Assembly: GCA_015485665.1 (NCBI GenBank)
Contig: WFTC01000017.1
Coordinates: 1 to 55,978 of the forward strand
Origin: Candidatus Altimarinota bacterium
GTDB lineage: Bacteria; Patescibacteriota; Gracilibacteria; UBA1369; 2-02-FULL-48-14
DNA: 55,978 nucleotides
Direction of reading: 5' to 3'
Part shown: one piece after another, positions 1-55,978 of the stretch
Numbering within the stretch: position 1 is the stretch's first letter
How the letters are laid out: each line of letters begins with the position of its first letter
Notes under the pieces: generated by a model
Told to the model about the DNA's origin: nothing
Database searches by the model: none
The model's input: the letters and a program-made list of their open reading frames with translations, nothing else
Position numbers and translations under genes: made by a program

Positions 1-780
1 AATATATTCATTTGAAATTTTTAGAAAATAATCAACACTATCACGTGTATGAGCTCCATCCATAATAATTTTATGAGAAGCATAGTTTTGCAATTCAAAA
101 CGCCCTGGTAATTTAAGCTTTTCCAATCTTATTAAATCAGATTTTTCAACATTAAATCCAAGTTCTTTTACAGCCATTAGAGCAAGCCCGACAGATTCAG
201 GATGATGATAGGCAAGTGGCATAGATTTTGCAGCTTTAACTTTTACTTTTGTAAGCATTTTCACAGCTTCATATTGAGATACGCTTGTCAGTAAAGGTAC
301 GTCAGGCCGTGTAATGCCCAATTTTTCCTTCATTATAAGCTCAATACTATTACCCAAAGTTGATACATGTTCCAGTTCAACATGGGTTAAAATAGTAAGT
401 ACTTTACTCTCAACTATATTCGTAGCATCACGTCTTCCACCCCAACCTGCTTCAATTACCGCATAATCACAATTCTTTTCTTGAAAATAGCGAAGAGCAA
501 CCAAAGTTCTCTTTTCAAAGGGGCTAAGCTCAAAAGGGAAATCTAGGCATAATCTATTAAAATCTTCATTTGAAATAGCTTCGCCGTTTATCTTTATACA
601 TTCACATTCATCCAAAATATAAGGAGAGGTGAATAAGCCGACTTTTTGATTTTTACTTTGCAAGCATTCAGATATCAGCATTGCGGTGCTGCCTTTCCCT
701 TTAGATCCCGCAATATGAATACTTGCTATATTGAAAGAAAATATAGCATCCGATACCGATTTAAGTTTACTTAATTCCAT
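1..780 (-). CDS. folC: Dihydrofolate/folylpolyglutamate synthase FolC (3' end cut by window)
   Basis: ATP-dependent ligase that adds glutamate to folates (and, in bifunctional members, to dihydropteroate). 260 codons are visible, starting at ATG 780-778; the frame stays open to base 1, so the C-terminal part is missing. The Mur-ligase P-loop HIAGSKGKGST lies near residue 22, followed by the family motif GLFTSPY and, near the window edge, MDGAHTRDSV, which matches the conserved DGAHN region. The start overlaps the dnaX stop by one base (TGATG), so it is probably translated by coupling as the last visible gene of the comF-dnaX operon. I cannot tell whether it is bifunctional. Family assignment is firm. 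Confidence 0.9.
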   Translation of the reverse strand, partial: MELSKLKSVSDAIFSFNIASIHIAGSKGKGSTAMLISECLQSKNQKVGLFTSPYILDECECIKINGEAISNEDFNRLCLDFPFELSPFEKRTLVALRYFQEKNCDYAVIEAGWGGRRDATNIVESKVLTILTHVELEHVSTLGNSIELIMKEKLGITRPDVPLLTSVSQYEAVKMLTKVKVKAAKSMPLAYHHPESVGLALMAVKELGFNVEKSDLIRLEKLKLPGRFELQNYASHKIIMDGAHTRDSVDYFLKISNEYI

Positions 781-2123
781 CATACGGACTCTTCAATACT
801 TTCCCACCCGAGCTTACCCCATACATCTGATTCACCTTCACTATTTTCATCATCAAGCTCACATAGAACTTTAACTTTTTCTTGCAAAATTTCGCTCAGT
901 GCTTCTTCAAGCAGTAAGAGTGTATTTGCATTATTTACTTTGTCATGGTGAAATTTACTTGAGAATTTAAATGTTAAAGTTTGATTTTCATAATTTAAGA
1001 TTTTACCGGCTTTAAAAGATTGTCTTACTGCTGCATTATCAAGACTGAGCAGTGCTTTTTCAAATTTATTTTTTATATCTTCAGAGCTATGGTTTGAATC
1101 TGCATATTTTGAATTCGCACGTATTATTGCAATCTCCAAAGGTAATTGACTGATACTGGTTTTTTTAAGTTTAATCCATGCTTTATCAAATAAAGTTACA
1201 AGCTCCAAAATCCGTGAAATTTCATTTTTTTTCTTAGAATTTATTGCTTCATGGAGTTTTTCTCTTAAAAAAGACAAAAAAGATACTGTGAAGGCACTTA
1301 GGTCATAAGCTTCTTCGTGCAAAACATTAATAATTTCCAGAGCTTTTTTGCTTTCATCTTCAATTAATGCGATATAAAGCTCTTCACAAGCTTGATGCTT
1401 CGCAAGCCCAAGTCGTTCACGTACAAGAGATTCATCAATCTTTTCATTTGAAAATTGCTCCAAAAGAGTTATTGCATCACGCATGCCACCATCCGCATAT
1501 TTTGCAATAAGTTCAAGTGCTATCTTATCCGCATTTAAGTTTTCTTTCTCAACAATATATTGAAGTCTATTTACAATATCTTTAACCGCTATTCTTCTAA
1601 AATCATAACGCTGACATCTTGATATGATTGTGTCAGGAATTTTATGAATTTCAGTTGTCGCAAGTATGAAATAAACATGCTTTGGCGGTTCTTCCAAACT
1701 TTTCAAAAGTGCATTAAAAGCTTCTTTTGTAAGCATGTGAACTTCATCAATGATATATACTTTTGATTTTGCATAAGAAGGTGAAAAACGAATCTTCTCA
1801 CGTAAATCACGAATTTCATCAATACCACGATTTGATGCCGCATCTATCTCAATCAAGTCTATAAGCTCATTTTTTTCTATCTGTTTACAAATTAAACATT
1901 CGCCACAGGCTTGTCCACTTTCCTGTCTACTTTCACATTGAATCGCTTTTGCAATAAGCCTTGCAGTAGATGTTTTTCCGGTTCCGCGAGGGCCGGAAAA
2001 TAAATAAGCATGAGATAATTTTCTCTGCTTCAGAGCCTGCATTAAAGTTTCTTTTGTTGCATTTTGTCCATGCAAAGCATCAAAATTTTGAGGACGATAT
2101 TTTCTGTAAAATGCGAGTGACAT
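780..2123 (-). CDS. dnaX: DNA polymerase III subunit gamma/tau (short form)
   Basis: Clamp-loader ATPase of the replisome. In order: N-terminal YRKYRP motif, Walker A GPRGTGKT (44-51), zinc-binding cysteines C63, C73, C76 and C79, Walker B with DEVH near 125, sensor region with SRCQ, lid and collar domain. A C-terminal region of about 80 residues resembles the end of tau-type proteins. At 447 residues it is close in length to E. coli gamma and much shorter than tau (about 640), so the linker and DnaB- or alpha-binding parts are reduced. It sits 5 bp after a glycosyltransferase gene and is translationally coupled to folC. Confidence 0.95.
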   Translation of the reverse strand: MSLAFYRKYRPQNFDALHGQNATKETLMQALKQRKLSHAYLFSGPRGTGKTSTARLIAKAIQCESRQESGQACGECLICKQIEKNELIDLIEIDAASNRGIDEIRDLREKIRFSPSYAKSKVYIIDEVHMLTKEAFNALLKSLEEPPKHVYFILATTEIHKIPDTIISRCQRYDFRRIAVKDIVNRLQYIVEKENLNADKIALELIAKYADGGMRDAITLLEQFSNEKIDESLVRERLGLAKHQACEELYIALIEDESKKALEIINVLHEEAYDLSAFTVSFLSFLREKLHEAINSKKKNEISRILELVTLFDKAWIKLKKTSISQLPLEIAIIRANSKYADSNHSSEDIKNKFEKALLSLDNAAVRQSFKAGKILNYENQTLTFKFSSKFHHDKVNNANTLLLLEEALSEILQEKVKVLCELDDENSEGESDVWGKLGWESIEESV

Positions 2124-2128
2124 AAGTT

Positions 2129-3232
2129 TTATTGAGTTTCAATCTTAACATTTTCAATGAGGTTTTGCATCTTTTTTTCAAATACTTCTCTTGAGAATTC
2201 TTCTGCACGTTTGCGTATTAGGTAAGGGTCATATTCTTTTTCATTTATTAAAAGCTGAATAAGGGCGGCTTCCATGCTGTCCAAGTTTTGTTCCTCAAAA
2301 AATTGCCCCGTCTTTCCTTCTATAACCGTTTCGCTTAAGCCACCTTTTTTATATGCCAAAACTGGTTTTCCGCATGCCATGGCTTCAATTGGGGCTATAC
2401 CGAAATCTTCTTCACTGGGGAAAATGAAAGCTCGGCAATTCTGCATATATTCATATAGTATCTCATCAGGTTTAAAGCCAAGAAAATCAATATTTTCAGC
2501 AGCCAAACTTTCTAAGCGAGCACGATCCGATCCTTCTCCTATTATAACTAAACGTTTTCCAAGTTTATTAAATAGTTCCACTGCAATATCAATGCGTTTG
2601 TAAGGTGTCAATGTGGAAACTATTAAAAAATATCCTTCATGGTGAGGATTAACTTTAAATTTACTTACATCCACAGGTGGATAAATTATCTTTGCATCTC
2701 GTCTGTAATATTTCTTGATGCGCTTTTGAACCGTTTTTGAGTTTGCTAAGGCAATGTCTGTACGGTCAGATGCCAAGTAATCCCATTGCCTTATTCTATG
2801 CAGGAAAATTGAGGCGAGCCATTCACCAAAAATGCCAAGTTTTTGTTCTTTTAGATACTCATGAGTGTAATCCCAAGCATAACGCATGGGAGTGTGATAA
2901 TACGTTATATGTGTGGTTTCCAGATTGCTTATTATGCCATGTGCATATGCGCTGCTACTTGAAATTACTATGTCATAATCACTGAAATCAAAAGATTCAA
3001 CTGCTTTAGGCATAATGGGGAAAAGCCACTTATGCATTCCGGGAAAGAGAGAAGGTAATTTCTGTAAATTTGAAGTAATAACTCTGTTCTCTTGGAAAAT
3101 ATGTCCTGTTTTTTTCTTGTCATAAAGCAGAGTGAATACAGGCGCATCGGGATACATGTCCATCAGCACTTTCAAAGCACGTTCGGCACCACCCAAACGA
3201 ATAAGAAAATCATGTACAAATGCTATTTTCAT
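2129..3232 (-). CDS. Glycosyltransferase family 4 (WbaZ-like)
   Basis: Retaining glycosyltransferase with GT-B fold, probably acting at the cytoplasmic membrane in surface glycan assembly. The N-terminal Rossmann part begins MKIAFVHDF; the C-terminal donor-binding half carries EEDFGIAPIEAMACGKP, the E-x7-E signature of GT4. I start it at ATG 3232: the frame extends upstream to 3268, but that would run into the preceding gene (stop at 3252) and adds residues foreign to the family; 3232 leaves a 19-bp gap. It is the third gene of the operon after comF and another GT4, a layout that suggests a shared glycan pathway. Sugar donor and acceptor are unknown. Confidence 0.88.
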   Translation of the reverse strand: MKIAFVHDFLIRLGGAERALKVLMDMYPDAPVFTLLYDKKKTGHIFQENRVITSNLQKLPSLFPGMHKWLFPIMPKAVESFDFSDYDIVISSSSAYAHGIISNLETTHITYYHTPMRYAWDYTHEYLKEQKLGIFGEWLASIFLHRIRQWDYLASDRTDIALANSKTVQKRIKKYYRRDAKIIYPPVDVSKFKVNPHHEGYFLIVSTLTPYKRIDIAVELFNKLGKRLVIIGEGSDRARLESLAAENIDFLGFKPDEILYEYMQNCRAFIFPSEEDFGIAPIEAMACGKPVLAYKKGGLSETVIEGKTGQFFEEQNLDSMEAALIQLLINEKEYDPYLIRKRAEEFSREVFEKKMQNLIENVKIETQ

Positions 3233-3251
3233 CAAATATACAATACTTGAG

Positions 3252-4343
3252 TTAAAGGAGCTCGCCAATGGATTTCGCAGCGCTATCCCAACTGAAAAGA
3301 GCCAATCTTTTTTGCCCTCTTCTCACAAGATCTTTTTTTAATTTGGGATTTTCAATAAGCATTAGCATTGCCTTTGCGAAATCATGTGCAGATCCAGGAT
3401 TTGCATATAGAGCTGCATCACCTCCAACTTCACGGAGTGCCGGAATGTCTGAACATATAACTGCGCAATCCGCTTCAAAGGATTGTAAAATGGGTAGTCC
3501 AAATCCCTCTTCCCTTGAGGGTAGAACTAAAGCTGTTGCAGCTTGAAAAATCCCTGATACTTCCATTTCAGGAATATAACCTGGTGCTATTACCGTACCT
3601 CTTAATCTTGGGTCTTCCATTTTGTGGAAAAGTTCATTAAAACCGTGTCCATACATTCCACCCAGAAATAATCTTCCCATGCCAACTTTTTCTTGTACTT
3701 GAGCCCATGCATCCAAAAGAACTAGCAAATTTTTCTTTGTTTCAAGGCGTCCTATAAAAAAGAAAAGTGGTTCATCTTGGCTAAGTTGATAATGTTTAAG
3801 TGTGGATTTTATGTCCTCTTTACTTACAGTTGCAAGTGATAGCCTTCCATGATGAATAACTGTAATTTTTGATGCTGGAGCTTTATAATATTTCATAAGA
3901 TCTTTTTTTACGGCATTGCTCGGTACGATTAATTTTTCAGCTTTTTTCAAAGCACGTCTTGTACTCCACTCAAGATAAAAACTTTGAAATGCACCGTATG
4001 CCATTGGATATTTTTCATACGCAACGTCATGCAAAGTTACAAAGCTTCTTTTTGGTGCAAAAAAAGGTAGTACATGAGCCGGAATAAATAATAAATCAGG
4101 CTTATGAAGCAGCATCTCAAAAGACAATCTTATTAGGCTCCATAGCCTTGGTAGTCTAATGCGGCGTTGAATTTTTTTTGGAAAAACAGATAAATATTTT
4201 GGGGTGTAAAGACGAATTTCAAAATTTTTCCCACACTCTTTAATAATCGCTTTAATGATTTCCGTACTGTAACGCTCAACACCTGTTGCATTGCTGCAGC
4301 TACTTCTTGAGGCATCAATTCCAAGTATGGCTTTATTTTTCAT
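3252..4343 (-). CDS. Glycosyltransferase family 4 (mannosyltransferase-like)
   Basis: Second GT4-type enzyme, 363 residues. The N-terminus MKNKAILGIDASR plus a GVERYSTEI segment is typical of the mtfB/WbpX-like group; the C-terminal half has FFIGRLETKKNL and SREEGFGLPILQSFE, again with the E-x7-E pattern. Its start overlaps the comF stop by four bases (ATGA), so the two are probably translated together. Together with the next gene it points to assembly of an O-antigen-like or capsular oligosaccharide, or to protein glycosylation; which of these cannot be decided from sequence. Confidence 0.87.
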   Translation of the reverse strand: MKNKAILGIDASRSSCSNATGVERYSTEIIKAIIKECGKNFEIRLYTPKYLSVFPKKIQRRIRLPRLWSLIRLSFEMLLHKPDLLFIPAHVLPFFAPKRSFVTLHDVAYEKYPMAYGAFQSFYLEWSTRRALKKAEKLIVPSNAVKKDLMKYYKAPASKITVIHHGRLSLATVSKEDIKSTLKHYQLSQDEPLFFFIGRLETKKNLLVLLDAWAQVQEKVGMGRLFLGGMYGHGFNELFHKMEDPRLRGTVIAPGYIPEMEVSGIFQAATALVLPSREEGFGLPILQSFEADCAVICSDIPALREVGGDAALYANPGSAHDFAKAMLMLIENPKLKKDLVRRGQKRLALFSWDSAAKSIGELL

Positions 4344-4966
4344 TCTCTATTGGCAATTGTAAAAGCTATCACGGATCTTACGCCAGCTGTTTCCAGAGCA
4401 GTTTTACATTCAAAAAGCGTAGATCCAGTGGTTACTATATCATCAACTAAAATAATTGAACGGTTTTTTACTGGACAATCTTTAACTTCAAATGCACCGC
4501 GAAGATTTTTTATGCGTTCACGGCGTGTTTTAAGGCTTGCTTGCTGCACAGTGTTCCGAACCCTTTTTAGCAGGGGCAAATATTCCAGCCCCATCGTCTT
4601 TGAAAGTGCTTTCGCAAGTAATGCAGATTGATTGAAGCCTCTTTCTTTTTCACGTTTTTTATGTAGAGGCACAGGTACAAAAATATGGGAAGGCTCTGGC
4701 ATAAACAAGTGTAGGTTTTGCAGCATTTTTGAAGCCAGCAAATCGGCAAGCTCAAATTGTTGTTTATATTTAAATGACTCAATTAATTGTTCAATAAGAC
4801 CACCCTTTTTATACGGGAGTGATGAATAAATTTTTAGATCATTAACTTTACGAATTTGAGGCTGAAATTCCAGTATTTTTTCACATTTTTCGCAAAGGAA
4901 TTTGTCTAAATAACCGCAGAGTATGCATGGAATGGGGAATAAAATATTTAGTAAAGAATGAATCAT
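4340..4966 (-). CDS. comF: ComF family phosphoribosyltransferase-like protein
   Basis: 208 residues. An N-terminal zinc-binding segment has two CxxC pairs (C14/C17 and C25/C28), followed by a type I phosphoribosyltransferase fold with the PRPP loop IILVDDIVTTGST (171-183). ComF proteins are needed late in DNA uptake for natural transformation in several bacteria; the biochemical activity is not settled. Here it is the first gene of the operon leading to two glycosyltransferases, dnaX and folC. It is transcribed divergently from the Nudix gene. No other competence gene lies in the window, so a role in uptake is inferred from family only. Confidence 0.9.
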   Translation of the reverse strand: MIHSLLNILFPIPCILCGYLDKFLCEKCEKILEFQPQIRKVNDLKIYSSLPYKKGGLIEQLIESFKYKQQFELADLLASKMLQNLHLFMPEPSHIFVPVPLHKKREKERGFNQSALLAKALSKTMGLEYLPLLKRVRNTVQQASLKTRRERIKNLRGAFEVKDCPVKNRSIILVDDIVTTGSTLFECKTALETAGVRSVIAFTIANRE

Positions 4967-4989
4967 GCAAAAAGGCTAGCAAAAGAATA

Positions 4990-5018
4990 CTGACATTTTT
5001 CTGAATTTTGTTTAAAAT
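4990..5018 (+). promoter_or_regulatory. Promoter of Nudix-helicase unit
   Basis: A -35 box CTGACA (4990-4995) and a -10 box TAAAAT (5013-5018) are separated by 17 bp. Transcription should start near 5025, practically on the ATG at 5026, so the message would be leaderless or nearly so. Confidence 0.65.
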
Positions 5019-5025
5019 GAAGCAA

Positions 5026-5490
5026 ATGAATAGAATTTATACTGAAAAACATCAAAAATCCTTACCGATAGTTAAAGAAAAATCTTGCGGAATTGTATTG
5101 TTCCGTAAGTGTGGTGGAGATTATAAATTTCTCCTCTTACATTATCCAGGTGGACATTGGGATTTTTCAAAAGGACATGTAGAAAATGAAGATAAAGATG
5201 AGAAGAGCACAGCTATGCGTGAGCTTAAAGAAGAAACAGGTATTTCCAAAATTAATTTTAAAAGTAATTTCCGAGAAACCATGTTTTATGCTTTCAATAG
5301 AGGAAAAAAAGAGAGAGTTGAAAAAAGTGTTGTATATTTCATTGCGGAATCAGAAGAAGAGACAGTTCAATTATCTCATGAACATAAAGGTTTTCAATGG
5401 TTGAGTTATGAAGATGCAATAGCTCGTCTCACTTTTGAAAATGCGCAAGAGATACTTTCAAAAGCTTATCAATTTATAACCGAAAAATAA
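5026..5490 (+). CDS. Nudix hydrolase (asymmetric Ap4A hydrolase-like)
   Basis: Hydrolyses a nucleoside diphosphate linked to another moiety; the closest look is the diadenosine tetraphosphatase group (GGHWDFSKGHVE). The Nudix box follows with RELKEETG, so the catalytic glutamates are present, but the first half of the box is one residue longer than the G-x5-E-x7-RE pattern and has D where E is usual. The ATG at 5026 is chosen because the promoter -10 box covers the ATG at 5017; an upstream TTG at 5008 is even less likely. Its stop overlaps the next start by one base (TAATG). A housecleaning role is likely. Confidence 0.85.
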   Translation: MNRIYTEKHQKSLPIVKEKSCGIVLFRKCGGDYKFLLLHYPGGHWDFSKGHVENEDKDEKSTAMRELKEETGISKINFKSNFRETMFYAFNRGKKERVEKSVVYFIAESEEETVQLSHEHKGFQWLSYEDAIARLTFENAQEILSKAYQFITEK

Positions 5491-5795
5491 TGGAATTTAT
5501 TTCTGCTTTGGCCGCTATAATCACGGTTACATCTGCCGCTGTATATTTCATCACAATACTTATCAAGACATACAAAATGTTCAAGAGCAATGAAGATGAG
5601 ATAAAAAAAGAGGTAAAAGAGAATGTTAAACAATTTGTAAAGCAAACAAATCAAGTTAAAGAGAAAATGAAAGAAAGTATTGAAAAAAAAGTTGAGTCAA
5701 TACCTAAAAAATCCATTTTAAAGAAATCAAATTCAATGCAAAATAAAGTCTATTCAGATGAATCAAAATCTTCAGGACCTCAGGTTAAATCCTGA
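5490..5795 (+). CDS. Small membrane-anchored Lys/Glu-rich protein, unknown function
   Basis: 101 residues with an N-terminal hydrophobic helix (about 3-27) followed by a strongly charged, heptad-like stretch rich in Lys and Glu (35-75) and a Ser/Lys tail. The topology suggests a single-pass membrane protein with a cytoplasmic coiled coil. It is coupled to the Nudix gene (TAATG) and overlaps the helicase gene by 38 bp, so all three are probably one transcript. I recognise no family. The tight linkage hints at a function tied to the helicase, but that is inference. Confidence 0.65.
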   Translation: MEFISALAAIITVTSAAVYFITILIKTYKMFKSNEDEIKKEVKENVKQFVKQTNQVKEKMKESIEKKVESIPKKSILKKSNSMQNKVYSDESKSSGPQVKS

Positions 5796-8700
5796 ACAAA
5801 GCGAAGCTGCTTCTAATATTGAAGGTCCAATGATGGTTTTGGCTGGACCGGGGACAGGTAAAACACAGGTGCTTGCAGCACGAATTGCAAGCATCTTGAG
5901 TGAGACGCACATGTATCCTCACAATATTCTTTGTTTAACTTTCACAGATTCCGGAGTGGTGGCTATGAGAAAACGTCTTTTGAATGTAATTGGACAGGCA
6001 GCATATCAAGTCCGCATTCATACTTTTCATTCTTTTTGTAATGAAGTCATAAAAGATAATCCTGATGTTTTTTCACGTACAAGAGAGCTTGAATCGATAG
6101 ATGAGCTAACAATGATTCAACTATTTAATAAACTGATAGACGAATTGGAGCCGAACAATGAATTGAAGCCTTTCTCAAACCATTATCAGCACAGAGCGAA
6201 TATCATTGATTTGATAAAAATTCTTAAAAAAGAAGAAGTAAGTCCTATTGATTTTACTAAAATTTTAGATGAGATAGAGGCTGAGCTGAATGAATTTGGA
6301 TCAGAAATTGAATCTTTTGTTGCAATCCATGGTTTAAAATTAAAAGAAGAAGATCTGGAAAGAATGAGGGGAAGATTGTGCTCCACAAGTTTTGAACCGC
6401 TTTTCTTAAACGCTCCATATCCTTTGGAAAAGAAAGAACGAACAAGACTTAAATCTGATTTGAAGAAATTTTATTCAGATATGAAAAAACAATTACCCAT
6501 GCAAAGGACTTTGGCTGGCATATATTCCAGATATCAAGAGGAGCTATCAAAACAAGGGCTATATGATTTTGAAGATATGATTCTTTTCGTAATACGTGCT
6601 TTCAAAGAAGAAAAAGATTTATTGGCATTATATCAAGAACAATATCAGTATATTTTGGTTGATGAATATCAAGATACAAACGGAGCTCAGAATGAAGTGA
6701 TTCAACTTTTGAGTAATTATTTTGACAGGCCGAATTTATTTGTTGTAGGTGATGACAAACAATCAATTTTCCGTTTTCAAGGAGCTTCACTTGAGAATAT
6801 TTTATATTTTTATCGGCGCTATGAGGGGCTTATAAAACGAATCTCTCTAAAAGAAAATTATAGAAGCCAACAGATGATTCTTGACGGGGCATATTCACTT
6901 ATTAAAAATGCCAAGCACAGTATTGATCAATTTATTCCGGATATGGATTTTAAGCCATTGAAGGCTGCCAGAGACATAAAATCCTCTCCGATAGAACTTT
7001 ATGAATTTGATCAAATTGGGACTGAACATTATTTTTTAGCCAAAAAAGTTCAAACTTTACTGGAGTCCGGTATAAATCCTTCAGAGATAGCAATTTTCTT
7101 CCGCAATAATAGGGAAGCTGAGCCTTTGGTGGATTTATTTTTGCGTTTGGGGGTACCTTTTCGTTTGGAGAAAGGAGGAAATATTTTAGATGATATTTAT
7201 ATAAGACAGCTTATTGATTTGTTAAGATTAATCTTCAACAATGAAGATGCACATTTAATGTTTAGAGTCATTAATTTTGAATTTCTTGGTTTCAAAAGCT
7301 TGGACATTCATAAATTTACAAGCCAAATATCTCGTAGTGCGGATTTTTTTGATTCCATGTTGAATTCAAATATATTTCAAAATTTTGCGGAGAGAATATT
7401 AAAATGGAGAAAGTTAAGTTATAACAAGCCTGCTCTAGAACTTTTAGACAATGTTTTGCGTGAATCAAATTATCTTAATTTCATCATGAAAAGCGAAGAT
7501 AAAGTGGAGCACTTAAATCGCTTAAACAGTTTTTTTGACATACTTAGAGAAAGGAGCAAAAAAGATACTCAAATAACAATTGAGTGCTTTTTGAAAGATA
7601 TTCAGCTTTTTCAAGATAATAATCTGACTATACGTGAGCATGAGTTACAAACAAAAAAAAATGCGGTAAGGCTGATGACAGCGCACAGATCAAAAGGTTT
7701 GGAATTTGAACATGTATTTATAATGAATTGTGTGGATAAACATTGGGGAAATGCTATCCGTAGGAAAAGAATTAAACTGCCTGCAAAACTTTTAAAGGAG
7801 GATGTATTTGCTGCGATTCAAGAGAACAATGAAGATGACAGAAGATTATTCTATGTTGCAATGACACGGGCAAAGCATAAGTTATATCTGACTTACTCCA
7901 GAAAAAATGAGAGTGGATCTGATCGGATGCCATCTATGTTTGTATCCGAGATAGATAAGAAATTTATAAAGTTAATTGACACTTCCAATGTAGAAAATGA
8001 AGCTTTAAAACGACTGCAAACTGCCTTTTTAGAAAGGCCAAAACATGATGTAAGTAATGAAGAGCGAGAGTTTGTAATGTCCCTGCTTGAAAATTATAAA
8101 ATGAGCGTTACACATCTTAATAATTATCTGTCTTGCCCATTGCTTTTTTATTATCAGAATTTAATTAGAGTGCCAAGAAGCATGAATAAATGGTCGGCTT
8201 ACGGTTCTGCTGTGCACGCAACCCTTCATCAATTTACAATAAGGTATAAACAAGAAGGTAGGCTACCTTCCAAAGAAATGCTTATTTCAGAGTTCCAAGG
8301 TCAAATAAAACGGCATATTCTTTCAGAACAAGATTTGCTTGCCGCTTTGCATATGGGAGAATCTATGTTTAATGATTATTATGAAGCTTTTCAATATGAT
8401 TTTAGTCTTGATGTACTTTCAGAGTTTGACTTTGGAAGCCATGGAGTAAATTTAAACGGCATCCCTTTGACAGGGAAGATAGATCAGATGAAAATTAATG
8501 GTGATAATGTGCATGTAATAGATTTTAAAACCGGAAATCCAGATTCAAAAAGAAATGAACTAAAACCTGATGGAGCTTATTATCGTCAAATTGTTTTTTA
8601 CAATTTGCTCTGTAAACTTTCACCAAAATTTCCTTATAAAATGCAGAGCGGTGAAATCAGATTTTTGGGGAAAAGCAAAAAGACAGGAAAGTTCAAACAA

Positions 8701-8856
8701 GAGATCATTAACGTGACTGCTGAAGATTTGGACCGCCTTAAAACTCAGATTGAAGATGTTTATAAAGACATACAAAACTTAGCCTTTCTAAGTAAAGATG
8801 AATGGATGCGTTGCGGAGAATGTGAATATTGCAAGATGGATTTTGGTGGGCGATAG
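5758..8856 (+). CDS. UvrD/Rep-type helicase fused to RecB/Cas4-like Fe-S nuclease
   Basis: Superfamily 1A DNA helicase of 1032 residues with a C-terminal PD-(D/E)XK nuclease. Visible helicase motifs: Q motif LNPEQ, Walker A GPGTGKT (30-36), motif II VDEYQDT, GDDKQSIFRFQGA, and the late motif TAHRSKGLEF followed by VAMTRAK. The nuclease part has H820, D909 (GKID) and D922/K924 (VIDFKTG). Cysteines C793, C1019, C1022 and C1025 resemble the iron-sulfur set of AddB and Cas4. The protein combines elements that are spread over AddA and AddB and may process double-strand breaks alone. It is last in the Nudix-membrane-protein unit, and its 3' end overlaps tRNA-Val on the other strand. Confidence 0.92.
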   Translation: MNQNLQDLRLNPEQSEAASNIEGPMMVLAGPGTGKTQVLAARIASILSETHMYPHNILCLTFTDSGVVAMRKRLLNVIGQAAYQVRIHTFHSFCNEVIKDNPDVFSRTRELESIDELTMIQLFNKLIDELEPNNELKPFSNHYQHRANIIDLIKILKKEEVSPIDFTKILDEIEAELNEFGSEIESFVAIHGLKLKEEDLERMRGRLCSTSFEPLFLNAPYPLEKKERTRLKSDLKKFYSDMKKQLPMQRTLAGIYSRYQEELSKQGLYDFEDMILFVIRAFKEEKDLLALYQEQYQYILVDEYQDTNGAQNEVIQLLSNYFDRPNLFVVGDDKQSIFRFQGASLENILYFYRRYEGLIKRISLKENYRSQQMILDGAYSLIKNAKHSIDQFIPDMDFKPLKAARDIKSSPIELYEFDQIGTEHYFLAKKVQTLLESGINPSEIAIFFRNNREAEPLVDLFLRLGVPFRLEKGGNILDDIYIRQLIDLLRLIFNNEDAHLMFRVINFEFLGFKSLDIHKFTSQISRSADFFDSMLNSNIFQNFAERILKWRKLSYNKPALELLDNVLRESNYLNFIMKSEDKVEHLNRLNSFFDILRERSKKDTQITIECFLKDIQLFQDNNLTIREHELQTKKNAVRLMTAHRSKGLEFEHVFIMNCVDKHWGNAIRRKRIKLPAKLLKEDVFAAIQENNEDDRRLFYVAMTRAKHKLYLTYSRKNESGSDRMPSMFVSEIDKKFIKLIDTSNVENEALKRLQTAFLERPKHDVSNEEREFVMSLLENYKMSVTHLNNYLSCPLLFYYQNLIRVPRSMNKWSAYGSAVHATLHQFTIRYKQEGRLPSKEMLISEFQGQIKRHILSEQDLLAALHMGESMFNDYYEAFQYDFSLDVLSEFDFGSHGVNLNGIPLTGKIDQMKINGDNVHVIDFKTGNPDSKRNELKPDGAYYRQIVFYNLLCKLSPKFPYKMQSGEIRFLGKSKKTGKFKQEIINVTAEDLDRLKTQIEDVYKDIQNLAFLSKDEWMRCGECEYCKMDFGGR

Positions 8857-8920
8857 GGGATTTGAACCTCTGACCTCAGCAATGTCAATGCTGCGCTCTA
8901 ACCAACTGAGCTAATCGCCC
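8844..8920 (-). tRNA. tRNA-Val (GAC)
   Basis: A 77-nt cloverleaf with encoded CCA. The acceptor arms GGGCGAT and ATCGCCC pair fully, the anticodon stem is CAGCA/TGCTG with loop TTGACAT (anticodon GAC), and the T loop is TTCAAAT. The T stem has one A-C mismatch. The last 13 bases, including the CCA end, lie inside the final codons and stop of the helicase gene on the opposite strand. It begins only 13 bp after the protease stop and shows no promoter of its own, so it is probably cotranscribed with the protease. Confidence 0.93.
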
Positions 8921-8933
8921 TTACAAGTTAATT

Positions 8934-10175
8934 TTATTCAAGGACTGCAACGCCTGCAAGTTTTCCGTAGTCTATTTTAAGATCACTTTCTCTTTCTTCA
9001 ATCCATTGCATGACAGATTCTAAATTCCAAGGCTCTTCATTTTCATCCTGCATCATTTGAGCTATGCGTGCTGAAACCAATGCAGCTGCTTGAGAGGTAC
9101 CACTTTTATAGCCATACTGATTATCTGGAAGTGCGGAATAAATTGATTCTCCGGGTGCGGCAATATCTACCCATTCTCCATAATTTGATTTATCCATAGC
9201 CTCACCATTATTTTTAAGGCTTGCAACCGCCAAAGTGCTCGAGTAGCTTGCAGGATAAAAGCCTCTTGAAGAGTTATTATTTCCGGCTGCAGCAACAACA
9301 ATAATATCATTTTGATAAGCCTCCTCCATAATGCGCTCCAAAGATCCCGAAGGTGACATAAGTCCAAAGCTTGCATTTATAATATCCGGTTTTTCTTGAA
9401 TTGCTTTGTCAAAAGCTTCAAGAACATTACTCAAACGTCCACCATTTGCGTCCACAATTTTATATGGAACAATCTCAATGTTATCTATTTTTGAAGCCAA
9501 AATACCTGCAATGTGAGTGCCGTGACCAACATCATCGTACATTACGGTATCACCGGTAATGGTATTCCAGCCTGTTTTTATTTCCACATTATCAAAAACT
9601 TCGTGATATGGGTCAAGTCCGCTATCTATCACGGCGATGGTCGTAGGTGATGTTTCTTCATTCTCAGGTGCTGAATACCTTTCATTGCTTAAGTCAACTT
9701 CTTCATCAGAGAGCACACGATAATGCGGTTCAGTTTGCAAAACTACATTTTGATCAACTTCAACTTCAAGAAACTCTGGTATAGCGGACTGATAAAGTTC
9801 CGCTAATTTTCCAAGTTCATCTTCGCTTGTCGCATTTGCAGGTTGTAATAATAAATATGTATTGTCCACCACATTCTCATCAAGAGCCACAACAAGCCCC
9901 TGATTATTTTTGTATGATGCATCATTTACTTTGAATGAATTGCTTTGTAGAATATCCGCTTGCAAAGCAGCTTCATCTCCCAAAAGAGAATTAAGAACCA
10001 TTTCATGCTCAGAGTTTAAAGCCTGCAGACGTCTAAGTGAACTTTGAGAAAGAAGACCATTGCTTGTAGGTTTCCATATATAATTAACAAGAAGTGATGC
10101 TGTAATAATTAAAGCAATAGCAATAAATGCTGAGATAAATTTATATTTTGAGTGATATGTTTTTTGTGAAGTCAT
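8934..10175 (-). CDS. Secreted or membrane-anchored subtilisin-like serine protease (S8)
   Basis: 413 residues. The N-terminal hydrophobic segment (about 13-33) is a signal peptide or anchor. Residues 95-150 resemble an I9-type propeptide. The catalytic domain has D184 (AVIDSGLD), H218 (GHGTH), oxyanion N299 (AAAGNN) and S361 (SGTSQAA), so all active-site residues are present. The mature enzyme should act outside the membrane, on envelope proteins or as a nutrient protease. It stands alone apart from the tRNA-Val just downstream. The divergent region upstream holds the candidate small RNA. The catalytic call is firm; the substrate is unknown. Confidence 0.93.
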   Translation of the reverse strand: MTSQKTYHSKYKFISAFIAIALIITASLLVNYIWKPTSNGLLSQSSLRRLQALNSEHEMVLNSLLGDEAALQADILQSNSFKVNDASYKNNQGLVVALDENVVDNTYLLLQPANATSEDELGKLAELYQSAIPEFLEVEVDQNVVLQTEPHYRVLSDEEVDLSNERYSAPENEETSPTTIAVIDSGLDPYHEVFDNVEIKTGWNTITGDTVMYDDVGHGTHIAGILASKIDNIEIVPYKIVDANGGRLSNVLEAFDKAIQEKPDIINASFGLMSPSGSLERIMEEAYQNDIIVVAAAGNNNSSRGFYPASYSSTLAVASLKNNGEAMDKSNYGEWVDIAAPGESIYSALPDNQYGYKSGTSQAAALVSARIAQMMQDENEEPWNLESVMQWIEERESDLKIDYGKLAGVAVLE

Positions 10176-10207
10176 ATACTTTTGGTATAAGCGATGTCGG
10201 TCTGACC

Positions 10208-10213
10208 TATAAT
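10208..10213 (+). promoter_or_regulatory. -10 box of candidate small RNA
   Basis: A perfect TATAAT hexamer. No good -35 box lies at 16-18 bp upstream; the best alternative, TTGGTA (10182-10187), is 20 bp away. The expected start of transcription is near 10220. Confidence 0.45.
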
Positions 10214-10219
10214 ACGCTG

Positions 10220-10447
10220 AAATCCTACACTAGTGCAATATAGGTGAGGTGAAGGGGTCTAAAGGACTGAACGAAACTACTTATAAGGTATTTTTGCCTG
10301 GTTTTCAGCTGTTTTTAACAGAAAAGACTGGACAATGTACAATTAAGAGTGTATAAAAAGACCTTATTTGACACAATGTCAAGTAAGCACGATAAAAAAC
10401 TTACGGTTGAAGAGGACTCTTGATGGCGTGGAGGGGGTCCTCTTTTT
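10220..10447 (+). ncRNA. Candidate structured non-coding RNA, family unknown
   Basis: The 368-bp gap between the protease start (10175) and the gene at 10544 has no convincing reading frame. It does have a TATAAT box at its left end, a Rho-independent terminator at its right end, and a separate promoter for the next gene after that terminator. Within it are a hairpin CTGTT-TTT-AACAG (about 10309-10321) and an 11-bp hairpin (10363-10373 with 10377-10387, loop CAA, one G-U pair). The right arm GTAAG can instead pair with CTTAC a few bases downstream, so two exclusive folds are possible. I see no signatures of tmRNA, RNase P RNA or SRP RNA. Length is about 228 nt. Confidence 0.55.
10412..10447 (+). 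terminator. Rho-independent terminator of candidate small RNA
   Basis: Stem GAGGACTC (10412-10419) with GGGTCCTC (10435-10442), 8 bp including one G-T pair, a 15-base loop, then five T residues (10443-10447). Confidence 0.75.
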
Positions 10448-10465
10448 GTTAGGCGATTCATTCAC

Positions 10466-10494
10466 TTGCTGAAGCTTAATTAAAATTGTATAAT
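10466..10494 (+). promoter_or_regulatory. Promoter of the gene at 10544
   Basis: TTGCTG (10466-10471), 17-bp spacer, TATAAT (10489-10494). The start should be near 10501, leaving a leader of about 43 nt. It lies just after the terminator of the candidate RNA, so the two are separate units. Confidence 0.7.
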
Positions 10495-10543
10495 AGGAAA
10501 ACAAGGGGTGTTCAACTGTAATATTTTATATTAGATTGAAGAT

Positions 10544-11167
10544 ATGACAGATAATAGTCAATACACAGGATGGGCTCATGCTGGACAGATGGATCCTAAT
10601 CTTACACAAGAGCATTCAAACGGAAATTCAACTGAGCAATCTGCACAATCTATGCAGACTGCCGCTTCAAATTCCACTTATTTTCAACATGCTGTGCATA
10701 CGCAAGACCCGCAAGGCGCTCAAGTTCAGCAAGGCGCTCAAGTTCAGCAAGGCGCTCAATCATCAAAGAAAGATGAGGCCGATAGTGGCAATTATAGTTT
10801 TGCCAAGTGTATGGAGTCTTTTACAACCACAGTTAAACTTCCTCCTAACAATCTTCAATTAGATGAAGCCTATTTCCTTAATCTGCTTGCTGGATCTATT
10901 TCTCTTACGCGTGCAGAAAAAAAGAAGATTATAGATTCAATGTCAAAGTTAAGCCAAGCACAGGTTGATGAATTGATACGTATTTTTGAAGATGAACGCA
11001 GTAAATTTATTGAGCTTTCCTCAAAGCATGGAAAGCAGCTTGAAAAATTAGAGAAAGAACATTTGGCTGATTGGAAAGATATTGAAATGAGTTACAAAGA
11101 AAAAGATGCACTTGATAAAGATGCAATGAATGCAGATGAAATTCGTAAGCAGTTGGGAAGTTTATGA
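10544..11167 (+). CDS. Hypothetical protein with Gln-rich N-terminus and C-terminal coiled coil
   Basis: 207 residues, no signal peptide. Residues 1-75 are polar and low in complexity (Gln, Ser, Ala, Asn) and contain a short tandem repeat QGAQVQ encoded by an 18-bp DNA repeat. Residues 85-140 look like a compact helical domain (LPPNNLQLDEAYFLNLLAG), and 140-207 are charged helices. No family recognised. The gene has its own promoter, and its 3' end overlaps proS on the other strand by 6 bp. It is likely a real soluble or scaffold protein, because its frame is free of competing genes and the promoter is good. Confidence 0.7.
   Translation: MTDNSQYTGWAHAGQMDPNLTQEHSNGNSTEQSAQSMQTAASNSTYFQHAVHTQDPQGAQVQQGAQVQQGAQSSKKDEADSGNYSFAKCMESFTTTVKLPPNNLQLDEAYFLNLLAGSISLTRAEKKKIIDSMSKLSQAQVDELIRIFEDERSKFIELSSKHGKQLEKLEKEHLADWKDIEMSYKEKDALDKDAMNADEIRKQLGSL
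10711..10758 (+). repeat. 18-bp in-frame tandem repeat, 2.7 copies
   Basis: Two identical units GCAAGGCGCTCAAGTTCA (10711-10728 and 10729-10746) and a 12-base partial third copy. The copies are identical at DNA level, which suggests recent slippage and possible length variation between strains. Confidence 0.9.
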
Positions 11168-12415
11168 TAAATATCTTTCAATTACTTCTTTCAGGGAAAT
11201 AATTTCACTTTTTCCATTTTTTCTGACAGTCAATTCAATACCTCCTTTTTTTAAAGATTGATCACTTAAAATCATGCGATAAGGCATTCCAAGAAGGTCG
11301 GAGTCTCTTAAGCGATGACCTGCATTTAAATCAAATCTATCATCAAAAAGCACTTCCACACCTATATTTTGAAGTTCTAAGTAAATATTCTCAGCCTTTT
11401 CAATTAAGCTTTTTTCTTTACTAAGGCAAAGAAGATGAACTTTGAAAGGAGCTACACTTTCAGGCCATATTATTCCCGCTTCATCTGAAAAAAGTTCCAC
11501 AATAACTCCCATCACCCGTCCAGGACCAATTCCGTATGAACCCATGAAAGCGGCTTTTGATTCACCATTTTCATCTGAATAATGAAGCTTTAGAGCACTG
11601 GAGAATCTTTCACCTAAGCTGAATATATTTCCAACTTCGGCTCCACGCAATTCTTCAAGGTCTTCAGCTTTTAATCCAAGAGAGTTCAAAACCTCCTCAT
11701 TATAAACTTCTTTATTGATTGCTATTTTTTTTCTTCTATCAAGATAGATCGTATCTTCACCTGCGTCGCAAATAGTTTGAAATTCATGAGAGAATTTACT
11801 GAAACTGCCGCCGGATGAAAAAGTAACATATGTATATTCACCCAAACCTACACGCTCAAAAATACGCTGATAGGCAGCCCAAATTTTTTCATAGAATTCA
11901 TCATGACTTTTTTTATCTTTTGAAAAAGAATAGAGATCCTTCATAAGAAATTCACGACAACGCATAATTCCTGATTTTGCTCTTGTTTCATTTCTAAATT
12001 TTGTTTGGAATTGATAAGCATAAACAGGCAAATCTTTATGAGAATGTATATGCTGAGTCATAATTCTTGTAATTGCCTCCTCATGAGTGAACGCAAGACC
12101 AAGATCCGAACCGTTTTTAAGAGCACTTTTAAACCATACATCCACAACATCATCACTCCATCTGCCGGTACTCTCCCAAAGTTTTTTACTCTGTAAAGTT
12201 GTCATTTGTATCTCTTGTCCACCAATCGCATTCATCTCTTCTCTTATTATGCTTACTATTTTTTGAAGAACTCTCAATCCCAATGGGAGATAAGAATAAA
12301 CACCAGCCATTTCTTTAAAAATATAGCCGCCTTTCATTAAAAGCTCAGCATTTTTTGAGACTTCATCTTTAGAGATATCTTTGGAGCTTTTTGTAAAAAG
12401 TTGTGATAGTCGCAT
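11162..12415 (-). CDS. proS: Prolyl-tRNA synthetase without editing domain
   Basis: Class II aminoacyl-tRNA synthetase charging tRNA-Pro. Motif 1 region (GVYSYLPLGLRVL), the FTHEEAIT segment and motif 2 (REFLMKDLYSFSKD) are present. Motif 3 lies in the GSYGIGPGRVMG region, and a C-terminal anticodon-binding domain follows. It has 417 residues; usual bacterial ProRS has about 570, because a cis-editing insertion of about 180 residues lies between motifs 2 and 3. That insertion is absent here. It follows a membrane-protein gene on the same strand with a 24-bp gap. Alanine mischarging would need a free-standing editor, or is tolerated. Confidence 0.94.
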   Translation of the reverse strand: MRLSQLFTKSSKDISKDEVSKNAELLMKGGYIFKEMAGVYSYLPLGLRVLQKIVSIIREEMNAIGGQEIQMTTLQSKKLWESTGRWSDDVVDVWFKSALKNGSDLGLAFTHEEAITRIMTQHIHSHKDLPVYAYQFQTKFRNETRAKSGIMRCREFLMKDLYSFSKDKKSHDEFYEKIWAAYQRIFERVGLGEYTYVTFSSGGSFSKFSHEFQTICDAGEDTIYLDRRKKIAINKEVYNEEVLNSLGLKAEDLEELRGAEVGNIFSLGERFSSALKLHYSDENGESKAAFMGSYGIGPGRVMGVIVELFSDEAGIIWPESVAPFKVHLLCLSKEKSLIEKAENIYLELQNIGVEVLFDDRFDLNAGHRLRDSDLLGMPYRMILSDQSLKKGGIELTVRKNGKSEIISLKEVIERYLS

Positions 12416-12439
12416 ATTTGGAAAATACAGATTTGAATT

Positions 12440-14185
12440 CTAAAGTTCAATGACTTCTTCTTGTGACATGGATTTAATTTTAATGTTTTCCGTTAAAGTG
12501 GGAATGGTAGGCGACCATAAAGGCCAGATTTTAATTTCCACTTTATTTACTTCAGGCAAGTTTTGAACATAGTCTTTTGCTTCTTCAATGCTAAGACCGG
12601 CAATGTGTTCTTTAATTTTCTTAGACAAATTACTTCCACCCTCCAATTTGGGATCAATTTCGTATTCTTCAATTCCTTGTATGCTACCTGTAAATTTATA
12701 GATTAAGTTACTGTTATCAAGTTCAATAACATTAATACTTACACTACTTTCATCAATGCGAACCAACTGTTTCCCAGGGGTTTGAGCATTAACAATTTCA
12801 CTTTTTAAAAGTGCCAAGAGTGCATCGTAATCATAAGCTACACCTGAAATATTAATAGAACCGCTTATCTCAAAATCATCCATTTCTTGATTTACAAATT
12901 CATAAGGGACATTAATTATCGGGCTTTGATACAGCACAACATCCGAATCTTCAAGTAAAGTCAGATTAAGTCCCAAACGATTTCCTTCGGAAAGCACTTG
13001 TTTTTTTAGAGCGGCAAAAGCTTTTTCACGTAGTTCATTTTCAAGTTTTTCTCTTGCAGCCAATAGATCATCTTCTTTAACCAGAGCTCTTACAAGAGTT
13101 TCACCTCCACTCATATCTTCATAGCTTTCCGCATAAACCAAAGCTCTGGTTTCTTCACGAAGTCCGGGCAAGAAGAATCTGCTCGGACCTATATTGCCGC
13201 GAGCTCCAACGGCAACTCCGTTTACATCCAAGACATCCGCCACAACATAAGCTTCAACAGTGCCCGGAGTCTCTCCGGATGCAGCGGGAACCCTAATGGC
13301 ATCTTGCAGGCGGAAAATTATTCCATCATCAGTCTGAAAGCGTGTCTGAGCAATTAAATCTTGTGGCACATTTTGTTTATTTATTATGGTTAAAGTGCCA
13401 GAGGCATTATTGCCTTCGCTGACAATACCTGTTGATGGGTGGGTGATAGTTAGCTCAACTCTGCTTTCAATAGGATAAGATTTAAGTTCTCTTGGTGCAT
13501 TGGGCTTTGGTGTCAAAGTAATATTTGAGCCTTTGCTGATAACATCTGCAGCAGGTTCAATGTAAAGAGTTGCACCGGGAAGTACAACATATGCAATGAA
13601 TCCAAATAGCAAGAAACTTCCAAGCAAAAGAATGCTTAGAAATTTTTTCACACCACCGGGCAAGTAAAGATTCAAAGATTCTTTTGTAAGTTTATTGGCT
13701 TTACGTTCTTTAAGAAAAGTTTTAAGAGAAAAGCCTTTTTCTTTACCGCGTAATTGCTTTACAACTTCAAAAATTGAAGCTTTTTTTCGTGGCAATCTTG
13801 AAGGCAGTGCATCATCAATTTCATTGGAGGTTGCATTTACAGGTGAAAGTAAAGCTGACTCCTCTTTATTTTCGTCCTCTTTAACTTCTTTGGCTTTTCT
13901 AATGTCAAAATGGTCAAATACTTGTATTTCAGCCTGATGAGCGAGTTTCATTCCATTGGGATCACTTGTTATAATCGCAAGTCCCTTATTTATTTCTTCT
14001 AATTTTTGTTTTAGAATTTTTAAATTCACAACACTCTGCAAAAGGATAGCTCGCTTTGGGACAACCAAATAAATATCTTTATATGGTAGTTCTTTTACAC
14101 GCTCAAAAATAGTTGTTATTTCCTCATCTATCTGTATAAAACAGATTTTCTTTTTTGATACCTTTTTGACCTTATTTTCGGTCAT
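12440..14185 (-). CDS. Single-pass membrane protein with baseplate J-like region
   Basis: 581 residues. The N-terminal 90 residues look like a small alpha/beta domain (KKICFIQID, YLVVPKRAILLQ). A charged linker with a Lys/Arg-rich part follows (about 95-175), then one membrane helix (182-203) and a large beta-rich outer region. Part of that region (AIRVPAASGETPG, NIGPSRFFLPG) resembles baseplate J-like or spike-assembly proteins. The gene lies 9 bp after ftsA, so it is probably cotranscribed with a cell-division ATPase. The J-like match is by eye only and may reflect a general beta fold. It could couple cytoplasmic signals to the envelope. Confidence 0.65.
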   Translation of the reverse strand: MTENKVKKVSKKKICFIQIDEEITTIFERVKELPYKDIYLVVPKRAILLQSVVNLKILKQKLEEINKGLAIITSDPNGMKLAHQAEIQVFDHFDIRKAKEVKEDENKEESALLSPVNATSNEIDDALPSRLPRKKASIFEVVKQLRGKEKGFSLKTFLKERKANKLTKESLNLYLPGGVKKFLSILLLGSFLLFGFIAYVVLPGATLYIEPAADVISKGSNITLTPKPNAPRELKSYPIESRVELTITHPSTGIVSEGNNASGTLTIINKQNVPQDLIAQTRFQTDDGIIFRLQDAIRVPAASGETPGTVEAYVVADVLDVNGVAVGARGNIGPSRFFLPGLREETRALVYAESYEDMSGGETLVRALVKEDDLLAAREKLENELREKAFAALKKQVLSEGNRLGLNLTLLEDSDVVLYQSPIINVPYEFVNQEMDDFEISGSINISGVAYDYDALLALLKSEIVNAQTPGKQLVRIDESSVSINVIELDNSNLIYKFTGSIQGIEEYEIDPKLEGGSNLSKKIKEHIAGLSIEEAKDYVQNLPEVNKVEIKIWPLWSPTIPTLTENIKIKSMSQEEVIEL

Positions 14186-14194
14186 GAGCGTGGG

Positions 14195-15448
14195 TTAAAC
14201 TTGCATTAGGCGCACTACTCTTTGGAGCATTTTTGTGAGCAGTTTTTCTTCCATCAGAATCTCCATTCCCATATTGGCAAGAGCCATTGGAGTTATATGT
14301 GCGGGTGACATGAGTAAAGCATTTGGATCTTTAATGTGTGAAATATTTTTCGGAAGTAAGTATTTAACTTGCGGTTTTCTTGGAAAATTCAATTTTTTAT
14401 ACCAATCCACTCCATCCAGTGCTTCCTTAAGCAAAGGTAATTGAGATCCGCCTCCGCAAAGATAAAGGCTTGGTGGCAATGAATCAATATCCCTTACTTC
14501 TTGCAAACTAAAAAAAATACCGGACAGCCATACTTCGGCATCATCGGAAAGAGCTTTTTTAACTATTTTATGCGATTGATGCTCCAGTTGCTTTTTTGAA
14601 AAAGCCAGCTTGACTTCTTCCGCTTCTTCATGGGCAACATTCAAATGTTGGGCTAAACGTTTGCTAAAGGCGCGCCCTCCCAAATTGAACATTTTACTAT
14701 CAACAACGGCTCCATCCACCACAATCGAAAGATCCGTGGTTCCTCCTCCAACATCTATAAAAATCCCGCTGTATCCTTGCAATTCGCTACCTCCAAGCAG
14801 GCGACCTACGGCATAAGGTTCCGCCATAATTGCAAGCAGCTCTCTGTCAAGTTCCGCACATATTGTTTGCAGAGCGGCAAAATGTATTAGTGGTGAAAAT
14901 GCGTTGAAAACACTCATTGTCAACTCACGACCTTGAAATCCTATGGGATTGGATACTTTGTAGCTGTCTATTTTTGTGTCCACAATAGCAGCATGTACAA
15001 GCTTTACATCAATTTCATTGAATCCGGTTTCATATGCCAAGTCGCCTCTTACCTTTTCAAAAGCTTTCCATTGCACCTTATGGATAATATTTTTTAATTC
15101 TTCTTGGTGAATTTTAGCGCTTGGATCACGTCTTTTATAAGTTATACGAGAAGTTGCACCCTTTATTAATTCTCCGGCAACACCGAGTATCAAATGTTGC
15201 GGTGTATATCCAGCCATCCTTTCAGCTTCTTTGATTGCAGCATGGCATTTTTCTATAACACCGGCAATGTCAGTGATTGTACCACTTTCCATTTCACCGG
15301 CGTGTTGTCTTCTTAAGCCACGACCTAATACGATAATGTCTTTACCTTGAACCTCGCACACCAATGTCTTCACGAATTCCGTTCCTATGTCCAGTACGGT
15401 GAAGACACGCTCTCGTTTGCTTGGTCCTGATTTATTACGTCCAAACAT
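14195..15448 (-). CDS. ftsA: FtsA-like actin-family cell division protein
   Basis: 417 residues from ATG 15448. Actin/Hsp70 ATPase signatures: phosphate 1 loop VLDIGTEFVKTLVCEV, the 1C-type segment with AERMAGYTPQHLILGVAGE, phosphate 2 IDVGGGTTDLSIV and LCGGGSQLPLL. FtsA tethers FtsZ to the membrane; the related PilM is the main alternative, but SHS2/1C features and GMESG-like text favour FtsA. Upstream codons back to 15478 are excluded because MFGRNKSG is a more natural start. The C-terminal helix KMLQRVVRLMQV could serve as the amphipathic membrane anchor. ftsZ is not in the window; the partner downstream is the baseplate-like membrane protein. Confidence 0.82.
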   Translation of the reverse strand: MFGRNKSGPSKRERVFTVLDIGTEFVKTLVCEVQGKDIIVLGRGLRRQHAGEMESGTITDIAGVIEKCHAAIKEAERMAGYTPQHLILGVAGELIKGATSRITYKRRDPSAKIHQEELKNIIHKVQWKAFEKVRGDLAYETGFNEIDVKLVHAAIVDTKIDSYKVSNPIGFQGRELTMSVFNAFSPLIHFAALQTICAELDRELLAIMAEPYAVGRLLGGSELQGYSGIFIDVGGGTTDLSIVVDGAVVDSKMFNLGGRAFSKRLAQHLNVAHEEAEEVKLAFSKKQLEHQSHKIVKKALSDDAEVWLSGIFFSLQEVRDIDSLPPSLYLCGGGSQLPLLKEALDGVDWYKKLNFPRKPQVKYLLPKNISHIKDPNALLMSPAHITPMALANMGMEILMEEKLLTKMLQRVVRLMQV

Positions 15449-15489
15449 GATCCTAATATAACCTAAGCACCAATCCATTTAAATAGAAG

Positions 15490-15518
15490 TTCACAATGCA
15501 AATTGATCGTGTTAAAAT
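15490..15518 (+). promoter_or_regulatory. Promoter of BI-1 gene
   Basis: TTCACA (15490-15495), 17-bp spacer, TAAAAT (15513-15518). Start expected near 15525, so the true translation start must lie beyond it (ATG 15542). Confidence 0.75.
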
Positions 15519-15541
15519 GCTCTCACATTAATTTTTTGCAT

Positions 15542-16207
15542 ATGAATACAATTACATCCACATTGAGACAATCGGAGGATTTTACAAACAAAGTTTTTGG
15601 TTTGTTTGGACTTTCACTCTTGGTAACGGGTTTTGGGGTTTTCTTTGGCTTCCGATATATGCTGGAAATTTTTATCAATCAGCCGCTATTTATGTATTTG
15701 CTTTTCGGTTTAGAACTTTTATTGATATTTACATCCGGAGCTTGGCATAAAAAAGAACCTTTAAATAAAATTCTCTTTGCACTCTTCACTTTTTCAAGTG
15801 GACTGACAATCGTTCCATTGCTTGCATCTTTTGCATCGGAGTTTGGAGGTTTTGCAATAATTTACAATGCCTTATTTTCCACAACTGCAATGTTTTTGGT
15901 GATGGGGGCTATAGGATGGACTTCAAAGCGTTCATTCACAGGGCTGAGCGGGTTTTTATTTATGGCACTAATAGGATTATTGATTATATCTTTGATAGGA
16001 ATTTTCATTCCATGGGGCAATACTGGAGAAATACTTGTAAGTGGAGCCGGTGTCTTGATTTTTGCAGCTTATGCAATGGTGGACATGAATCGTCTTAAGC
16101 AATATGGCGATGAGCAATATGTACTTGCAGCAATGCAATTGTATTTGGATATATTCAATTTATTTATATTTGTTTTAAGATTAAGCGGAGCACTTTCACG
16201 TGATTGA
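15542..16207 (+). CDS. Bax inhibitor-1/YccA family membrane protein
   Basis: 221 residues with about seven membrane helices, beginning MNTITSTLRQSEDF. The pattern of a short N-terminus, closely packed helices and DMNRLKQYG near the end fits the BI-1/YccA family (pH-sensitive leak channels; in bacteria YccA modulates FtsH and SecY quality control). An upstream in-frame ATG at 15503 falls inside the promoter spacer, so 15542 is preferred. The stop overlaps the DUF177 start by 8 bp. It opens a plus-strand run that ends with rnc, although rpmF also has its own promoter. Confidence 0.88.
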   Translation: MNTITSTLRQSEDFTNKVFGLFGLSLLVTGFGVFFGFRYMLEIFINQPLFMYLLFGLELLLIFTSGAWHKKEPLNKILFALFTFSSGLTIVPLLASFASEFGGFAIIYNALFSTTAMFLVMGAIGWTSKRSFTGLSGFLFMALIGLLIISLIGIFIPWGNTGEILVSGAGVLIFAAYAMVDMNRLKQYGDEQYVLAAMQLYLDIFNLFIFVLRLSGALSRD

Positions 16208-16673
16208 TATTAATAAGCTTTATCGTGGTCCCAATGGGGGCTGTGAAATTCTTGATTTTGGATTGCAGGCTGAAGACTTTGAAGGCTCTAATGAAATAGA
16301 TTTACTTTCACAGGTTGAACTGAAAATAAGCTTGATTCGAGTTGATGATGGAATAGTTATGAATATTATCTCTTTGAGCGCTAATGTAGGCAGCTTTTGT
16401 GTTAAATGCGGTGACTCTTTGAAGCTGAAAATCAATGTAAATGAAGGAGAGTGGCTTTTTTATGAAAGTCCTCCAAAACATTACGACTTTGCAAATGAAA
16501 TGCTTATGATCGATCTTGATAGATATGAAATAAATCCAAAAGAGCCGATCAGACAAGAGATACTTTTAAATACGCCGTTTTATCCAAGATGTGACAAGGA
16601 TTGTGCATATTTTGATGAAGCCACGCAAGGTGTAAAAGCCTTGGCGGATCTAAAAAAACTATGGGAAAGCTAG
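16200..16673 (+). CDS. DUF177/YceD-like protein
   Basis: 157 residues from GTG 16200. YceD (DUF177) proteins are linked to 23S rRNA accumulation and sit directly before rpmF in most bacteria, exactly as here. Visible: a mid-protein CVKCGD pair, the acidic DLDRYEINPKEPIRQEILLNTPF segment typical of the family, and a C-terminal CDKDC pair. The two Cys pairs could bind zinc. The GTG start overlaps the previous gene by 8 bp and no ATG is available nearby. Gene order supports the call strongly. Confidence 0.87.
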   Translation: MIDINKLYRGPNGGCEILDFGLQAEDFEGSNEIDLLSQVELKISLIRVDDGIVMNIISLSANVGSFCVKCGDSLKLKINVNEGEWLFYESPPKHYDFANEMLMIDLDRYEINPKEPIRQEILLNTPFYPRCDKDCAYFDEATQGVKALADLKKLWES

Positions 16674-16693
16674 TCTTCTTTAAATATTTTCTC

Positions 16694-16721
16694 TTGCATT
16701 CCATCTGAAATTCATTAAAAT
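16694..16721 (+). promoter_or_regulatory. Promoter of rpmF-nusB-rnc
   Basis: TTGCAT (16694-16699), 16-bp spacer, TAAAAT (16716-16721); start near 16728, leader about 22 nt before rpmF. Confidence 0.7.
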
Positions 16722-16749
16722 GCACTGGCAATTAAATAGTTTTTAAAAG

Positions 16750-17010
16750 ATGGCGAAACATCCCGTACCAAAGAAGAAGACTTCCAAGGCAAGAACCAGC
16801 CGAAGATATAAGAGTTTTAGAAATAGAGCTCAAGCTAGACTTGCTAGAGCCATACAACTTGTAAAATGCCCTTCTTGCGGAGATGTTAGGCAGCAACACG
16901 CCTTTTGTAAGACTTGCGGTAGTTATCGTGGTAAAAATTGCCGTAAAAATCTTGAAAGTCATGTTCAGACGCCAAAGTCAGCTGAGGTAAAGACAATCAA
17001 GGCTGAATAA
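16750..17010 (+). CDS. rpmF: 50S ribosomal protein L32
   Basis: 86 residues, beginning [19 protein letters not shown], the conserved start of bacterial L32. A zinc ribbon of two CxxC pairs (CPSCGD and CKTCGS) marks the C+ form of the protein. The C-terminal tail ([21 protein letters not shown]) is longer than in most L32 proteins, which end about 25 residues earlier. It is preceded by DUF177, the usual partner, and followed 20 bp later by nusB. Confidence 0.95.
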
Positions 17011-17030
17011 TTCGTTCATTAAATTTTTAT

Positions 17031-17453
17031 ATGAGCTCTGACCGTCATCTTTTACGGTCCATCGTTATGCAAACTCTCTTTGCTTGGGAGTTTCGTGGTG
17101 GAGATGCAGAGTCAATTTTGTCTTATAATCTTATAAACGGTGCTCGTCATATTCAGGTGAATAATTTTGCCTATGATTTATTAAAAAAACTCATGTTACA
17201 TCGGAAAGAAATAAAAAATTTGATAGAGAAATATGCTCCTGAATGGCCCTTTGATAAGATAGCACCAATAGACAGAGCTATTTTAGAAATAGGGATAGTA
17301 GAGTTGATCTATGATCCAAAGGTGCCGGATTTGGTTGCTATTAATGAAGCTATAGAACTTGCCAAGTCTTTTGGGGTAGAAAGCTCTTCCAAATTTGTAA
17401 ATGGTGTATTAAGCTCAATTTATGATGATAAAATCAAAGAGCCAACTAGATGA
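17031..17453 (+). CDS. nusB: Transcription antitermination factor NusB
   Basis: 140 residues, all helical. It opens [20 protein letters not shown], the conserved RNA-binding N-terminus, and has [14 protein letters not shown] and [14 protein letters not shown], the signature C-terminal half. With NusE/S10 it binds boxA of rRNA transcripts. Its 3' end overlaps rnc by 32 bp, which links an rRNA antiterminator with the rRNA-processing nuclease in one unit. Confidence 0.94.
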
Positions 17454-18126
17454 TCTTGAGGAGCGTATGGGCTTTAAGTTTGATAAGCCACAGCTTCTGG
17501 AGCTTGCATTCATTCATAAGTCATTTATAAATGAATGCAATGATAAAAATGAATGTAATGAACGTCTTGAGTTTTTGGGTGATGCTGTTTTGGAACTTGT
17601 GGTAACGGAATATCTTTATAAGACTTATCCGGAAACCGATGAAGGTGTTTTAACAAATTGGAGAAGTGCTTTGGTTAAAGGTAAAAATTTGGCTCATGTG
17701 GCACGCATGTTGAAACTTGGACAGTATTTAAGTTTGAGTAAAGGTGAGGACAGATCCGGTGGTCGTGATAAAGATTATATTTTAGCAAACACTATGGAGG
17801 CTTTGATAGGCGCACTTTACCTTGATAAAGGTTACGAAAGAACAAAGACTTTTATTGGAAAACATATAATTAAGTTTTTAGATGAAATTATAGCTCAAGG
17901 ACTTCATATTGATGCAAAATCTCATATTCAAGAAATGGCTCAAGATAAATTGGGAGTTACACCGCATTATAAATTGATTGATGAATCCGGTCCTGATCAT
18001 GATAAAACTTTTTTGATGGGTATTTATTTTGGTGATGACTTGGTGGGGCAAGGTAAAGGATCTTCAAAACAAAATGCAGAGCAAGAAGCAGCTCGTGATG
18101 CACTGCGTAAAAAGTCTTGGGTATAA
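17422..18126 (+). CDS. rnc: Ribonuclease III
   Basis: Double-strand-specific endoribonuclease for rRNA and mRNA processing, 234 residues. The RNase III signature [15 protein letters not shown] and the second acidic site in [12 protein letters not shown] are intact, followed by a C-terminal dsRNA-binding domain ending [16 protein letters not shown]. The start could be the ATG at 17422 or the next codon at 17425; both lie inside nusB. Last gene of the run; no obvious terminator before the convergent methyltransferase gene. Confidence 0.95.
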
Positions 18127-18148
18127 ATTCATCAAACTCTTTAAATGC

Positions 18149-19468
18149 TCAAAACATTTTAATTTGTAAAGGGATTAGCTTGCCTTCTTCATTCTTTGCA
18201 ATACCCAATGGGAAATTACTGTGTTTAATGAGTTCGTATTTAAGATAACCTTTTTTGCCTATCTTTGAATTCTGAAAAAATTTTAATAGATCATCTACAT
18301 GAATACATTTTTTTGTATGTAAGCCCGCCCAAAGAGCAGCTGCATGAGTGAGTCTTCCATCTTTATAAATAGGAAAACTTAGAGAATGCTTCATTGGAAA
18401 TTCTGTATGTATCATCTCAGAGCTAACTGCAAAAAGAAAAGAATCACGCTCAACCCATTCCCACGGAAAATCATTAAGTCCATATAATTTAAATAATTCT
18501 TTCTCAATCATTCTTCCTTTTTTGCTGGCTGATTTCAAAGTTCTCAAACAATCAAGCTTTCTACTCAATCCAAGTGATTCTTTTTTTCCTATAGCTATAC
18601 AAAAAAAGCCTTTGGTATTGCTTTTGTGAGGCCAGAAACGTATTCCTTTTAAAGATTGTATTTGTTGAGGGATTTGCTTAGGGATTTCTTTTATGATTTC
18701 CGCTTGAGGAAATTTTTTTAAGAGTTTTTCTATTACACCATCATCTTCTATAGCATTTAAAGTACATGTGGAATAAACCAAACGACCTCCGGGTTTTAGC
18801 AAACGAAATGCGCTACAAAGCAAACTGAATTGGTCTTGACTGTAAGCTTTTATAGCTTTCAAGCTCCAAAATTCAGTTCTCGCTTCATATGTATTAAAGA
18901 GACCTTCACCGCTGCATGAAGGGTCCAGTAATACACGATCAAAATATTCCGGATATATGAGAGTAAGCTTGTGTGCATTCATACGTAAAACAACAGTGTT
19001 CCAAATTCCAAGCCTTTCCAAATTTGAATGTAAAGCCTTTAATCTTCTAGTGTCCATATCATTTGCAAATAGAACTCCTTTATTTTGCATACGTTGAGCA
19101 ATATGAGTGCTTTTACCGCCGGGCGCTGCAGTCATGTCAATTACTTTTTCACCGGGTTTTGGGTCCAAAAGATCCACTACAAAACCTGATGAAGAATCTT
19201 GAGGATAAGTAAAACCGGCATGATAGGGGAGCTTTAGGCTCCATTTTTCCCCTGTACCTTTAATATCCAATGAGTCCCTTGAGAAAGGACTGTCAGTCAC
19301 TTCATAACCCTTTTCACTCAAATATTTTTTCATTAACTTCTTAGTGCTTTTTAATGTATTTACACGAATTGTACGCTTTACTTTCTTCTCTTCAATTGCA
19401 AGAAAAAAGGCACTTGCCTCTTCATATCCCAATAATTCTATAAAATACTGTTTAAAGCTGTCTTTCAT
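18149..19468 (-). CDS. RsmB/NOP-family RNA m5C methyltransferase (RsmF/YebU-like)
   Basis: SAM-dependent cytosine-C5 methyltransferase acting on rRNA or tRNA. Motif I VIDMTAAPGGKSTHIA, motif IV DPSCSGEG and motif VI YSTCT carry the two cysteines used for release and catalysis. The C-terminal 140 residues form an additional domain (SFPIYKDGRLTHAAALWAG) as in RsmF. 439 residues, close to E. coli YebU (479). Its start abuts the NifU-like stop (no gap), so it is probably cotranscribed with iscS. The exact target base is not deducible. Confidence 0.88.
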   Translation of the reverse strand: MKDSFKQYFIELLGYEEASAFFLAIEEKKVKRTIRVNTLKSTKKLMKKYLSEKGYEVTDSPFSRDSLDIKGTGEKWSLKLPYHAGFTYPQDSSSGFVVDLLDPKPGEKVIDMTAAPGGKSTHIAQRMQNKGVLFANDMDTRRLKALHSNLERLGIWNTVVLRMNAHKLTLIYPEYFDRVLLDPSCSGEGLFNTYEARTEFWSLKAIKAYSQDQFSLLCSAFRLLKPGGRLVYSTCTLNAIEDDGVIEKLLKKFPQAEIIKEIPKQIPQQIQSLKGIRFWPHKSNTKGFFCIAIGKKESLGLSRKLDCLRTLKSASKKGRMIEKELFKLYGLNDFPWEWVERDSFLFAVSSEMIHTEFPMKHSLSFPIYKDGRLTHAAALWAGLHTKKCIHVDDLLKFFQNSKIGKKGYLKYELIKHSNFPLGIAKNEEGKLIPLQIKMF

Positions 19469-20134
19469 CTATTCTCCATAATATTTTGACACATAAAAAT
19501 TTAATATCTTCTCAACTTCCGGAATAATATCCGGATTGCCAATAGCAACTTTGAGCTTCTCTTGTAGGCTTTCCATATTTGTAGCACCTTCAAGTACAGC
19601 TTCTTGTATATCCATATCAGTAACATTTGTTTCTGGATCAATTACTCTTGATGATTCAACTTTCATACGGTTGAATTGTTTACTGCGGCGATAGTAATTA
19701 TTGATCGCCTTTGTTAAAGCTTTATCACCAAGTACGCTACAATGTATTTTTCTATTTGGAAGACCTCCAAGTCTTTTCATAATATCATCAGGAGTTAATT
19801 TTAAAGCATCTTCAGTTACCATACCTCCATTTTCAGATACCATAACACTCATCATTGAAGTGGATGCAATTGCGGATGCACAGCCAAAAGTTTGCCATTT
19901 ACAATCCACAATTTTATCGTCCTCAACTTTTATCCATAGTTTCATCATATCTCCGCAAGCAGGACTTCCAACTTGACCATAGCCATCGTAAGTATCTTCA
20001 TCAATTTCATGTGCATTTTCCAATAAATTTCTTGGATTAAAGAAGTGATCTTTAACTTTATCAGTATACATCCAAGCTGAACCTTTTGGTCCGGCAACAT
20101 CGCTTTTACTGTTACCCATTATGGGGAGAGACAT
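19469..20134 (-). CDS. NifU/IscU-type Fe-S scaffold with degenerate BFD-like tail
   Basis: Receives sulfur from the cysteine desulfurase encoded next door and assembles Fe-S clusters. The IscU domain (about 22-150) has the three ligand cysteines C60 (SPACGD), C85 (FGCAS) and C132 (KIHCS), plus D62. A C-terminal tail (171-211: VTDMDIQEAVLEGATNM, then IGNPDIIPEVEKIL) aligns by eye with the [2Fe-2S] BFD segment of NifU, but all four cysteines of that domain are replaced. No NFU domain follows. The start at 20134 lies 2 bp after the iscS stop; M22 (20071) would match shorter relatives. Confidence 0.9.
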   Translation of the reverse strand: MSLPIMGNSKSDVAGPKGSAWMYTDKVKDHFFNPRNLLENAHEIDEDTYDGYGQVGSPACGDMMKLWIKVEDDKIVDCKWQTFGCASAIASTSMMSVMVSENGGMVTEDALKLTPDDIMKRLGGLPNRKIHCSVLGDKALTKAINNYYRRSKQFNRMKVESSRVIDPETNVTDMDIQEAVLEGATNMESLQEKLKVAIGNPDIIPEVEKILNFYVSKYYGE

Positions 20135-20136
20135 AA

Positions 20137-21387
20137 TTAAATATATTTAAGTTCACCTTTTGATTCCTCTTTAACCATCTTCTCGTCAAGATTTAGAGGT
20201 GATATCTTCCTTAAAATTTCAACAATACGAGGCATAACTTTCAAAACAAAATCAACATCATTTTTACTACTGCTTCTTCCGAGTGTAAATCTCATTGATC
20301 CATGTGCACATTCATAAGGCAAGCCTGTAGCCAATATTACATGAGAAGGCTCCAAGCTATTTGAAGTACATGCGGATCCTGTTGAAGCATAAATTCCTAT
20401 TTCGTTAAGAAATAGCATGCAAGCTTCCCCCTCAATATCCAGTATTGATAGATTGACATTATTAGGAAGCCTATCTTTAGGATGTCCATTAAGCATGGAT
20501 TTTGGTATGGATTTAAGCAGACCATCAATCATATAGTCTCTCAGCTTTTCAAGTCTTGTACTTTCTTTTTCTCGCATATCACATGCAATTTTTAAGGCTT
20601 TGGCAAATCCAACAATGTAAGGAACGTTTTCAGTTCCTCCGCGAAGTCCACGCTCTTGACCTCCTCCATAAATCAAGGGCTTTATACGTGTTCCTTTTCT
20701 TAAATAAAGAATCCCAATTCCTTTTGGTCCATAAATTTTGGATCCGTTAAGAGTCATAAGATCCACGCCTAAATTGTCTACATTAATGTCTATTGATCCT
20801 GCAGCTTGACAGGCATCAGTATGAAAATAAGCCTGATGTCCTTTTAAAATTTTTCCAATCTCAGCTATATCTTGAATCGTGCCGATTTCATTATTTGCCG
20901 CCATTATAGAGACTAAGATTGTATCTTCACGTAAAGCGGCTTTAAGGTCATCTACGGACACTTTCCCATAACGATCCACAGGCAGATATGTAACATCAAA
21001 GCCTTCTTTTGCGAGCTGTTTACAAGGGTTTGCCACTGCATGATGTTCAATTGAGCTTGTAATTATATGCTTGCCTTTGGATGAATGACGTCTTGCTATA
21101 CCGAAAATAGCCATATTGTCAGATTCGGTTCCACCAGATGTAAATATAATTTCTTCGGGTCTGCAAGACAGGCAAGTGGCAATGCTTTTACGTGCATCAT
21201 CAATTGCATCCTTTGCAAATTTACCCAAGGAATAAAAAGCACTTGGATTAGCAAAATTTTCAGAGTAAAAGGATTCCATGGCTGAATGAACTTCAGGCGA
21301 AATAGGAGTTGTTGCCGCATGATCCATATATATAGAGCGCTTTGTATTTTCTTCCAAAAGCTCATGAATTGCGCTTTGTATACTCAT
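20137..21387 (-). CDS. iscS: Cysteine desulfurase (NifS/IscS)
   Basis: PLP enzyme that takes sulfur from cysteine for Fe-S clusters and tRNA thiolation. It has YMDHAATTP, the HHAVANPC segment, the PLP lysine in GSKIYGPKG, and the active-site loop with Cys in STGSACTSN. The start is ATG 21387; earlier in-frame ATGs (21432, 21423) lie within the -10 box of its promoter or upstream of transcription. Order iscS, NifU-like scaffold, methyltransferase. A Fur-family gene is divergent, with a palindrome between the promoters. Confidence 0.94.
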   Translation of the reverse strand: MSIQSAIHELLEENTKRSIYMDHAATTPISPEVHSAMESFYSENFANPSAFYSLGKFAKDAIDDARKSIATCLSCRPEEIIFTSGGTESDNMAIFGIARRHSSKGKHIITSSIEHHAVANPCKQLAKEGFDVTYLPVDRYGKVSVDDLKAALREDTILVSIMAANNEIGTIQDIAEIGKILKGHQAYFHTDACQAAGSIDINVDNLGVDLMTLNGSKIYGPKGIGILYLRKGTRIKPLIYGGGQERGLRGGTENVPYIVGFAKALKIACDMREKESTRLEKLRDYMIDGLLKSIPKSMLNGHPKDRLPNNVNLSILDIEGEACMLFLNEIGIYASTGSACTSNSLEPSHVILATGLPYECAHGSMRFTLGRSSSKNDVDFVLKVMPRIVEILRKISPLNLDEKMVKEESKGELKYI

Positions 21388-21421
21388 GATCTGTTTATTA
21401 TTTGAAATATCATATACGCAC

Positions 21422-21450
21422 ATTCTAACCATGAGTTAAGTAGGAATCAA
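21422..21450 (-). promoter_or_regulatory. Promoter of iscS operon
   Basis: Read on the minus strand: TTGATT (21450-21445), 17-bp spacer, TAGAAT (21427-21422). Transcription should begin near 21415, about 28 nt before ATG 21387. Confidence 0.75.
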
Positions 21451-21463
21451 TACTATTTATTGA
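21447..21463. promoter_or_regulatory. Palindromic operator between iscS and Fur-family promoters
   Basis: TCAATA (21447-21452) and TATTGA (21458-21463) form a perfect 6-bp inverted repeat with a 5-bp centre. It overlaps the -35 boxes of both divergent promoters, the right place for a repressor to control both. The neighbouring Fur-family protein is the natural candidate ligand. Confidence 0.55.
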
Positions 21464-21488
21464 CTGCTGATGGATTAAAAATTACAAT
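21460..21488 (+). promoter_or_regulatory. Promoter of Fur-family regulator
   Basis: TTGACT (21460-21465), 17-bp spacer, TACAAT (21483-21488); start near 21495, leader about 33 nt. Confidence 0.75.
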
Positions 21489-21527
21489 AATCTTATATGC
21501 TATGGAAAGTTTAATGTAAAAAAATTA

Positions 21528-21914
21528 ATGTCAAAACGTGAAAGAAAAAGTCTGCAAAGAAATTTAATACTTAAAATACTTCAAAAAAATAGAAAGCACT
21601 TATCGGTGGATGAAATTTTTCGGAAAGCAAGGAAGGAGATGCCCAAAATAAGCTTGGCAACCGTTTATAGAAATCTTGCAGTTTTGGAGGAGAATAAATT
21701 TGTAATGTCAATGAGTGGACCAGATAACATAAGTTTATTTGAGTTTTATTCCAAGCCTCATCATCATTTTATTTGCAAATCCTGTAAATCTATAGCAAAT
21801 TTGGAGAGTCCGTGTGTCTCTATGTGTGTCAAGTGTGTTGAGTCACATGAAGATGCACAGATTGAAAGTATCATAACTACAATATACGGGGTTTGCAAGA
21901 AGTGTCTGTTTTGA
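21528..21914 (+). CDS. Fur-family metal-responsive transcriptional regulator
   Basis: 128 residues. N-terminal winged helix with LSVDEIFRKARKEMPKISLATVYRNLAVLEE, the Fur recognition-helix signature. The C-terminal dimerisation half has the metal motif PHHHFICKSC, and the structural zinc site is completed by GVCKKC. It contains extra cysteines (CVSMCVKC). It could be Fur, PerR or Zur; the divergent iscS operon favours sensing of iron or peroxide. It probably represses itself and iscS through the palindrome in between. Confidence 0.88.
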   Translation: MSKRERKSLQRNLILKILQKNRKHLSVDEIFRKARKEMPKISLATVYRNLAVLEENKFVMSMSGPDNISLFEFYSKPHHHFICKSCKSIANLESPCVSMCVKCVESHEDAQIESIITTIYGVCKKCLF

Positions 21915-21920
21915 TACAAT
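21893..21920 (+). promoter_or_regulatory. Possible promoter of the tRNA pair
   Basis: TTGCAA (21893-21898), 16-bp spacer, TACAAT (21915-21920), overlapping the 3' end of the Fur-family gene. Start near 21927, ten bases before the first tRNA. The -35 box is weak. Confidence 0.45.
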
Positions 21921-21936
21921 CCCTGTTGTAACTCAA

Positions 21937-22013
21937 GGGTCCGTAGCTCAGTTGGTTAGAGCAGAAGGCTCATAACCTTTTGGTCGCCGGTTCAAGTCCG
22001 GCCGGACCCACCA
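21937..22013 (+). tRNA. tRNA with CAT anticodon (elongator Met or Ile2)
   Basis: 77 nt with encoded CCA. Acceptor GGGTCCG/CGGACCC, anticodon stem GAAGG/CCTTT with loop CTCATAA, T arm GCCGG-TTCAAGT-CCGGC. G1-C72 pairing rules out a typical initiator tRNA. The text around the anticodon resembles both elongator tRNA-Met and lysidine-modified tRNA-Ile2, so the amino acid is left open. Confidence 0.92.
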
Positions 22014-22018
22014 TATTG

Positions 22019-22095
22019 GGGCCCTTAGCTCAGTTGGCTAGAGCGCTACGCTGGCAGCGTAGAGGTCATCGGTTCAACTCCGATAGGGTCCACCA
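22019..22095 (+). tRNA. tRNA-Ala (GGC)
   Basis: 77 nt with encoded CCA. Acceptor GGGCCCT pairs with AGGGTCC (one G-T), anticodon stem CTACG/CGTAG with loop CTGGCAG, anticodon GGC, T arm ATCGG-TTCAACT-CCGAT. It lies five bases after the CAT tRNA, so the two form one transcript. Confidence 0.94.
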
Positions 22096-22110
22096 GTGCC
22101 TTATTTGTCC

Positions 22111-22139
22111 AAGAGTAATCAAGAGTAATCAAGAGTAAT
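22111..22139 (+). repeat. 10-bp tandem repeat after tRNA-Ala
   Basis: Three abutting copies of AAGAGTAATC (the third ends in A instead of C). Noncoding, 15 bp downstream of a tRNA 3' end. No inverted partner or insertion is seen nearby. Confidence 0.85.
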
Positions 22140-22159
22140 ATAGAATCACTCAGAATAGC

Positions 22160-22187
22160 TTGACATTTTAAATATAAATTTTAGAAT
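22160..22187 (+). promoter_or_regulatory. Promoter of C39-like gene
   Basis: TTGACA (22160-22165), 16-bp spacer, TAGAAT (22182-22187); start near 22194, leader about 18 nt. Confidence 0.75.
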
Positions 22188-22211
22188 AACCCCTCTTGCT
22201 AATAAAATTTA

Positions 22212-22946
22212 ATGAGGGACTCTTTTATATCCAAGTTTGGAACAGTATTCATTATATTGCTTGCCTTTATAGATGGAATGTTAGTGGCAAGTAATTTAAT
22301 TAAAAAGATTGAAAGCACGGCAGCAAAGAAGCCTTTCCTGATTGAGGATATTTCTCAAAATCATGAGGAAGAAATTGATAAAATGAATACTCTTGAAGAG
22401 TTAGCTTTCAGAATTAAAGAAGTGCCTTTCACCACTCAGGCACCTTTGGGAGATTGGGGAGAGCCTTGGAATGAATTTTCTGAAGAAGCTGTTATGGCTA
22501 TGGCGAGACTTTGGTATTTGGATGAACAGATTATAAGTTTAGATCAGATTGCTTTAATGATGAAAGATATTGCTCGCTATGAATTGGAGGTATTTGGAAG
22601 TTCCACTCTTAGTGATATTTATCAGGTGCAAATTGTTTTAAAGAATTTTTTTGGGATGAATAGTGAAATTTTAGAAAATCCTGATATTTCACGAATGAAA
22701 GAAGTACTTGAAGAGGGATCTATAATAATTGCACCTATAAACGGCAAAATTCTTTTAAACCCTTATTACGGTAACCCTGCGCCAAGCAATCATATGGTTT
22801 TGATATATGGATGGAAAGAAAATTATTTCATTACACATGATCCAGGTACAAGTCGTGGTAAAAGCTATCTTTATGAACAAAAAAACATCTTAGACAGTAT
22901 CCAAGATCTTGATGCTCAAAAGAGAATTTTGATAGTTAGTCCTTAA
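22212..22946 (+). CDS. C39-like papain-fold protein with Ser in place of catalytic Cys
   Basis: 244 residues. A membrane helix or signal anchor (about 9-28) is followed by an extracellular C39_2-like domain. The family text VPFTTQAPLGDWGEPW leads to the catalytic position, where relatives have a CEEA motif; here it is S90 (SEEA, codon TCT). H194 (SNHMVLIYG) and D210 (HDPGT) are kept. With Ser in place of Cys it may be a pseudoenzyme or binding protein rather than a peptidase. It stands alone with its own promoter and ends 4 bp into rpsT on the other strand. Confidence 0.78.
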   Translation: MRDSFISKFGTVFIILLAFIDGMLVASNLIKKIESTAAKKPFLIEDISQNHEEEIDKMNTLEELAFRIKEVPFTTQAPLGDWGEPWNEFSEEAVMAMARLWYLDEQIISLDQIALMMKDIARYELEVFGSSTLSDIYQVQIVLKNFFGMNSEILENPDISRMKEVLEEGSIIIAPINGKILLNPYYGNPAPSNHMVLIYGWKENYFITHDPGTSRGKSYLYEQKNILDSIQDLDAQKRILIVSP

Positions 22947-23230
22947 TCTTTCTTTTTTGACGCAGGTTTCTTAATACTTGCAACAAAATGAGCAAGCTTT
23001 GACTTTCGCCTTGAAGCGGTATTTTTTTGTAGTACTCTTTTCTTTGCAGCTGTATCAATTATTTTGTAGGCCTTACTCAAGGCTTTTTCAGCCGATTCTT
23101 TATCACCATTCTTAACTGCATCATTTACGCTGCGAATAGCCTTTCTTACGGCGGTACGCACATTATAATTTCTAGCTTGACGCTTCCTGCTTTGAATAAC
23201 TCTCTTCTTGGCTGATTTGATGATTGGCAT
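22943..23230 (-). CDS. rpsT: 30S ribosomal protein S20
   Basis: 95 residues, basic and helical, beginning MPIIKSAKKRVIQSRKRQARN, the conserved S20 start, with the KAYKIIDTAAKKRVLQKNTASRRKS-type body. A Lys-rich tail (KPASKKKD) ends the protein. It binds 16S rRNA early in 30S assembly. The gene is single, convergent with the C39-like gene and divergent from maf. Confidence 0.95.
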   Translation of the reverse strand: MPIIKSAKKRVIQSRKRQARNYNVRTAVRKAIRSVNDAVKNGDKESAEKALSKAYKIIDTAAKKRVLQKNTASRRKSKLAHFVASIKKPASKKKD

Positions 23231-23242
23231 AAGAAAAAATGC

Positions 23243-23270
23243 TTGAATCCTTAAAAAATGCCCGTAGAAT
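23243..23270 (+). promoter_or_regulatory. Promoter of maf
   Basis: TTGAAT (23243-23248), 16-bp spacer, TAGAAT (23265-23270). Start near 23277; this places an in-frame ATG at 23258 upstream of transcription and supports ATG 23306. Confidence 0.6.
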
Positions 23271-23305
23271 ATATAGGCATAAATTCAGGTTGTCAAAGAA
23301 AAATT

Positions 23306-23896
23306 ATGAAAAAACTTGTTCTGGCATCATCAAGCCCTCGTAGAAAAGAAATTTTGGAGGATCTAAATATAGATTTTATTTTGGATCCGCCTCAAGATTT
23401 TCATGAAATTTCAGCTCAAAATCATTCTCCTATGGAGCTGATCAAAACAAATGCTATTGGGAAAGCTAAAGCGGTGGCAAATAGACATAGCTCCGCACTT
23501 GTAATAGGGATTGATACAATTGCGGTTTTAGATGATGAAATTCTTGAAAAGCCTGAAAACAAAGAAGATGCAATTCGTATGATTGAAATTTTAAGTGGCA
23601 AGTATCATGAAGTATTGAGTGCAATTGCACTTATAGATACTGATTCTCAAAAAGAAAAAATAATAGTTCAAGTGACAAAAGTGAAATTTTCCAAACTTAG
23701 TCCTGAAGAAATACAGAGTTATGTTGATCTTGGGGAATCAATGGACAAAGCTGCAGCCTATGCAATCCAAGGTAGAGCCTCATTTTTTATAGAGAAAATA
23801 GAAGGTGATTATTTTAATATAGTAGGTTTTCCAATAGCTGCATTTTATAAAGTATTGAAGGAATTTGACTTACATCTCTTGAATATCGTAAAGTGA
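23306..23896 (+). CDS. maf: Maf/YhdE-type nucleoside triphosphate pyrophosphatase
   Basis: House-cleaning enzyme that hydrolyses dTTP, UTP or modified nucleotides to monophosphates; historically called a septum formation inhibitor. 196 residues from ATG 23306, opening MKKLVLASSSPRRKEIL. It has IGIDTIAVLDDEILEKP, the SGKYHEVLSAIAL motif and the late GRASFFIEKIEGDYFNIVG-type signature (AYAIQGRA), all as in Maf. The longer frame from 23258 adds 16 residues that the promoter excludes. It is followed 28 bp later by the YtxH-like gene. Confidence 0.93.
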   Translation: MKKLVLASSSPRRKEILEDLNIDFILDPPQDFHEISAQNHSPMELIKTNAIGKAKAVANRHSSALVIGIDTIAVLDDEILEKPENKEDAIRMIEILSGKYHEVLSAIALIDTDSQKEKIIVQVTKVKFSKLSPEEIQSYVDLGESMDKAAAYAIQGRASFFIEKIEGDYFNIVGFPIAAFYKVLKEFDLHLLNIVK

Positions 23897-23924
23897 AAGT
23901 GTCATCATTTAACCTAAACACGCC

Positions 23925-24467
23925 ATGGGGAAAAAATCAGGTAAAATAGCTTTGGGCATCGGTTTGATTACCGGTGCATTAACAGGTCTTCTTTTTGCAC
24001 CTGAAGAAGGAAAAAAAATTCGTCGTAAAATAGCAAAGCGTGACACTAAAGGTCTTTTGGATGATATTGTAAGCATGGGAGAAGAAATTGGAGATATAGT
24101 TGAAGACTTTATAAGTCGCCCATCTGTCCAAGAAGCTCTTAATAATGCAAAAGGTAAAATAGCAGATGTGGCTGAAGTTGAATATGAAGAACTTGACAGA
24201 ATGATGAAAGAAGCAACAGAGAAAGCTGAGAATTTTAAAAAGAAAGTTGCTAAGTACGTTAAAGAGCAGAAATCTATTTTAGACAAGAAAACCGGTAAAA
24301 AGACTGGCAAGAAAAAAACTGTATCTACAGGGAAAAGAAAGCCTTCAAAGTCCGAAAAGCCTTCACAAGCTGAGAAATCTACAGTTAAGAATAGGGCAGG
24401 CAGAAAGAAGAGTACGGCAAAAAGCGCTAAAAGTCCGAAAAGCACCAAGAAAAAGAAAGATGACTAG
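23925..24467 (+). CDS. YtxH-like membrane protein with Lys-rich tail
   Basis: 180 residues. N-terminal glycine-rich membrane helix (GLITGALTGLLFAPEEGKKIR) is the YtxH/gas-vesicle GvpP-type signature. A charged helical middle (about 45-120) follows, then a Lys/Ser/Thr-rich tail of about 60 residues resembling eukaryotic-like or histone-like tails (KSAKSPKSTKKKKDD). YtxH proteins are stress-related with no known activity. The tail could bind nucleic acid or the membrane surface. The antisense frame across it has no family features and is ignored. Ends 4 bp into purD (convergent). Confidence 0.75.
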   Translation: MGKKSGKIALGIGLITGALTGLLFAPEEGKKIRRKIAKRDTKGLLDDIVSMGEEIGDIVEDFISRPSVQEALNNAKGKIADVAEVEYEELDRMMKEATEKAENFKKKVAKYVKEQKSILDKKTGKKTGKKKTVSTGKRKPSKSEKPSQAEKSTVKNRAGRKKSTAKSAKSPKSTKKKKDD

Positions 24468-25777
24468 TTTCGGAGTGAAATCATATTATCAATACGTTTT
24501 TGAATAAGCTCTTCTGTACCTATATCTTTTCTGTGGAATACTGGACCTTGAATTAGCTTTGCTGCTTTTTCAGCTAATGCTTCAGCTTCATTCAAAGTAT
24601 TGCCATAGCCGAGAACTGCAAGAGCACGAGAGCCAAGCATGTAAAGTTCATTATTTCTTTCATCTATGGAGGCAAGATAAACTTTACTTCCGGACGGAAG
24701 TTTTGGCACTTTAACTGCAATATTTTTCACTGAATTATTAGGATAGCCTTTAGGAACTATGTATTTAAGTACACTTGCTTTATTTTCAAATTCTACTTGA
24801 ATTTCATTTAGTTTGCCTTGAATCATTGCTTCGCAAATTTCAATAAAATCAGACTTAAGCAAGCTTAAAATATTCATTGCTTCTGGATCTCCAAGTCTTG
24901 CATTATATTCTATAAGCCTAACACCGTTTTTTACTGCAATAAATCCACCGTACAGAAATCCTATAAAACCCTTGGAAGTTTCTTCTTTAATTGTTTGAAT
25001 AACTTTTTTATTTATACTCATTGCATCGTCATAATCTTCTTCAGTTATAAAAGGGAGTCTATGATCTACATCAGTGTAAGACCCCATACCACCTGTATTT
25101 GGACCCGTATCTCCATCGTAAGCACGTTTATGGTCTTGGACTAAAGGACAAGGAATAAGATTATTTCCATCGGAAAAGCAAATCAGAGAAAATTCTTCAC
25201 CAATCAATTTTTCTTCGATCAAAACTTTACCATCAGATTTGATACATTGCTTCGCATAAGCAATGCCCTCATCAATATCAGACAAATGTTCACCTGAAAC
25301 TTTTACACCTTTACCCACTTGTAATGAATTTGCTTTGACAACATAGTCGCCATTCAATTCTTCCATAAAATCTCTTATCCCATCTACGGAATGGAAAACA
25401 CGGAATATTGGATTACCGGGTATATTGTAACGATTTAGTAAATTGCGAGTAAATGATTTGGAACTTTCAAGCTGAGCTAATTCCTTTGTTGGTCCAACTG
25501 CAGGAATATCTATTTCAGCAAGAAAATCAACAATCCCATCTGATAAAGGATTTTCAGGTCCTATTATTACAAAATCAGGTTTAAAATGCTTAACAAGTTC
25601 TTTCAAAGCATTAAAATCTGATAAATCTGATATACAATATTCGCTAGACAGTTTTTTCAAAGCAGGATTTCCAGCATTTCCAAAAACAGCTAACTTGCAA
25701 TTTTGAGGGCTACGCATCAGAGTTTCACCAATAACATGCTCTCTTGCACCATTGCCGATTAAAAGAATTTTTTTCAT
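24464..25777 (-). CDS. purD: Phosphoribosylamine-glycine ligase
   Basis: Second step of purine synthesis: joins glycine to phosphoribosylamine using ATP. 437 residues with N-terminal MKKILLIGNGAREHVIGE, the ATP-grasp core (NSLQVGKGVKVSG, EEKLIGEEFSLICF), the family signature RLGDPEAMNIL and a C-terminal domain. It lies 4 bp after purF, which supplies its substrate, so the two steps are encoded in reaction order. Last gene of the folD-purF-purD unit. Confidence 0.96.
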   Translation of the reverse strand: MKKILLIGNGAREHVIGETLMRSPQNCKLAVFGNAGNPALKKLSSEYCISDLSDFNALKELVKHFKPDFVIIGPENPLSDGIVDFLAEIDIPAVGPTKELAQLESSKSFTRNLLNRYNIPGNPIFRVFHSVDGIRDFMEELNGDYVVKANSLQVGKGVKVSGEHLSDIDEGIAYAKQCIKSDGKVLIEEKLIGEEFSLICFSDGNNLIPCPLVQDHKRAYDGDTGPNTGGMGSYTDVDHRLPFITEEDYDDAMSINKKVIQTIKEETSKGFIGFLYGGFIAVKNGVRLIEYNARLGDPEAMNILSLLKSDFIEICEAMIQGKLNEIQVEFENKASVLKYIVPKGYPNNSVKNIAVKVPKLPSGSKVYLASIDERNNELYMLGSRALAVLGYGNTLNEAEALAEKAAKLIQGPVFHRKDIGTEELIQKRIDNMISLRN

Positions 25778-25781
25778 ACTT

Positions 25782-27263
25782 TTAAAGTAAAGGAATTTGA
25801 GTATCTTCAGGATTTATTTGAACTTTATTACGATTTTCTTCCACAGCTCGCAATACACTTTCACTTACATCGGCAGTTGGATAATTACCATCAAAGCAAG
25901 CCATGCAAAATTCATTTACAAGTTCACTACCTTCAGATACTGATTCAAGTAAATCTTCAATATCTTGATAAAAGAGAGCATCAGCTCCAATTTGACGAGC
26001 TGTTTCTTCTTCCGTCAGTTGATTGGCAACAAATTCTTTACGACTCGGCATATCAATTCCATATACACAGGGATGTCTCAAGGGAGGTGCACAAGAAGCG
26101 AAATATACCTTTTTAGCCCCCATCTCTCTTACCATTTCCACAATTTTTCTTGAAGTATTTCCTCTCACTATTGAATCATCAACAAGTAAGATATTTTTAC
26201 CTTCTATTTCAAGGCGAATTGGATTTAATTTACGACGAATGGAGCTTTGTCTGACATTTTGACCAGGCATAATAAAAGTCCTTGCAACATAACGATTTTT
26301 CACTAAACCTTCACGATATTTAACACCCAAAGCATATGCTAAGGGCACAGCTGAATGACGTGAGGTGCTAGGGACGGGAATCACAACATCAATATCAAGC
26401 TGTGCGGCTTTAATTTTTTTAACCAATTTTTCCCCCATTCTCAGACGGGCTTTGTAGACAGATATATCGTCAATCATGGTGTCCGGACGTGCAAAGTAGA
26501 CATATTCAAAAATACAAGGCTTAAATTTAATCTCATCAGCACATATTTTTGTGTTTACATTACATTGCATGTCTACCCATACAACTTCTCCAGGTTGTAT
26601 ATCACGAATAACATCAAAGCCCAGAACGTCTAGCGCAACACTTTCAGAAGCGAATATAACATCTTTTCTAAGATTAGCTCTGCGACTACCCATTATTAGT
26701 GGTCTTATACCGTTTGGATCACGGAAAGCAAGTAAACCTTGACCTGCAATAATAGCTATTACGGCATAAGCTCCTTTGACTCGCTTATAAACTCCTTCCA
26801 TTGCCATAAATATTGAATCTTTATCCAGTTTTTTAATGTTAAGTTTTTGTATTTCATCAGCCAAGACATTCAATAAAACTTCAGAATCAGATTGAGTATT
26901 TAAGTGTCGCATATCTTTATTTAAAACAGACTCACGCAACTCTTTGGTATTGGTTAGATTACCGTTATGTATTAATGCGATACCAAAAGGTGCATTTACA
27001 TAAAATGGTTGAGCTTCAAGACTATCATAAGTGCCTGCAGTAGGGTAACGAACATGAGCCATGCCTATATTACCTTTAAGACGCTCCATACTCTTTTGAG
27101 TAAATACTTCAGATGCAAGACCATCTCCTTTATGAATATGTAATTGTCCATCATAACTAACCATTCCCGCAGCATCTTGACCACGATGTTGTAACATCAT
27201 AAGCCCATCATATAGTTGTTGAGCAACTTCTTCCGATGAGTGAATACCAATTATTCCACACAT
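25782..27263 (-). CDS. purF: Amidophosphoribosyltransferase
   Basis: First committed step of purine synthesis: PRPP plus glutamine to phosphoribosylamine. 493 residues. Catalytic Cys directly after Met (MCGIIG), so an 11-residue propeptide of the B. subtilis kind is absent. The PRPP loop is ILLVDDSIVRGNT. Four cysteines (C250, C399, and C453/C456 in EFCMACFDG) match the [4Fe-4S] ligands of the B. subtilis-type enzyme, implying an oxygen-sensitive form. It is flanked by folD (12-bp gap) and purD. Confidence 0.96.
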   Translation of the reverse strand: MCGIIGIHSSEEVAQQLYDGLMMLQHRGQDAAGMVSYDGQLHIHKGDGLASEVFTQKSMERLKGNIGMAHVRYPTAGTYDSLEAQPFYVNAPFGIALIHNGNLTNTKELRESVLNKDMRHLNTQSDSEVLLNVLADEIQKLNIKKLDKDSIFMAMEGVYKRVKGAYAVIAIIAGQGLLAFRDPNGIRPLIMGSRRANLRKDVIFASESVALDVLGFDVIRDIQPGEVVWVDMQCNVNTKICADEIKFKPCIFEYVYFARPDTMIDDISVYKARLRMGEKLVKKIKAAQLDIDVVIPVPSTSRHSAVPLAYALGVKYREGLVKNRYVARTFIMPGQNVRQSSIRRKLNPIRLEIEGKNILLVDDSIVRGNTSRKIVEMVREMGAKKVYFASCAPPLRHPCVYGIDMPSRKEFVANQLTEEETARQIGADALFYQDIEDLLESVSEGSELVNEFCMACFDGNYPTADVSESVLRAVEENRNKVQINPEDTQIPLL

Positions 27264-27275
27264 ATTTTAAAAAAC

Positions 27276-28133
27276 TTAAAGGTTATTTTGAAGCTTGGAT
27301 GCAAAAACAGTGTTCTCAAGAAGACAGGCAACAGTCATTGGTCCAACACCTTTTGGTACCGGAGTGATTGCGGAAGCTTTCTTTGATACTTCATCAAAAG
27401 AAACATCTCCACATAAAGAACCATCATCAAGGCGATTAATACCTACATCAATGACAATCACACCTTCTTTTACCATATCTGCTTTTATCATATTGGGCTT
27501 GCCAACTGCAACAACCAACAAATCAGCTCTTTTTGTATATGATGACAAATTTTTTGTTTTACTATGGCAGACTGTAACAGTTGCATTTCGGTTAAGCATC
27601 ATAATTCCGATAGGTTTACCAACAATGTTACTTCTCCCTATTACAACAGCATCCATTCCTTGAATATCAATATCATAAAAATCAAGAATTTTTATGATGC
27701 CTTTCGGAGTACAAGGTGATAGAAGTTCAAATTGAGCACCCAAGACCGTTTTACCAAGATTCACTGCATTAAAACCATCCACATCTTTTTCCGGAGAAAT
27801 TGATTTAATAATTTCTTTTTCATCTATATGAGAGGGTAGAGGAAGTTGAACAATAATTCCATTTACAGATTTATCTTTATTCAATTTATAAATATGCTCA
27901 ATTAAGGCATGTTGAGAAATATTTTCAGAGAAATTATGCTTTTCACTAAGCATTCCTATTTTTTCACAAGCTTTTTGCTTATGTTTCACATATATGGCAC
28001 TTGCCGGATTATCTCCAATCACAACTACAACAAGTTTAGGCACTACACCGCAGGCTTTTAATTGCTCAATGTCTTTTTTGAGAGATTCCAGTAGAGAGTT
28101 TGAAACGTTGCGGCCGTTTAGTAGGGTCGCCAT
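27276..28133 (-). CDS. folD: Methylenetetrahydrofolate dehydrogenase/cyclohydrolase
   Basis: Bifunctional one-carbon enzyme making 10-formyl-tetrahydrofolate for purine synthesis. 285 residues with the conserved GIIVQLPLPSHI, SPEKDVDGF and the Rossmann segment VVIGRSNIVGKPIGIMML, and the late PVPKGVGPMTVACLLENT. First gene after its own promoter and before purF-purD: a folate-dependent step next to the pathway that consumes it. folC at the left window edge belongs to the same cofactor system. Confidence 0.96.
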   Translation of the reverse strand: MATLLNGRNVSNSLLESLKKDIEQLKACGVVPKLVVVVIGDNPASAIYVKHKQKACEKIGMLSEKHNFSENISQHALIEHIYKLNKDKSVNGIIVQLPLPSHIDEKEIIKSISPEKDVDGFNAVNLGKTVLGAQFELLSPCTPKGIIKILDFYDIDIQGMDAVVIGRSNIVGKPIGIMMLNRNATVTVCHSKTKNLSSYTKRADLLVVAVGKPNMIKADMVKEGVIVIDVGINRLDDGSLCGDVSFDEVSKKASAITPVPKGVGPMTVACLLENTVFASKLQNNL

Positions 28134-28155
28134 GTGCTTGTGTTATTGTGTTTGC

Positions 28156-28183
28156 ATAATACTTGTTTAAATGACGAAGTAAA
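28156..28183 (-). promoter_or_regulatory. Promoter of folD-purF-purD
   Basis: Read on the minus strand: TTTACT (28183-28178), 16-bp spacer, TATTAT (28161-28156). Start near 28149, leader about 16 nt. Confidence 0.65.
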
Positions 28184-28213
28184 AGCTTTTCTTTGTTTTA
28201 TATGCAGAGCTGC

Positions 28214-28231
28214 TATTTGCTATGGCAAATA
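28214..28231 (-). repeat. Inverted repeat at tmk 3' end
   Basis: TATTTGC and GCAAATA, 7-bp arms with a 4-bp centre, covering the tmk stop codon. There is no T-run after it, so it is not a standard terminator; it may protect the 3' end of the message. Confidence 0.4.
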
Positions 28232-28798
28232 TTTTTCAATCAGGTTCCAAAGACTATCATTCATTTTTTTAATACCATTTTGTAATGGAACAATATGCCA
28301 ACCGTAATCTTTTGCAAGTTCCAAATGAATAATGCGAGATTTTTCCATTAAATCTGAATTACTTTCATGAACATGCCCTTTTTCAAGAGCATGAATGAAT
28401 CTTTCACCGTCAATTAAAATAGACAAATCTTCTTTTATTAGATTTTTATTTAAATTTTCAAGCCAAGTTTTTGATGCACCTTTCACGCAGCCCCAAGCAA
28501 TACCTGTTCCAATGTAGTCTTCAGCAATAACAATTTTCCCATTCTCCAAATATTCTTTCAGTTTATCTTGAAACTGATAACGATTCAAAGTAAACCACAT
28601 TTGAAGCTCCTCTTCAGAAATATTTTGCGACTTTTCATTGCGTAATAAATTATTTATAAAAGGCCCGCTTGGCTCTATATCATAAATTGGATATTTAACA
28701 TAAACGCCATCATAACCTTTGCTTTTTAGGCGTTCAATGAGCAGCACAGCTTGCGTGCTTTTACCTATATTGTTTACTCCATAAAGTGTTATAAGCAT
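28220..28798 (-). CDS. tmk: Thymidylate kinase-like protein
   Basis: 192 residues, P-loop kinase with GVNNIGKST (7-15), which deviates from the usual GxDGxGKST of dTMP kinase by N-N-I. The DR(Y/H)-like segment is EDYIGTGIAWG rather than DRY, and the acceptor region is WFTLNRYQFQDKL. Probably converts dTMP to dTDP. Its place 17 bp after dut supports dTTP synthesis: dUTPase supplies dUMP for thymidylate. Thymidylate synthase is not in the window. Function is likely but active-site departures leave some doubt about the exact nucleotide. Confidence 0.82.
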   Translation of the reverse strand: MLITLYGVNNIGKSTQAVLLIERLKSKGYDGVYVKYPIYDIEPSGPFINNLLRNEKSQNISEEELQMWFTLNRYQFQDKLKEYLENGKIVIAEDYIGTGIAWGCVKGASKTWLENLNKNLIKEDLSILIDGERFIHALEKGHVHESNSDLMEKSRIIHLELAKDYGWHIVPLQNGIKKMNDSLWNLIEKYLP

Positions 28799-28815
28799 GC
28801 TGCAAGTTTTTCAAA

Positions 28816-29247
28816 TTAATTATCAGTACTACCAAAGCCACCACGATTTTTATTGTCCATATTGTCTACTTCCATCCACTCAAATGTATCTACTTTTACA
28901 AATATGCCTTGAGCTATTTTTTCTCCTTTCATTACTTCTATATTTTTATCTGAAAAATTATAAACTTGGATTTTAATTTCATCTTCAGGCCCGCAATAAT
29001 CTTGGTCAATAACACCAAATCCATGAGGTGGGCTAAGAGATTTTTTTCTTGGTGTGCTGCTGCGTGAAGCAACTACAAGCATATAACCTTTTGGCACTTC
29101 AACAATTATATTGGCAGGTATTAATTCAATTTTCCCTGCTTTAATTTTAGTGTTTTGTCGTGCCAACAAATCAAAACCAACACTTCCGGCTGTTTCATAA
29201 ATAGGTAAAGGCAGTGATCTGTCCAATCGTTTAATTTTTACTTTCAT
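28816..29247 (-). CDS. dut: dUTP diphosphatase (trimeric)
   Basis: Hydrolyses dUTP to dUMP, keeping uracil out of DNA. 143 residues with the five motifs in order: GSVGFDLLA, ASRSSTPRK, the HGFGVIDQDYCGPEDEI uracil-binding hairpin, GEKIAQG and the C-terminal RGGFGSTDN arm that closes over the site. Some replacements (HGFGVIDQDY for the more usual NGVGVIDSDY) are conservative. First gene of the dut-tmk pair. I see no clear promoter in front of it. Confidence 0.94.
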   Translation of the reverse strand: MKVKIKRLDRSLPLPIYETAGSVGFDLLARQNTKIKAGKIELIPANIIVEVPKGYMLVVASRSSTPRKKSLSPPHGFGVIDQDYCGPEDEIKIQVYNFSDKNIEVMKGEKIAQGIFVKVDTFEWMEVDNMDNKNRGGFGSTDN

Positions 29248-29351
29248 GATCTGAGTTTATCAAAATAATTTCAATTTTGCCATTCAAGGAATATGCACTT
29301 TCATTAAAATATGTTACTTTAAAAATACTATCAATTTAGACAGTAAAACTT

Positions 29352-30071
29352 ATGAAAAAAGCTCCTTTTTTGATTACATTCTCTCTAGTTTTCACGGCTT
29401 GTTCTTCAGCGGTAGCTCAATCCTTGGAATATCCGATTCACTTGTCCATGCAAATAGAATCACCGCAAAATGCAGCAAGTACGATGATTGGTGATTTATG
29501 GGGAAAGCTTGTAGTTGATCCGGACGGAAGTATAAGTGGTGAAGGTCGTATCTTATATTCAGATATAAGTCCTTGCTCTTGGATCCCGCCTTATCCAGAC
29601 GATGGAGATCCACCTTATTGTGAATTGACAGGTGTTCAGGATGGAAGCTTTACTATAAGTGGGAATGTAATTGATTACACGGGGAGCGGAGATGAAATTG
29701 ATGATGCAATTTTATCCAGTCATGAGGCTTGGGGCATCAAAACAGCAGTTGCTCCTCGCACACTCAGAATTACCTTTACGCCAAATGAAGTGCCTATGGA
29801 GAAGATGAATTTGTGGGGAATGAACAATGGCCTTCAGCCTATAGAAACAGGAGCTTTGGCAATGGGTCTTGATGCCGCTGGAGTATTTAATACTTTTGAG
29901 ATTTCACCTATCATTGCCGATTATGAAGATAATCAAGTAGTTATGGAAAGTGCCAGCTATCTTTTTGAAGGCACCGGAGCAATAGCAAAAGGCTTTGGAT
30001 CTATTTTCTTTGTAGATGATATTCCTGATTATGTTTATGAAGAAGGTTCAGATTACTATCTCAGCTTCTGA
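29352..30071 (+). CDS. Secreted protein of unknown function
   Basis: 239 residues. Signal peptide MKKAPFLITFSLVFTACSSAVAQS: either cleaved after AVA or lipidated at the Cys (FTAC is a weak lipobox). The mature part is acidic and beta-rich (DLWGKLVVDPDGSISGEGRILYSD) with a Cys pair at CSWIPPYP and PPYCEL that may form a disulfide. No family recognised. It lies alone between dut and rplA, on the opposite strand from both. A weak promoter with -10 TAAAAT is possible near 29305. Confidence 0.7.
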   Translation: MKKAPFLITFSLVFTACSSAVAQSLEYPIHLSMQIESPQNAASTMIGDLWGKLVVDPDGSISGEGRILYSDISPCSWIPPYPDDGDPPYCELTGVQDGSFTISGNVIDYTGSGDEIDDAILSSHEAWGIKTAVAPRTLRITFTPNEVPMEKMNLWGMNNGLQPIETGALAMGLDAAGVFNTFEISPIIADYEDNQVVMESASYLFEGTGAIAKGFGSIFFVDDIPDYVYEEGSDYYLSF

Positions 30072-30095
30072 TTTTTATATATCTTGCATTACTTC

Positions 30096-30126
30096 AAAAA
30101 AAGCCTCTCAATTTAGAGAAGCTTTT
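30096..30126 (-). terminator. Rho-independent terminator of rplK-rplA
   Basis: On the minus strand: stem AAAAGC (30126-30121) plus TCTC with GAGA plus GCTTTT (30104-30099), one mismatch, loop TAAATT, followed by further T residues to 30096. It lies 16 bp after the rplA stop. On the plus strand it would also weakly end the gene at 29352. Confidence 0.75.
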
Positions 30127-30141
30127 GAGGGAAGAATGAAT

Positions 30142-30840
30142 TTATAAAGATTGAATTGTATTATTTACTTCAACTCTGATGCCGGGACCCATGCTTGAGG
30201 CAAGGTTTATGCTTTTAATATAGACACCTTTCATTTTTTCAGGTTTCTTTGATTGCACAGCCTTAAGGTAGCTTACGATGTTTTCTTTCAATTTATCTGA
30301 TGAGAAAGATACCTTGCCAACAACATTATGAAGATTTCCATATTTATCATTTCTGTATTCCACTTGCCCTTTCATTATCTCAATTACCATTTTTTCCACA
30401 TCCGGACCTACAGTTCCAGCTTTTGGATTAGGCATTTTACCTGCTTGACCTAGTATACGTGCAATTTTAGCTATGATTTTCATCATATCGGGAGTGGCAA
30501 CCGCTTTATCAAAGTCCATCCAGCCTTTTTCAACTTTCTCTATCAATGTATCATTTCCAGCTTCAACTGCACCGGCTTGTTTAGCAGACTCTATTTTATC
30601 GTCACCAACGAAAGCAATAACACGAACAGTCTTACCGGTACCATGTGGCAAAGCAACTGTGGCACGAACTTGTTGATCAGCCTGCTTTGGATCAATACCA
30701 AGGTTCAAATGAATTTCAACAGAGCTGTCAAATTTAGTAATTGAAGTTTCTTTAACAAGATCAATAGCTTGATCAAGAGTATAATTGTGCTCTCGGTCAA
30801 ATTTTTCGAGTGCAGCACGGTATTTTTTACCGGTTTTCAT
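30142..30840 (-). CDS. rplA: 50S ribosomal protein L1
   Basis: 232 residues from ATG 30840 (MKTGKKYRAALEKFDRE). It has VEIHLNLGIDPKQADQQVRATV, LPHGTGKTVRVIAF and GKMPNPKAGTVG, all L1 signatures. L1 forms the stalk beside the E site and represses its own operon by binding mRNA. An in-frame ATG at 30873 lies within an RNA hairpin that fits an L1 target and is not used in relatives, so 30840 is preferred. Follows rplK by 57 bp; rplJ and rplL are not next to it, unlike in most bacteria. Confidence 0.95.
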   Translation of the reverse strand: MKTGKKYRAALEKFDREHNYTLDQAIDLVKETSITKFDSSVEIHLNLGIDPKQADQQVRATVALPHGTGKTVRVIAFVGDDKIESAKQAGAVEAGNDTLIEKVEKGWMDFDKAVATPDMMKIIAKIARILGQAGKMPNPKAGTVGPDVEKMVIEIMKGQVEYRNDKYGNLHNVVGKVSFSSDKLKENIVSYLKAVQSKKPEKMKGVYIKSINLASSMGPGIRVEVNNTIQSL

Positions 30841-30855
30841 TTTATATGGGGTTAA

Positions 30856-30890
30856 GTGGTCATGCACCGACATTGAAAGTCGGCTCCCAC
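30856..30890 (-). promoter_or_regulatory. Candidate L1-binding mRNA leader of rplA
   Basis: In the rplK-rplA gap, on the minus strand: outer arms GTGG (30890-30887) and CCAC (30859-30856), inner stem CCGAC/GTCGG (30883-30879 with 30871-30867), with GAG on one side and ATGA on the other of the internal loop. This two-stem form with an asymmetric loop is what L1 autoregulatory sites look like. Confidence 0.55.
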
Positions 30891-30897
30891 ATATTAA

Positions 30898-31332
30898 TTA
30901 AGCATTCCAATCTACCTGTACACCCATGGATCTGGCAGTACCTGCCATAATTTTCATGGCTGCATCTATGTCATTTGCATTCAAATCATCCATTTTAATT
31001 TTTGCAATCTCCTCCAGTTGAGCCTTTGTGATAGTTCCAACTTTGTCTTTATGAGGCTCTCCCGAACCTTTTTGAAGATTTATTGCTTTTTTTATCAAAA
31101 CTGCAGCAGGAGGTTGTTTTGTTATGAAGCTGAAAGTCCTATCTTCATAAATGGAAATTTCAACAGGAATAATAGTATCCCCGAGAGATCCTGTTTGATT
31201 GTTGAACTGAGTACAAAATTCCTGCATATTTACGCCATGCGGACCAAGTGCGGTTCCTACAGGGGGAGCAGGATTTGCTTTCCCTGCTGGGATTTGTAAT
31301 TTTACAATGGCGGTAACAGCTTTATTGGACAT
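30898..31332 (-). CDS. rplK: 50S ribosomal protein L11
   Basis: 144 residues. N-terminal [27 protein letters not shown] is the conserved L11 signature with the proline-rich hinge, and the C-terminal rRNA-binding half ends in [11 protein letters not shown]. Binds the GTPase-associated centre of 23S rRNA. It has its own promoter, because nusG, its usual upstream neighbour, is separated by two other genes. Confidence 0.97.
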
Positions 31333-31355
31333 ATTGTTCTTTAATTAGCCCGAAA

Positions 31356-31384
31356 AATCTACAGAATCATTGCCACTCAGTCAA
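31356..31384 (-). promoter_or_regulatory. Promoter of rplK-rplA
   Basis: Read on the minus strand: TTGACT (31384-31379), 17-bp spacer, TAGATT (31361-31356). Start near 31349, leader about 17 nt. Confidence 0.75.
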
Positions 31385-31416
31385 CAGATTTTCTTTTCTT
31401 GCCTGTCAAATAACAA

Positions 31417-32130
31417 TCAAAGCTGCTCAAAAACACGCTTCATTATCTCATGCTTTTTGTATGGATATTCAAAAGCGTAAAGTGTATCACCACGGCGGAT
31501 AACGGCATGAACAGTTTGGGTTTTACTTACATGATTGAAGTAAAAAGAAGAGTCTCCATAATTATTGGCTTCATTTACACTACCAAGTGCAGATTGATCA
31601 AGTCCAGCCTGTCTAAGTTTTAAATAAGCCTGAAAGCCTGCCGTATCATTTGAATATTTAATCTCATAAACAGAGCCTATATATATCTCCTCTTCAAATA
31701 AATTCCATTGATACACAAAAGCTTCCGAATCCTTAAATGGCAGAAATTGGAAAACAAAACCTGAATAAATTGTGTCTTTAAGCCTTGGATTTGCAAAACC
31801 CGCCTCACCGAATATATCTTCAGTTATGTAGGGAGTTAAGATTTTAAGCTCAATGGATTCACTACTGAGATTTACATCTTCATCATTCAGATCACTATCT
31901 TTCAAATTTTCATTCTGACCTTCTTCATTTGTAAATTCTTGACCTTCCAAGTCATTTCCAAAATCAGATCTAATATCATCTGAATTGAGATTTTCAATAT
32001 TTTCTTCTTCATTAAGTGTTGGCTGAACAAAAGATTTTTGCTTATCTCCGTAATCATTCAATAAAATATCACCTATAATCAGTACTACTGAAAGAGAAAG
32101 TATGATTGAAAAGACTGTAAACTTTTGCAT
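31417..32130 (-). CDS. Membrane-anchored acidic protein of unknown function
   Basis: 237 residues. One N-terminal membrane helix (about 4-23), then a very acidic Asn/Asp/Glu-rich linker (40-90), then a compact C-terminal domain (about 95-237) with FGEAGFANPRL, GFVFQFLPFKDS and HAVIRRGDTLYAFEYP. The design is a cell-surface domain held off the membrane by a flexible linker. No family recognised. It is divergent from a lipoprotein gene only 29 bp away; a 22-bp inverted repeat fills that gap, so the two may be coregulated. Confidence 0.68.
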   Translation of the reverse strand: MQKFTVFSIILSLSVVLIIGDILLNDYGDKQKSFVQPTLNEEENIENLNSDDIRSDFGNDLEGQEFTNEEGQNENLKDSDLNDEDVNLSSESIELKILTPYITEDIFGEAGFANPRLKDTIYSGFVFQFLPFKDSEAFVYQWNLFEEEIYIGSVYEIKYSNDTAGFQAYLKLRQAGLDQSALGSVNEANNYGDSSFYFNHVSKTQTVHAVIRRGDTLYAFEYPYKKHEIMKRVFEQL

Positions 32131-32132
32131 TG

Positions 32133-32154
32133 AAGTAAATTAAGTGCTTTACTT
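32133..32154. promoter_or_regulatory. Inverted repeat in 29-bp divergent gap
   Basis: AAGTAAA (32133-32139) and TTTACTT (32148-32154), perfect 7-bp arms, 8-bp centre. It occupies most of the space between two divergent envelope genes. Confidence 0.5.
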
Positions 32155-32159
32155 GTATC

Positions 32160-33101
32160 GTGAATAAAAGAATACGTCAAAATCATAACATATTTTATCT
32201 GCTCTTTGCGACAGTCTTGCTAGCCGGTTGTACTGGAGGCATTTCAGACCTTGAAACAGATGGCGCAACTCCTCCGAACCTTCCAGATCTCACTCAGCAA
32301 GTGCAAAGTGATACGAAGGATTCTTCTACGAATGAAGTTAAGTCAAATGACATTTTAGATGTTGAAGTAGATGAAGATGATGAGAGTCTCAATGCCTATA
32401 TAATGGTTCATTTGGAGCCCAATGATGCGCAGACTATTAGCTCTCAATGGAAGTTACTTGAGGAACTTGTTGATCTTTCAGGCGAGTATAATATAAAACT
32501 TACCTTGAGTTTTACACCTCAGTGGGCTCAGTACATACTTGATAATAATGAAGCCTTGCTTCAGCTGAATTCTTGGGAGGAGGAGGGTTATGAGGTAGCT
32601 GTGCATCATCATGGAGTTTCTCATGTAACTTGGGATGGATATACGAATGCCATGCCATTTAAAAAACGAACAGATTATAAAGGGGATATGAATGATTTGA
32701 TGAGCTTGGTTCAATCTATTTCCACAAAACAAGTGCTGAGTGGAAGTATGACGGATGAAGACACGGACTGGCCGGCTGGGCTGCTTTACAGAAGTTATGG
32801 AAATCCAAAAAATAAATTGCAAAATTTATTATCCACTCCTACCAAATATATTTATAACGGACAAGAAGTCTTGGAGCTTACAAAGTCTGCTTATATGACT
32901 GGTAAGCCTGTAGATGTAAAGCTCAGCGATATTGAAAATGCAATAAACTCCGCCGACATTGAGAATGAGATTCTCGGAATTGCGCTATCGGACGATAGTT
33001 TTTCTCTCTCTCTTATAGAAGGAGACATTAAAGAACTATTTGAACTTCTTGATAGTTACAATGTTGAAGTCAGATCATTATCTGAGATTCTTTCAGAATA
33101 G
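32160..33101 (+). CDS. Lipoprotein with polysaccharide deacetylase-like domain
   Basis: 313 residues from GTG 32160. Signal peptide with lipobox LLAGC (Cys about 24), then a Thr/Asp-rich linker (30-75), then a domain that resembles the NodB/deacetylase barrel: IKLTLSFTPQWAQYIL and EVAVHHHGVSH. The HHHG stretch could be the metal-binding histidine region, but the canonical NodB motif 1 (TFDD) is not evident, so catalysis is uncertain. Probably acts on cell-wall or surface glycan outside the membrane. Its stop abuts nusG (convergent, no gap). Confidence 0.6.
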   Translation: MNKRIRQNHNIFYLLFATVLLAGCTGGISDLETDGATPPNLPDLTQQVQSDTKDSSTNEVKSNDILDVEVDEDDESLNAYIMVHLEPNDAQTISSQWKLLEELVDLSGEYNIKLTLSFTPQWAQYILDNNEALLQLNSWEEEGYEVAVHHHGVSHVTWDGYTNAMPFKKRTDYKGDMNDLMSLVQSISTKQVLSGSMTDEDTDWPAGLLYRSYGNPKNKLQNLLSTPTKYIYNGQEVLELTKSAYMTGKPVDVKLSDIENAINSADIENEILGIALSDDSFSLSLIEGDIKELFELLDSYNVEVRSLSEILSE

Positions 33102-33653
33102 TTATTTCTTTTTAACTTGATCAAAGTCAAGTTCAACAGGTGTTTCACGTCCAAATATGGAAATCATCACCTTAACCTTGCCTTTTTCCTCATCAATATC
33201 TTTTACAATTCCTTCGTAAGTTGCAAAAGGTCCATCTAAAATCATAACAAGGTCTGATTCAACAAGAGTAATTTTAAATTTGGGTTGATTACTATCTTCA
33301 TCCAGATAACGCTCAATTACACCGAATTCTTCAGCTGAAACCGGAACCGGAATTGTGCCTGAACCTACAAAGCCGGTTACATTCGGAGTGTTTCTAACAA
33401 CATACCAAGATTCATCGTCAACTATCATATTTACAAGAACATAACCAGGGAAAAGACGCTTCTTTTCAGTTTTAGGCTTACCTTTCTTTACAACGATTTG
33501 AGTTTCTTTTGGAACAATCACATCAAAGATTTTATCTTGCATGTTCATAGATTCAATTCTTTGCATAAGAGCGCTGCGAACAGCATCTTCATAACCGCTG
33601 TAAGTATGAATCACATACCAATGCTTTCCGGTATTTTTTGCTTGTTTAGCCAT
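33102..33653 (-). CDS. nusG: Transcription elongation/antitermination factor NusG
   Basis: 183 residues. NGN domain KHWYVIHTYSGYED at the N-terminus, FPGYVLVNMIVDDESWYVVRNTPNVTGFVG in the middle and a C-terminal KOW domain (VMILDGPFATYEGIVKDIDEEKGKVKV). It links RNA polymerase to the ribosome or Rho. It starts 5 bp after secE, the usual partner. The usual next genes rplK and rplA are displaced by about 1.8 kb. Confidence 0.96.
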   Translation of the reverse strand: MAKQAKNTGKHWYVIHTYSGYEDAVRSALMQRIESMNMQDKIFDVIVPKETQIVVKKGKPKTEKKRLFPGYVLVNMIVDDESWYVVRNTPNVTGFVGSGTIPVPVSAEEFGVIERYLDEDSNQPKFKITLVESDLVMILDGPFATYEGIVKDIDEEKGKVKVMISIFGRETPVELDFDQVKKK

Positions 33654-33658
33654 GCGGT

Positions 33659-33874
33659 TTACAGGTTATCAAGTGCAAGTTTATAAAGCTGGGCAAAACT
33701 AAGATCCAGCAGACCTATAATGAGAACCACTATAATGGAAACAATTACACTTATGGATGTAAGTAAAATAGCCTGCTCTTTTGTTGGCCAAGTTATTTTG
33801 CCATATTCTTCTAAAGCCTCAATGAAGAATCTCTTTATAGGATTGCTTTTTTTAGTGCTTGTCTTTGATGTCAT
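33659..33874 (-). CDS. secE: Preprotein translocase subunit SecE
   Basis: 71 residues, single-helix form. The conserved amphipathic stretch FFIEALEEYGKITWPTKEQA is followed by the membrane helix (about 38-62). A Lys/Ser/Thr-rich N-terminus precedes it. Part of SecYEG. Its promoter and leader lie in the divergent region shared with the pilin-like cluster. Confidence 0.94.
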   Translation of the reverse strand: MTSKTSTKKSNPIKRFFIEALEEYGKITWPTKEQAILLTSISVIVSIIVVLIIGLLDLSFAQLYKLALDNL

Positions 33875-33890
33875 ACTTTGCGAGTTACTT

Positions 33891-33910
33891 TAAAAAACCC
33901 GTGGGTTTTT
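33891..33910 (-). terminator. Terminator-like hairpin in secE leader
   Basis: AAAAACC and GGTTTTT pair (7 bp, 4-base loop CACG on the minus strand), followed by T residues on the minus strand. It lies between the secE promoter and its start codon. It may attenuate secE-nusG or stop antisense transcription from either side. Confidence 0.5.
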
Positions 33911-33922
33911 CAATCTGCAGCA

Positions 33923-33952
33923 ATTCTACACTTGGAGCATTGTCAAATGCAA
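33923..33952 (-). promoter_or_regulatory. Promoter of secE-nusG
   Basis: Read on the minus strand: TTGCAT (33952-33947), 18-bp spacer, TAGAAT (33928-33923). It interleaves with the plus-strand promoter of the pilin-like cluster, so both cannot be occupied at once. Confidence 0.6.
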
Positions 33953-33960
33953 GCTAAAAT
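33932..33960 (+). promoter_or_regulatory. Promoter of pilin-PKD cluster
   Basis: TTGGAG (33932-33937), 17-bp spacer, TAAAAT (33955-33960). Start near 33967, leader about 23 nt before ATG 33990. Confidence 0.65.
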
Positions 33961-33989
33961 GTTAGCGAGTATTATTCTAAAAAGATTGC

Positions 33990-34919
33990 ATGCTCCACGC
34001 CAAATTAAAATTACATCTCCACAAAATTCCAAAAATTATTTTTTTTGCAGGATTGGCGGCCATGCTTTTTCTTATTTCAAATACCTATGCTGGCAGTTTT
34101 TTACCTTTACCGGACTCTTCAAATCTGAATGTTGTAAGCCCTGAAGGTAGCGATGCAGTAGAAAAGTTCGGTAATGCTCTAGGTCCCATTGCTAGGGTGG
34201 TTAGGATTCTTGCGGGAGCGTCTGCAGTTTTAATGATTGTTATTTCCGGATTCATTATGGTCATCAGAGGTGAAAATGAAGATGCAGTTTCCAAGGAGAA
34301 AGATGCTATTAAGTATGGCATTATAGGGCTAATGATGCTTAGCATCGCTGGTCCGATTGCTGAAGTTTTTGATTTCAGGCAAGGGAATTATCTTACAGAT
34401 TCAGAGTCTTTTGTTGAGCGAGCTTCACTTTTTGGCGAGACGACTCAGCTTATAATCACATTCATAAAATATTTTTTAGGCAGTTTGGCAGCGCTTTTCT
34501 TTGTTCGTTCAGGAGCAGCTATGATTGCAGGCAGCCATAATGAGGAGAGTATTTCAAAAGAGAAGAGGACGATGATGGTATCTGTTATGGGCTTATTTTT
34601 GGTTATTGTTTCCGATTTGGTGGTGAGAAGAGTTTTCTTTGTTGCAAAGTACAGTGAAGATGCAAATGCAACCATTGTCAGCATTGATAAAAATGAATTT
34701 ATAAGTCAAGTTGTTGGTTTTACAAATTTGATTGTTACTTTTGTGGGTCCTATAATGATGCTTGCTCTAGTTGCAGGTGGGGCATTGTATGTTACGTCGG
34801 GCGGTGATGAAGAGAAAAACAACCTGGCTAAAAAAATTCTCTTTAACTCAATCATAGGAGTTATTGTTATTTATGGGGCTTTTGCCATTGTTTCCACATT
34901 CGTAAGCGGAAGATTTTAA
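33990..34919 (+). CDS. Membrane protein of three tandem VirB2/TrbC-like pilin modules (A)
   Basis: 309 residues. Signal sequence (about 13-34), then three units of two helices each around a short charged loop: 68-125 (VIRGENEDAVSKEKDAIKYG), 150-215 (AGSHNEESISKEKRTMM) and 238-306 (TSGGDEEKNNLAKKIL, then IIGVIVIYGAFAIV). Each unit matches the two-helix pilin of type IV secretion systems as found in CPR bacteria, normally a separate protein of about 110 residues. The third unit is closest to the single-module form. First gene of the cluster; its stop touches the start of the next gene. Function inferred: envelope platform or pilus-like assembly. Confidence 0.75.
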   Translation: MLHAKLKLHLHKIPKIIFFAGLAAMLFLISNTYAGSFLPLPDSSNLNVVSPEGSDAVEKFGNALGPIARVVRILAGASAVLMIVISGFIMVIRGENEDAVSKEKDAIKYGIIGLMMLSIAGPIAEVFDFRQGNYLTDSESFVERASLFGETTQLIITFIKYFLGSLAALFFVRSGAAMIAGSHNEESISKEKRTMMVSVMGLFLVIVSDLVVRRVFFVAKYSEDANATIVSIDKNEFISQVVGFTNLIVTFVGPIMMLALVAGGALYVTSGGDEEKNNLAKKILFNSIIGVIVIYGAFAIVSTFVSGRF

Positions 34920-35894
34920 ATGAAAAAAATACTTACATTCACAGTTGTCATCCTCACTTTGTTGTTTTTAGGTACTGCTCAAGCATCTGAAAACATTTCA
35001 ATCAATATTACAAGTGGAGGAGGTGGAGATTCTTATACTGACTTTTTGGAAGATTTTGCAAACGGAGTAAAAGATCAGAGCATAAGCGGAGGCAGTAATG
35101 GAATTGAGCTTAGCACTTTTCAAGATGGAGTCAGCTCGGACGGAGTGAGTGGAATATTGGGGGCTATTTCAACTTTTCTTGATTTTTTTAAATTGATTAT
35201 TTCTCCAATTGCAGTCCTTTTTATAGTGATTATGGGTGTGCGTATGGTCGTTTCCGGAAGTAAAAATGAAGAGATCTTAACAAAATCCAAGACTTACATG
35301 ACATATGCTTTGATGGGCTTAATTGTAATATTTATGTCTGACAGTATTGTCGCAGTTTTCTTTGGATCGGAAGGGGAGATTTTTAGAGGAGGTAATGAAG
35401 GTGCAATTGAGTTTGGAAGGCGTTCCGCGAGCTTATTTCAAGGTATTTATAGTTTGATTCAAGTTGTTATTACCGCTATTGCGGTATTTATGTTGGTTAC
35501 AGCGGGATTCAGGTATGTAGCAGGCTCTTTTAGTGATGATCAAGTTGGAAAAGCTAAGCAGCAAATCACATGGTCTATTGTTGGACTTTTTGTTGTTGGA
35601 ATTTCAGAATTTTTAGCTAAACGTGTTTTCTTCTTAAATCAAGGTACAACACTGGGGGTTGACAATGCAAAATTACTTTTTGCTCAAGTAACAAATTTTA
35701 TTGCAGGTACGCTTGGGACTTTGTCATTTGTATTTTTACTCTATGCCGGCTATCTTTACATATCCGGATCTGCAAATGAAGATAATGTGGCAAAAGCAAA
35801 AAAAATATTGATGGGTGCTTTTATTGGTTTACTACTTGCAGGAGCTGCCTTTGCAATTACAAATACTATTGTAGAGCTTGATGCTTCGCGCTAG
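34920..35894 (+). CDS. Membrane protein of three tandem VirB2/TrbC-like pilin modules (B)
   Basis: 324 residues, a diverged paralogue of the preceding gene. Signal peptide ending near QASE, a Gly/Ser-rich stretch (ITSGGGGDSYTD), then units at about 77-150 (VVSGSKNEEILTKSKTYM), 171-243 (VAGSFSDDQVGKAKQQIT) and 250-322 (ISGSANEDNVAKAKKILMGAFIG). The repeated form is hydrophobic helix, (S)G-x-x-(N/D)E, K-x-K, hydrophobic helix. Starts directly at the previous stop, so the two proteins are probably made in equal amounts and may form a hetero-assembly. No ATPase of a secretion system is encoded nearby. Confidence 0.75.
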   Translation: MKKILTFTVVILTLLFLGTAQASENISINITSGGGGDSYTDFLEDFANGVKDQSISGGSNGIELSTFQDGVSSDGVSGILGAISTFLDFFKLIISPIAVLFIVIMGVRMVVSGSKNEEILTKSKTYMTYALMGLIVIFMSDSIVAVFFGSEGEIFRGGNEGAIEFGRRSASLFQGIYSLIQVVITAIAVFMLVTAGFRYVAGSFSDDQVGKAKQQITWSIVGLFVVGISEFLAKRVFFLNQGTTLGVDNAKLLFAQVTNFIAGTLGTLSFVFLLYAGYLYISGSANEDNVAKAKKILMGAFIGLLLAGAAFAITNTIVELDASR

Positions 35895-35927
35895 TAAACC
35901 TATAATGACTAAGAATTGATTCACGCC

Positions 35928-38900
35928 ATGATCAAAATTCACGCCAAACTGACAATTCATATAGCTCTAATTGCACTATTTTTCTTTCAGGTTCCTTTTG
36001 CTGGGGCTTTCAATTTTGATTCGGGTACAGATTATTCTTCCAGTTCGCAGAGTTTGGATTCTTGCGCCGGTCTTTCTGATAGCGGAAGCAGCTTGAGCAC
36101 TTCCTTGGGTTGTGATTCCGATGATATTATTGATTTCACTACCTATTCCGGAGATTTTGAAGGTCCAAACGCCGATGGCTATGATGAAGCGTTAACAAGA
36201 AATACCAATGCAAGAGATTTCATACAGACTGTAGTAAATTACGCACTTTCTTTTTTGGGTTTGTTTGCTGTGATAATGGTGATTTATGGAGGAGTGCTTT
36301 ATGTGCTTAGTAGAGGTGATGAAGATATGGCGAGTAAAGGTAAAAAGACTATTTCTTATTCAGCAATTGGAATTTTAATTGTTTTAGGTTCTTTTGCAAT
36401 TGTAAACACACTGATTCAGGCAGGTGGTGGAGATGGTGCCGGCGGAGGCATTGATGGTTCGGGTGGAGCAGGTACGGCAATTGCTGAAGCAGGTGCTAAT
36501 TTTGATGTGGAAGATGTACTTGGTGAATTGGAGTCAATCACAAATGAATTCGTATCGGCTTATGATACTTTTGTAGAAATAAAAACGGAAACACTGGCAA
36601 TGAACTCTTTGGAGTTGCCTTATATATTGAGTCTTTCCGTAAATGATACGGGTGTCAGTAGTTGGGGAGACGCATTGGCAAGTGGACTTTCAGGAGGATC
36701 TTGGGACCCTGAAGATTATGAAGATATTTATGACATAAGCGGATTGAACGAATTTATAGCTTATATGACAGATGGAGCTAGGAATGTACAAGTTGCTTCA
36801 GACTCTAGAAGCAATGCATATTTTGCAGCAAGTGAAGTTATAAATTATTTGACTACTGACAGTACATTGTTGGACTATACAAAAAATGACAGCAATTTGC
36901 TCAATTTTTGGCCATTGGAGCTTTTGTCTACTTTGTCCGGACGCCTATTTCCTTCGGCAAAGGCTGAGAGTGATTATGTGGATTATTTTACAAATCAATA
37001 TTCACCGGGAAGCTGTTCAAGTTTGACGGGTGAATATACCGGAACGGTTGAAGACAGAACATCGGTTTTCACTTTTATAGGTTCTACGGAATATGAAACG
37101 AGCACTGAAGTTCTTTATGATTATGTTTGTACATTGATTGACTACATTGATGCAGCGGCTCTGGATGACTATCAAAGTACAATAAGTGATCTTGAAGAAA
37201 GATTGGATCAAAATGTTATCGCTCTTTTTGAGGATTCAGGTTTAAATGGCATAAATCAGTCTTTATCTGATCTCAAATCAACTTTAAACGGAGCAAAGAA
37301 GACTCTCAACGTGGACACCTTGCAACAGTTTGTATCTGATGTTGAAGAGGCTTATCTTGCAATTGAGAATGTCCAGTTTGTTGCTGTAAGTTTGGATGTT
37401 TCCAAAACACAAGGCAATGCACCTTTGCTGGTTACTTTTGATGTTGTTGGTACGGAAGATCCAACAGGCAAAACTGTAAATGCCGACAATATAGAGTGGG
37501 ATTTGGATGGAGATGGGGTTTACAACTCACCACTTGACAGATCTTTAAATGGAGGAGAGGCTGCTACCGGTTACTCGGTAAAAGCTCTTTATACTGAAGA
37601 AAAATCTTACAGAGTCAGAGTTCGTGTAAAAAGTTCAAGTGATGAAGTTGCTTCAGGTGTAGCAACTCTTACTGTTAATGTTGAAGCTCCCAGATCAAAG
37701 ATTTCTCTTGTTGCGAGAACGAATGGTTATGATACGGTTTTGGCTGACTTTAGTTCTGATAATAAGTTTGAGTACATAGATAAAGATTCTTACCGTGTTA
37801 CCACTGCTGAAGCTCAAGCAGGAATACAATTTGATATTTCTGCTTCAACTGATGGGAACGGTGGTGAACTTGAATATGTGCAGTGGGATTTTGGAGACTC
37901 GGATTTTGCTGAAGGACCTTGGAGTGGAGAATTACTCAGACCTATTCGTTATTATTCAGAAGGTACATATGAATTATCTCTTACCGTTACGGACAGTTCA
38001 GGCATTGAAGATAGAAAATATTTTACACTTTATGTCGGTTCTCCTGCAGCAAGAATAAATTATTCTCCGGAGTCAGGTGCAGTTGGTACCGAATTTAAAT
38101 TTGATGGAAGCGGATCTTCTACCGATGTTGGTAATATTGTGAGTTATTCTTGGTCAATTTCCAGGGATGAAGGTCCAATTCTTTTAGATGACAGTTCTTC
38201 CTCGGTAATTGAGCACACTTTTGATGCACCGGGAGTTTATGATGTACAACTTCAAGTTGTTGATGGTGCTTATAATACGGATACGGCATCAATATCACTT
38301 CTGGTTGAATCTCAGCCTCCTGTGGCTGATTTTGAGTGTAAAATAATGGACGAAAATAAGCCGAGCACTCTTACTTGTGATGCGAACGACAGTTATGATC
38401 CGGATGGAGATGACTTGATTTATGAGTGGGATTTTGATAGCGATAACTATGAGATAATTGAAGGTGATGAAACTTCAAATAAAGTAAAGCTGCGTTACAA
38501 CTCTACTGGAAGCTATAACATAGCTTTGACCGTTAAAGATGATTATGAACAAGACCTGCAACAAAGTGATATTACAGAGAGAACTTATACGGTTGATTCA
38601 GTTTTGGAGCTTAGCTTTGATTTGAAAGGCGATGCTGCAATCAATCTTGATTCTCAAGGTGAAGTGGAGCTTGAGTTTCAAGGAGAAACAACCGGAACTT
38701 CACTTGAATTAGATTGCGGGAATAATACGTCGGATTATAGTGGAAGTTTGTCACGAGGCACTGCCACATTGAATTGTAAGTATTCGGAGGCGGGAGTATA
38801 TATTGCTAAAATGACTGCTTATGATGATGAGAATAATTTTATTTCAGACAGTAAAAGGGTTTACATTGGAAGCGGAGATTCGCCCATAGCGGTAATTCAA

Positions 38901-40847
38901 GTTGATGGAAACGGTGAAGATATATCTTTTGATGGCAATAAAGTATATGGAAATGTGAAGACGAAATTTACATTTGACGCTTCAGATTCTGTAAATATTG
39001 ACGGATCGGATGCTAATCTGACTTACAGTTGGAATTTTGGTAACGGTAAAACTTCAGCAAGCAAAAATGTAACAACCGTTTTTGATGAAGTTGCAGACTA
39101 TGAGGTGGTTCTAAGAGTAAGAGATAAAAATGATACTTCAATTTATTCGGAAACTTCAGTTTTGGTTTCCATTCAGCCTCTTGAGCCGAAACTTACAGGA
39201 ATAAGTATAGTTCCGCAGGCAGATTCTTTAGAAACACCTTTGAAAGTTAAAGTTAAGGTTGATGCGAAAGATGAGGATGGTGAAATTGAATATATTAAAG
39301 CGTGGTATTATGATCTCAATGATACTGCTGAAGCTTTGGGGGCTGTTATAGCCCAAGCGGATGAATTTTCCATGACAATAAATACAAAAGGAGAAGAAGG
39401 CGAAGAAGTGGATTATGGATTTGCAGTTGAAGTAACTGATTCGGATAATTTAACTGTTAGAAGTGAGGATGTTTTATCTCCTGATGAAGTTCCAAAGTTG
39501 ACAGTAATAAATGGACCGAACGATTCACCTGAAGCTAATTTTTCAGTTGATTTTACATCTGTATATATTGGTGATGAAGTTACTTTTATAAATGAATCTT
39601 TTGATCCGGATGGTGAGATTCTTTATTCGTGGTGGGATATTGGGGCTGACGGTACTTATAATGATGAAGCGCTTGAAGGGGCTGAGTCATTGAGCTATAC
39701 ATTTACACAAGTTTATCCGGATGGCATTGATGTCCGTTTGAAAGTAGAGGACGATGCCGGTGCTACAGATACATCGGATACAATTAGAATTTATGTAGAT
39801 ACTCTTGCAGATCCTCCAGATGCTAGGTTCTTAACGGATATTTACGGAACAACTGTTCAATTTATAAACAATTCTTATGTGGACACGGAAAATGGTGCGA
39901 GTTTACAGGGGATATATTGGGATTTTGATCTGTCAAAAGATACGGATGGAAATGGAGTACCAAATGATGATTTTGATTCTTTTGAAGAAAATCCAAAGTG
40001 GACATATGAAGAGCTTGGAAGTTATCAAGTCATGATGACAGTTGTTGATTCCGCAGGTCAAACAGATACGGTTACAAAAGATATTGAGGTTTTGGATACG
40101 GATGATCCCACAGCATCATTCACTTATACATTGGATGAAAAAAAAGTTCAGTTTAAGAATGAATCTCAAGTTGATGAAGAAAAAGGTGTTGAGGTGCGAT
40201 CATATATTTGGGATTTTGATCTTAATTATGATGCAGATGGAGATGGAAATAGTGAAAATGATGTGGACAGCAATAAAAAAAGTCCGACAGTTGAATATGA
40301 TGATTATGGTGATTATGAGGTATCTTTGACAATTGTTGACAGTTATGGGAAAAGCGATGTCTACAAAGATACTGTTGAAGTGAAAAATCCTGTGCAACCT
40401 GTAAAAGCTGTTTTGACAGGCACACCTCAAATAAATTCAAACAATCAGATTATTTTGACAGGTACTGAGGCTGACATCACGTTCTTTTTCAGTGCTGAAG
40501 GAGGTAGTGGCAAATTTACTTATACTTTTGATAAAAATATTTTTTACGATACGGATAAGGATGGTTTAAGGGATAATGACATTGATTATCAGATTGAGGA
40601 TTCCGGATCTTGGACGACAAGATTTTATGAATCTTATGGCACTATTGTGGTTGAAATGACAGTTATAGATGAAGAAACCGGTGAAAGTGACAGTGCCACA
40701 GTTCAGGTGATCTTTGAAGGTAGCCTTGGAGCTGCTAATCTTATAAATGCAACGCCTCGTGATATGGCACTTCTCATATTAAGCGCACTTATTGCCGCTA
40801 TCGGCGGTGTATCATTACTTGCTTTTAAACCTTCATTTAAAAAATAA
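35928..40847 (+). CDS. Giant surface protein: VirB2-like module plus eight or more PKD-type repeats
   Basis: 1639 residues from ATG 35928 (an earlier TTG at 35916 is unlikely). Signal peptide (about 5-28). One pilin-like unit (about 100-165: VLYVLSRGDEDMASKGKKTISYSAIGI), a Gly-rich hinge, and a helical region to about 480. PKD-like repeats follow, with core motifs near 525, 652, 741, 831, 1032, 1234, 1329 and 1426 and a further beta unit near 1531. Several carry acidic loops (DLDGDGVYN, DTDGNGVPNDD, DADGDGNSEND, DTDKDGLRDND) resembling Ca2+-binding loops. A C-terminal helix (about 1610-1630) with a basic end anchors it. It is likely an extracellular stalk or adhesin built on the two preceding proteins. 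Confidence 0.8.
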   Translation: MIKIHAKLTIHIALIALFFFQVPFAGAFNFDSGTDYSSSSQSLDSCAGLSDSGSSLSTSLGCDSDDIIDFTTYSGDFEGPNADGYDEALTRNTNARDFIQTVVNYALSFLGLFAVIMVIYGGVLYVLSRGDEDMASKGKKTISYSAIGILIVLGSFAIVNTLIQAGGGDGAGGGIDGSGGAGTAIAEAGANFDVEDVLGELESITNEFVSAYDTFVEIKTETLAMNSLELPYILSLSVNDTGVSSWGDALASGLSGGSWDPEDYEDIYDISGLNEFIAYMTDGARNVQVASDSRSNAYFAASEVINYLTTDSTLLDYTKNDSNLLNFWPLELLSTLSGRLFPSAKAESDYVDYFTNQYSPGSCSSLTGEYTGTVEDRTSVFTFIGSTEYETSTEVLYDYVCTLIDYIDAAALDDYQSTISDLEERLDQNVIALFEDSGLNGINQSLSDLKSTLNGAKKTLNVDTLQQFVSDVEEAYLAIENVQFVAVSLDVSKTQGNAPLLVTFDVVGTEDPTGKTVNADNIEWDLDGDGVYNSPLDRSLNGGEAATGYSVKALYTEEKSYRVRVRVKSSSDEVASGVATLTVNVEAPRSKISLVARTNGYDTVLADFSSDNKFEYIDKDSYRVTTAEAQAGIQFDISASTDGNGGELEYVQWDFGDSDFAEGPWSGELLRPIRYYSEGTYELSLTVTDSSGIEDRKYFTLYVGSPAARINYSPESGAVGTEFKFDGSGSSTDVGNIVSYSWSISRDEGPILLDDSSSSVIEHTFDAPGVYDVQLQVVDGAYNTDTASISLLVESQPPVADFECKIMDENKPSTLTCDANDSYDPDGDDLIYEWDFDSDNYEIIEGDETSNKVKLRYNSTGSYNIALTVKDDYEQDLQQSDITERTYTVDSVLELSFDLKGDAAINLDSQGEVELEFQGETTGTSLELDCGNNTSDYSGSLSRGTATLNCKYSEAGVYIAKMTAYDDENNFISDSKRVYIGSGDSPIAVIQVDGNGEDISFDGNKVYGNVKTKFTFDASDSVNIDGSDANLTYSWNFGNGKTSASKNVTTVFDEVADYEVVLRVRDKNDTSIYSETSVLVSIQPLEPKLTGISIVPQADSLETPLKVKVKVDAKDEDGEIEYIKAWYYDLNDTAEALGAVIAQADEFSMTINTKGEEGEEVDYGFAVEVTDSDNLTVRSEDVLSPDEVPKLTVINGPNDSPEANFSVDFTSVYIGDEVTFINESFDPDGEILYSWWDIGADGTYNDEALEGAESLSYTFTQVYPDGIDVRLKVEDDAGATDTSDTIRIYVDTLADPPDARFLTDIYGTTVQFINNSYVDTENGASLQGIYWDFDLSKDTDGNGVPNDDFDSFEENPKWTYEELGSYQVMMTVVDSAGQTDTVTKDIEVLDTDDPTASFTYTLDEKKVQFKNESQVDEEKGVEVRSYIWDFDLNYDADGDGNSENDVDSNKKSPTVEYDDYGDYEVSLTIVDSYGKSDVYKDTVEVKNPVQPVKAVLTGTPQINSNNQIILTGTEADITFFFSAEGGSGKFTYTFDKNIFYDTDKDGLRDNDIDYQIEDSGSWTTRFYESYGTIVVEMTVIDEETGESDSATVQVIFEGSLGAANLINATPRDMALLILSALIAAIGGVSLLAFKPSFKK

Positions 40848-40850
40848 ATT

Positions 40851-42911
40851 ATGGAAGAAGAAAATAAGAATATTGATTTGGATTCTCAAAATAAAACAGA
40901 CCGTAAAAAAGAAACTCTGAAACGTTTAATACTACTTTATTTATCTGTTTCTGGAGCAATTTTAACCTTAATTGTTATTTGGTCTTTCACTTTGGCTCAA
41001 AAACAAATTGCTTTTTTTGATTTCATTGGTATTCAGCAAGTAAGTTTCAATGTTTTTTTGATGAAGCTTTTTAATTGGCTATTTGCAATCATGGTTTTGA
41101 TTGCACTTTTAGCTGCTTTGATACCTTTAATTAAAGGTCTTCAGTTAAAAAAGGATCAACTTGAGCTTAAGAAAATGCATTCAAAAAAAGCTCTGAAAAG
41201 AGGATTACTTTTCTTTTCACTTACGCTTATTTGGCTTATTGGGATAATACTTTTGCAAGGCATTTTAATTCCTGAATCCAGATATGAAACTTATATCAAA
41301 ACCATACCTGAAAATACAATTTCTTTAACTGCGCCGATAGAGATCACTTTTGATGCATCTGAGGTTCCTATAGATACGAGCATATATAAAATTTTGGCTT
41401 ACACTTGGACATTCGGCGATGGTGATAGAGCTACGGGAGAGAAGGTTTCACATAGGTATATGGAAAAAGGCACAAAGGATGGCAGATATACGGTTTTTCT
41501 TACGGTCGCTTATATGGACATAAGGAGCGGTGAACAATTTGAAGCAGAATTTTCTACTGAAGTGGTCATTGCGAATGAGGCTGTTTCAGCAAGTTTTCTT
41601 GTTAGTAAAGAATCAGGAGAATTGCCACTCAATGTAAGTTTTGATGCAAGTGCATCCAAAGATCCTGATGGAGAAATAGTTGCTTATGAGTGGGATTTTG
41701 ATGGAGATGGTAGAATTGATGCAGAGGGTGAGATAGTTGAATACACATATGAAAAAGAAGGTGAGTTTGAAGTTACTTTGACTGTAACGGATAATAATGG
41801 GGAAGTGGATATTGCATCTATGATAATTGAAGCGGGAAGCGTTGGAGGTTTAAATGCTATTATAAGAATGCCTCTTCCACAGGGAAATAATTATATTGTA
41901 GGGCAAGAATATGACTTCTCCGGTGATGATTCTGAAATTAGAGAAGGTGCGATTTCAAGATATACATGGGATTTTGGTGACGGTGATAGCAAGTCGGGTC
42001 GTAATGTTTCTCATGTTTATGAAGAAAGCGGGATATATACTCTTACACTTACGGTGCAGGATGCACAGGGGAATAAAGACATAGATGAGCTTGAAATCAG
42101 GGTTATTGATGAAGGTTCCCCACCTATGGCAAAAATAGATACGATTCCAAGCTTAAATTCAGACAAAGTTACTGGAACATCGCCATTAACTTTAGAATTT
42201 GATGCTACAAAGTCAACTGATCCTGATAATGATATAGTAGAATATGAATGGGATTTTGATGGAGATGGCAGGGTGGATGAGACAGGAAGTAAAGTTGAAT
42301 TTACTTATGATGAAGTGGGAGAGTTTGAAGCAAAATTAACCGTGACTGATTCTTTTGGCAATCAAGATACAAGTTTTTTGCCAATTGAAGTAACTGAACA
42401 AGGGATTATAGCTAAGTTGGAAGTTGATCAGAATAATGGTGAAGTACCTTTAACGGTACATTTTGATGCTTCAGGTTCAAGTTACAAAGAAGGTAATATA
42501 GTTGCTTATGAATATGACTTTGGAGATGGAAATACAACCATAAGTGGATCTTCTTTAAGTTATAAATATAAGAGTGTAGGAACTTTTTCCGCTTCTGTAA
42601 CTGTAGTTGGAGATGATGGTGAACGTGATACTGCCACTGTTCAGATTGTAGTAAGGCCTGTTTCTTTAACAGCTTGTTTTACGGTAAATACGGATAGTGG
42701 AAGTGTACCTTTATTTGTATCTGTTGACCCTTCCTGTTCTCAAGGTACAATTGAGGATTATTATTGGGATTTTGGTGACGGAGATATCAGTTTTGATCGT
42801 AAGCCTGAAACTCATATTTATTCTGAAGCAGGTAATTATACAATCACTTTGGAAATTACAAGTGATGATGGGATAGTTTCTCAAATTGAGAAAGAAATTA
42901 CAGTCAAATAG
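40851..42911 (+). CDS. Three-helix membrane protein with six PKD repeats
   Basis: 686 residues. Cytoplasmic N-terminus, membrane helices at about 24-46, 62-88 and 116-138, then six PKD units with cores near 183 (YTWTFGDGD), 279 (YEWDFDGDGRID), 371 (YTWDFGDGD), 465 (YEWDFDGDGRVD), 553 (YEYDFGDGN) and 637 (YYWDFGDGD). Two of them have DFDGDGR loops. PKD domains bind proteins or sugars and resist stretching. It lies 3 bp after the giant PKD gene, closing the cluster, and overlaps the lyase gene end by 8 bp (convergent). Likely interacts with the giant protein at the surface. Confidence 0.82.
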   Translation: MEEENKNIDLDSQNKTDRKKETLKRLILLYLSVSGAILTLIVIWSFTLAQKQIAFFDFIGIQQVSFNVFLMKLFNWLFAIMVLIALLAALIPLIKGLQLKKDQLELKKMHSKKALKRGLLFFSLTLIWLIGIILLQGILIPESRYETYIKTIPENTISLTAPIEITFDASEVPIDTSIYKILAYTWTFGDGDRATGEKVSHRYMEKGTKDGRYTVFLTVAYMDIRSGEQFEAEFSTEVVIANEAVSASFLVSKESGELPLNVSFDASASKDPDGEIVAYEWDFDGDGRIDAEGEIVEYTYEKEGEFEVTLTVTDNNGEVDIASMIIEAGSVGGLNAIIRMPLPQGNNYIVGQEYDFSGDDSEIREGAISRYTWDFGDGDSKSGRNVSHVYEESGIYTLTLTVQDAQGNKDIDELEIRVIDEGSPPMAKIDTIPSLNSDKVTGTSPLTLEFDATKSTDPDNDIVEYEWDFDGDGRVDETGSKVEFTYDEVGEFEAKLTVTDSFGNQDTSFLPIEVTEQGIIAKLEVDQNNGEVPLTVHFDASGSSYKEGNIVAYEYDFGDGNTTISGSSLSYKYKSVGTFSASVTVVGDDGERDTATVQIVVRPVSLTACFTVNTDSGSVPLFVSVDPSCSQGTIEDYYWDFGDGDISFDRKPETHIYSEAGNYTITLEITSDDGIVSQIEKEITVK

Positions 42912-44250
42912 AGCTTTTAGCTATTGATTTATATTTATCTGGAATAACTTCCATGAAAGGAAGTCCACTCTCAAGAGATTCTTTTACCCATTTTGCAGCT
43001 TGATCATAGCCTACAATTGGAGCAAGTGTAGTTGCGAAAGCGGCACTTTTATCTAGTATATTTTTCATATTATTTGATTGTGCACAAATACCACGTACAC
43101 AAAAGATATTAAACATTTGCATGCTATTGGAAAGTATTTCAATCATATGCAGTAAATCCCACATGATTAAGGGTGTATACCAATTAAGCTCTAATTGCCC
43201 TTGTTGAGCTGCGATTGAGATTGCATGATTCAGACCCATAACTTGAACACATATCTGGCTCAAACATTCCACTATGGAAGGATTTATTTTTCCGGGCATT
43301 ATTGAAGATCCAGGTTGAACTTCGGGGAGTTTTATTTCAGCAAAACCAGCATAAGGTCCACTACTCATCAGCCTTAGGTCATTTCCAATACGTAGCAATT
43401 CAGTTGCAAGACTATTTAAACTTGAAGCTACAGCTTGAAAAGCAGCCATGCTATGAGTGCATTCAATTTTATTTTCAGCGGGAATTAAAGATTCTTCTGC
43501 AAGCTGAGATAATTCCATACACATTTTTTTTGCAAATTCAGGATGAGTATTTATGCCGGTTCCAGTTGCAGTACCTCCAATTCCAAGAGAATTAAGCTCA
43601 CTGCGTGCAAAATCAAATCTTGATAAACAATGACGCAGAGAGCTTGCATAGGCTGCAAATTCTTCTCCAAGCCTAATTGGCACCGCATCTTGCAAATGAG
43701 TACGTCCAACTTTTAAATGATTTTTAAATTCTTCTGCTTTTTCTTCAAAGCTTCCAATAAGATCTGTGCCGGACTTCATTAAAGTACGCAAGTCTTTCAG
43801 TGCCGCAATCCTTAAAGCTGTTGGAGTCGTATCATTTGAAGATTGTGACATATTAACATGGTTGTTTGGATGAACAGGGAAATAATCCCCCAAATTAGCA
43901 CCCATATGTTCATTTGCACGATTTGCCAAAATTTCATTTAAGTTCATGTTGTATGAAGTACCTGCTCCGGCTTGATAAACATCAAGTTGAAAATCTGAAT
44001 CGAATTTCCCCGCAATAAATTCATTAGCCGCTCTTTCAATTGCTTTCCCAATGTTTTTATCAAGTTTTCCTAAGTCTGCATTGACTCTGGCTGCTGCAAT
44101 TTTAATCCATGCAAATGCACATTTGAAAGAAGCATAAGCTTTTAAAGATGAGATTTGAAAATTCTTTTGTGCACGAGATGTAAAACTTCCAAAGTATGCC
44201 ATTTCTGGCACATCAACACTTCCAAGGCTGTCTTGTTCTTTACGATACAT
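42904..44250 (-). CDS. Aspartase/fumarase-family lyase (aspartate ammonia-lyase or fumarase C)
   Basis: 448 residues. Superfamily motifs: NMNLNEILANRA, HVNMSQSSNDTTPTALRIAAL, the catalytic Ser loop GSSIMPGKINP and the HLQDA histidine segment. Features are mixed: GSSIMPGK is usual in class II fumarases, while ALRIA and AAQQGQLELN look like aspartate ammonia-lyase. Either way it makes or uses fumarate. No other TCA-cycle gene is in the window, and amino-acid breakdown would suit a reduced genome, so aspartase is slightly favoured. 11 bp after rlmE. Confidence 0.85.
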   Translation of the reverse strand: MYRKEQDSLGSVDVPEMAYFGSFTSRAQKNFQISSLKAYASFKCAFAWIKIAAARVNADLGKLDKNIGKAIERAANEFIAGKFDSDFQLDVYQAGAGTSYNMNLNEILANRANEHMGANLGDYFPVHPNNHVNMSQSSNDTTPTALRIAALKDLRTLMKSGTDLIGSFEEKAEEFKNHLKVGRTHLQDAVPIRLGEEFAAYASSLRHCLSRFDFARSELNSLGIGGTATGTGINTHPEFAKKMCMELSQLAEESLIPAENKIECTHSMAAFQAVASSLNSLATELLRIGNDLRLMSSGPYAGFAEIKLPEVQPGSSIMPGKINPSIVECLSQICVQVMGLNHAISIAAQQGQLELNWYTPLIMWDLLHMIEILSNSMQMFNIFCVRGICAQSNNMKNILDKSAAFATTLAPIVGYDQAAKWVKESLESGLPFMEVIPDKYKSIAKSSI

Positions 44251-44261
44251 ATTTGTATAAT

Positions 44262-44864
44262 TTAAGAATTAAAAGATAATCCCACAATATAGGTTTCACA
44301 ACTTCTACTTCTGCAAGCTGAAGGTTTGAACACTTTTACTTTCTTGAAACGTTTTTTTACTCTTCTCAGCAACCAAGGAAAGTCTTCTCCTTCAAACACT
44401 TTTCCAATAAAATTACCTCCCGTTTTTAAAAGTCTCGTGGCAAGATAAAAGGCTTGATCTGTAAGTTCTACACTTCGTGCTTGATCAATATCTTTAATTC
44501 CGCTGGTTTTCGGGGCGAGGTCACTCGTGAGCACATCAATATTTGTGAAGCCTACAGATTTTAAATCCTGCATAAGCAAATCTTTATCATAAATATCTCT
44601 TTTAAGAGAATAAACATTTGCTTGGTCAAAAGTTTCAATTTCTTGCAAATCAATTCCAATAACAGCTCCTTCACTTCCTATCAATTCAATAATTACTTGC
44701 ATAAAACTACCTGGAGCAGCCCCTAAATCAACTACAAAATCACCCTTCTCAATTACATTAAATTTACTTTGTATTTCTTTCAGTTTATATGCACTCCGTG
44801 CACGATAACCTTCCTTTTTTGCACGATGGAAGAACTTGTCATGCACTTGAAATGATTTATTCAT
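44262..44864 (-). CDS. rlmE: 23S rRNA 2'-O-methyltransferase RlmE (FtsJ/RrmJ)
   Basis: 200 residues. Methylates U2552 in the A loop of 23S rRNA during late 50S assembly. SAM motif VVDLGAAPGSFMQ and the catalytic tetrad K-D-K-E in ARSAYKL, TSDLAPKTSG, GNFIGKVFEG and SCETYIVG are present. Overlaps the rsmG stop by four bases (ATGA): two rRNA methyltransferases in tandem. Confidence 0.94.
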   Translation of the reverse strand: MNKSFQVHDKFFHRAKKEGYRARSAYKLKEIQSKFNVIEKGDFVVDLGAAPGSFMQVIIELIGSEGAVIGIDLQEIETFDQANVYSLKRDIYDKDLLMQDLKSVGFTNIDVLTSDLAPKTSGIKDIDQARSVELTDQAFYLATRLLKTGGNFIGKVFEGEDFPWLLRRVKKRFKKVKVFKPSACRSRSCETYIVGLSFNS

Positions 44865-45508
44865 AAAGGTGATTTTTTAGGCTTTCCATTTGAGCGAGGG
44901 AAATTTTTCGCAGTATCAAATATTTTTTTAAAAACAAGTATCACTCTGCTTTCGCCTGAAGGAAGCCTATAATAGTGTTGATTTTCCAGCTTAATATTCA
45001 ACTTGGTCATAGCTCTTTGGGCTTTGGATATTTCTTTATGAAAATTAGGTCCTTTCCAAGCAAATAGCAAGCCACCAACTTTCAAAAAAGCCACGGCATA
45101 TTCCAGCAGGACGGGCAGCGGAGCAACAGCTCTTGCAGTTACAATGTCATAAATTCCTCTATGTTCAGGCTCGTGAGCAAGAATTTCAAAACGATTAACA
45201 ATTCCACGGACATTTTGTAGAGATAAATTATCAGAGATATTCATTACAGCTTTAATTTTCTTTCCTCGTGAATCAACTAAAGTAAAATTATAATGTGGAA
45301 GAGCTTCAGCCAGAATCAAGCCGGGCATACCTCCTCCGGTTCCCAAATCCAATACCTTGCAAGGATTTTTAGGTCTGGCGTGCCAAATATTTAGAAACTC
45401 CAAACAGTCAGGAAAATGTTTACTTTCAATAAGTTCACAATCTTTCTCAGATAAGAGATTCAGTGATTTTGCTTGATTTTGAAATAGCTCAATTAGCCTC
45501 CTCTGCAT
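44861..45508 (-). CDS. rsmG: 16S rRNA m7G methyltransferase RsmG
   Basis: 215 residues from ATG 45508 (MQRRLIELFQNQAKSLNLL), the length expected for RsmG/GidB. SAM motif KVLDLGTGGGMPGLILAEALP, LVDSRGKKI, and VTARAVAPLPVLLEYA. Methylates G527 near the decoding site. The frame continues upstream into the lipoprotein gene, but those residues match nothing and the shorter form fits the family. It overlaps the lipoprotein stop (45489) by 20 bp. Confidence 0.92.
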   Translation of the reverse strand: MQRRLIELFQNQAKSLNLLSEKDCELIESKHFPDCLEFLNIWHARPKNPCKVLDLGTGGGMPGLILAEALPHYNFTLVDSRGKKIKAVMNISDNLSLQNVRGIVNRFEILAHEPEHRGIYDIVTARAVAPLPVLLEYAVAFLKVGGLLFAWKGPNFHKEISKAQRAMTKLNIKLENQHYYRLPSGESRVILVFKKIFDTAKNFPRSNGKPKKSPL

Positions 45509-46085
45509 TCTTTTCAGGCTGGTCAGATTCTTCAGAATCTTGAATGTCATTAGATTCTTCAGAAGATGTAAACTCACATTTGGGCACGCAGACTTGAACG
45601 CACAAATCATCTCCTTCTTCACAAGAACTGGCGCAGGCATTCCATTCTCCTCCCGCTGCATTACATGCTTGAATATTATCAGAATAGTCCGGAGTTTCTT
45701 CCACATTCAACTCAGGTTTTTCAAGGACATAAAGAGAAATGCTCTCCATGGTGCTTGATGTTGTACTTTGATCAAAAGCGCTTACTTTAAGCTCACATTT
45801 TGTAGCTGGCTCATAGGAATTCAAGACTTCCAAACTTAAATTATGCACATTGCTGTTTTTCATACTTTCACTTACAACCGGTAATAGTGTTACAGGATCA
45901 TAACCTTGACAATTAACCTCGGAAATATATGCCATTGCGGGCTGAGATAAGACCAAATCCAATGTGTCGTTTAGTGGATCAATTACACTTTCCGATGGCG
46001 TTGTAAAAGTAATAGTGTAAGGGGCGAGCAAGGTACATCCGCCCAAAACAATGGGGCTTAGAAAAGTGATCCAATTTATTTTCAT
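45489..46085 (-). CDS. Lipoprotein with Cys-rich C-terminal motif
   Basis: 198 residues. Signal peptide with lipobox VLGGC (Cys 17). The middle part is a beta-rich domain. The C-terminus has seven cysteines in the pattern CNAAGGEWNACASSCEEGDDLC-x3-C-x3-C, ending in an acidic tail. Similar Cys-rich GG-x-WN-x-C modules occur in other CPR surface proteins (from memory). The spacing suggests disulfides and needs an oxidising exterior. Function unknown. It precedes rsmG with a 20-bp overlap. Confidence 0.75.
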   Translation of the reverse strand: MKINWITFLSPIVLGGCTLLAPYTITFTTPSESVIDPLNDTLDLVLSQPAMAYISEVNCQGYDPVTLLPVVSESMKNSNVHNLSLEVLNSYEPATKCELKVSAFDQSTTSSTMESISLYVLEKPELNVEETPDYSDNIQACNAAGGEWNACASSCEEGDDLCVQVCVPKCEFTSSEESNDIQDSEESDQPEKNAEEAN

Positions 46086-46125
46086 GGCATGAGAGTTGCT
46101 AAATCACCTCAATAATAGCTTTAAT

Positions 46126-46818
46126 TTAACTATGTTTCCAGCCAAATTGTACAATGCTAAGCGCTGCAATTGCAGCTGTTTCCATGCGGAGAATATTATC
46201 TCCAAGTGAAAAGAATTGAGCACCTCGTTTTTCAATTTCATAAAGTTCATTGTCACTAAATCCGCCTTCAGGACCAATGACGAGAGTTATATCATCTTTC
46301 ATGTTGATATGTGAGAGACTTTTTGCTTTCATGCGAGCTTCACCAACAAGAAGGCATCCTTGTAAATCATTCAAAATATGAGTCTCATGCAGTCTTGGCA
46401 AATAGCTTCTTTCACATTGTTCACTTGCTTCTTTAATAATAGCGTGTAAACGCATGAGCTTTTTGATTTCTCTTACTTGGCAGCGCTCAGTAACTAAAGG
46501 AATAATATCACTTGCACCGATTTCCGTAGCTTTTTGAACAATCAACTCAAAAGTGGATGCTTTCTTTGCAAGTGCAAGAGCTAATTTGACTTTTCGTTTT
46601 GATTCCGCTTCTTTTTTTGTTGATTGTATTTTAAATATCGCAGCTTTCTTATGTAACTCAATTATTTTGCCTAAAGCTTTTGTACCACATCCATCCATTA
46701 AGATAATTTCCCCTCCAACTTTTAAGCGTAGCACTCTATTCATTTGATGCAGCACTTTTTTGTCATAAATGCTGACTGTGTCTTGTTTTAAATCGGCACT
46801 GACAATGAAATGTTGCAT
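46126..46818 (-). CDS. rsmE: 16S rRNA m3U1498 methyltransferase RsmE
   Basis: 230 residues, SPOUT-class. N-terminal PUA-like part (HFIVSADLKQD, MNRVLRLKVGGEIILMDGCG) and C-terminal knot with IIPLVTERCQ, SEQCERSYLPRLHE, LVIGPEGGFSDNE and SLGDNILRMETAAIAALSI, all diagnostic. Overlaps the PolX stop by one base (TGATG). The window thus encodes four rRNA-type methyltransferases. Confidence 0.94.
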   Translation of the reverse strand: MQHFIVSADLKQDTVSIYDKKVLHQMNRVLRLKVGGEIILMDGCGTKALGKIIELHKKAAIFKIQSTKKEAESKRKVKLALALAKKASTFELIVQKATEIGASDIIPLVTERCQVREIKKLMRLHAIIKEASEQCERSYLPRLHETHILNDLQGCLLVGEARMKAKSLSHINMKDDITLVIGPEGGFSDNELYEIEKRGAQFFSLGDNILRMETAAIAALSIVQFGWKHS

Positions 46819-47768
46819 CAGTCTTCACGATCTTTAGGGGACACATAATCCATAGATAGGATTTTAAATATTTCTTCTTCAGTTTCACCGGCAATTCTAT
46901 TTTTACCTTTAAAAAGACCGTACTCATTAACTTTATATCCTTTTTTGAGTGCCAAAGTACGAATTTTGATATTAAATTGCTTTGAACCTGTAAAATACAT
47001 CAAGGCAGCTCCAAAATTTTCAACTTTAACTATTCGCAGATCAACTTGTATATTGCTATGCAGAATGATGCTGGATTTTGTCTTGCCGGCTGACAATACA
47101 TTATTTATTTTTTCATAGTTAAGAAAATGTTGAAGAATTAATTTGGGTTTTTTGCCTGTAGCTAGGATGTCAATATCACCTATGCTTTCTTTTTCTCTAC
47201 GTAAGCTGCCTGCGTATTCAATTTTTTCAATATATTTACACTTATTCATATAATCCAGATAATCTTTTGCTATACGAATAGCCTTATCATAAGGTATGCG
47301 CTCTTTAGCTATACTTTTTTGATTAATTGCTTTCAAAATTGATTTTTGGCTTTTTCCCCCCATGCCGCTGAGTTGTGCCAGTGCGCCGCTTTCGGCGGCA
47401 GATTTAAGTTGCTTGATATTCTTGACGCCAAGTTGATCATAAAAAAGTTTTACCTTTTTAGGGCCTATACCTCGCAAGCTTAAAAGTTCCAAAAGTTCAT
47501 GCCCTATTTCCTTTGTCAATTTATCGTGCATTTTGCAAGATCCGCTTTCAATGATTTCAATTATTTTTGCATGTAAATCCTTTCCGATTCCAGGTATTTT
47601 TTCAATTAAAATATCTTTTCTTTTGTGTAATACCTCAAGGTCATAATTCAAATTACGAATAGATTCAGCTGCCCTGTAATAAGCTCTGACTCTAAAAGTA
47701 TTTGACCCCATGATTTCAAGCATATTGCCGATTTCATCAAAAATTTTGGCAATTTTTTCATTAATCAT
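46818..47768 (-). CDS. X-family DNA polymerase without PHP domain
   Basis: 316 residues. DNA polymerase beta-like: N-terminal 8-kDa-type region (RVRAYYRAAESIRNL), helix-hairpin-helix at 55-70 (IPGIGKDLHAKI) and 98-112 (LRGIGPKKVKLF), then the nucleotidyl-transferase core with D198/D200 (GDIDI) and D243 (VDLRI), so metal ligands are intact. Usual bacterial PolX has about 570 residues with a C-terminal PHP nuclease; here the protein stops at YVSPKDRED, the point where that domain normally begins. Base-excision-repair gap filling is likely. Coupled to the FKBP gene before it (TAATG) and rsmE after it. Confidence 0.9.
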   Translation of the reverse strand: MINEKIAKIFDEIGNMLEIMGSNTFRVRAYYRAAESIRNLNYDLEVLHKRKDILIEKIPGIGKDLHAKIIEIIESGSCKMHDKLTKEIGHELLELLSLRGIGPKKVKLFYDQLGVKNIKQLKSAAESGALAQLSGMGGKSQKSILKAINQKSIAKERIPYDKAIRIAKDYLDYMNKCKYIEKIEYAGSLRREKESIGDIDILATGKKPKLILQHFLNYEKINNVLSAGKTKSSIILHSNIQVDLRIVKVENFGAALMYFTGSKQFNIKIRTLALKKGYKVNEYGLFKGKNRIAGETEEEIFKILSMDYVSPKDRED

Positions 47769-48235
47769 TATTGAACATCTAAAAGTTCCACTTCAAATAC
47801 AAGTGTAGCTCCACCAGGAATTGCTCCAGGTATACCTGTCTCGCCGTAAGCCATATCTGAAGGAATGGTTAATTTACGAATGCCTCCAACTTTCATTCCT
47901 GCAAATCCTTCATCCCAACCCTTAATTACCTGTCCTGCTCCCAAAGTAAATTGAAATGGAGTTCCTCTATCACGAGAGCTGTCAAATTGACTGCCATCGG
48001 TGAGTGTACCAACATAATGAACGGATATAATAGATCCATCCGTGGCCTCGGTGCCATCACCGACTTTTAGGTCTTCAATAATAAGTTCATCAGTAGTCAT
48101 AAGATCTGTATTAAGGTTTGTAGTATCGGATATATCATCGGAAAGTTTTTCCGCTTTTTCAGCCGCATTTGTACAAGCGGGAAGTATTAAAAGTAAAGCA
48201 AATATAGAGAACAGTAATTTTTTCTTATTTGGCAT
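47768..48235 (-). CDS. FKBP-type peptidyl-prolyl isomerase lipoprotein
   Basis: 155 residues. Signal peptide with lipobox LPAC (Cys about 21), a short linker, then one FKBP domain: [55 protein letters not shown] and [11 protein letters not shown], with active-site aromatics present. Helps proline-limited folding of secreted proteins outside the membrane. First gene of FKBP-polX-rsmE. A 19-bp palindrome lies 66 bp upstream. Confidence 0.93.
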
Positions 48236-48300
48236 TGTTGAGGGTGGATAAGCAATTTATAAACTGGATATAAAACTATTTCATGCTGAATACATCCAAG

Positions 48301-48319
48301 TATGAAATATTATTTCATA
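48301..48319. promoter_or_regulatory. Perfect 9-1-9 palindrome (Fur-type 7-1-7 core)
   Basis: TATGAAATATTATTTCATA. The core TGAAATA-T-TATTTCA has the 7-1-7 layout of Fur, PerR and Zur boxes. It lies in the divergent gap between the FKBP lipoprotein and the DoxX-like gene. The rest of the 206-bp gap has no gene. Confidence 0.5.
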
Positions 48320-48374
48320 TCAGATTTAATTGTAAATACTTTTTTCTTTTTTTTGTATGATGGTGCAGTCTCAC

Positions 48375-48416
48375 ACATGTTTTAAATAAATCTTTATAAA
48401 TAAATCTGAAACATGT
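48375..48416. promoter_or_regulatory. Inverted repeat enclosing a direct repeat, upstream of DoxX gene
   Basis: ACATGTTT (48375-48382) and AAACATGT (48409-48416), perfect 8-bp arms. Between them are two copies of AAATAAATCT (48384-48393, 48398-48407). A possible -10 box TATATT (48421-48426) follows without a good -35 box, so an activator site is conceivable. Confidence 0.5.
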
Positions 48417-48441
48417 AGAGTATATTAGTAAAAAGACAGCC

Positions 48442-49326
48442 ATGGTAATTGCTCATGTAAAATGGTTCATTACGGACACGGCGCAAACCTCGCAATTTTT
48501 ATTTTCAGAAACTGCGGTCAAAATATGGGCATTAATAGTTTTAATTTTGATTCTTTGCGCATTTGCTTTGGATCATATATTGAGAGATAGAAAAATATTT
48601 TGGCTGGATTGGGCTTTGAGTGTACGTGAAAGATGGATTTATTTTTTTCAACTTTGTCTTGCGGCTTCTCTTATTTTTGCATCGGCAAATTATGTTGTTT
48701 TATTCCCGCATTACAATGCAAGCACTTGGTTTATACCCTTAATTGAGATTCTGGCAGCCATTTTTTTAATAGTGAACAGATGGGTTTATATAGCCGCATT
48801 TTTACTGCTTTTGACTTATATTTCTTCAAGTTTAAGTTTCGGATTCTTTGCAATAGCAGACTATGTCAATGTAATTGGCATGTCACTATTTTTACTTTTG
48901 GAAAAGTTGCCATTGGAACTTTTTGGTAGGTGGAAAATATGGTCTTTGGATATACTCAGGATTTTTACCGGCATAGCTTTGGTGATTTTATCTTTCAGTG
49001 AAAAATTGGCTGCGCCTGAAAAAGCAATTTCTTTTTTAGCAGATTATAATCTTAATTTTATGTCTGCTTTTGCTTTGGATTACAGCGATAGGCTTTTTGT
49101 TCTTTCAGCCGGTAGCATGGAACTGACTTTCGGACTGATTATGATATTTGGATTGATTGCACGCATAAATACAATTGCATTGGCTATCTTTATTTTGGGA
49201 AGTAATATATTTTTCTTCGTTCAAGGATATTATTCTGAAGGATGGACAGAGCTTTTTGGACATCTTCCCATTATAGGCAGTGCAGCTTTGCTGATCATTT
49301 ACGGAAAATCTTTTAAAAACAATTAA
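48442..49326 (+). CDS. DoxX-like integral membrane protein
   Basis: 294 residues with about eight hydrophobic helices. The C-terminal half (WSLDILRIFTGIALVILSFSEKLAAP, ELTFGLIMIFGLIARI) matches the DoxX/quinol oxidase-like four-helix family; the N-terminal half looks like a diverged copy. DoxX proteins associate with redox systems and detoxification. It lies 2 bp before pyrD, the membrane-associated quinone-type dehydrogenase, which suggests a redox link (inference). Confidence 0.78.
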   Translation: MVIAHVKWFITDTAQTSQFLFSETAVKIWALIVLILILCAFALDHILRDRKIFWLDWALSVRERWIYFFQLCLAASLIFASANYVVLFPHYNASTWFIPLIEILAAIFLIVNRWVYIAAFLLLLTYISSSLSFGFFAIADYVNVIGMSLFLLLEKLPLELFGRWKIWSLDILRIFTGIALVILSFSEKLAAPEKAISFLADYNLNFMSAFALDYSDRLFVLSAGSMELTFGLIMIFGLIARINTIALAIFILGSNIFFFVQGYYSEGWTELFGHLPIIGSAALLIIYGKSFKNN

Positions 49327-49328
49327 TT

Positions 49329-50456
49329 ATGTTGAATCGTTTGAAGTTTCTCATTATCAGCGTTTTATATAGACGGCTTTTAAAACCAATTCTGTTTTTG
49401 CAAGATCCTGAGAAAGTGCATGATAAATTCACCAAAGTTGGTGTATTTTTGGGGCGTTTTAAATGTACAAAATGGATAATTCGTATTTTCTTAAATTATA
49501 GGCATCCTATACTTAAACAAAGGCTGGCGGGCATAGATTTTCAGACGCCGATTGGTCTTTCGGCTGGATTTGATAAAAACGGTCATCTTACACAGATTTT
49601 GCCTGATTTGGGATTTGGCTTTATGCAGATAGGATCTATCACAGCAAAACCCTATGCCGGAAATCCAAAGCCAAGACTTTATCGTTTGAAAAAATCACGT
49701 GCTCTGATTGTTTACTATGGATTGAAAAATGATGGAGTGAAGGAAATTATTAAGCGTTTATCAAAAAATAAGAAAACTTTTCCTCAATCCATATCTGTAG
49801 CAAAAACAAATTGTAAAGAAACTGCTGACACTCAGGCGGGAATAAAAGATTATATTACCAGCTTAAAAGCTTTGGAAAAAAGTCATGTTGCAGATTTTTA
49901 TACAATAAATATATCTTGTCCCAATACATTCGGTGGTGAACCTTTCACAGATCCGATACGTCTTAATAAGCTTTTAAATGCAATTGACAAATTAAAGATT
50001 AAAAAACCTATTTTTATAAAAATGCCAATTAATAAACAATGGAAGGAGTTTAAACATCTTCTGGATATTGCAGTGAAGCATAATATAACCGGAGTCGTTA
50101 TAGGAAATTTACAAAAAGACCATAAAGATCCGGCTATTTTTGATATGATTCCACCGAATATTAAAGGTGGAATCAGTGGGAAGCCAACTCAAAAACTTTG
50201 TGATTCTCTCATTTCCAAGACATACAAAGCATATGGAGGCAAACTCATAATCATTGGAGCTGGAGGAGTATTTTCAACAGAAGACGCTTGGGAAAAAATT
50301 CGTAAAGGTGCAAGTCTTGTTCAACTTATAACAGGAATGATATTTAATGGCCCTGCATTGATAGCTCAAATTAATGAAGGTCTGGCTCGCAGGCTGAAAA
50401 AGGAAGGCTACTCATCAATTCAGGATCTTGTAGGATCCGCTCATCGAGGAGATTAG
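49329..50456 (+). CDS. pyrD: Dihydroorotate dehydrogenase, class 2-like, with Cys as catalytic base
   Basis: 375 residues. Oxidises dihydroorotate to orotate with FMN. An N-terminal helical extension (about 1-45, LKFLIISVLYRRLLKPILFLQDPEKVH) and layout match the membrane-bound, quinone-using class 2. The FMN site GLSAGFDKNG is present. At the catalytic position class 2 has Ser (SSPNT), but this protein has C197 in NISCPNT, as in soluble class 1 enzymes. FMN phosphate motif IIGAGGVFSTEDAWEKIRKGASLVQLIT. No other pyr gene is in the window; follows the DoxX gene. Confidence 0.92.
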   Translation: MLNRLKFLIISVLYRRLLKPILFLQDPEKVHDKFTKVGVFLGRFKCTKWIIRIFLNYRHPILKQRLAGIDFQTPIGLSAGFDKNGHLTQILPDLGFGFMQIGSITAKPYAGNPKPRLYRLKKSRALIVYYGLKNDGVKEIIKRLSKNKKTFPQSISVAKTNCKETADTQAGIKDYITSLKALEKSHVADFYTINISCPNTFGGEPFTDPIRLNKLLNAIDKLKIKKPIFIKMPINKQWKEFKHLLDIAVKHNITGVVIGNLQKDHKDPAIFDMIPPNIKGGISGKPTQKLCDSLISKTYKAYGGKLIIIGAGGVFSTEDAWEKIRKGASLVQLITGMIFNGPALIAQINEGLARRLKKEGYSSIQDLVGSAHRGD

Positions 50457-50468
50457 TTACAATTAACT

Positions 50469-50732
50469 TTAAAACTCACGCTTTGGCTTTGCTTCATTCA
50501 CAACTATTTCACGTCCATCAACATCTTTTCCATTCATTTCTTCAATCGCTCTGCTTGCATCATCTGAGGATGCAAAAGTAACGAAGCCAAAGCCACGTGA
50601 TCTTCCCGTGTCTCTGTCTGTTAAAACAAAGGCATCTGAAATTTCTCCATATGCGGAGAACAGAGCTTCAAGTTGACGACTGTCAATACCCCAAGAGAGG
50701 TTACCTATAAAAAGTTTTTTTCCGTCAGACAT
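50469..50732 (-). CDS. Small RRM RNA-binding protein
   Basis: 87 residues, a single RNA recognition motif. RNP2 LFIGNL near the N-terminus, RNP1 RGFGFVTF near 46-53, and LTDRDTGRS between. It resembles the cyanobacterial Rbp and CPR single-RRM proteins, which act as RNA chaperones and are often induced by cold. Convergent with pyrD (12-bp gap). Confidence 0.93.
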   Translation of the reverse strand: MSDGKKLFIGNLSWGIDSRQLEALFSAYGEISDAFVLTDRDTGRSRGFGFVTFASSDDASRAIEEMNGKDVDGREIVVNEAKPKREF

Positions 50733-50861
50733 AATAAATGGGTTTAAAGGATATGTCTTGTTCTAGCCAACTCCCTCAAACAAATCTAACGGAACCGGTC
50801 CATAACGATGGCACTATGGAGCAAGTAAGTTTTTTTGTCAATAAATACTTTTGTATGCGTT

Positions 50862-50891
50862 TTGACAAAGTAGATGTATTTGATACATAAT
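50862..50891 (+). promoter_or_regulatory. Promoter of ZIP transporter
   Basis: TTGACA (50862-50867) with -10 box TACATA (50884-50889, 16-bp spacer) or CATAAT (50886-50891, 18-bp spacer). Start near 50897. Confidence 0.65.
50874..50888. promoter_or_regulatory. Palindromic operator within ZIP promoter
   Basis: ATGTAT-TTG-ATACAT, perfect 6-bp arms, between the -35 and -10 boxes. A metal-sensing repressor bound here would block RNA polymerase. Confidence 0.5.
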
Positions 50892-50916
50892 TCTGAAGCT
50901 TTGATAAAGAAAAACA

Positions 50917-51654
50917 ATGAATAAAGAGGTGTTATTGCCCTTAATGATGTCTTTTATTGCGGGAAGCTCAACAATTATTGGATTTTTACTGAGTTTTTAT
51001 TTTCAAAAATCGGTGAAATCTTTTTCTTATATTGTAATGAGTTTGGCTGCCGGAGTGCTCATGGGAACGGCATTTTTCAGCATCATACCTGAATCTTATT
51101 ACATACTTGGGGAGAATGTTTTTTTGTGGCTTCTTGCAGGATTCGTTCTGTTTTTTATGATTGAAGTTTTTCTTGGCTTCCATGCTTGCGTTGAAGAAGA
51201 TACTTCTAAACACAATCACGTACTTGGAGTTGTGGCAGGAGTGGGTATTTTCTTTCATTCACTTTTAGATGGTATTGCAATTGCACTCGCTTATAAGGTT
51301 GATGCAAATCTTGGGTTTATAACTGCAACAGCAATAATGCTTCATGAGTTACCTGAAGGTATTTTCACCTTTTCCATATTGTTAAATAACAATCTAAAAG
51401 TAGACAAAGCGGTCAAGTGGACAATAGCTGTTGCACTTGCAACACCTTTTGGGACTTTACTTGCTATTTCTTTATTTCCAAATTTTCCTAGGGAGATTTT
51501 GGGTATGCTTTTGGCAATGGCTGGAGGATCTTTTCTTTATATTGCAGCTTCAGATTTGATTCCGGAAACTCACAAATCTCGTTCGACAAAAATTAGCATT
51601 TTCTTCTTGATTGGACTTGCTTTCACATGGTTGCTCGGCAATTTTAGCGCATGA
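50917..51654 (+). CDS. ZIP-family metal transporter
   Basis: 245 residues, about eight membrane helices. Metal-site helices: HSLLDGIAIALAY (helix 4) and HELPEGIFTF (helix 5), the ZIP signature. The His-containing loop between helices 3 and 4 is short (HACVEEDTSKHNH). Moves Zn2+ or Fe2+ into the cytoplasm. Single gene with its own operator-bearing promoter; regulation by the Fur-family protein at 21528 is possible but unproven. Confidence 0.93.
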   Translation: MNKEVLLPLMMSFIAGSSTIIGFLLSFYFQKSVKSFSYIVMSLAAGVLMGTAFFSIIPESYYILGENVFLWLLAGFVLFFMIEVFLGFHACVEEDTSKHNHVLGVVAGVGIFFHSLLDGIAIALAYKVDANLGFITATAIMLHELPEGIFTFSILLNNNLKVDKAVKWTIAVALATPFGTLLAISLFPNFPREILGMLLAMAGGSFLYIAASDLIPETHKSRSTKISIFFLIGLAFTWLLGNFSA

Positions 51655-51658
51655 CTTC

Positions 51659-51687
51659 TTTACATTAAGTGAAATACTCGCTACTCT
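51659..51687 (+). promoter_or_regulatory. Possible promoter of typA
   Basis: TTTACA (51659-51664), 17-bp spacer, TACTCT (51682-51687); start near 51694. The -10 box is imperfect. Confidence 0.45.
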
Positions 51688-51711
51688 CCACGAGATTTAA
51701 ATACAAGATTT

Positions 51712-53511
51712 TTGGATATTTATAATGTTGCTATAGTAGCTCATGTAGACCATGGTAAAACAACATTGGTAGATGCTTTGTTGAAAGCCAGTGATACTTT
51801 TAATAGGCATAAAGGGATCAATGAAAGGGCAATGGATATGCATGATCAAGAAAAAGAAAGAGGCATTACAATTTATGCAAAAAATGCAGCCATAACTTAT
51901 AAAGGTAGGAAGATAAATATTGTAGATACACCGGGACATGCAGATTTCGGATCTGAGGTTGAACGTGTGCTGGGAACTGTAGATGCAGTTATTTTGGTTG
52001 TGGATGCTTATGAAGGTCCAATGCCTCAGACTAAATTTGTCCTTCGTAAATCACTTGAAATGGGTCATAAAGTTTTACTTGTTGTAAATAAGATTGATAA
52101 GCCAATGGCTCGTCCTGACGAAGTTGTAGATTTAACTTTTGATCTTTTTTCCACATTGGGTGCAAGTGATGAGCAGTTGGATTTTCCTTATCTTTACGCC
52201 ATTGCAAAGGATGGTGTGGCAATTTTAAATCTTGACGATGATAAAAAAGATATAACTCCTCTGATTGAATTTATTTTTGAGCATGTAAAGCCTGCTGATC
52301 AAAATAAAGATGCAATTTTTCGTATGCAGCCTGCAACACTGCAATATGATAATTTTCTTGGACGTATTGCAATTGGACGTGTTTATGAGGGTTCATTAAA
52401 GACAAACGATTCCGTAACTGTAATTCAAAAAGGAAATAAAACTTATAAAGCTAAAATAACAAAGATATTTGCTTTTGAAGGAATGGAAAAACATGAGATA
52501 AATGAAGCTTATGCGGGAGATATTGTTGCAATTGCAGGATTGCCTGAAATTTATGTTGGAGAAACAATCACGACAGATCCCAGTGCAGAAGCATTGCCTG
52601 CCATTTCAGTTGATCCGCCAGCACTTGCTATTGAATTTATGGTAAACAACTCGCCTTTTGCAGGTAAAGAAGGAGATTTTGTAACAACTCGTCATCTCAA
52701 AGATCGTCTCGAAAAAGAATTGGAAACAAATGTTGGTTTAAAAGTAGAGCCTGTTTTAAACAGTGACAGTTTTAAGGTATATGGGCGTGGAGAAATGCAC
52801 ATTGCAGTTTTAATAGAAACAATGCGTAGGGAAGGTTTTGAATTGCAAATTTCTCAGCCTGAAGTGATAATGCAAGAAATAAACGGTGTATTGCAAGAGC
52901 CTATGGAACTTGCTGTTATCAATGTTCCTGATGAAATGTCAGGTGCTGTGATTGAGGCAATAAGTAAGCGTAAAGGTATAATGCAAAATATGAAGTCAGA
53001 GAATGGAAATACAATGTTGGAATTTATTGTTCCTACACGAGGATTACTTGGATTTCGCGGATTATTCCTATTGCTTACCAGAGGAGAAGGGACTTTATAT
53101 CATTCTTTTGATCATTATGCACCTTTCATAGGTAAAATTGAAAAACGTAGTGTGGGATCATTGATTTCAGGAGAAACTGGAATTGCAATGGCATATTCAC
53201 TTTGGAAGCTTCAAGAGAGAGGACCTTTGTTTATTGAAGCTGCAACAGAAGTTTATGAAGGAATGATTATAGGTGAACATAATCAAGGAACGGATCTCAC
53301 GGTAAATCCTTTAAAAAATAAACAGCTTACTAATGTGCGTGCTTCAGGTTCAGATGAAGCATTAAATCTTACGCCAATCAGAAAGATGACCTTAGAGAAA
53401 GCGATTGAATATATAAAAGACGATGAATATGTGGAAATAACGCCCAAGAATATTCGTATTAGAAAAAAACTGCTTAAAGAGCATGAACGAAAAAGAGCAA
53501 AGAATAAATAA
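51712..53511 (+). CDS. typA: Translational GTPase TypA/BipA
   Basis: 599 residues. Ribosome-associated GTPase needed in cold and stress. G1 [11 protein letters not shown]2 region with [11 protein letters not shown]3 [10 protein letters not shown]4 NKIDKP, then domains II, III, V and the BipA C-terminal domain ([30 protein letters not shown]). The start is TTG 51712: the next in-frame stop upstream is at 51670-51672 and no ATG or GTG lies between, and a later start would cut the P-loop. No good ribosome-binding site is seen. Confidence 0.95.
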
Positions 53512-53556
53512 TTCTTATGCTCTCACAAGTGATATGCCTGTTTTTCATGTGCCAAT

Positions 53557-55152
53557 TTACAGTGGCTTCAGCATTATGGGGCGACCTTTATAATTTTCTC
53601 GTCTAAGATTTTTTTTCAATTTAGCATCAAAATTTGCGTCAGCTTCAAATTGTGTCACTTTGCTTTGCACTTGAATACTGCCGATCTCAATACCTCGTAA
53701 AGCGCTTTTCTTGTTAATTATAGAAAATAAGACTTTAGGGCTGAAGCCATCTTTTTTGCCAAGGTTGATTCTATAAGTTTTAAGACGGATTTTATGCCTT
53801 TTTAAGGCTATGCTTTGTTTCCTGCCTTTAGTGGACATGTCATCTATATTTGAATAATGATTTAAAAAACGATTAAATTCTACAGATACAAAATGTTGTA
53901 TTAATTCTCCTATGTTCATCCCATGCAATTCTTCATAAATAGCTGGAAGATAAGGCTTAAGTTTATTCATATCAATTTTGGTATTTTTAACTTTATGAAT
54001 CAAATTCATCAGTTGAGCCTCACAAATTTCATTTCCGGTTGGAGGATCTATTTCTTTAAACCTCTTACGCATCATACGTTCTATATTTTGAATGCGTCTG
54101 CGCTCCTTCATATTGATTATTGTAAGGGAAACTCCACTGCAACCGGCCCTACCGGTTCTTCCGCTACGATGTACATAAGTTTCAGGATTATCCGGAAGTT
54201 CATAATTGATAACATGCGTCAGTTGATTTACATCAATTCCACGTGCAGCTACATCTGTAGCAACTAAAATTTGTATTTCTCTTTTTCTAAATCTGTTCAT
54301 GGTTTTGCTTCGGTCTGATTGTTCAACATCACCATGAATGGCTTCCGCCGGATAACCATGAGCTATCAATTTTCCTGCTACTTCCTTTGTATCTTTTCTG
54401 GTACGACAAAATACAATTCCATAAACATCCGGATTAACATCCAGTAATCGTCTTAATGCAGCATAACGGTCTCTGGAATTAACAATAAGGAATTGATGCG
54501 ATACATTATCAGATCCTTGATTTTTATTGGCAACTTTAATTTCAATTGGATCCTTCATCTTTTGCCTTGCAATTTTTTCAATCCAAGGAGACATTGTTGC
54601 TGAAAACAGAAGAGTTTGTTTTTTTTCTGGGGTTACATCCAAAATGGCACTTAAATCCTCTTTAAATCCTTTATCAAGCATGTCATCTGCTTCATCAAGA
54701 ACCAAGTATTTTACTTGACCCAATTTAAGCTTGCCTCTTTTTATAAAATCTTTAACTCTTCCTGGCGTTCCAACTACAATATGAGCACCGTTTTGAAGAT
54801 TTTTCAATTGTTTATATGCACTATCTCCCCCATAAATTGCAAGAACTTTTATATTTGGAATATATTTGGAAAATTTTTTAATATCACGAGTAATTTGCAT
54901 GCAGAGTTCACGTGTTGGGCATAGTATAAGAGCTTGCACATGAGATGAGCAACCTTCTACCATCTCTATGATTGGTAAGCTGAATGCAGCAGTTTTTCCG
55001 GTTCCTGTTTGCGCAAATCCAATCAAGTCTTGTGACGCGTTTAAGATTACCGGAATAGACTTTTCTTGTATTGCTGTTGGCATATTAAAATTAAGCTCTT
55101 TAAGAGCACGAAGCACTTCAGGCCTTAAACCCATTTTTTCAAATTTATTCAT
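53557..55152 (-). CDS. DEAD-box RNA helicase with DbpA-type RNA-binding domain
   Basis: 531 residues from ATG 55152 (MNKFEKMGLRPEVLRAL). Q motif with MPTAIQEKSIP, Walker A AQTGTGKT (47-54), PTRELCMQI, DEAD box in LVLDEADDML, SAT, GRTGRAG. The C-terminal 75 residues (HKIRLKTYRINLGKKDGFSP, GSIQVQSKVTQFEAD) form a DbpA/CsdA RNA-binding domain, so it probably acts in ribosome assembly or cold-shock mRNA unwinding. Upstream codons back to 55206 are not needed. Convergent with typA. Confidence 0.93.
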   Translation of the reverse strand: MNKFEKMGLRPEVLRALKELNFNMPTAIQEKSIPVILNASQDLIGFAQTGTGKTAAFSLPIIEMVEGCSSHVQALILCPTRELCMQITRDIKKFSKYIPNIKVLAIYGGDSAYKQLKNLQNGAHIVVGTPGRVKDFIKRGKLKLGQVKYLVLDEADDMLDKGFKEDLSAILDVTPEKKQTLLFSATMSPWIEKIARQKMKDPIEIKVANKNQGSDNVSHQFLIVNSRDRYAALRRLLDVNPDVYGIVFCRTRKDTKEVAGKLIAHGYPAEAIHGDVEQSDRSKTMNRFRKREIQILVATDVAARGIDVNQLTHVINYELPDNPETYVHRSGRTGRAGCSGVSLTIINMKERRRIQNIERMMRKRFKEIDPPTGNEICEAQLMNLIHKVKNTKIDMNKLKPYLPAIYEELHGMNIGELIQHFVSVEFNRFLNHYSNIDDMSTKGRKQSIALKRHKIRLKTYRINLGKKDGFSPKVLFSIINKKSALRGIEIGSIQVQSKVTQFEADANFDAKLKKNLRRENYKGRPIMLKPL

Positions 55153-55258
55153 TTGGACATTTTTAAAGATAGGAGAGTAGCGCGAGCACTTCCCTCCTAA
55201 TCCCATGGAAGTATGTGTCCATCACTTATGCAAATGCTATAATAAAAAGCTAATTCAG

Positions 55259-55891
55259 TCAAGCAGTTGAAAAATCTACACCAAGCCCTTTAATAAGGTA
55301 GTCATATAAAAGCAAAGAGATTATGAAAATAAATGCCATAATCAGCAGGCGGTAATTATATTTATGTTTATGAAAAAATTCACGATCTTTATGTTTTACT
55401 TTATCAATCAATTCATCTCCGAAGCGTATTGAAACAAAAGTGCCTATCATGGAAATTAAAATAATTCCCCAGAATGGGAAAGGTTGATCAAGAATATGTT
55501 TAAATAGGCTTAGTAAAGCCGTTTCATTATAAAATTGTGGAGATACAAAATATGCATAAAGATTAAGTCCTATTGCAAATAGCCAAACAATCAGCTCAGA
55601 GATAAACATTCTAAGTTTTGTTATAAGCCGTAGAGGAAAATCAATCAAAAATCCGGCATCTGCAATCGGAGTACATAAAACGAAAAAAGACCATGTAAGC
55701 AAAGTAACCATGAATCCTGATTGAATACCGTATTTCATGGCGGCAAACACGAAATAAGCAAGCAAAATTACAAGTACCGCTAAAAATTTCAAAAGTACAT
55801 GCTGTTTTGTTTCATGTTTTACAAAGTGTTCAACTGGAACTTTTTTTGCACATCTAAGCTTTTGCATGAAGTGTTTTGATTGGCATTGCAT
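55259..55891 (-). CDS. Integral membrane protein of unknown function
   Basis: 210 residues with about five membrane helices, starting from about residue 33. A basic N-terminus carries several Cys and His. Conserved-looking polar text within helices: TPIADAGFLIDFPLRLITKLRM and GTFVSIRFGDELIDKV. I recall similar uncharacterised proteins in other bacteria but cannot name the family. M1 (55891) or M9 (55867) could be the start. Lies 106 bp upstream of the helicase gene on the same strand. Confidence 0.7.
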   Translation of the reverse strand: MQCQSKHFMQKLRCAKKVPVEHFVKHETKQHVLLKFLAVLVILLAYFVFAAMKYGIQSGFMVTLLTWSFFVLCTPIADAGFLIDFPLRLITKLRMFISELIVWLFAIGLNLYAYFVSPQFYNETALLSLFKHILDQPFPFWGIILISMIGTFVSIRFGDELIDKVKHKDREFFHKHKYNYRLLIMAFIFIISLLLYDYLIKGLGVDFSTA

Positions 55892-55901
55892 TTATAAAGT
55901 A

Positions 55902-55936
55902 AAGCTATTTTTTAATTGCTTCAAGTTTAATAGCTT
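55902..55936 (-). repeat. Inverted repeat upstream of the last membrane-protein gene
   Basis: AAGCTATT (55902-55909) and AATAGCTT (55929-55936), 8-bp arms, 19-bp loop. The remaining bases to 55978 hold no gene that I can support. Confidence 0.4.
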
Positions 55937-55978
55937 CATTCATATTTTCAGCTCAACTGCAAACTTATTTTGTAGCAC

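Follow-up and report, generated by a model that had tools for sequence, protein, structure and literature searches.

The stretch of DNA analyzed here (the window) is 55,978 nucleotides long. Open reading frame calling locates a set of four genes, A to D, at positions 33990–42911, all of which are encoded, with the features described below, on the + strand. Gene A (33990..34919) encodes a protein of 309 residues, in which a signal-peptide-like N-terminus is followed by three VirB2-like two-helix modules. Gene B (34920..35894, 324 residues) also starts with a signal-peptide-like N-terminus and continues with three modules. Gene C (35916..40847), a giant of 1643 residues when read from its TTG start (an in-frame ATG at 35928 is an alternative), comprises a pilin module, a helical domain, a PKD array, and a C-terminal hydrophobic segment. 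Gene D (40851..42911) encodes 686 residues with three N-terminal transmembrane (TM) helices and six PKD domains. The gaps between the genes are 0, 21 (33 if counted from the ATG of C), and 3 bp, in agreement with the 0–33 bp of the original prediction. The single promoter that it placed before the set finds no support: the 27 promoter-like matches are no more than chance would give (30.7 expected), and promoter prediction gives none upstream of 33990 on the + strand.

The cluster is flanked by a conserved divergent neighbor, NusG (33102..33653, − strand, 183 residues). Between nusG and gene A lies an ORF of 71 residues with one TM helix (33659..33874, − strand), which is probably SecE-like, judging from its size and position. 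A small ORF with one TM helix occupies the same interval in relatives too.

Matches to the Pfam family PF18895 (T4SS_pilin) are found at all seven predicted modules, in agreement with the 3+3+1 arrangement proposed earlier. For the whole proteins, the scores are 65.3 bits for A (E 5.2e-18, in three stretches), 84.1 bits for B (E 7.1e-24), and 34.8 bits for C, each clearing the curated 26.6-bit threshold. Taken singly, six of the seven modules exceed this value: A1 (34161..34349, 34.2 bits), A3 (34719..34901, 36.2 bits), B1 (35151..35360, 34.6 bits), B2 (35433..35618, 40.2 bits), B3 (35658..35870, 33 bits), and C1 (36216..36407, 40.8 bits), the best conserved of the seven. Module A2 (34437..34625) stays below it with 20.3 bits (E 4e-4) and is recognized by a local profile with an E-value of 1e-18. 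A profile trained on the modules recovers 3+3+1 here and in nearly all relatives of the order. The original prediction had named PF04956 (TrbC/VirB2) as the profile to search with; with a curated cut-off of 27.9 bits, this family matches A with only 17.6 and C with only 16.1 bits, and B not at all at E-values up to 1. The module family is therefore PF18895 and not PF04956.

Structure prediction of a triple protein on its own, suggested earlier as a check, bore out the modular architecture. The AlphaFold2 model of B (mean pLDDT 82) contains three confident helical hairpins, formed by residues 75–112/117–148, 159–201/206–237, and 247–282/287–323. A hairpin is likewise predicted for module C1 (residues 99–131/136–170). 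VirB2 conjugative pilins are small single-domain proteins that polymerize, whereas A and B hold three modules each and the module of C is fused to a PKD giant. Single-module pilins are also encoded in the genome of the window. The modules closest to such canonical pilins are C1 and the last one in each triple, and the first two modules of each triple are divergent.

Between the pilin module and the first PKD domain of C, a helical domain (36495..37376, about residues 194–487) is predicted by AlphaFold2 with helices at 198–231, 274–294, 300–324, 396–438, 444–462, and 466–484. The helices mostly have pLDDT values of 80–97 and are separated by disordered loops. A fold search with this domain gave no significant match, and searches aimed at a fold like that of VirB5 or VirB6 also found none. 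The PKD array of C follows (37377..40757), with Asp/Asn-rich loops and ten domains by its own profile (8–12 in relatives); D has six. As originally predicted, both proteins carry PKD arrays: PF18911 matches C with 189 bits (E 1e-56) and D with 305 bits in six stretches (E 1e-92), against a cut-off of 27 bits. Relatives of solved structure are PKD domains of collagenase ColH. No host-binding domain of known type was found in C or D. The protein C ends with a hydrophobic segment followed by KPSFKK (40758..40844), seen in just 31 of 61 relatives and thus lineage-specific. We had considered C as a loop anchored at both ends and dropped this idea, given that half of the relatives are without the C-terminal segment.

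The original prediction had staked itself on linkage in related genomes, and our survey found the cluster conserved across the order. Protein B was matched in 99 of 99 relatives searched. In the 68 order-level clusters examined, C and D normally lie downstream and nusG is usually divergent, a NusG homolog being found within 2.5 kb upstream in 56 (contig ends cut 3 more). The cluster is intact at all of these loci, contig breaks and split frames aside. Orthologs of D are present in 12 of 13 genomes from other families of the class, and none was found in seven other Patescibacteria. In one genome (G093), the A–B pair and the C–D pair are on separate contigs (L071 and L140), and in several other genomes of the class A–B-type triples and D co-occur unlinked. 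Judged from these sequences, the system spans the whole order and, in a partly unlinked form, the class.

The individual modules also keep their identity. For 234 of 261 pilin modules, the nearest relative is the module at the same position in another genome, and only 10 have their nearest neighbor inside their own genome. Similarly, 321 of 324 PKD domains of D match the same position in other genomes, and exactly six are found in 48 of 50 complete relatives. This positional identity argues for a fixed hetero-assembly rather than a polymerizing pilin or an expanding adhesin. Adhesins usually vary in repeat number and D does not, which suits a structural role as well; its constant PKD number points to a stalk with a structural role and a set reach.

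Outside the class, a one-to-one mapping of the seven modules onto pilin arrays failed: for most outgroup pilins, the C1 profile gives the highest score. A similar design recurs in other Patescibacteria, which encode pairs of giant proteins that begin with one pilin module and go on with Ig-like domains. Their pilin arrays adjoin the only solute-binding protein gene of the genome; in the order studied here, the solute-binding gene is not near pilin genes.

That VirB4, VirB11, and VirD4 are missing nearby, as stated in the original prediction, is true of the cluster but not of the genome, where T4SS ATPases are encoded, unlinked, elsewhere. Neither the ORFs of the window that were scanned near the cluster nor the conserved neighborhood of relatives yielded a T4SS gene, and VirB6, VirB8, and PrgI were not recognized in the cluster. 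A T4SS locus would have VirB4 beside the pilins; VirB4 in this order adjoins gyrA or gyrB, without pilin genes. Three VirD4/TrwB-type coupling ATPases are encoded in the genome of the window, and such proteins are present in 39 of 39 genomes tested. For VirB4, the counts are 8 of 8 relatives from the class and 18 of 19 genomes. In the window's own assembly, neither a profile (PF19044) nor a sister sequence retrieved VirB4, and our first impression was of a genome lacking it. We set this aside, since relatives carry VirB4 and the contig stops 0.3 kb upstream of gyrA, close to the VirB4 site of relatives; a loss is thus not claimed. The unlinked VirD4-like ATPases, together with VirB4 in relatives, leave room for a link to the Patescibacterial T4SS.

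VirB2-like pilin arrays belong to the T4SS of Patescibacteria, which are described as monoderm and presumed to be host-dependent (PMC12102498), and an array of six VirB2-like pilins in the T4SS locus of the Saccharibacterium S. epibionticum is essential (PMC10633639, PMC12857230). The set described here resembles these arrays in family, PF18895 being among the search profiles used there, and in having several divergent pilins side by side. It differs in that the known arrays are described as separate pilin genes, near virB4 in many genomes, whereas here we find three modules per protein, a PKD giant that starts with a single module, a three-TM PKD partner, and no adjacent T4SS gene. PKD domains are not mentioned in the text on VirB2 arrays (PMC12102498). 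Against the definition of an array as 2–11 tandem divergent pilin genes, there are seven divergent tandem modules, but fused into three genes. The cluster would be a variant of the Patescibacterial VirB2 arrays; literature searches for this gene make-up found no relevant description.

Other systems are more distant. The archaeal Ced/Ted conjugation pili share VirB2-homologous two-helix pilins, but they are single-subunit helical pili, and neither concatenation nor PKD stalks are described for them in that report (PMC9905601); their CedB/CedD-type ATPases have weak matches here. Vampirococcus lugosii, from a related CPR lineage, has very large membrane proteins that contain PKD domains and are thought to serve host attachment, but pilin modules or a conserved cluster are not reported in the accessible text (PMC8080830). 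Gene D is weakly similar to NF058578 (CPR_pilus_PamR, an RbmA-like pilus system protein in NCBIfam), a named CPR pilus component, with 35.5 bits over two short stretches against a cut-off of 300. This match probably reflects a shared beta-sandwich repeat, and literature searches found no paper on PamR.

We tentatively favor, at somewhat less than an even chance, a reading in which the N-terminal part of C joins A and B in a fixed membrane platform derived from VirB2, with C and D as PKD stalks of set reach for surface contact. The pilin modules would no longer polymerize freely but would build a single membrane assembly of fixed order, with 14 helices in seven hairpins. After Sec export, each hairpin would insert so that its loop, which is charged and rich in Lys, faces the cytoplasm, and the modules would pack side by side in the manner of VirB2 subunits; the geometry may be a ring, as in the original prediction. 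Order and copy number would be fixed by covalent joining and positional divergence, both evident from the sequences. From this assembly, the stalks would rise through the cell envelope, C with its helical domain and then about ten PKD domains, and D with six on a separate three-TM anchor. The platform most likely derives from, and may still serve, the Patescibacterial T4SS, with its VirB4 and VirD4-like ATPases encoded elsewhere. Docking on a host or neighboring cell would be its function, and this attachment role is a reasonable guess; a stalk of set reach would suit attachment as well as a conduit across the wall or a tether of the envelope. A bolder proposal, possible but rather doubtful, is an undescribed surface machine ancestral to the class. 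Concatenated VirB2-type pilins would form a hetero-heptameric ring or platform, assembled in advance, that bears a pair of fixed-length PKD stalks; in this lineage, a pilus subunit would have become a lasting device in the membrane that serves host contact or transfer.

Alternatively, though this is unlikely, the seven joined modules could start a VirB2-type pilus as its first layer, with C as the tip adhesin and a shaft built from the single-module pilins encoded elsewhere in the same genome (genome labels C1, C6, C11, and C15). Type IV pili carry minor pilins and a PilY1 tip complex, and T4SS pili a VirB5 tip. These offer a functional analogy only, in that an adhesin is borne by a fixed set of distinct pilins; their pilin folds are unrelated or their proteins separate, and no homology was found here. 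The resemblance of module C1 and the third modules to canonical pilins would suit such a tip, as would a large extracellular part borne by one module of seven. However, D with its three TM helices would remain in the membrane, and a C-terminal membrane segment is present in roughly one half of the C proteins. The fold search with the helical domain of C gave no match and so revealed no resemblance to VirB5, and no pilus is documented in this group.

Still less likely is an envelope-spanning conduit for DNA, protein, or nutrients, in which the modules would line the membrane and the PKD proteins would continue the channel outward across wall and S-layer, powered by VirB4 and VirD4 in trans. The near-universal ATPases noted above suit this, archaeal Ced/Ted systems import DNA with VirB2-type pilins (PMC9905601), and pilin arrays elsewhere in Patescibacteria flank the sole solute-binding gene. 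Against it, VirB6, VirB8, and PrgI were not recognized in the cluster, VirB4 and the solute-binding gene lie apart from the pilin genes in this order, and PKD arrays are usually rods, not tubes. We consider least probable a housekeeping tether in which C (about ten PKD domains) and D (six) keep S-layer or wall at a set distance from the membrane and the pilin modules are a mere anchor, since it leaves seven different modules unexplained where simple TM anchors suffice, as in D, even though the system is universal in the order, PKD number and order are fixed in D, and SLH-domain proteins are encoded in the same genome.

With its proposed fixed platform and PKD stalks, this four-gene set, conserved in a group of very small and largely uncultured bacteria, probably serves to make contact with other cells, and would bear on how most Patescibacteria hold on to and exploit them; in the only species studied by genetics, pilins of this family proved essential. 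The set is strictly conserved throughout the class and its seven modules can be told apart, which makes it a tractable target: the sequence itself gives the stoichiometry, so that structure, localization, and essentiality are directly testable. Such a platform would be a case of gene fusion locking VirB2 pilins into a fixed assembly. This would bear on the suggestion that conjugation pilins originated as ordinary membrane proteins (PMC9905601).

Open reading frames together with PF18895 and PF18911 matches confirm the four-gene cluster of concatenated pilin modules and PKD proteins named in the original prediction. Genes A to D are co-directional on the + strand (window 33990-42911), with gaps of 0, 21 and 3 bp. 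A (309 aa) and B (324 aa) each contain three matches to T4SS_pilin (PF18895), C (1643 aa) combines one such match with PKD domains, and D (686 aa) is a PKD protein, giving a 3+3+1 layout of VirB2-like two-helix modules. In the Pfam profile search, whole-protein PF18895 scores are 65 bits for A, 84 for B and 35 for C, above the cut-off of 26.6 bits, while the cluster proteins remain below the cut-off of TrbC/VirB2 (PF04956), the family originally proposed; the pilin assignment thus stands through T4SS_pilin. The PKD profile PF18911 reaches E-values of 1e-56 in C and 1e-92 in D. Signal-peptide-like segments can be read at the N-termini of A, B and C. The single promoter placed ahead of the set is not borne out, as promoter prediction at the cluster gave no outstanding signal.

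The AlphaFold2 model of B alone, built from 72 aligned B sequences, contains three hairpins of long helices (mean pLDDT 82), in line with the predicted triple protein. The N-terminus of C (58 aligned N-termini) is modeled as a pilin hairpin followed by a disordered linker and, ahead of the first PKD domain, a helical domain; mean pLDDT is 70 and pTM 0.52, with locally high confidence in the helical domain. Fold searches returned no significant PDB match.

The window's genome comprises 860 kb in 23 contigs (estimated completeness 100%), and its named relatives are Candidatus Peribacteria MAGs. All comparisons rest on MAG assemblies, with loci sampled from about 80 genomes. Protein B has matches in all 99 relatives searched, and the linkage recurs as predicted: in the 68 A+B clusters read in the order, C (8 to 12 PKD domains) and then D (six) come next. 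D is uncalled in 17 of 69 loci having A, B and C, nearly all of them contig ends or split frames; at locus L105 it overlaps C by 71 bp, and at L122 it is absent from the 0.8 kb past C. A divergent nusG lies upstream of 56 of the 68 clusters, and contig ends cut 3 more. Elsewhere in the class, genome G092 has the complete set and an additional one-module gene, G094 has a 4+4 version with four modules in each triple-type protein (L072 11607-15135), and G093 has A-B and C-D on separate contigs (L071 and L140). D orthologues (E below 1e-70) are found in 12/13 genomes from other families of the class, the exception (G097) having many in-frame TGA codons, and in 0/7 other Patescibacteria tested. The co-occurrence of the parts even when unlinked argues for a shared function.

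In a tree of every module from 38 loci, the nearest module occupies the same position in another genome in 234 of 261 cases and lies inside the same genome in only 10. Judged from these sequences, the seven modules split before the radiation of the order and have not been homogenized since. The PKD domains of D have a same-position counterpart elsewhere in 321/324 cases. Exactly six are present in 48 of the 50 complete D proteins; the remaining two count 9 and 11. A hydrophobic C-terminal segment is present in only 31 of 61 C proteins. The positional identity of modules and D PKD domains, unlike that of a freely polymerizing pilin or a repeat-duplicating adhesin, indicates that A to D is a fixed assembly. 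Of the three modules in a triple, the third is the one that resembles canonical single pilins, as the sole module of C does, and modules one and two are divergent; this pattern was seen in several outgroups and divergent members of the class.

As originally noted, no VirB4, VirB11 or VirD4 ATPase is nearby; no T4SS ATPase was found in the cluster. VirD4/TrwB-type ATPases are present in all 39 genomes tested, with three in the window's genome, all outside the cluster. On contig C1 of this genome, a TrwB/VirD4-like ATPase directly precedes an array of four genes that together encode five PF18895-like pilin modules (L039 6288-10831). After this array lies a 118-aa lipoprotein-like ORF with no Pfam match (MKALFAAISLSSVFLTACTQ; L039 10874-11230). 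VirB4 (PF19044) is found in 18 of 19 genomes tested, two of them from the same family; in the window's genome neither PF19044 nor a sister protein located it. In relatives of the order VirB4 lies close to gyrA, with no pilins or other recognizable T4SS genes nearby. Since the contig here stops 0.3 kb upstream of gyrA, the missing VirB4 is not taken as a loss.

Outside the class, the genome's only PF01547 solute-binding match adjoins a VirB2-like pilin array in 10/10 Patescibacteria genomes tested (L139 7342-8676; L146 4007-5572; L147 7771-9156; L148 7774-9072; L150 7480-8799; L151 14606-15979; L152 6651-7952; L194 9344-10735; L195 12348-13721; L196 9567-11033). galU is often present too, and no ABC permease is among the genes listed next to PF01547 at these loci. 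Gene and array may possibly form a pilin-based uptake system; among the papers searched, none mentioned Patescibacteria, a solute-binding protein and a pilin together. In the window's order, the single solute-binding gene lies away from pilins (L187 8009-9475; L188 8856-10262; L189 8364-9833; L190 7665-9158; L192 8650-10032), and in four of the five loci its neighbor is a protein of unknown family with 8-10 TM segments. The window also holds three lineage-specific secreted or anchored ORFs with no Pfam match (29352-30071, 31417-32130 and 45489-46085), in the vicinity of genes for ribosomal proteins and rRNA modification.

Across Patescibacteria, Quinonero-Coronel et al. described VirB2-like pilins together with pilin-gene arrays of 2-11 members (PMC12102498); PKD is absent from the text of that paper. 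Wang et al. found the T4SS of a Saccharibacterium, including its pilins, to be essential (PMC10633639), and a review emphasizes its six structurally conserved, divergent pilins (PMC12857230). T4SS pilins and a PKD protein are among the highly expressed genes of unknown function in methanogen-parasitizing Patescibacteria (PMC10936435). The recent NCBIfam model CPR_pilus_PamR shows that a CPR pilus system already bears a name, but gene D falls far under the cut-off of this model. In the literature open without subscription, preprints aside, we found neither concatenated pilin modules nor pilin-PKD fusions described. The cluster thus presents PF18895 pilin-family members in an arrangement unreported for that family.

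A related design occurs in three families of other Patescibacteria (genomes G220, G134 and G151), where two adjacent genes (580-670 aa and at least 2470 aa) are each headed by one PF18895 module and continue into Ig-like (Big_5), TIG or laminin-G domains (L137 9222-19901; L138 8406-19901; L141 9055-18509). The recurrence of head plus stalk with other domains strengthens the view that surface stalks use the VirB2-type module as their head in the membrane. The seven joined modules could instead be a pilus tip complex, which we consider unlikely, and we give similarly low credence to an envelope-spanning conduit and to an envelope tether. With their module family, predicted hairpins, fixed module order and number, PKD stalks, linkage and class-wide co-occurrence, we tentatively read A to D as a pilin-module platform carrying PKD stalks, a plausible reading that falls a little short of probable. 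The helical hairpins would lie in the membrane with their Lys-rich loops presumably cytoplasmic, the modules would pack side by side as one seven-module platform, and the PKD domains would lie outside the cell. Such a platform may be used for contact with other cells.
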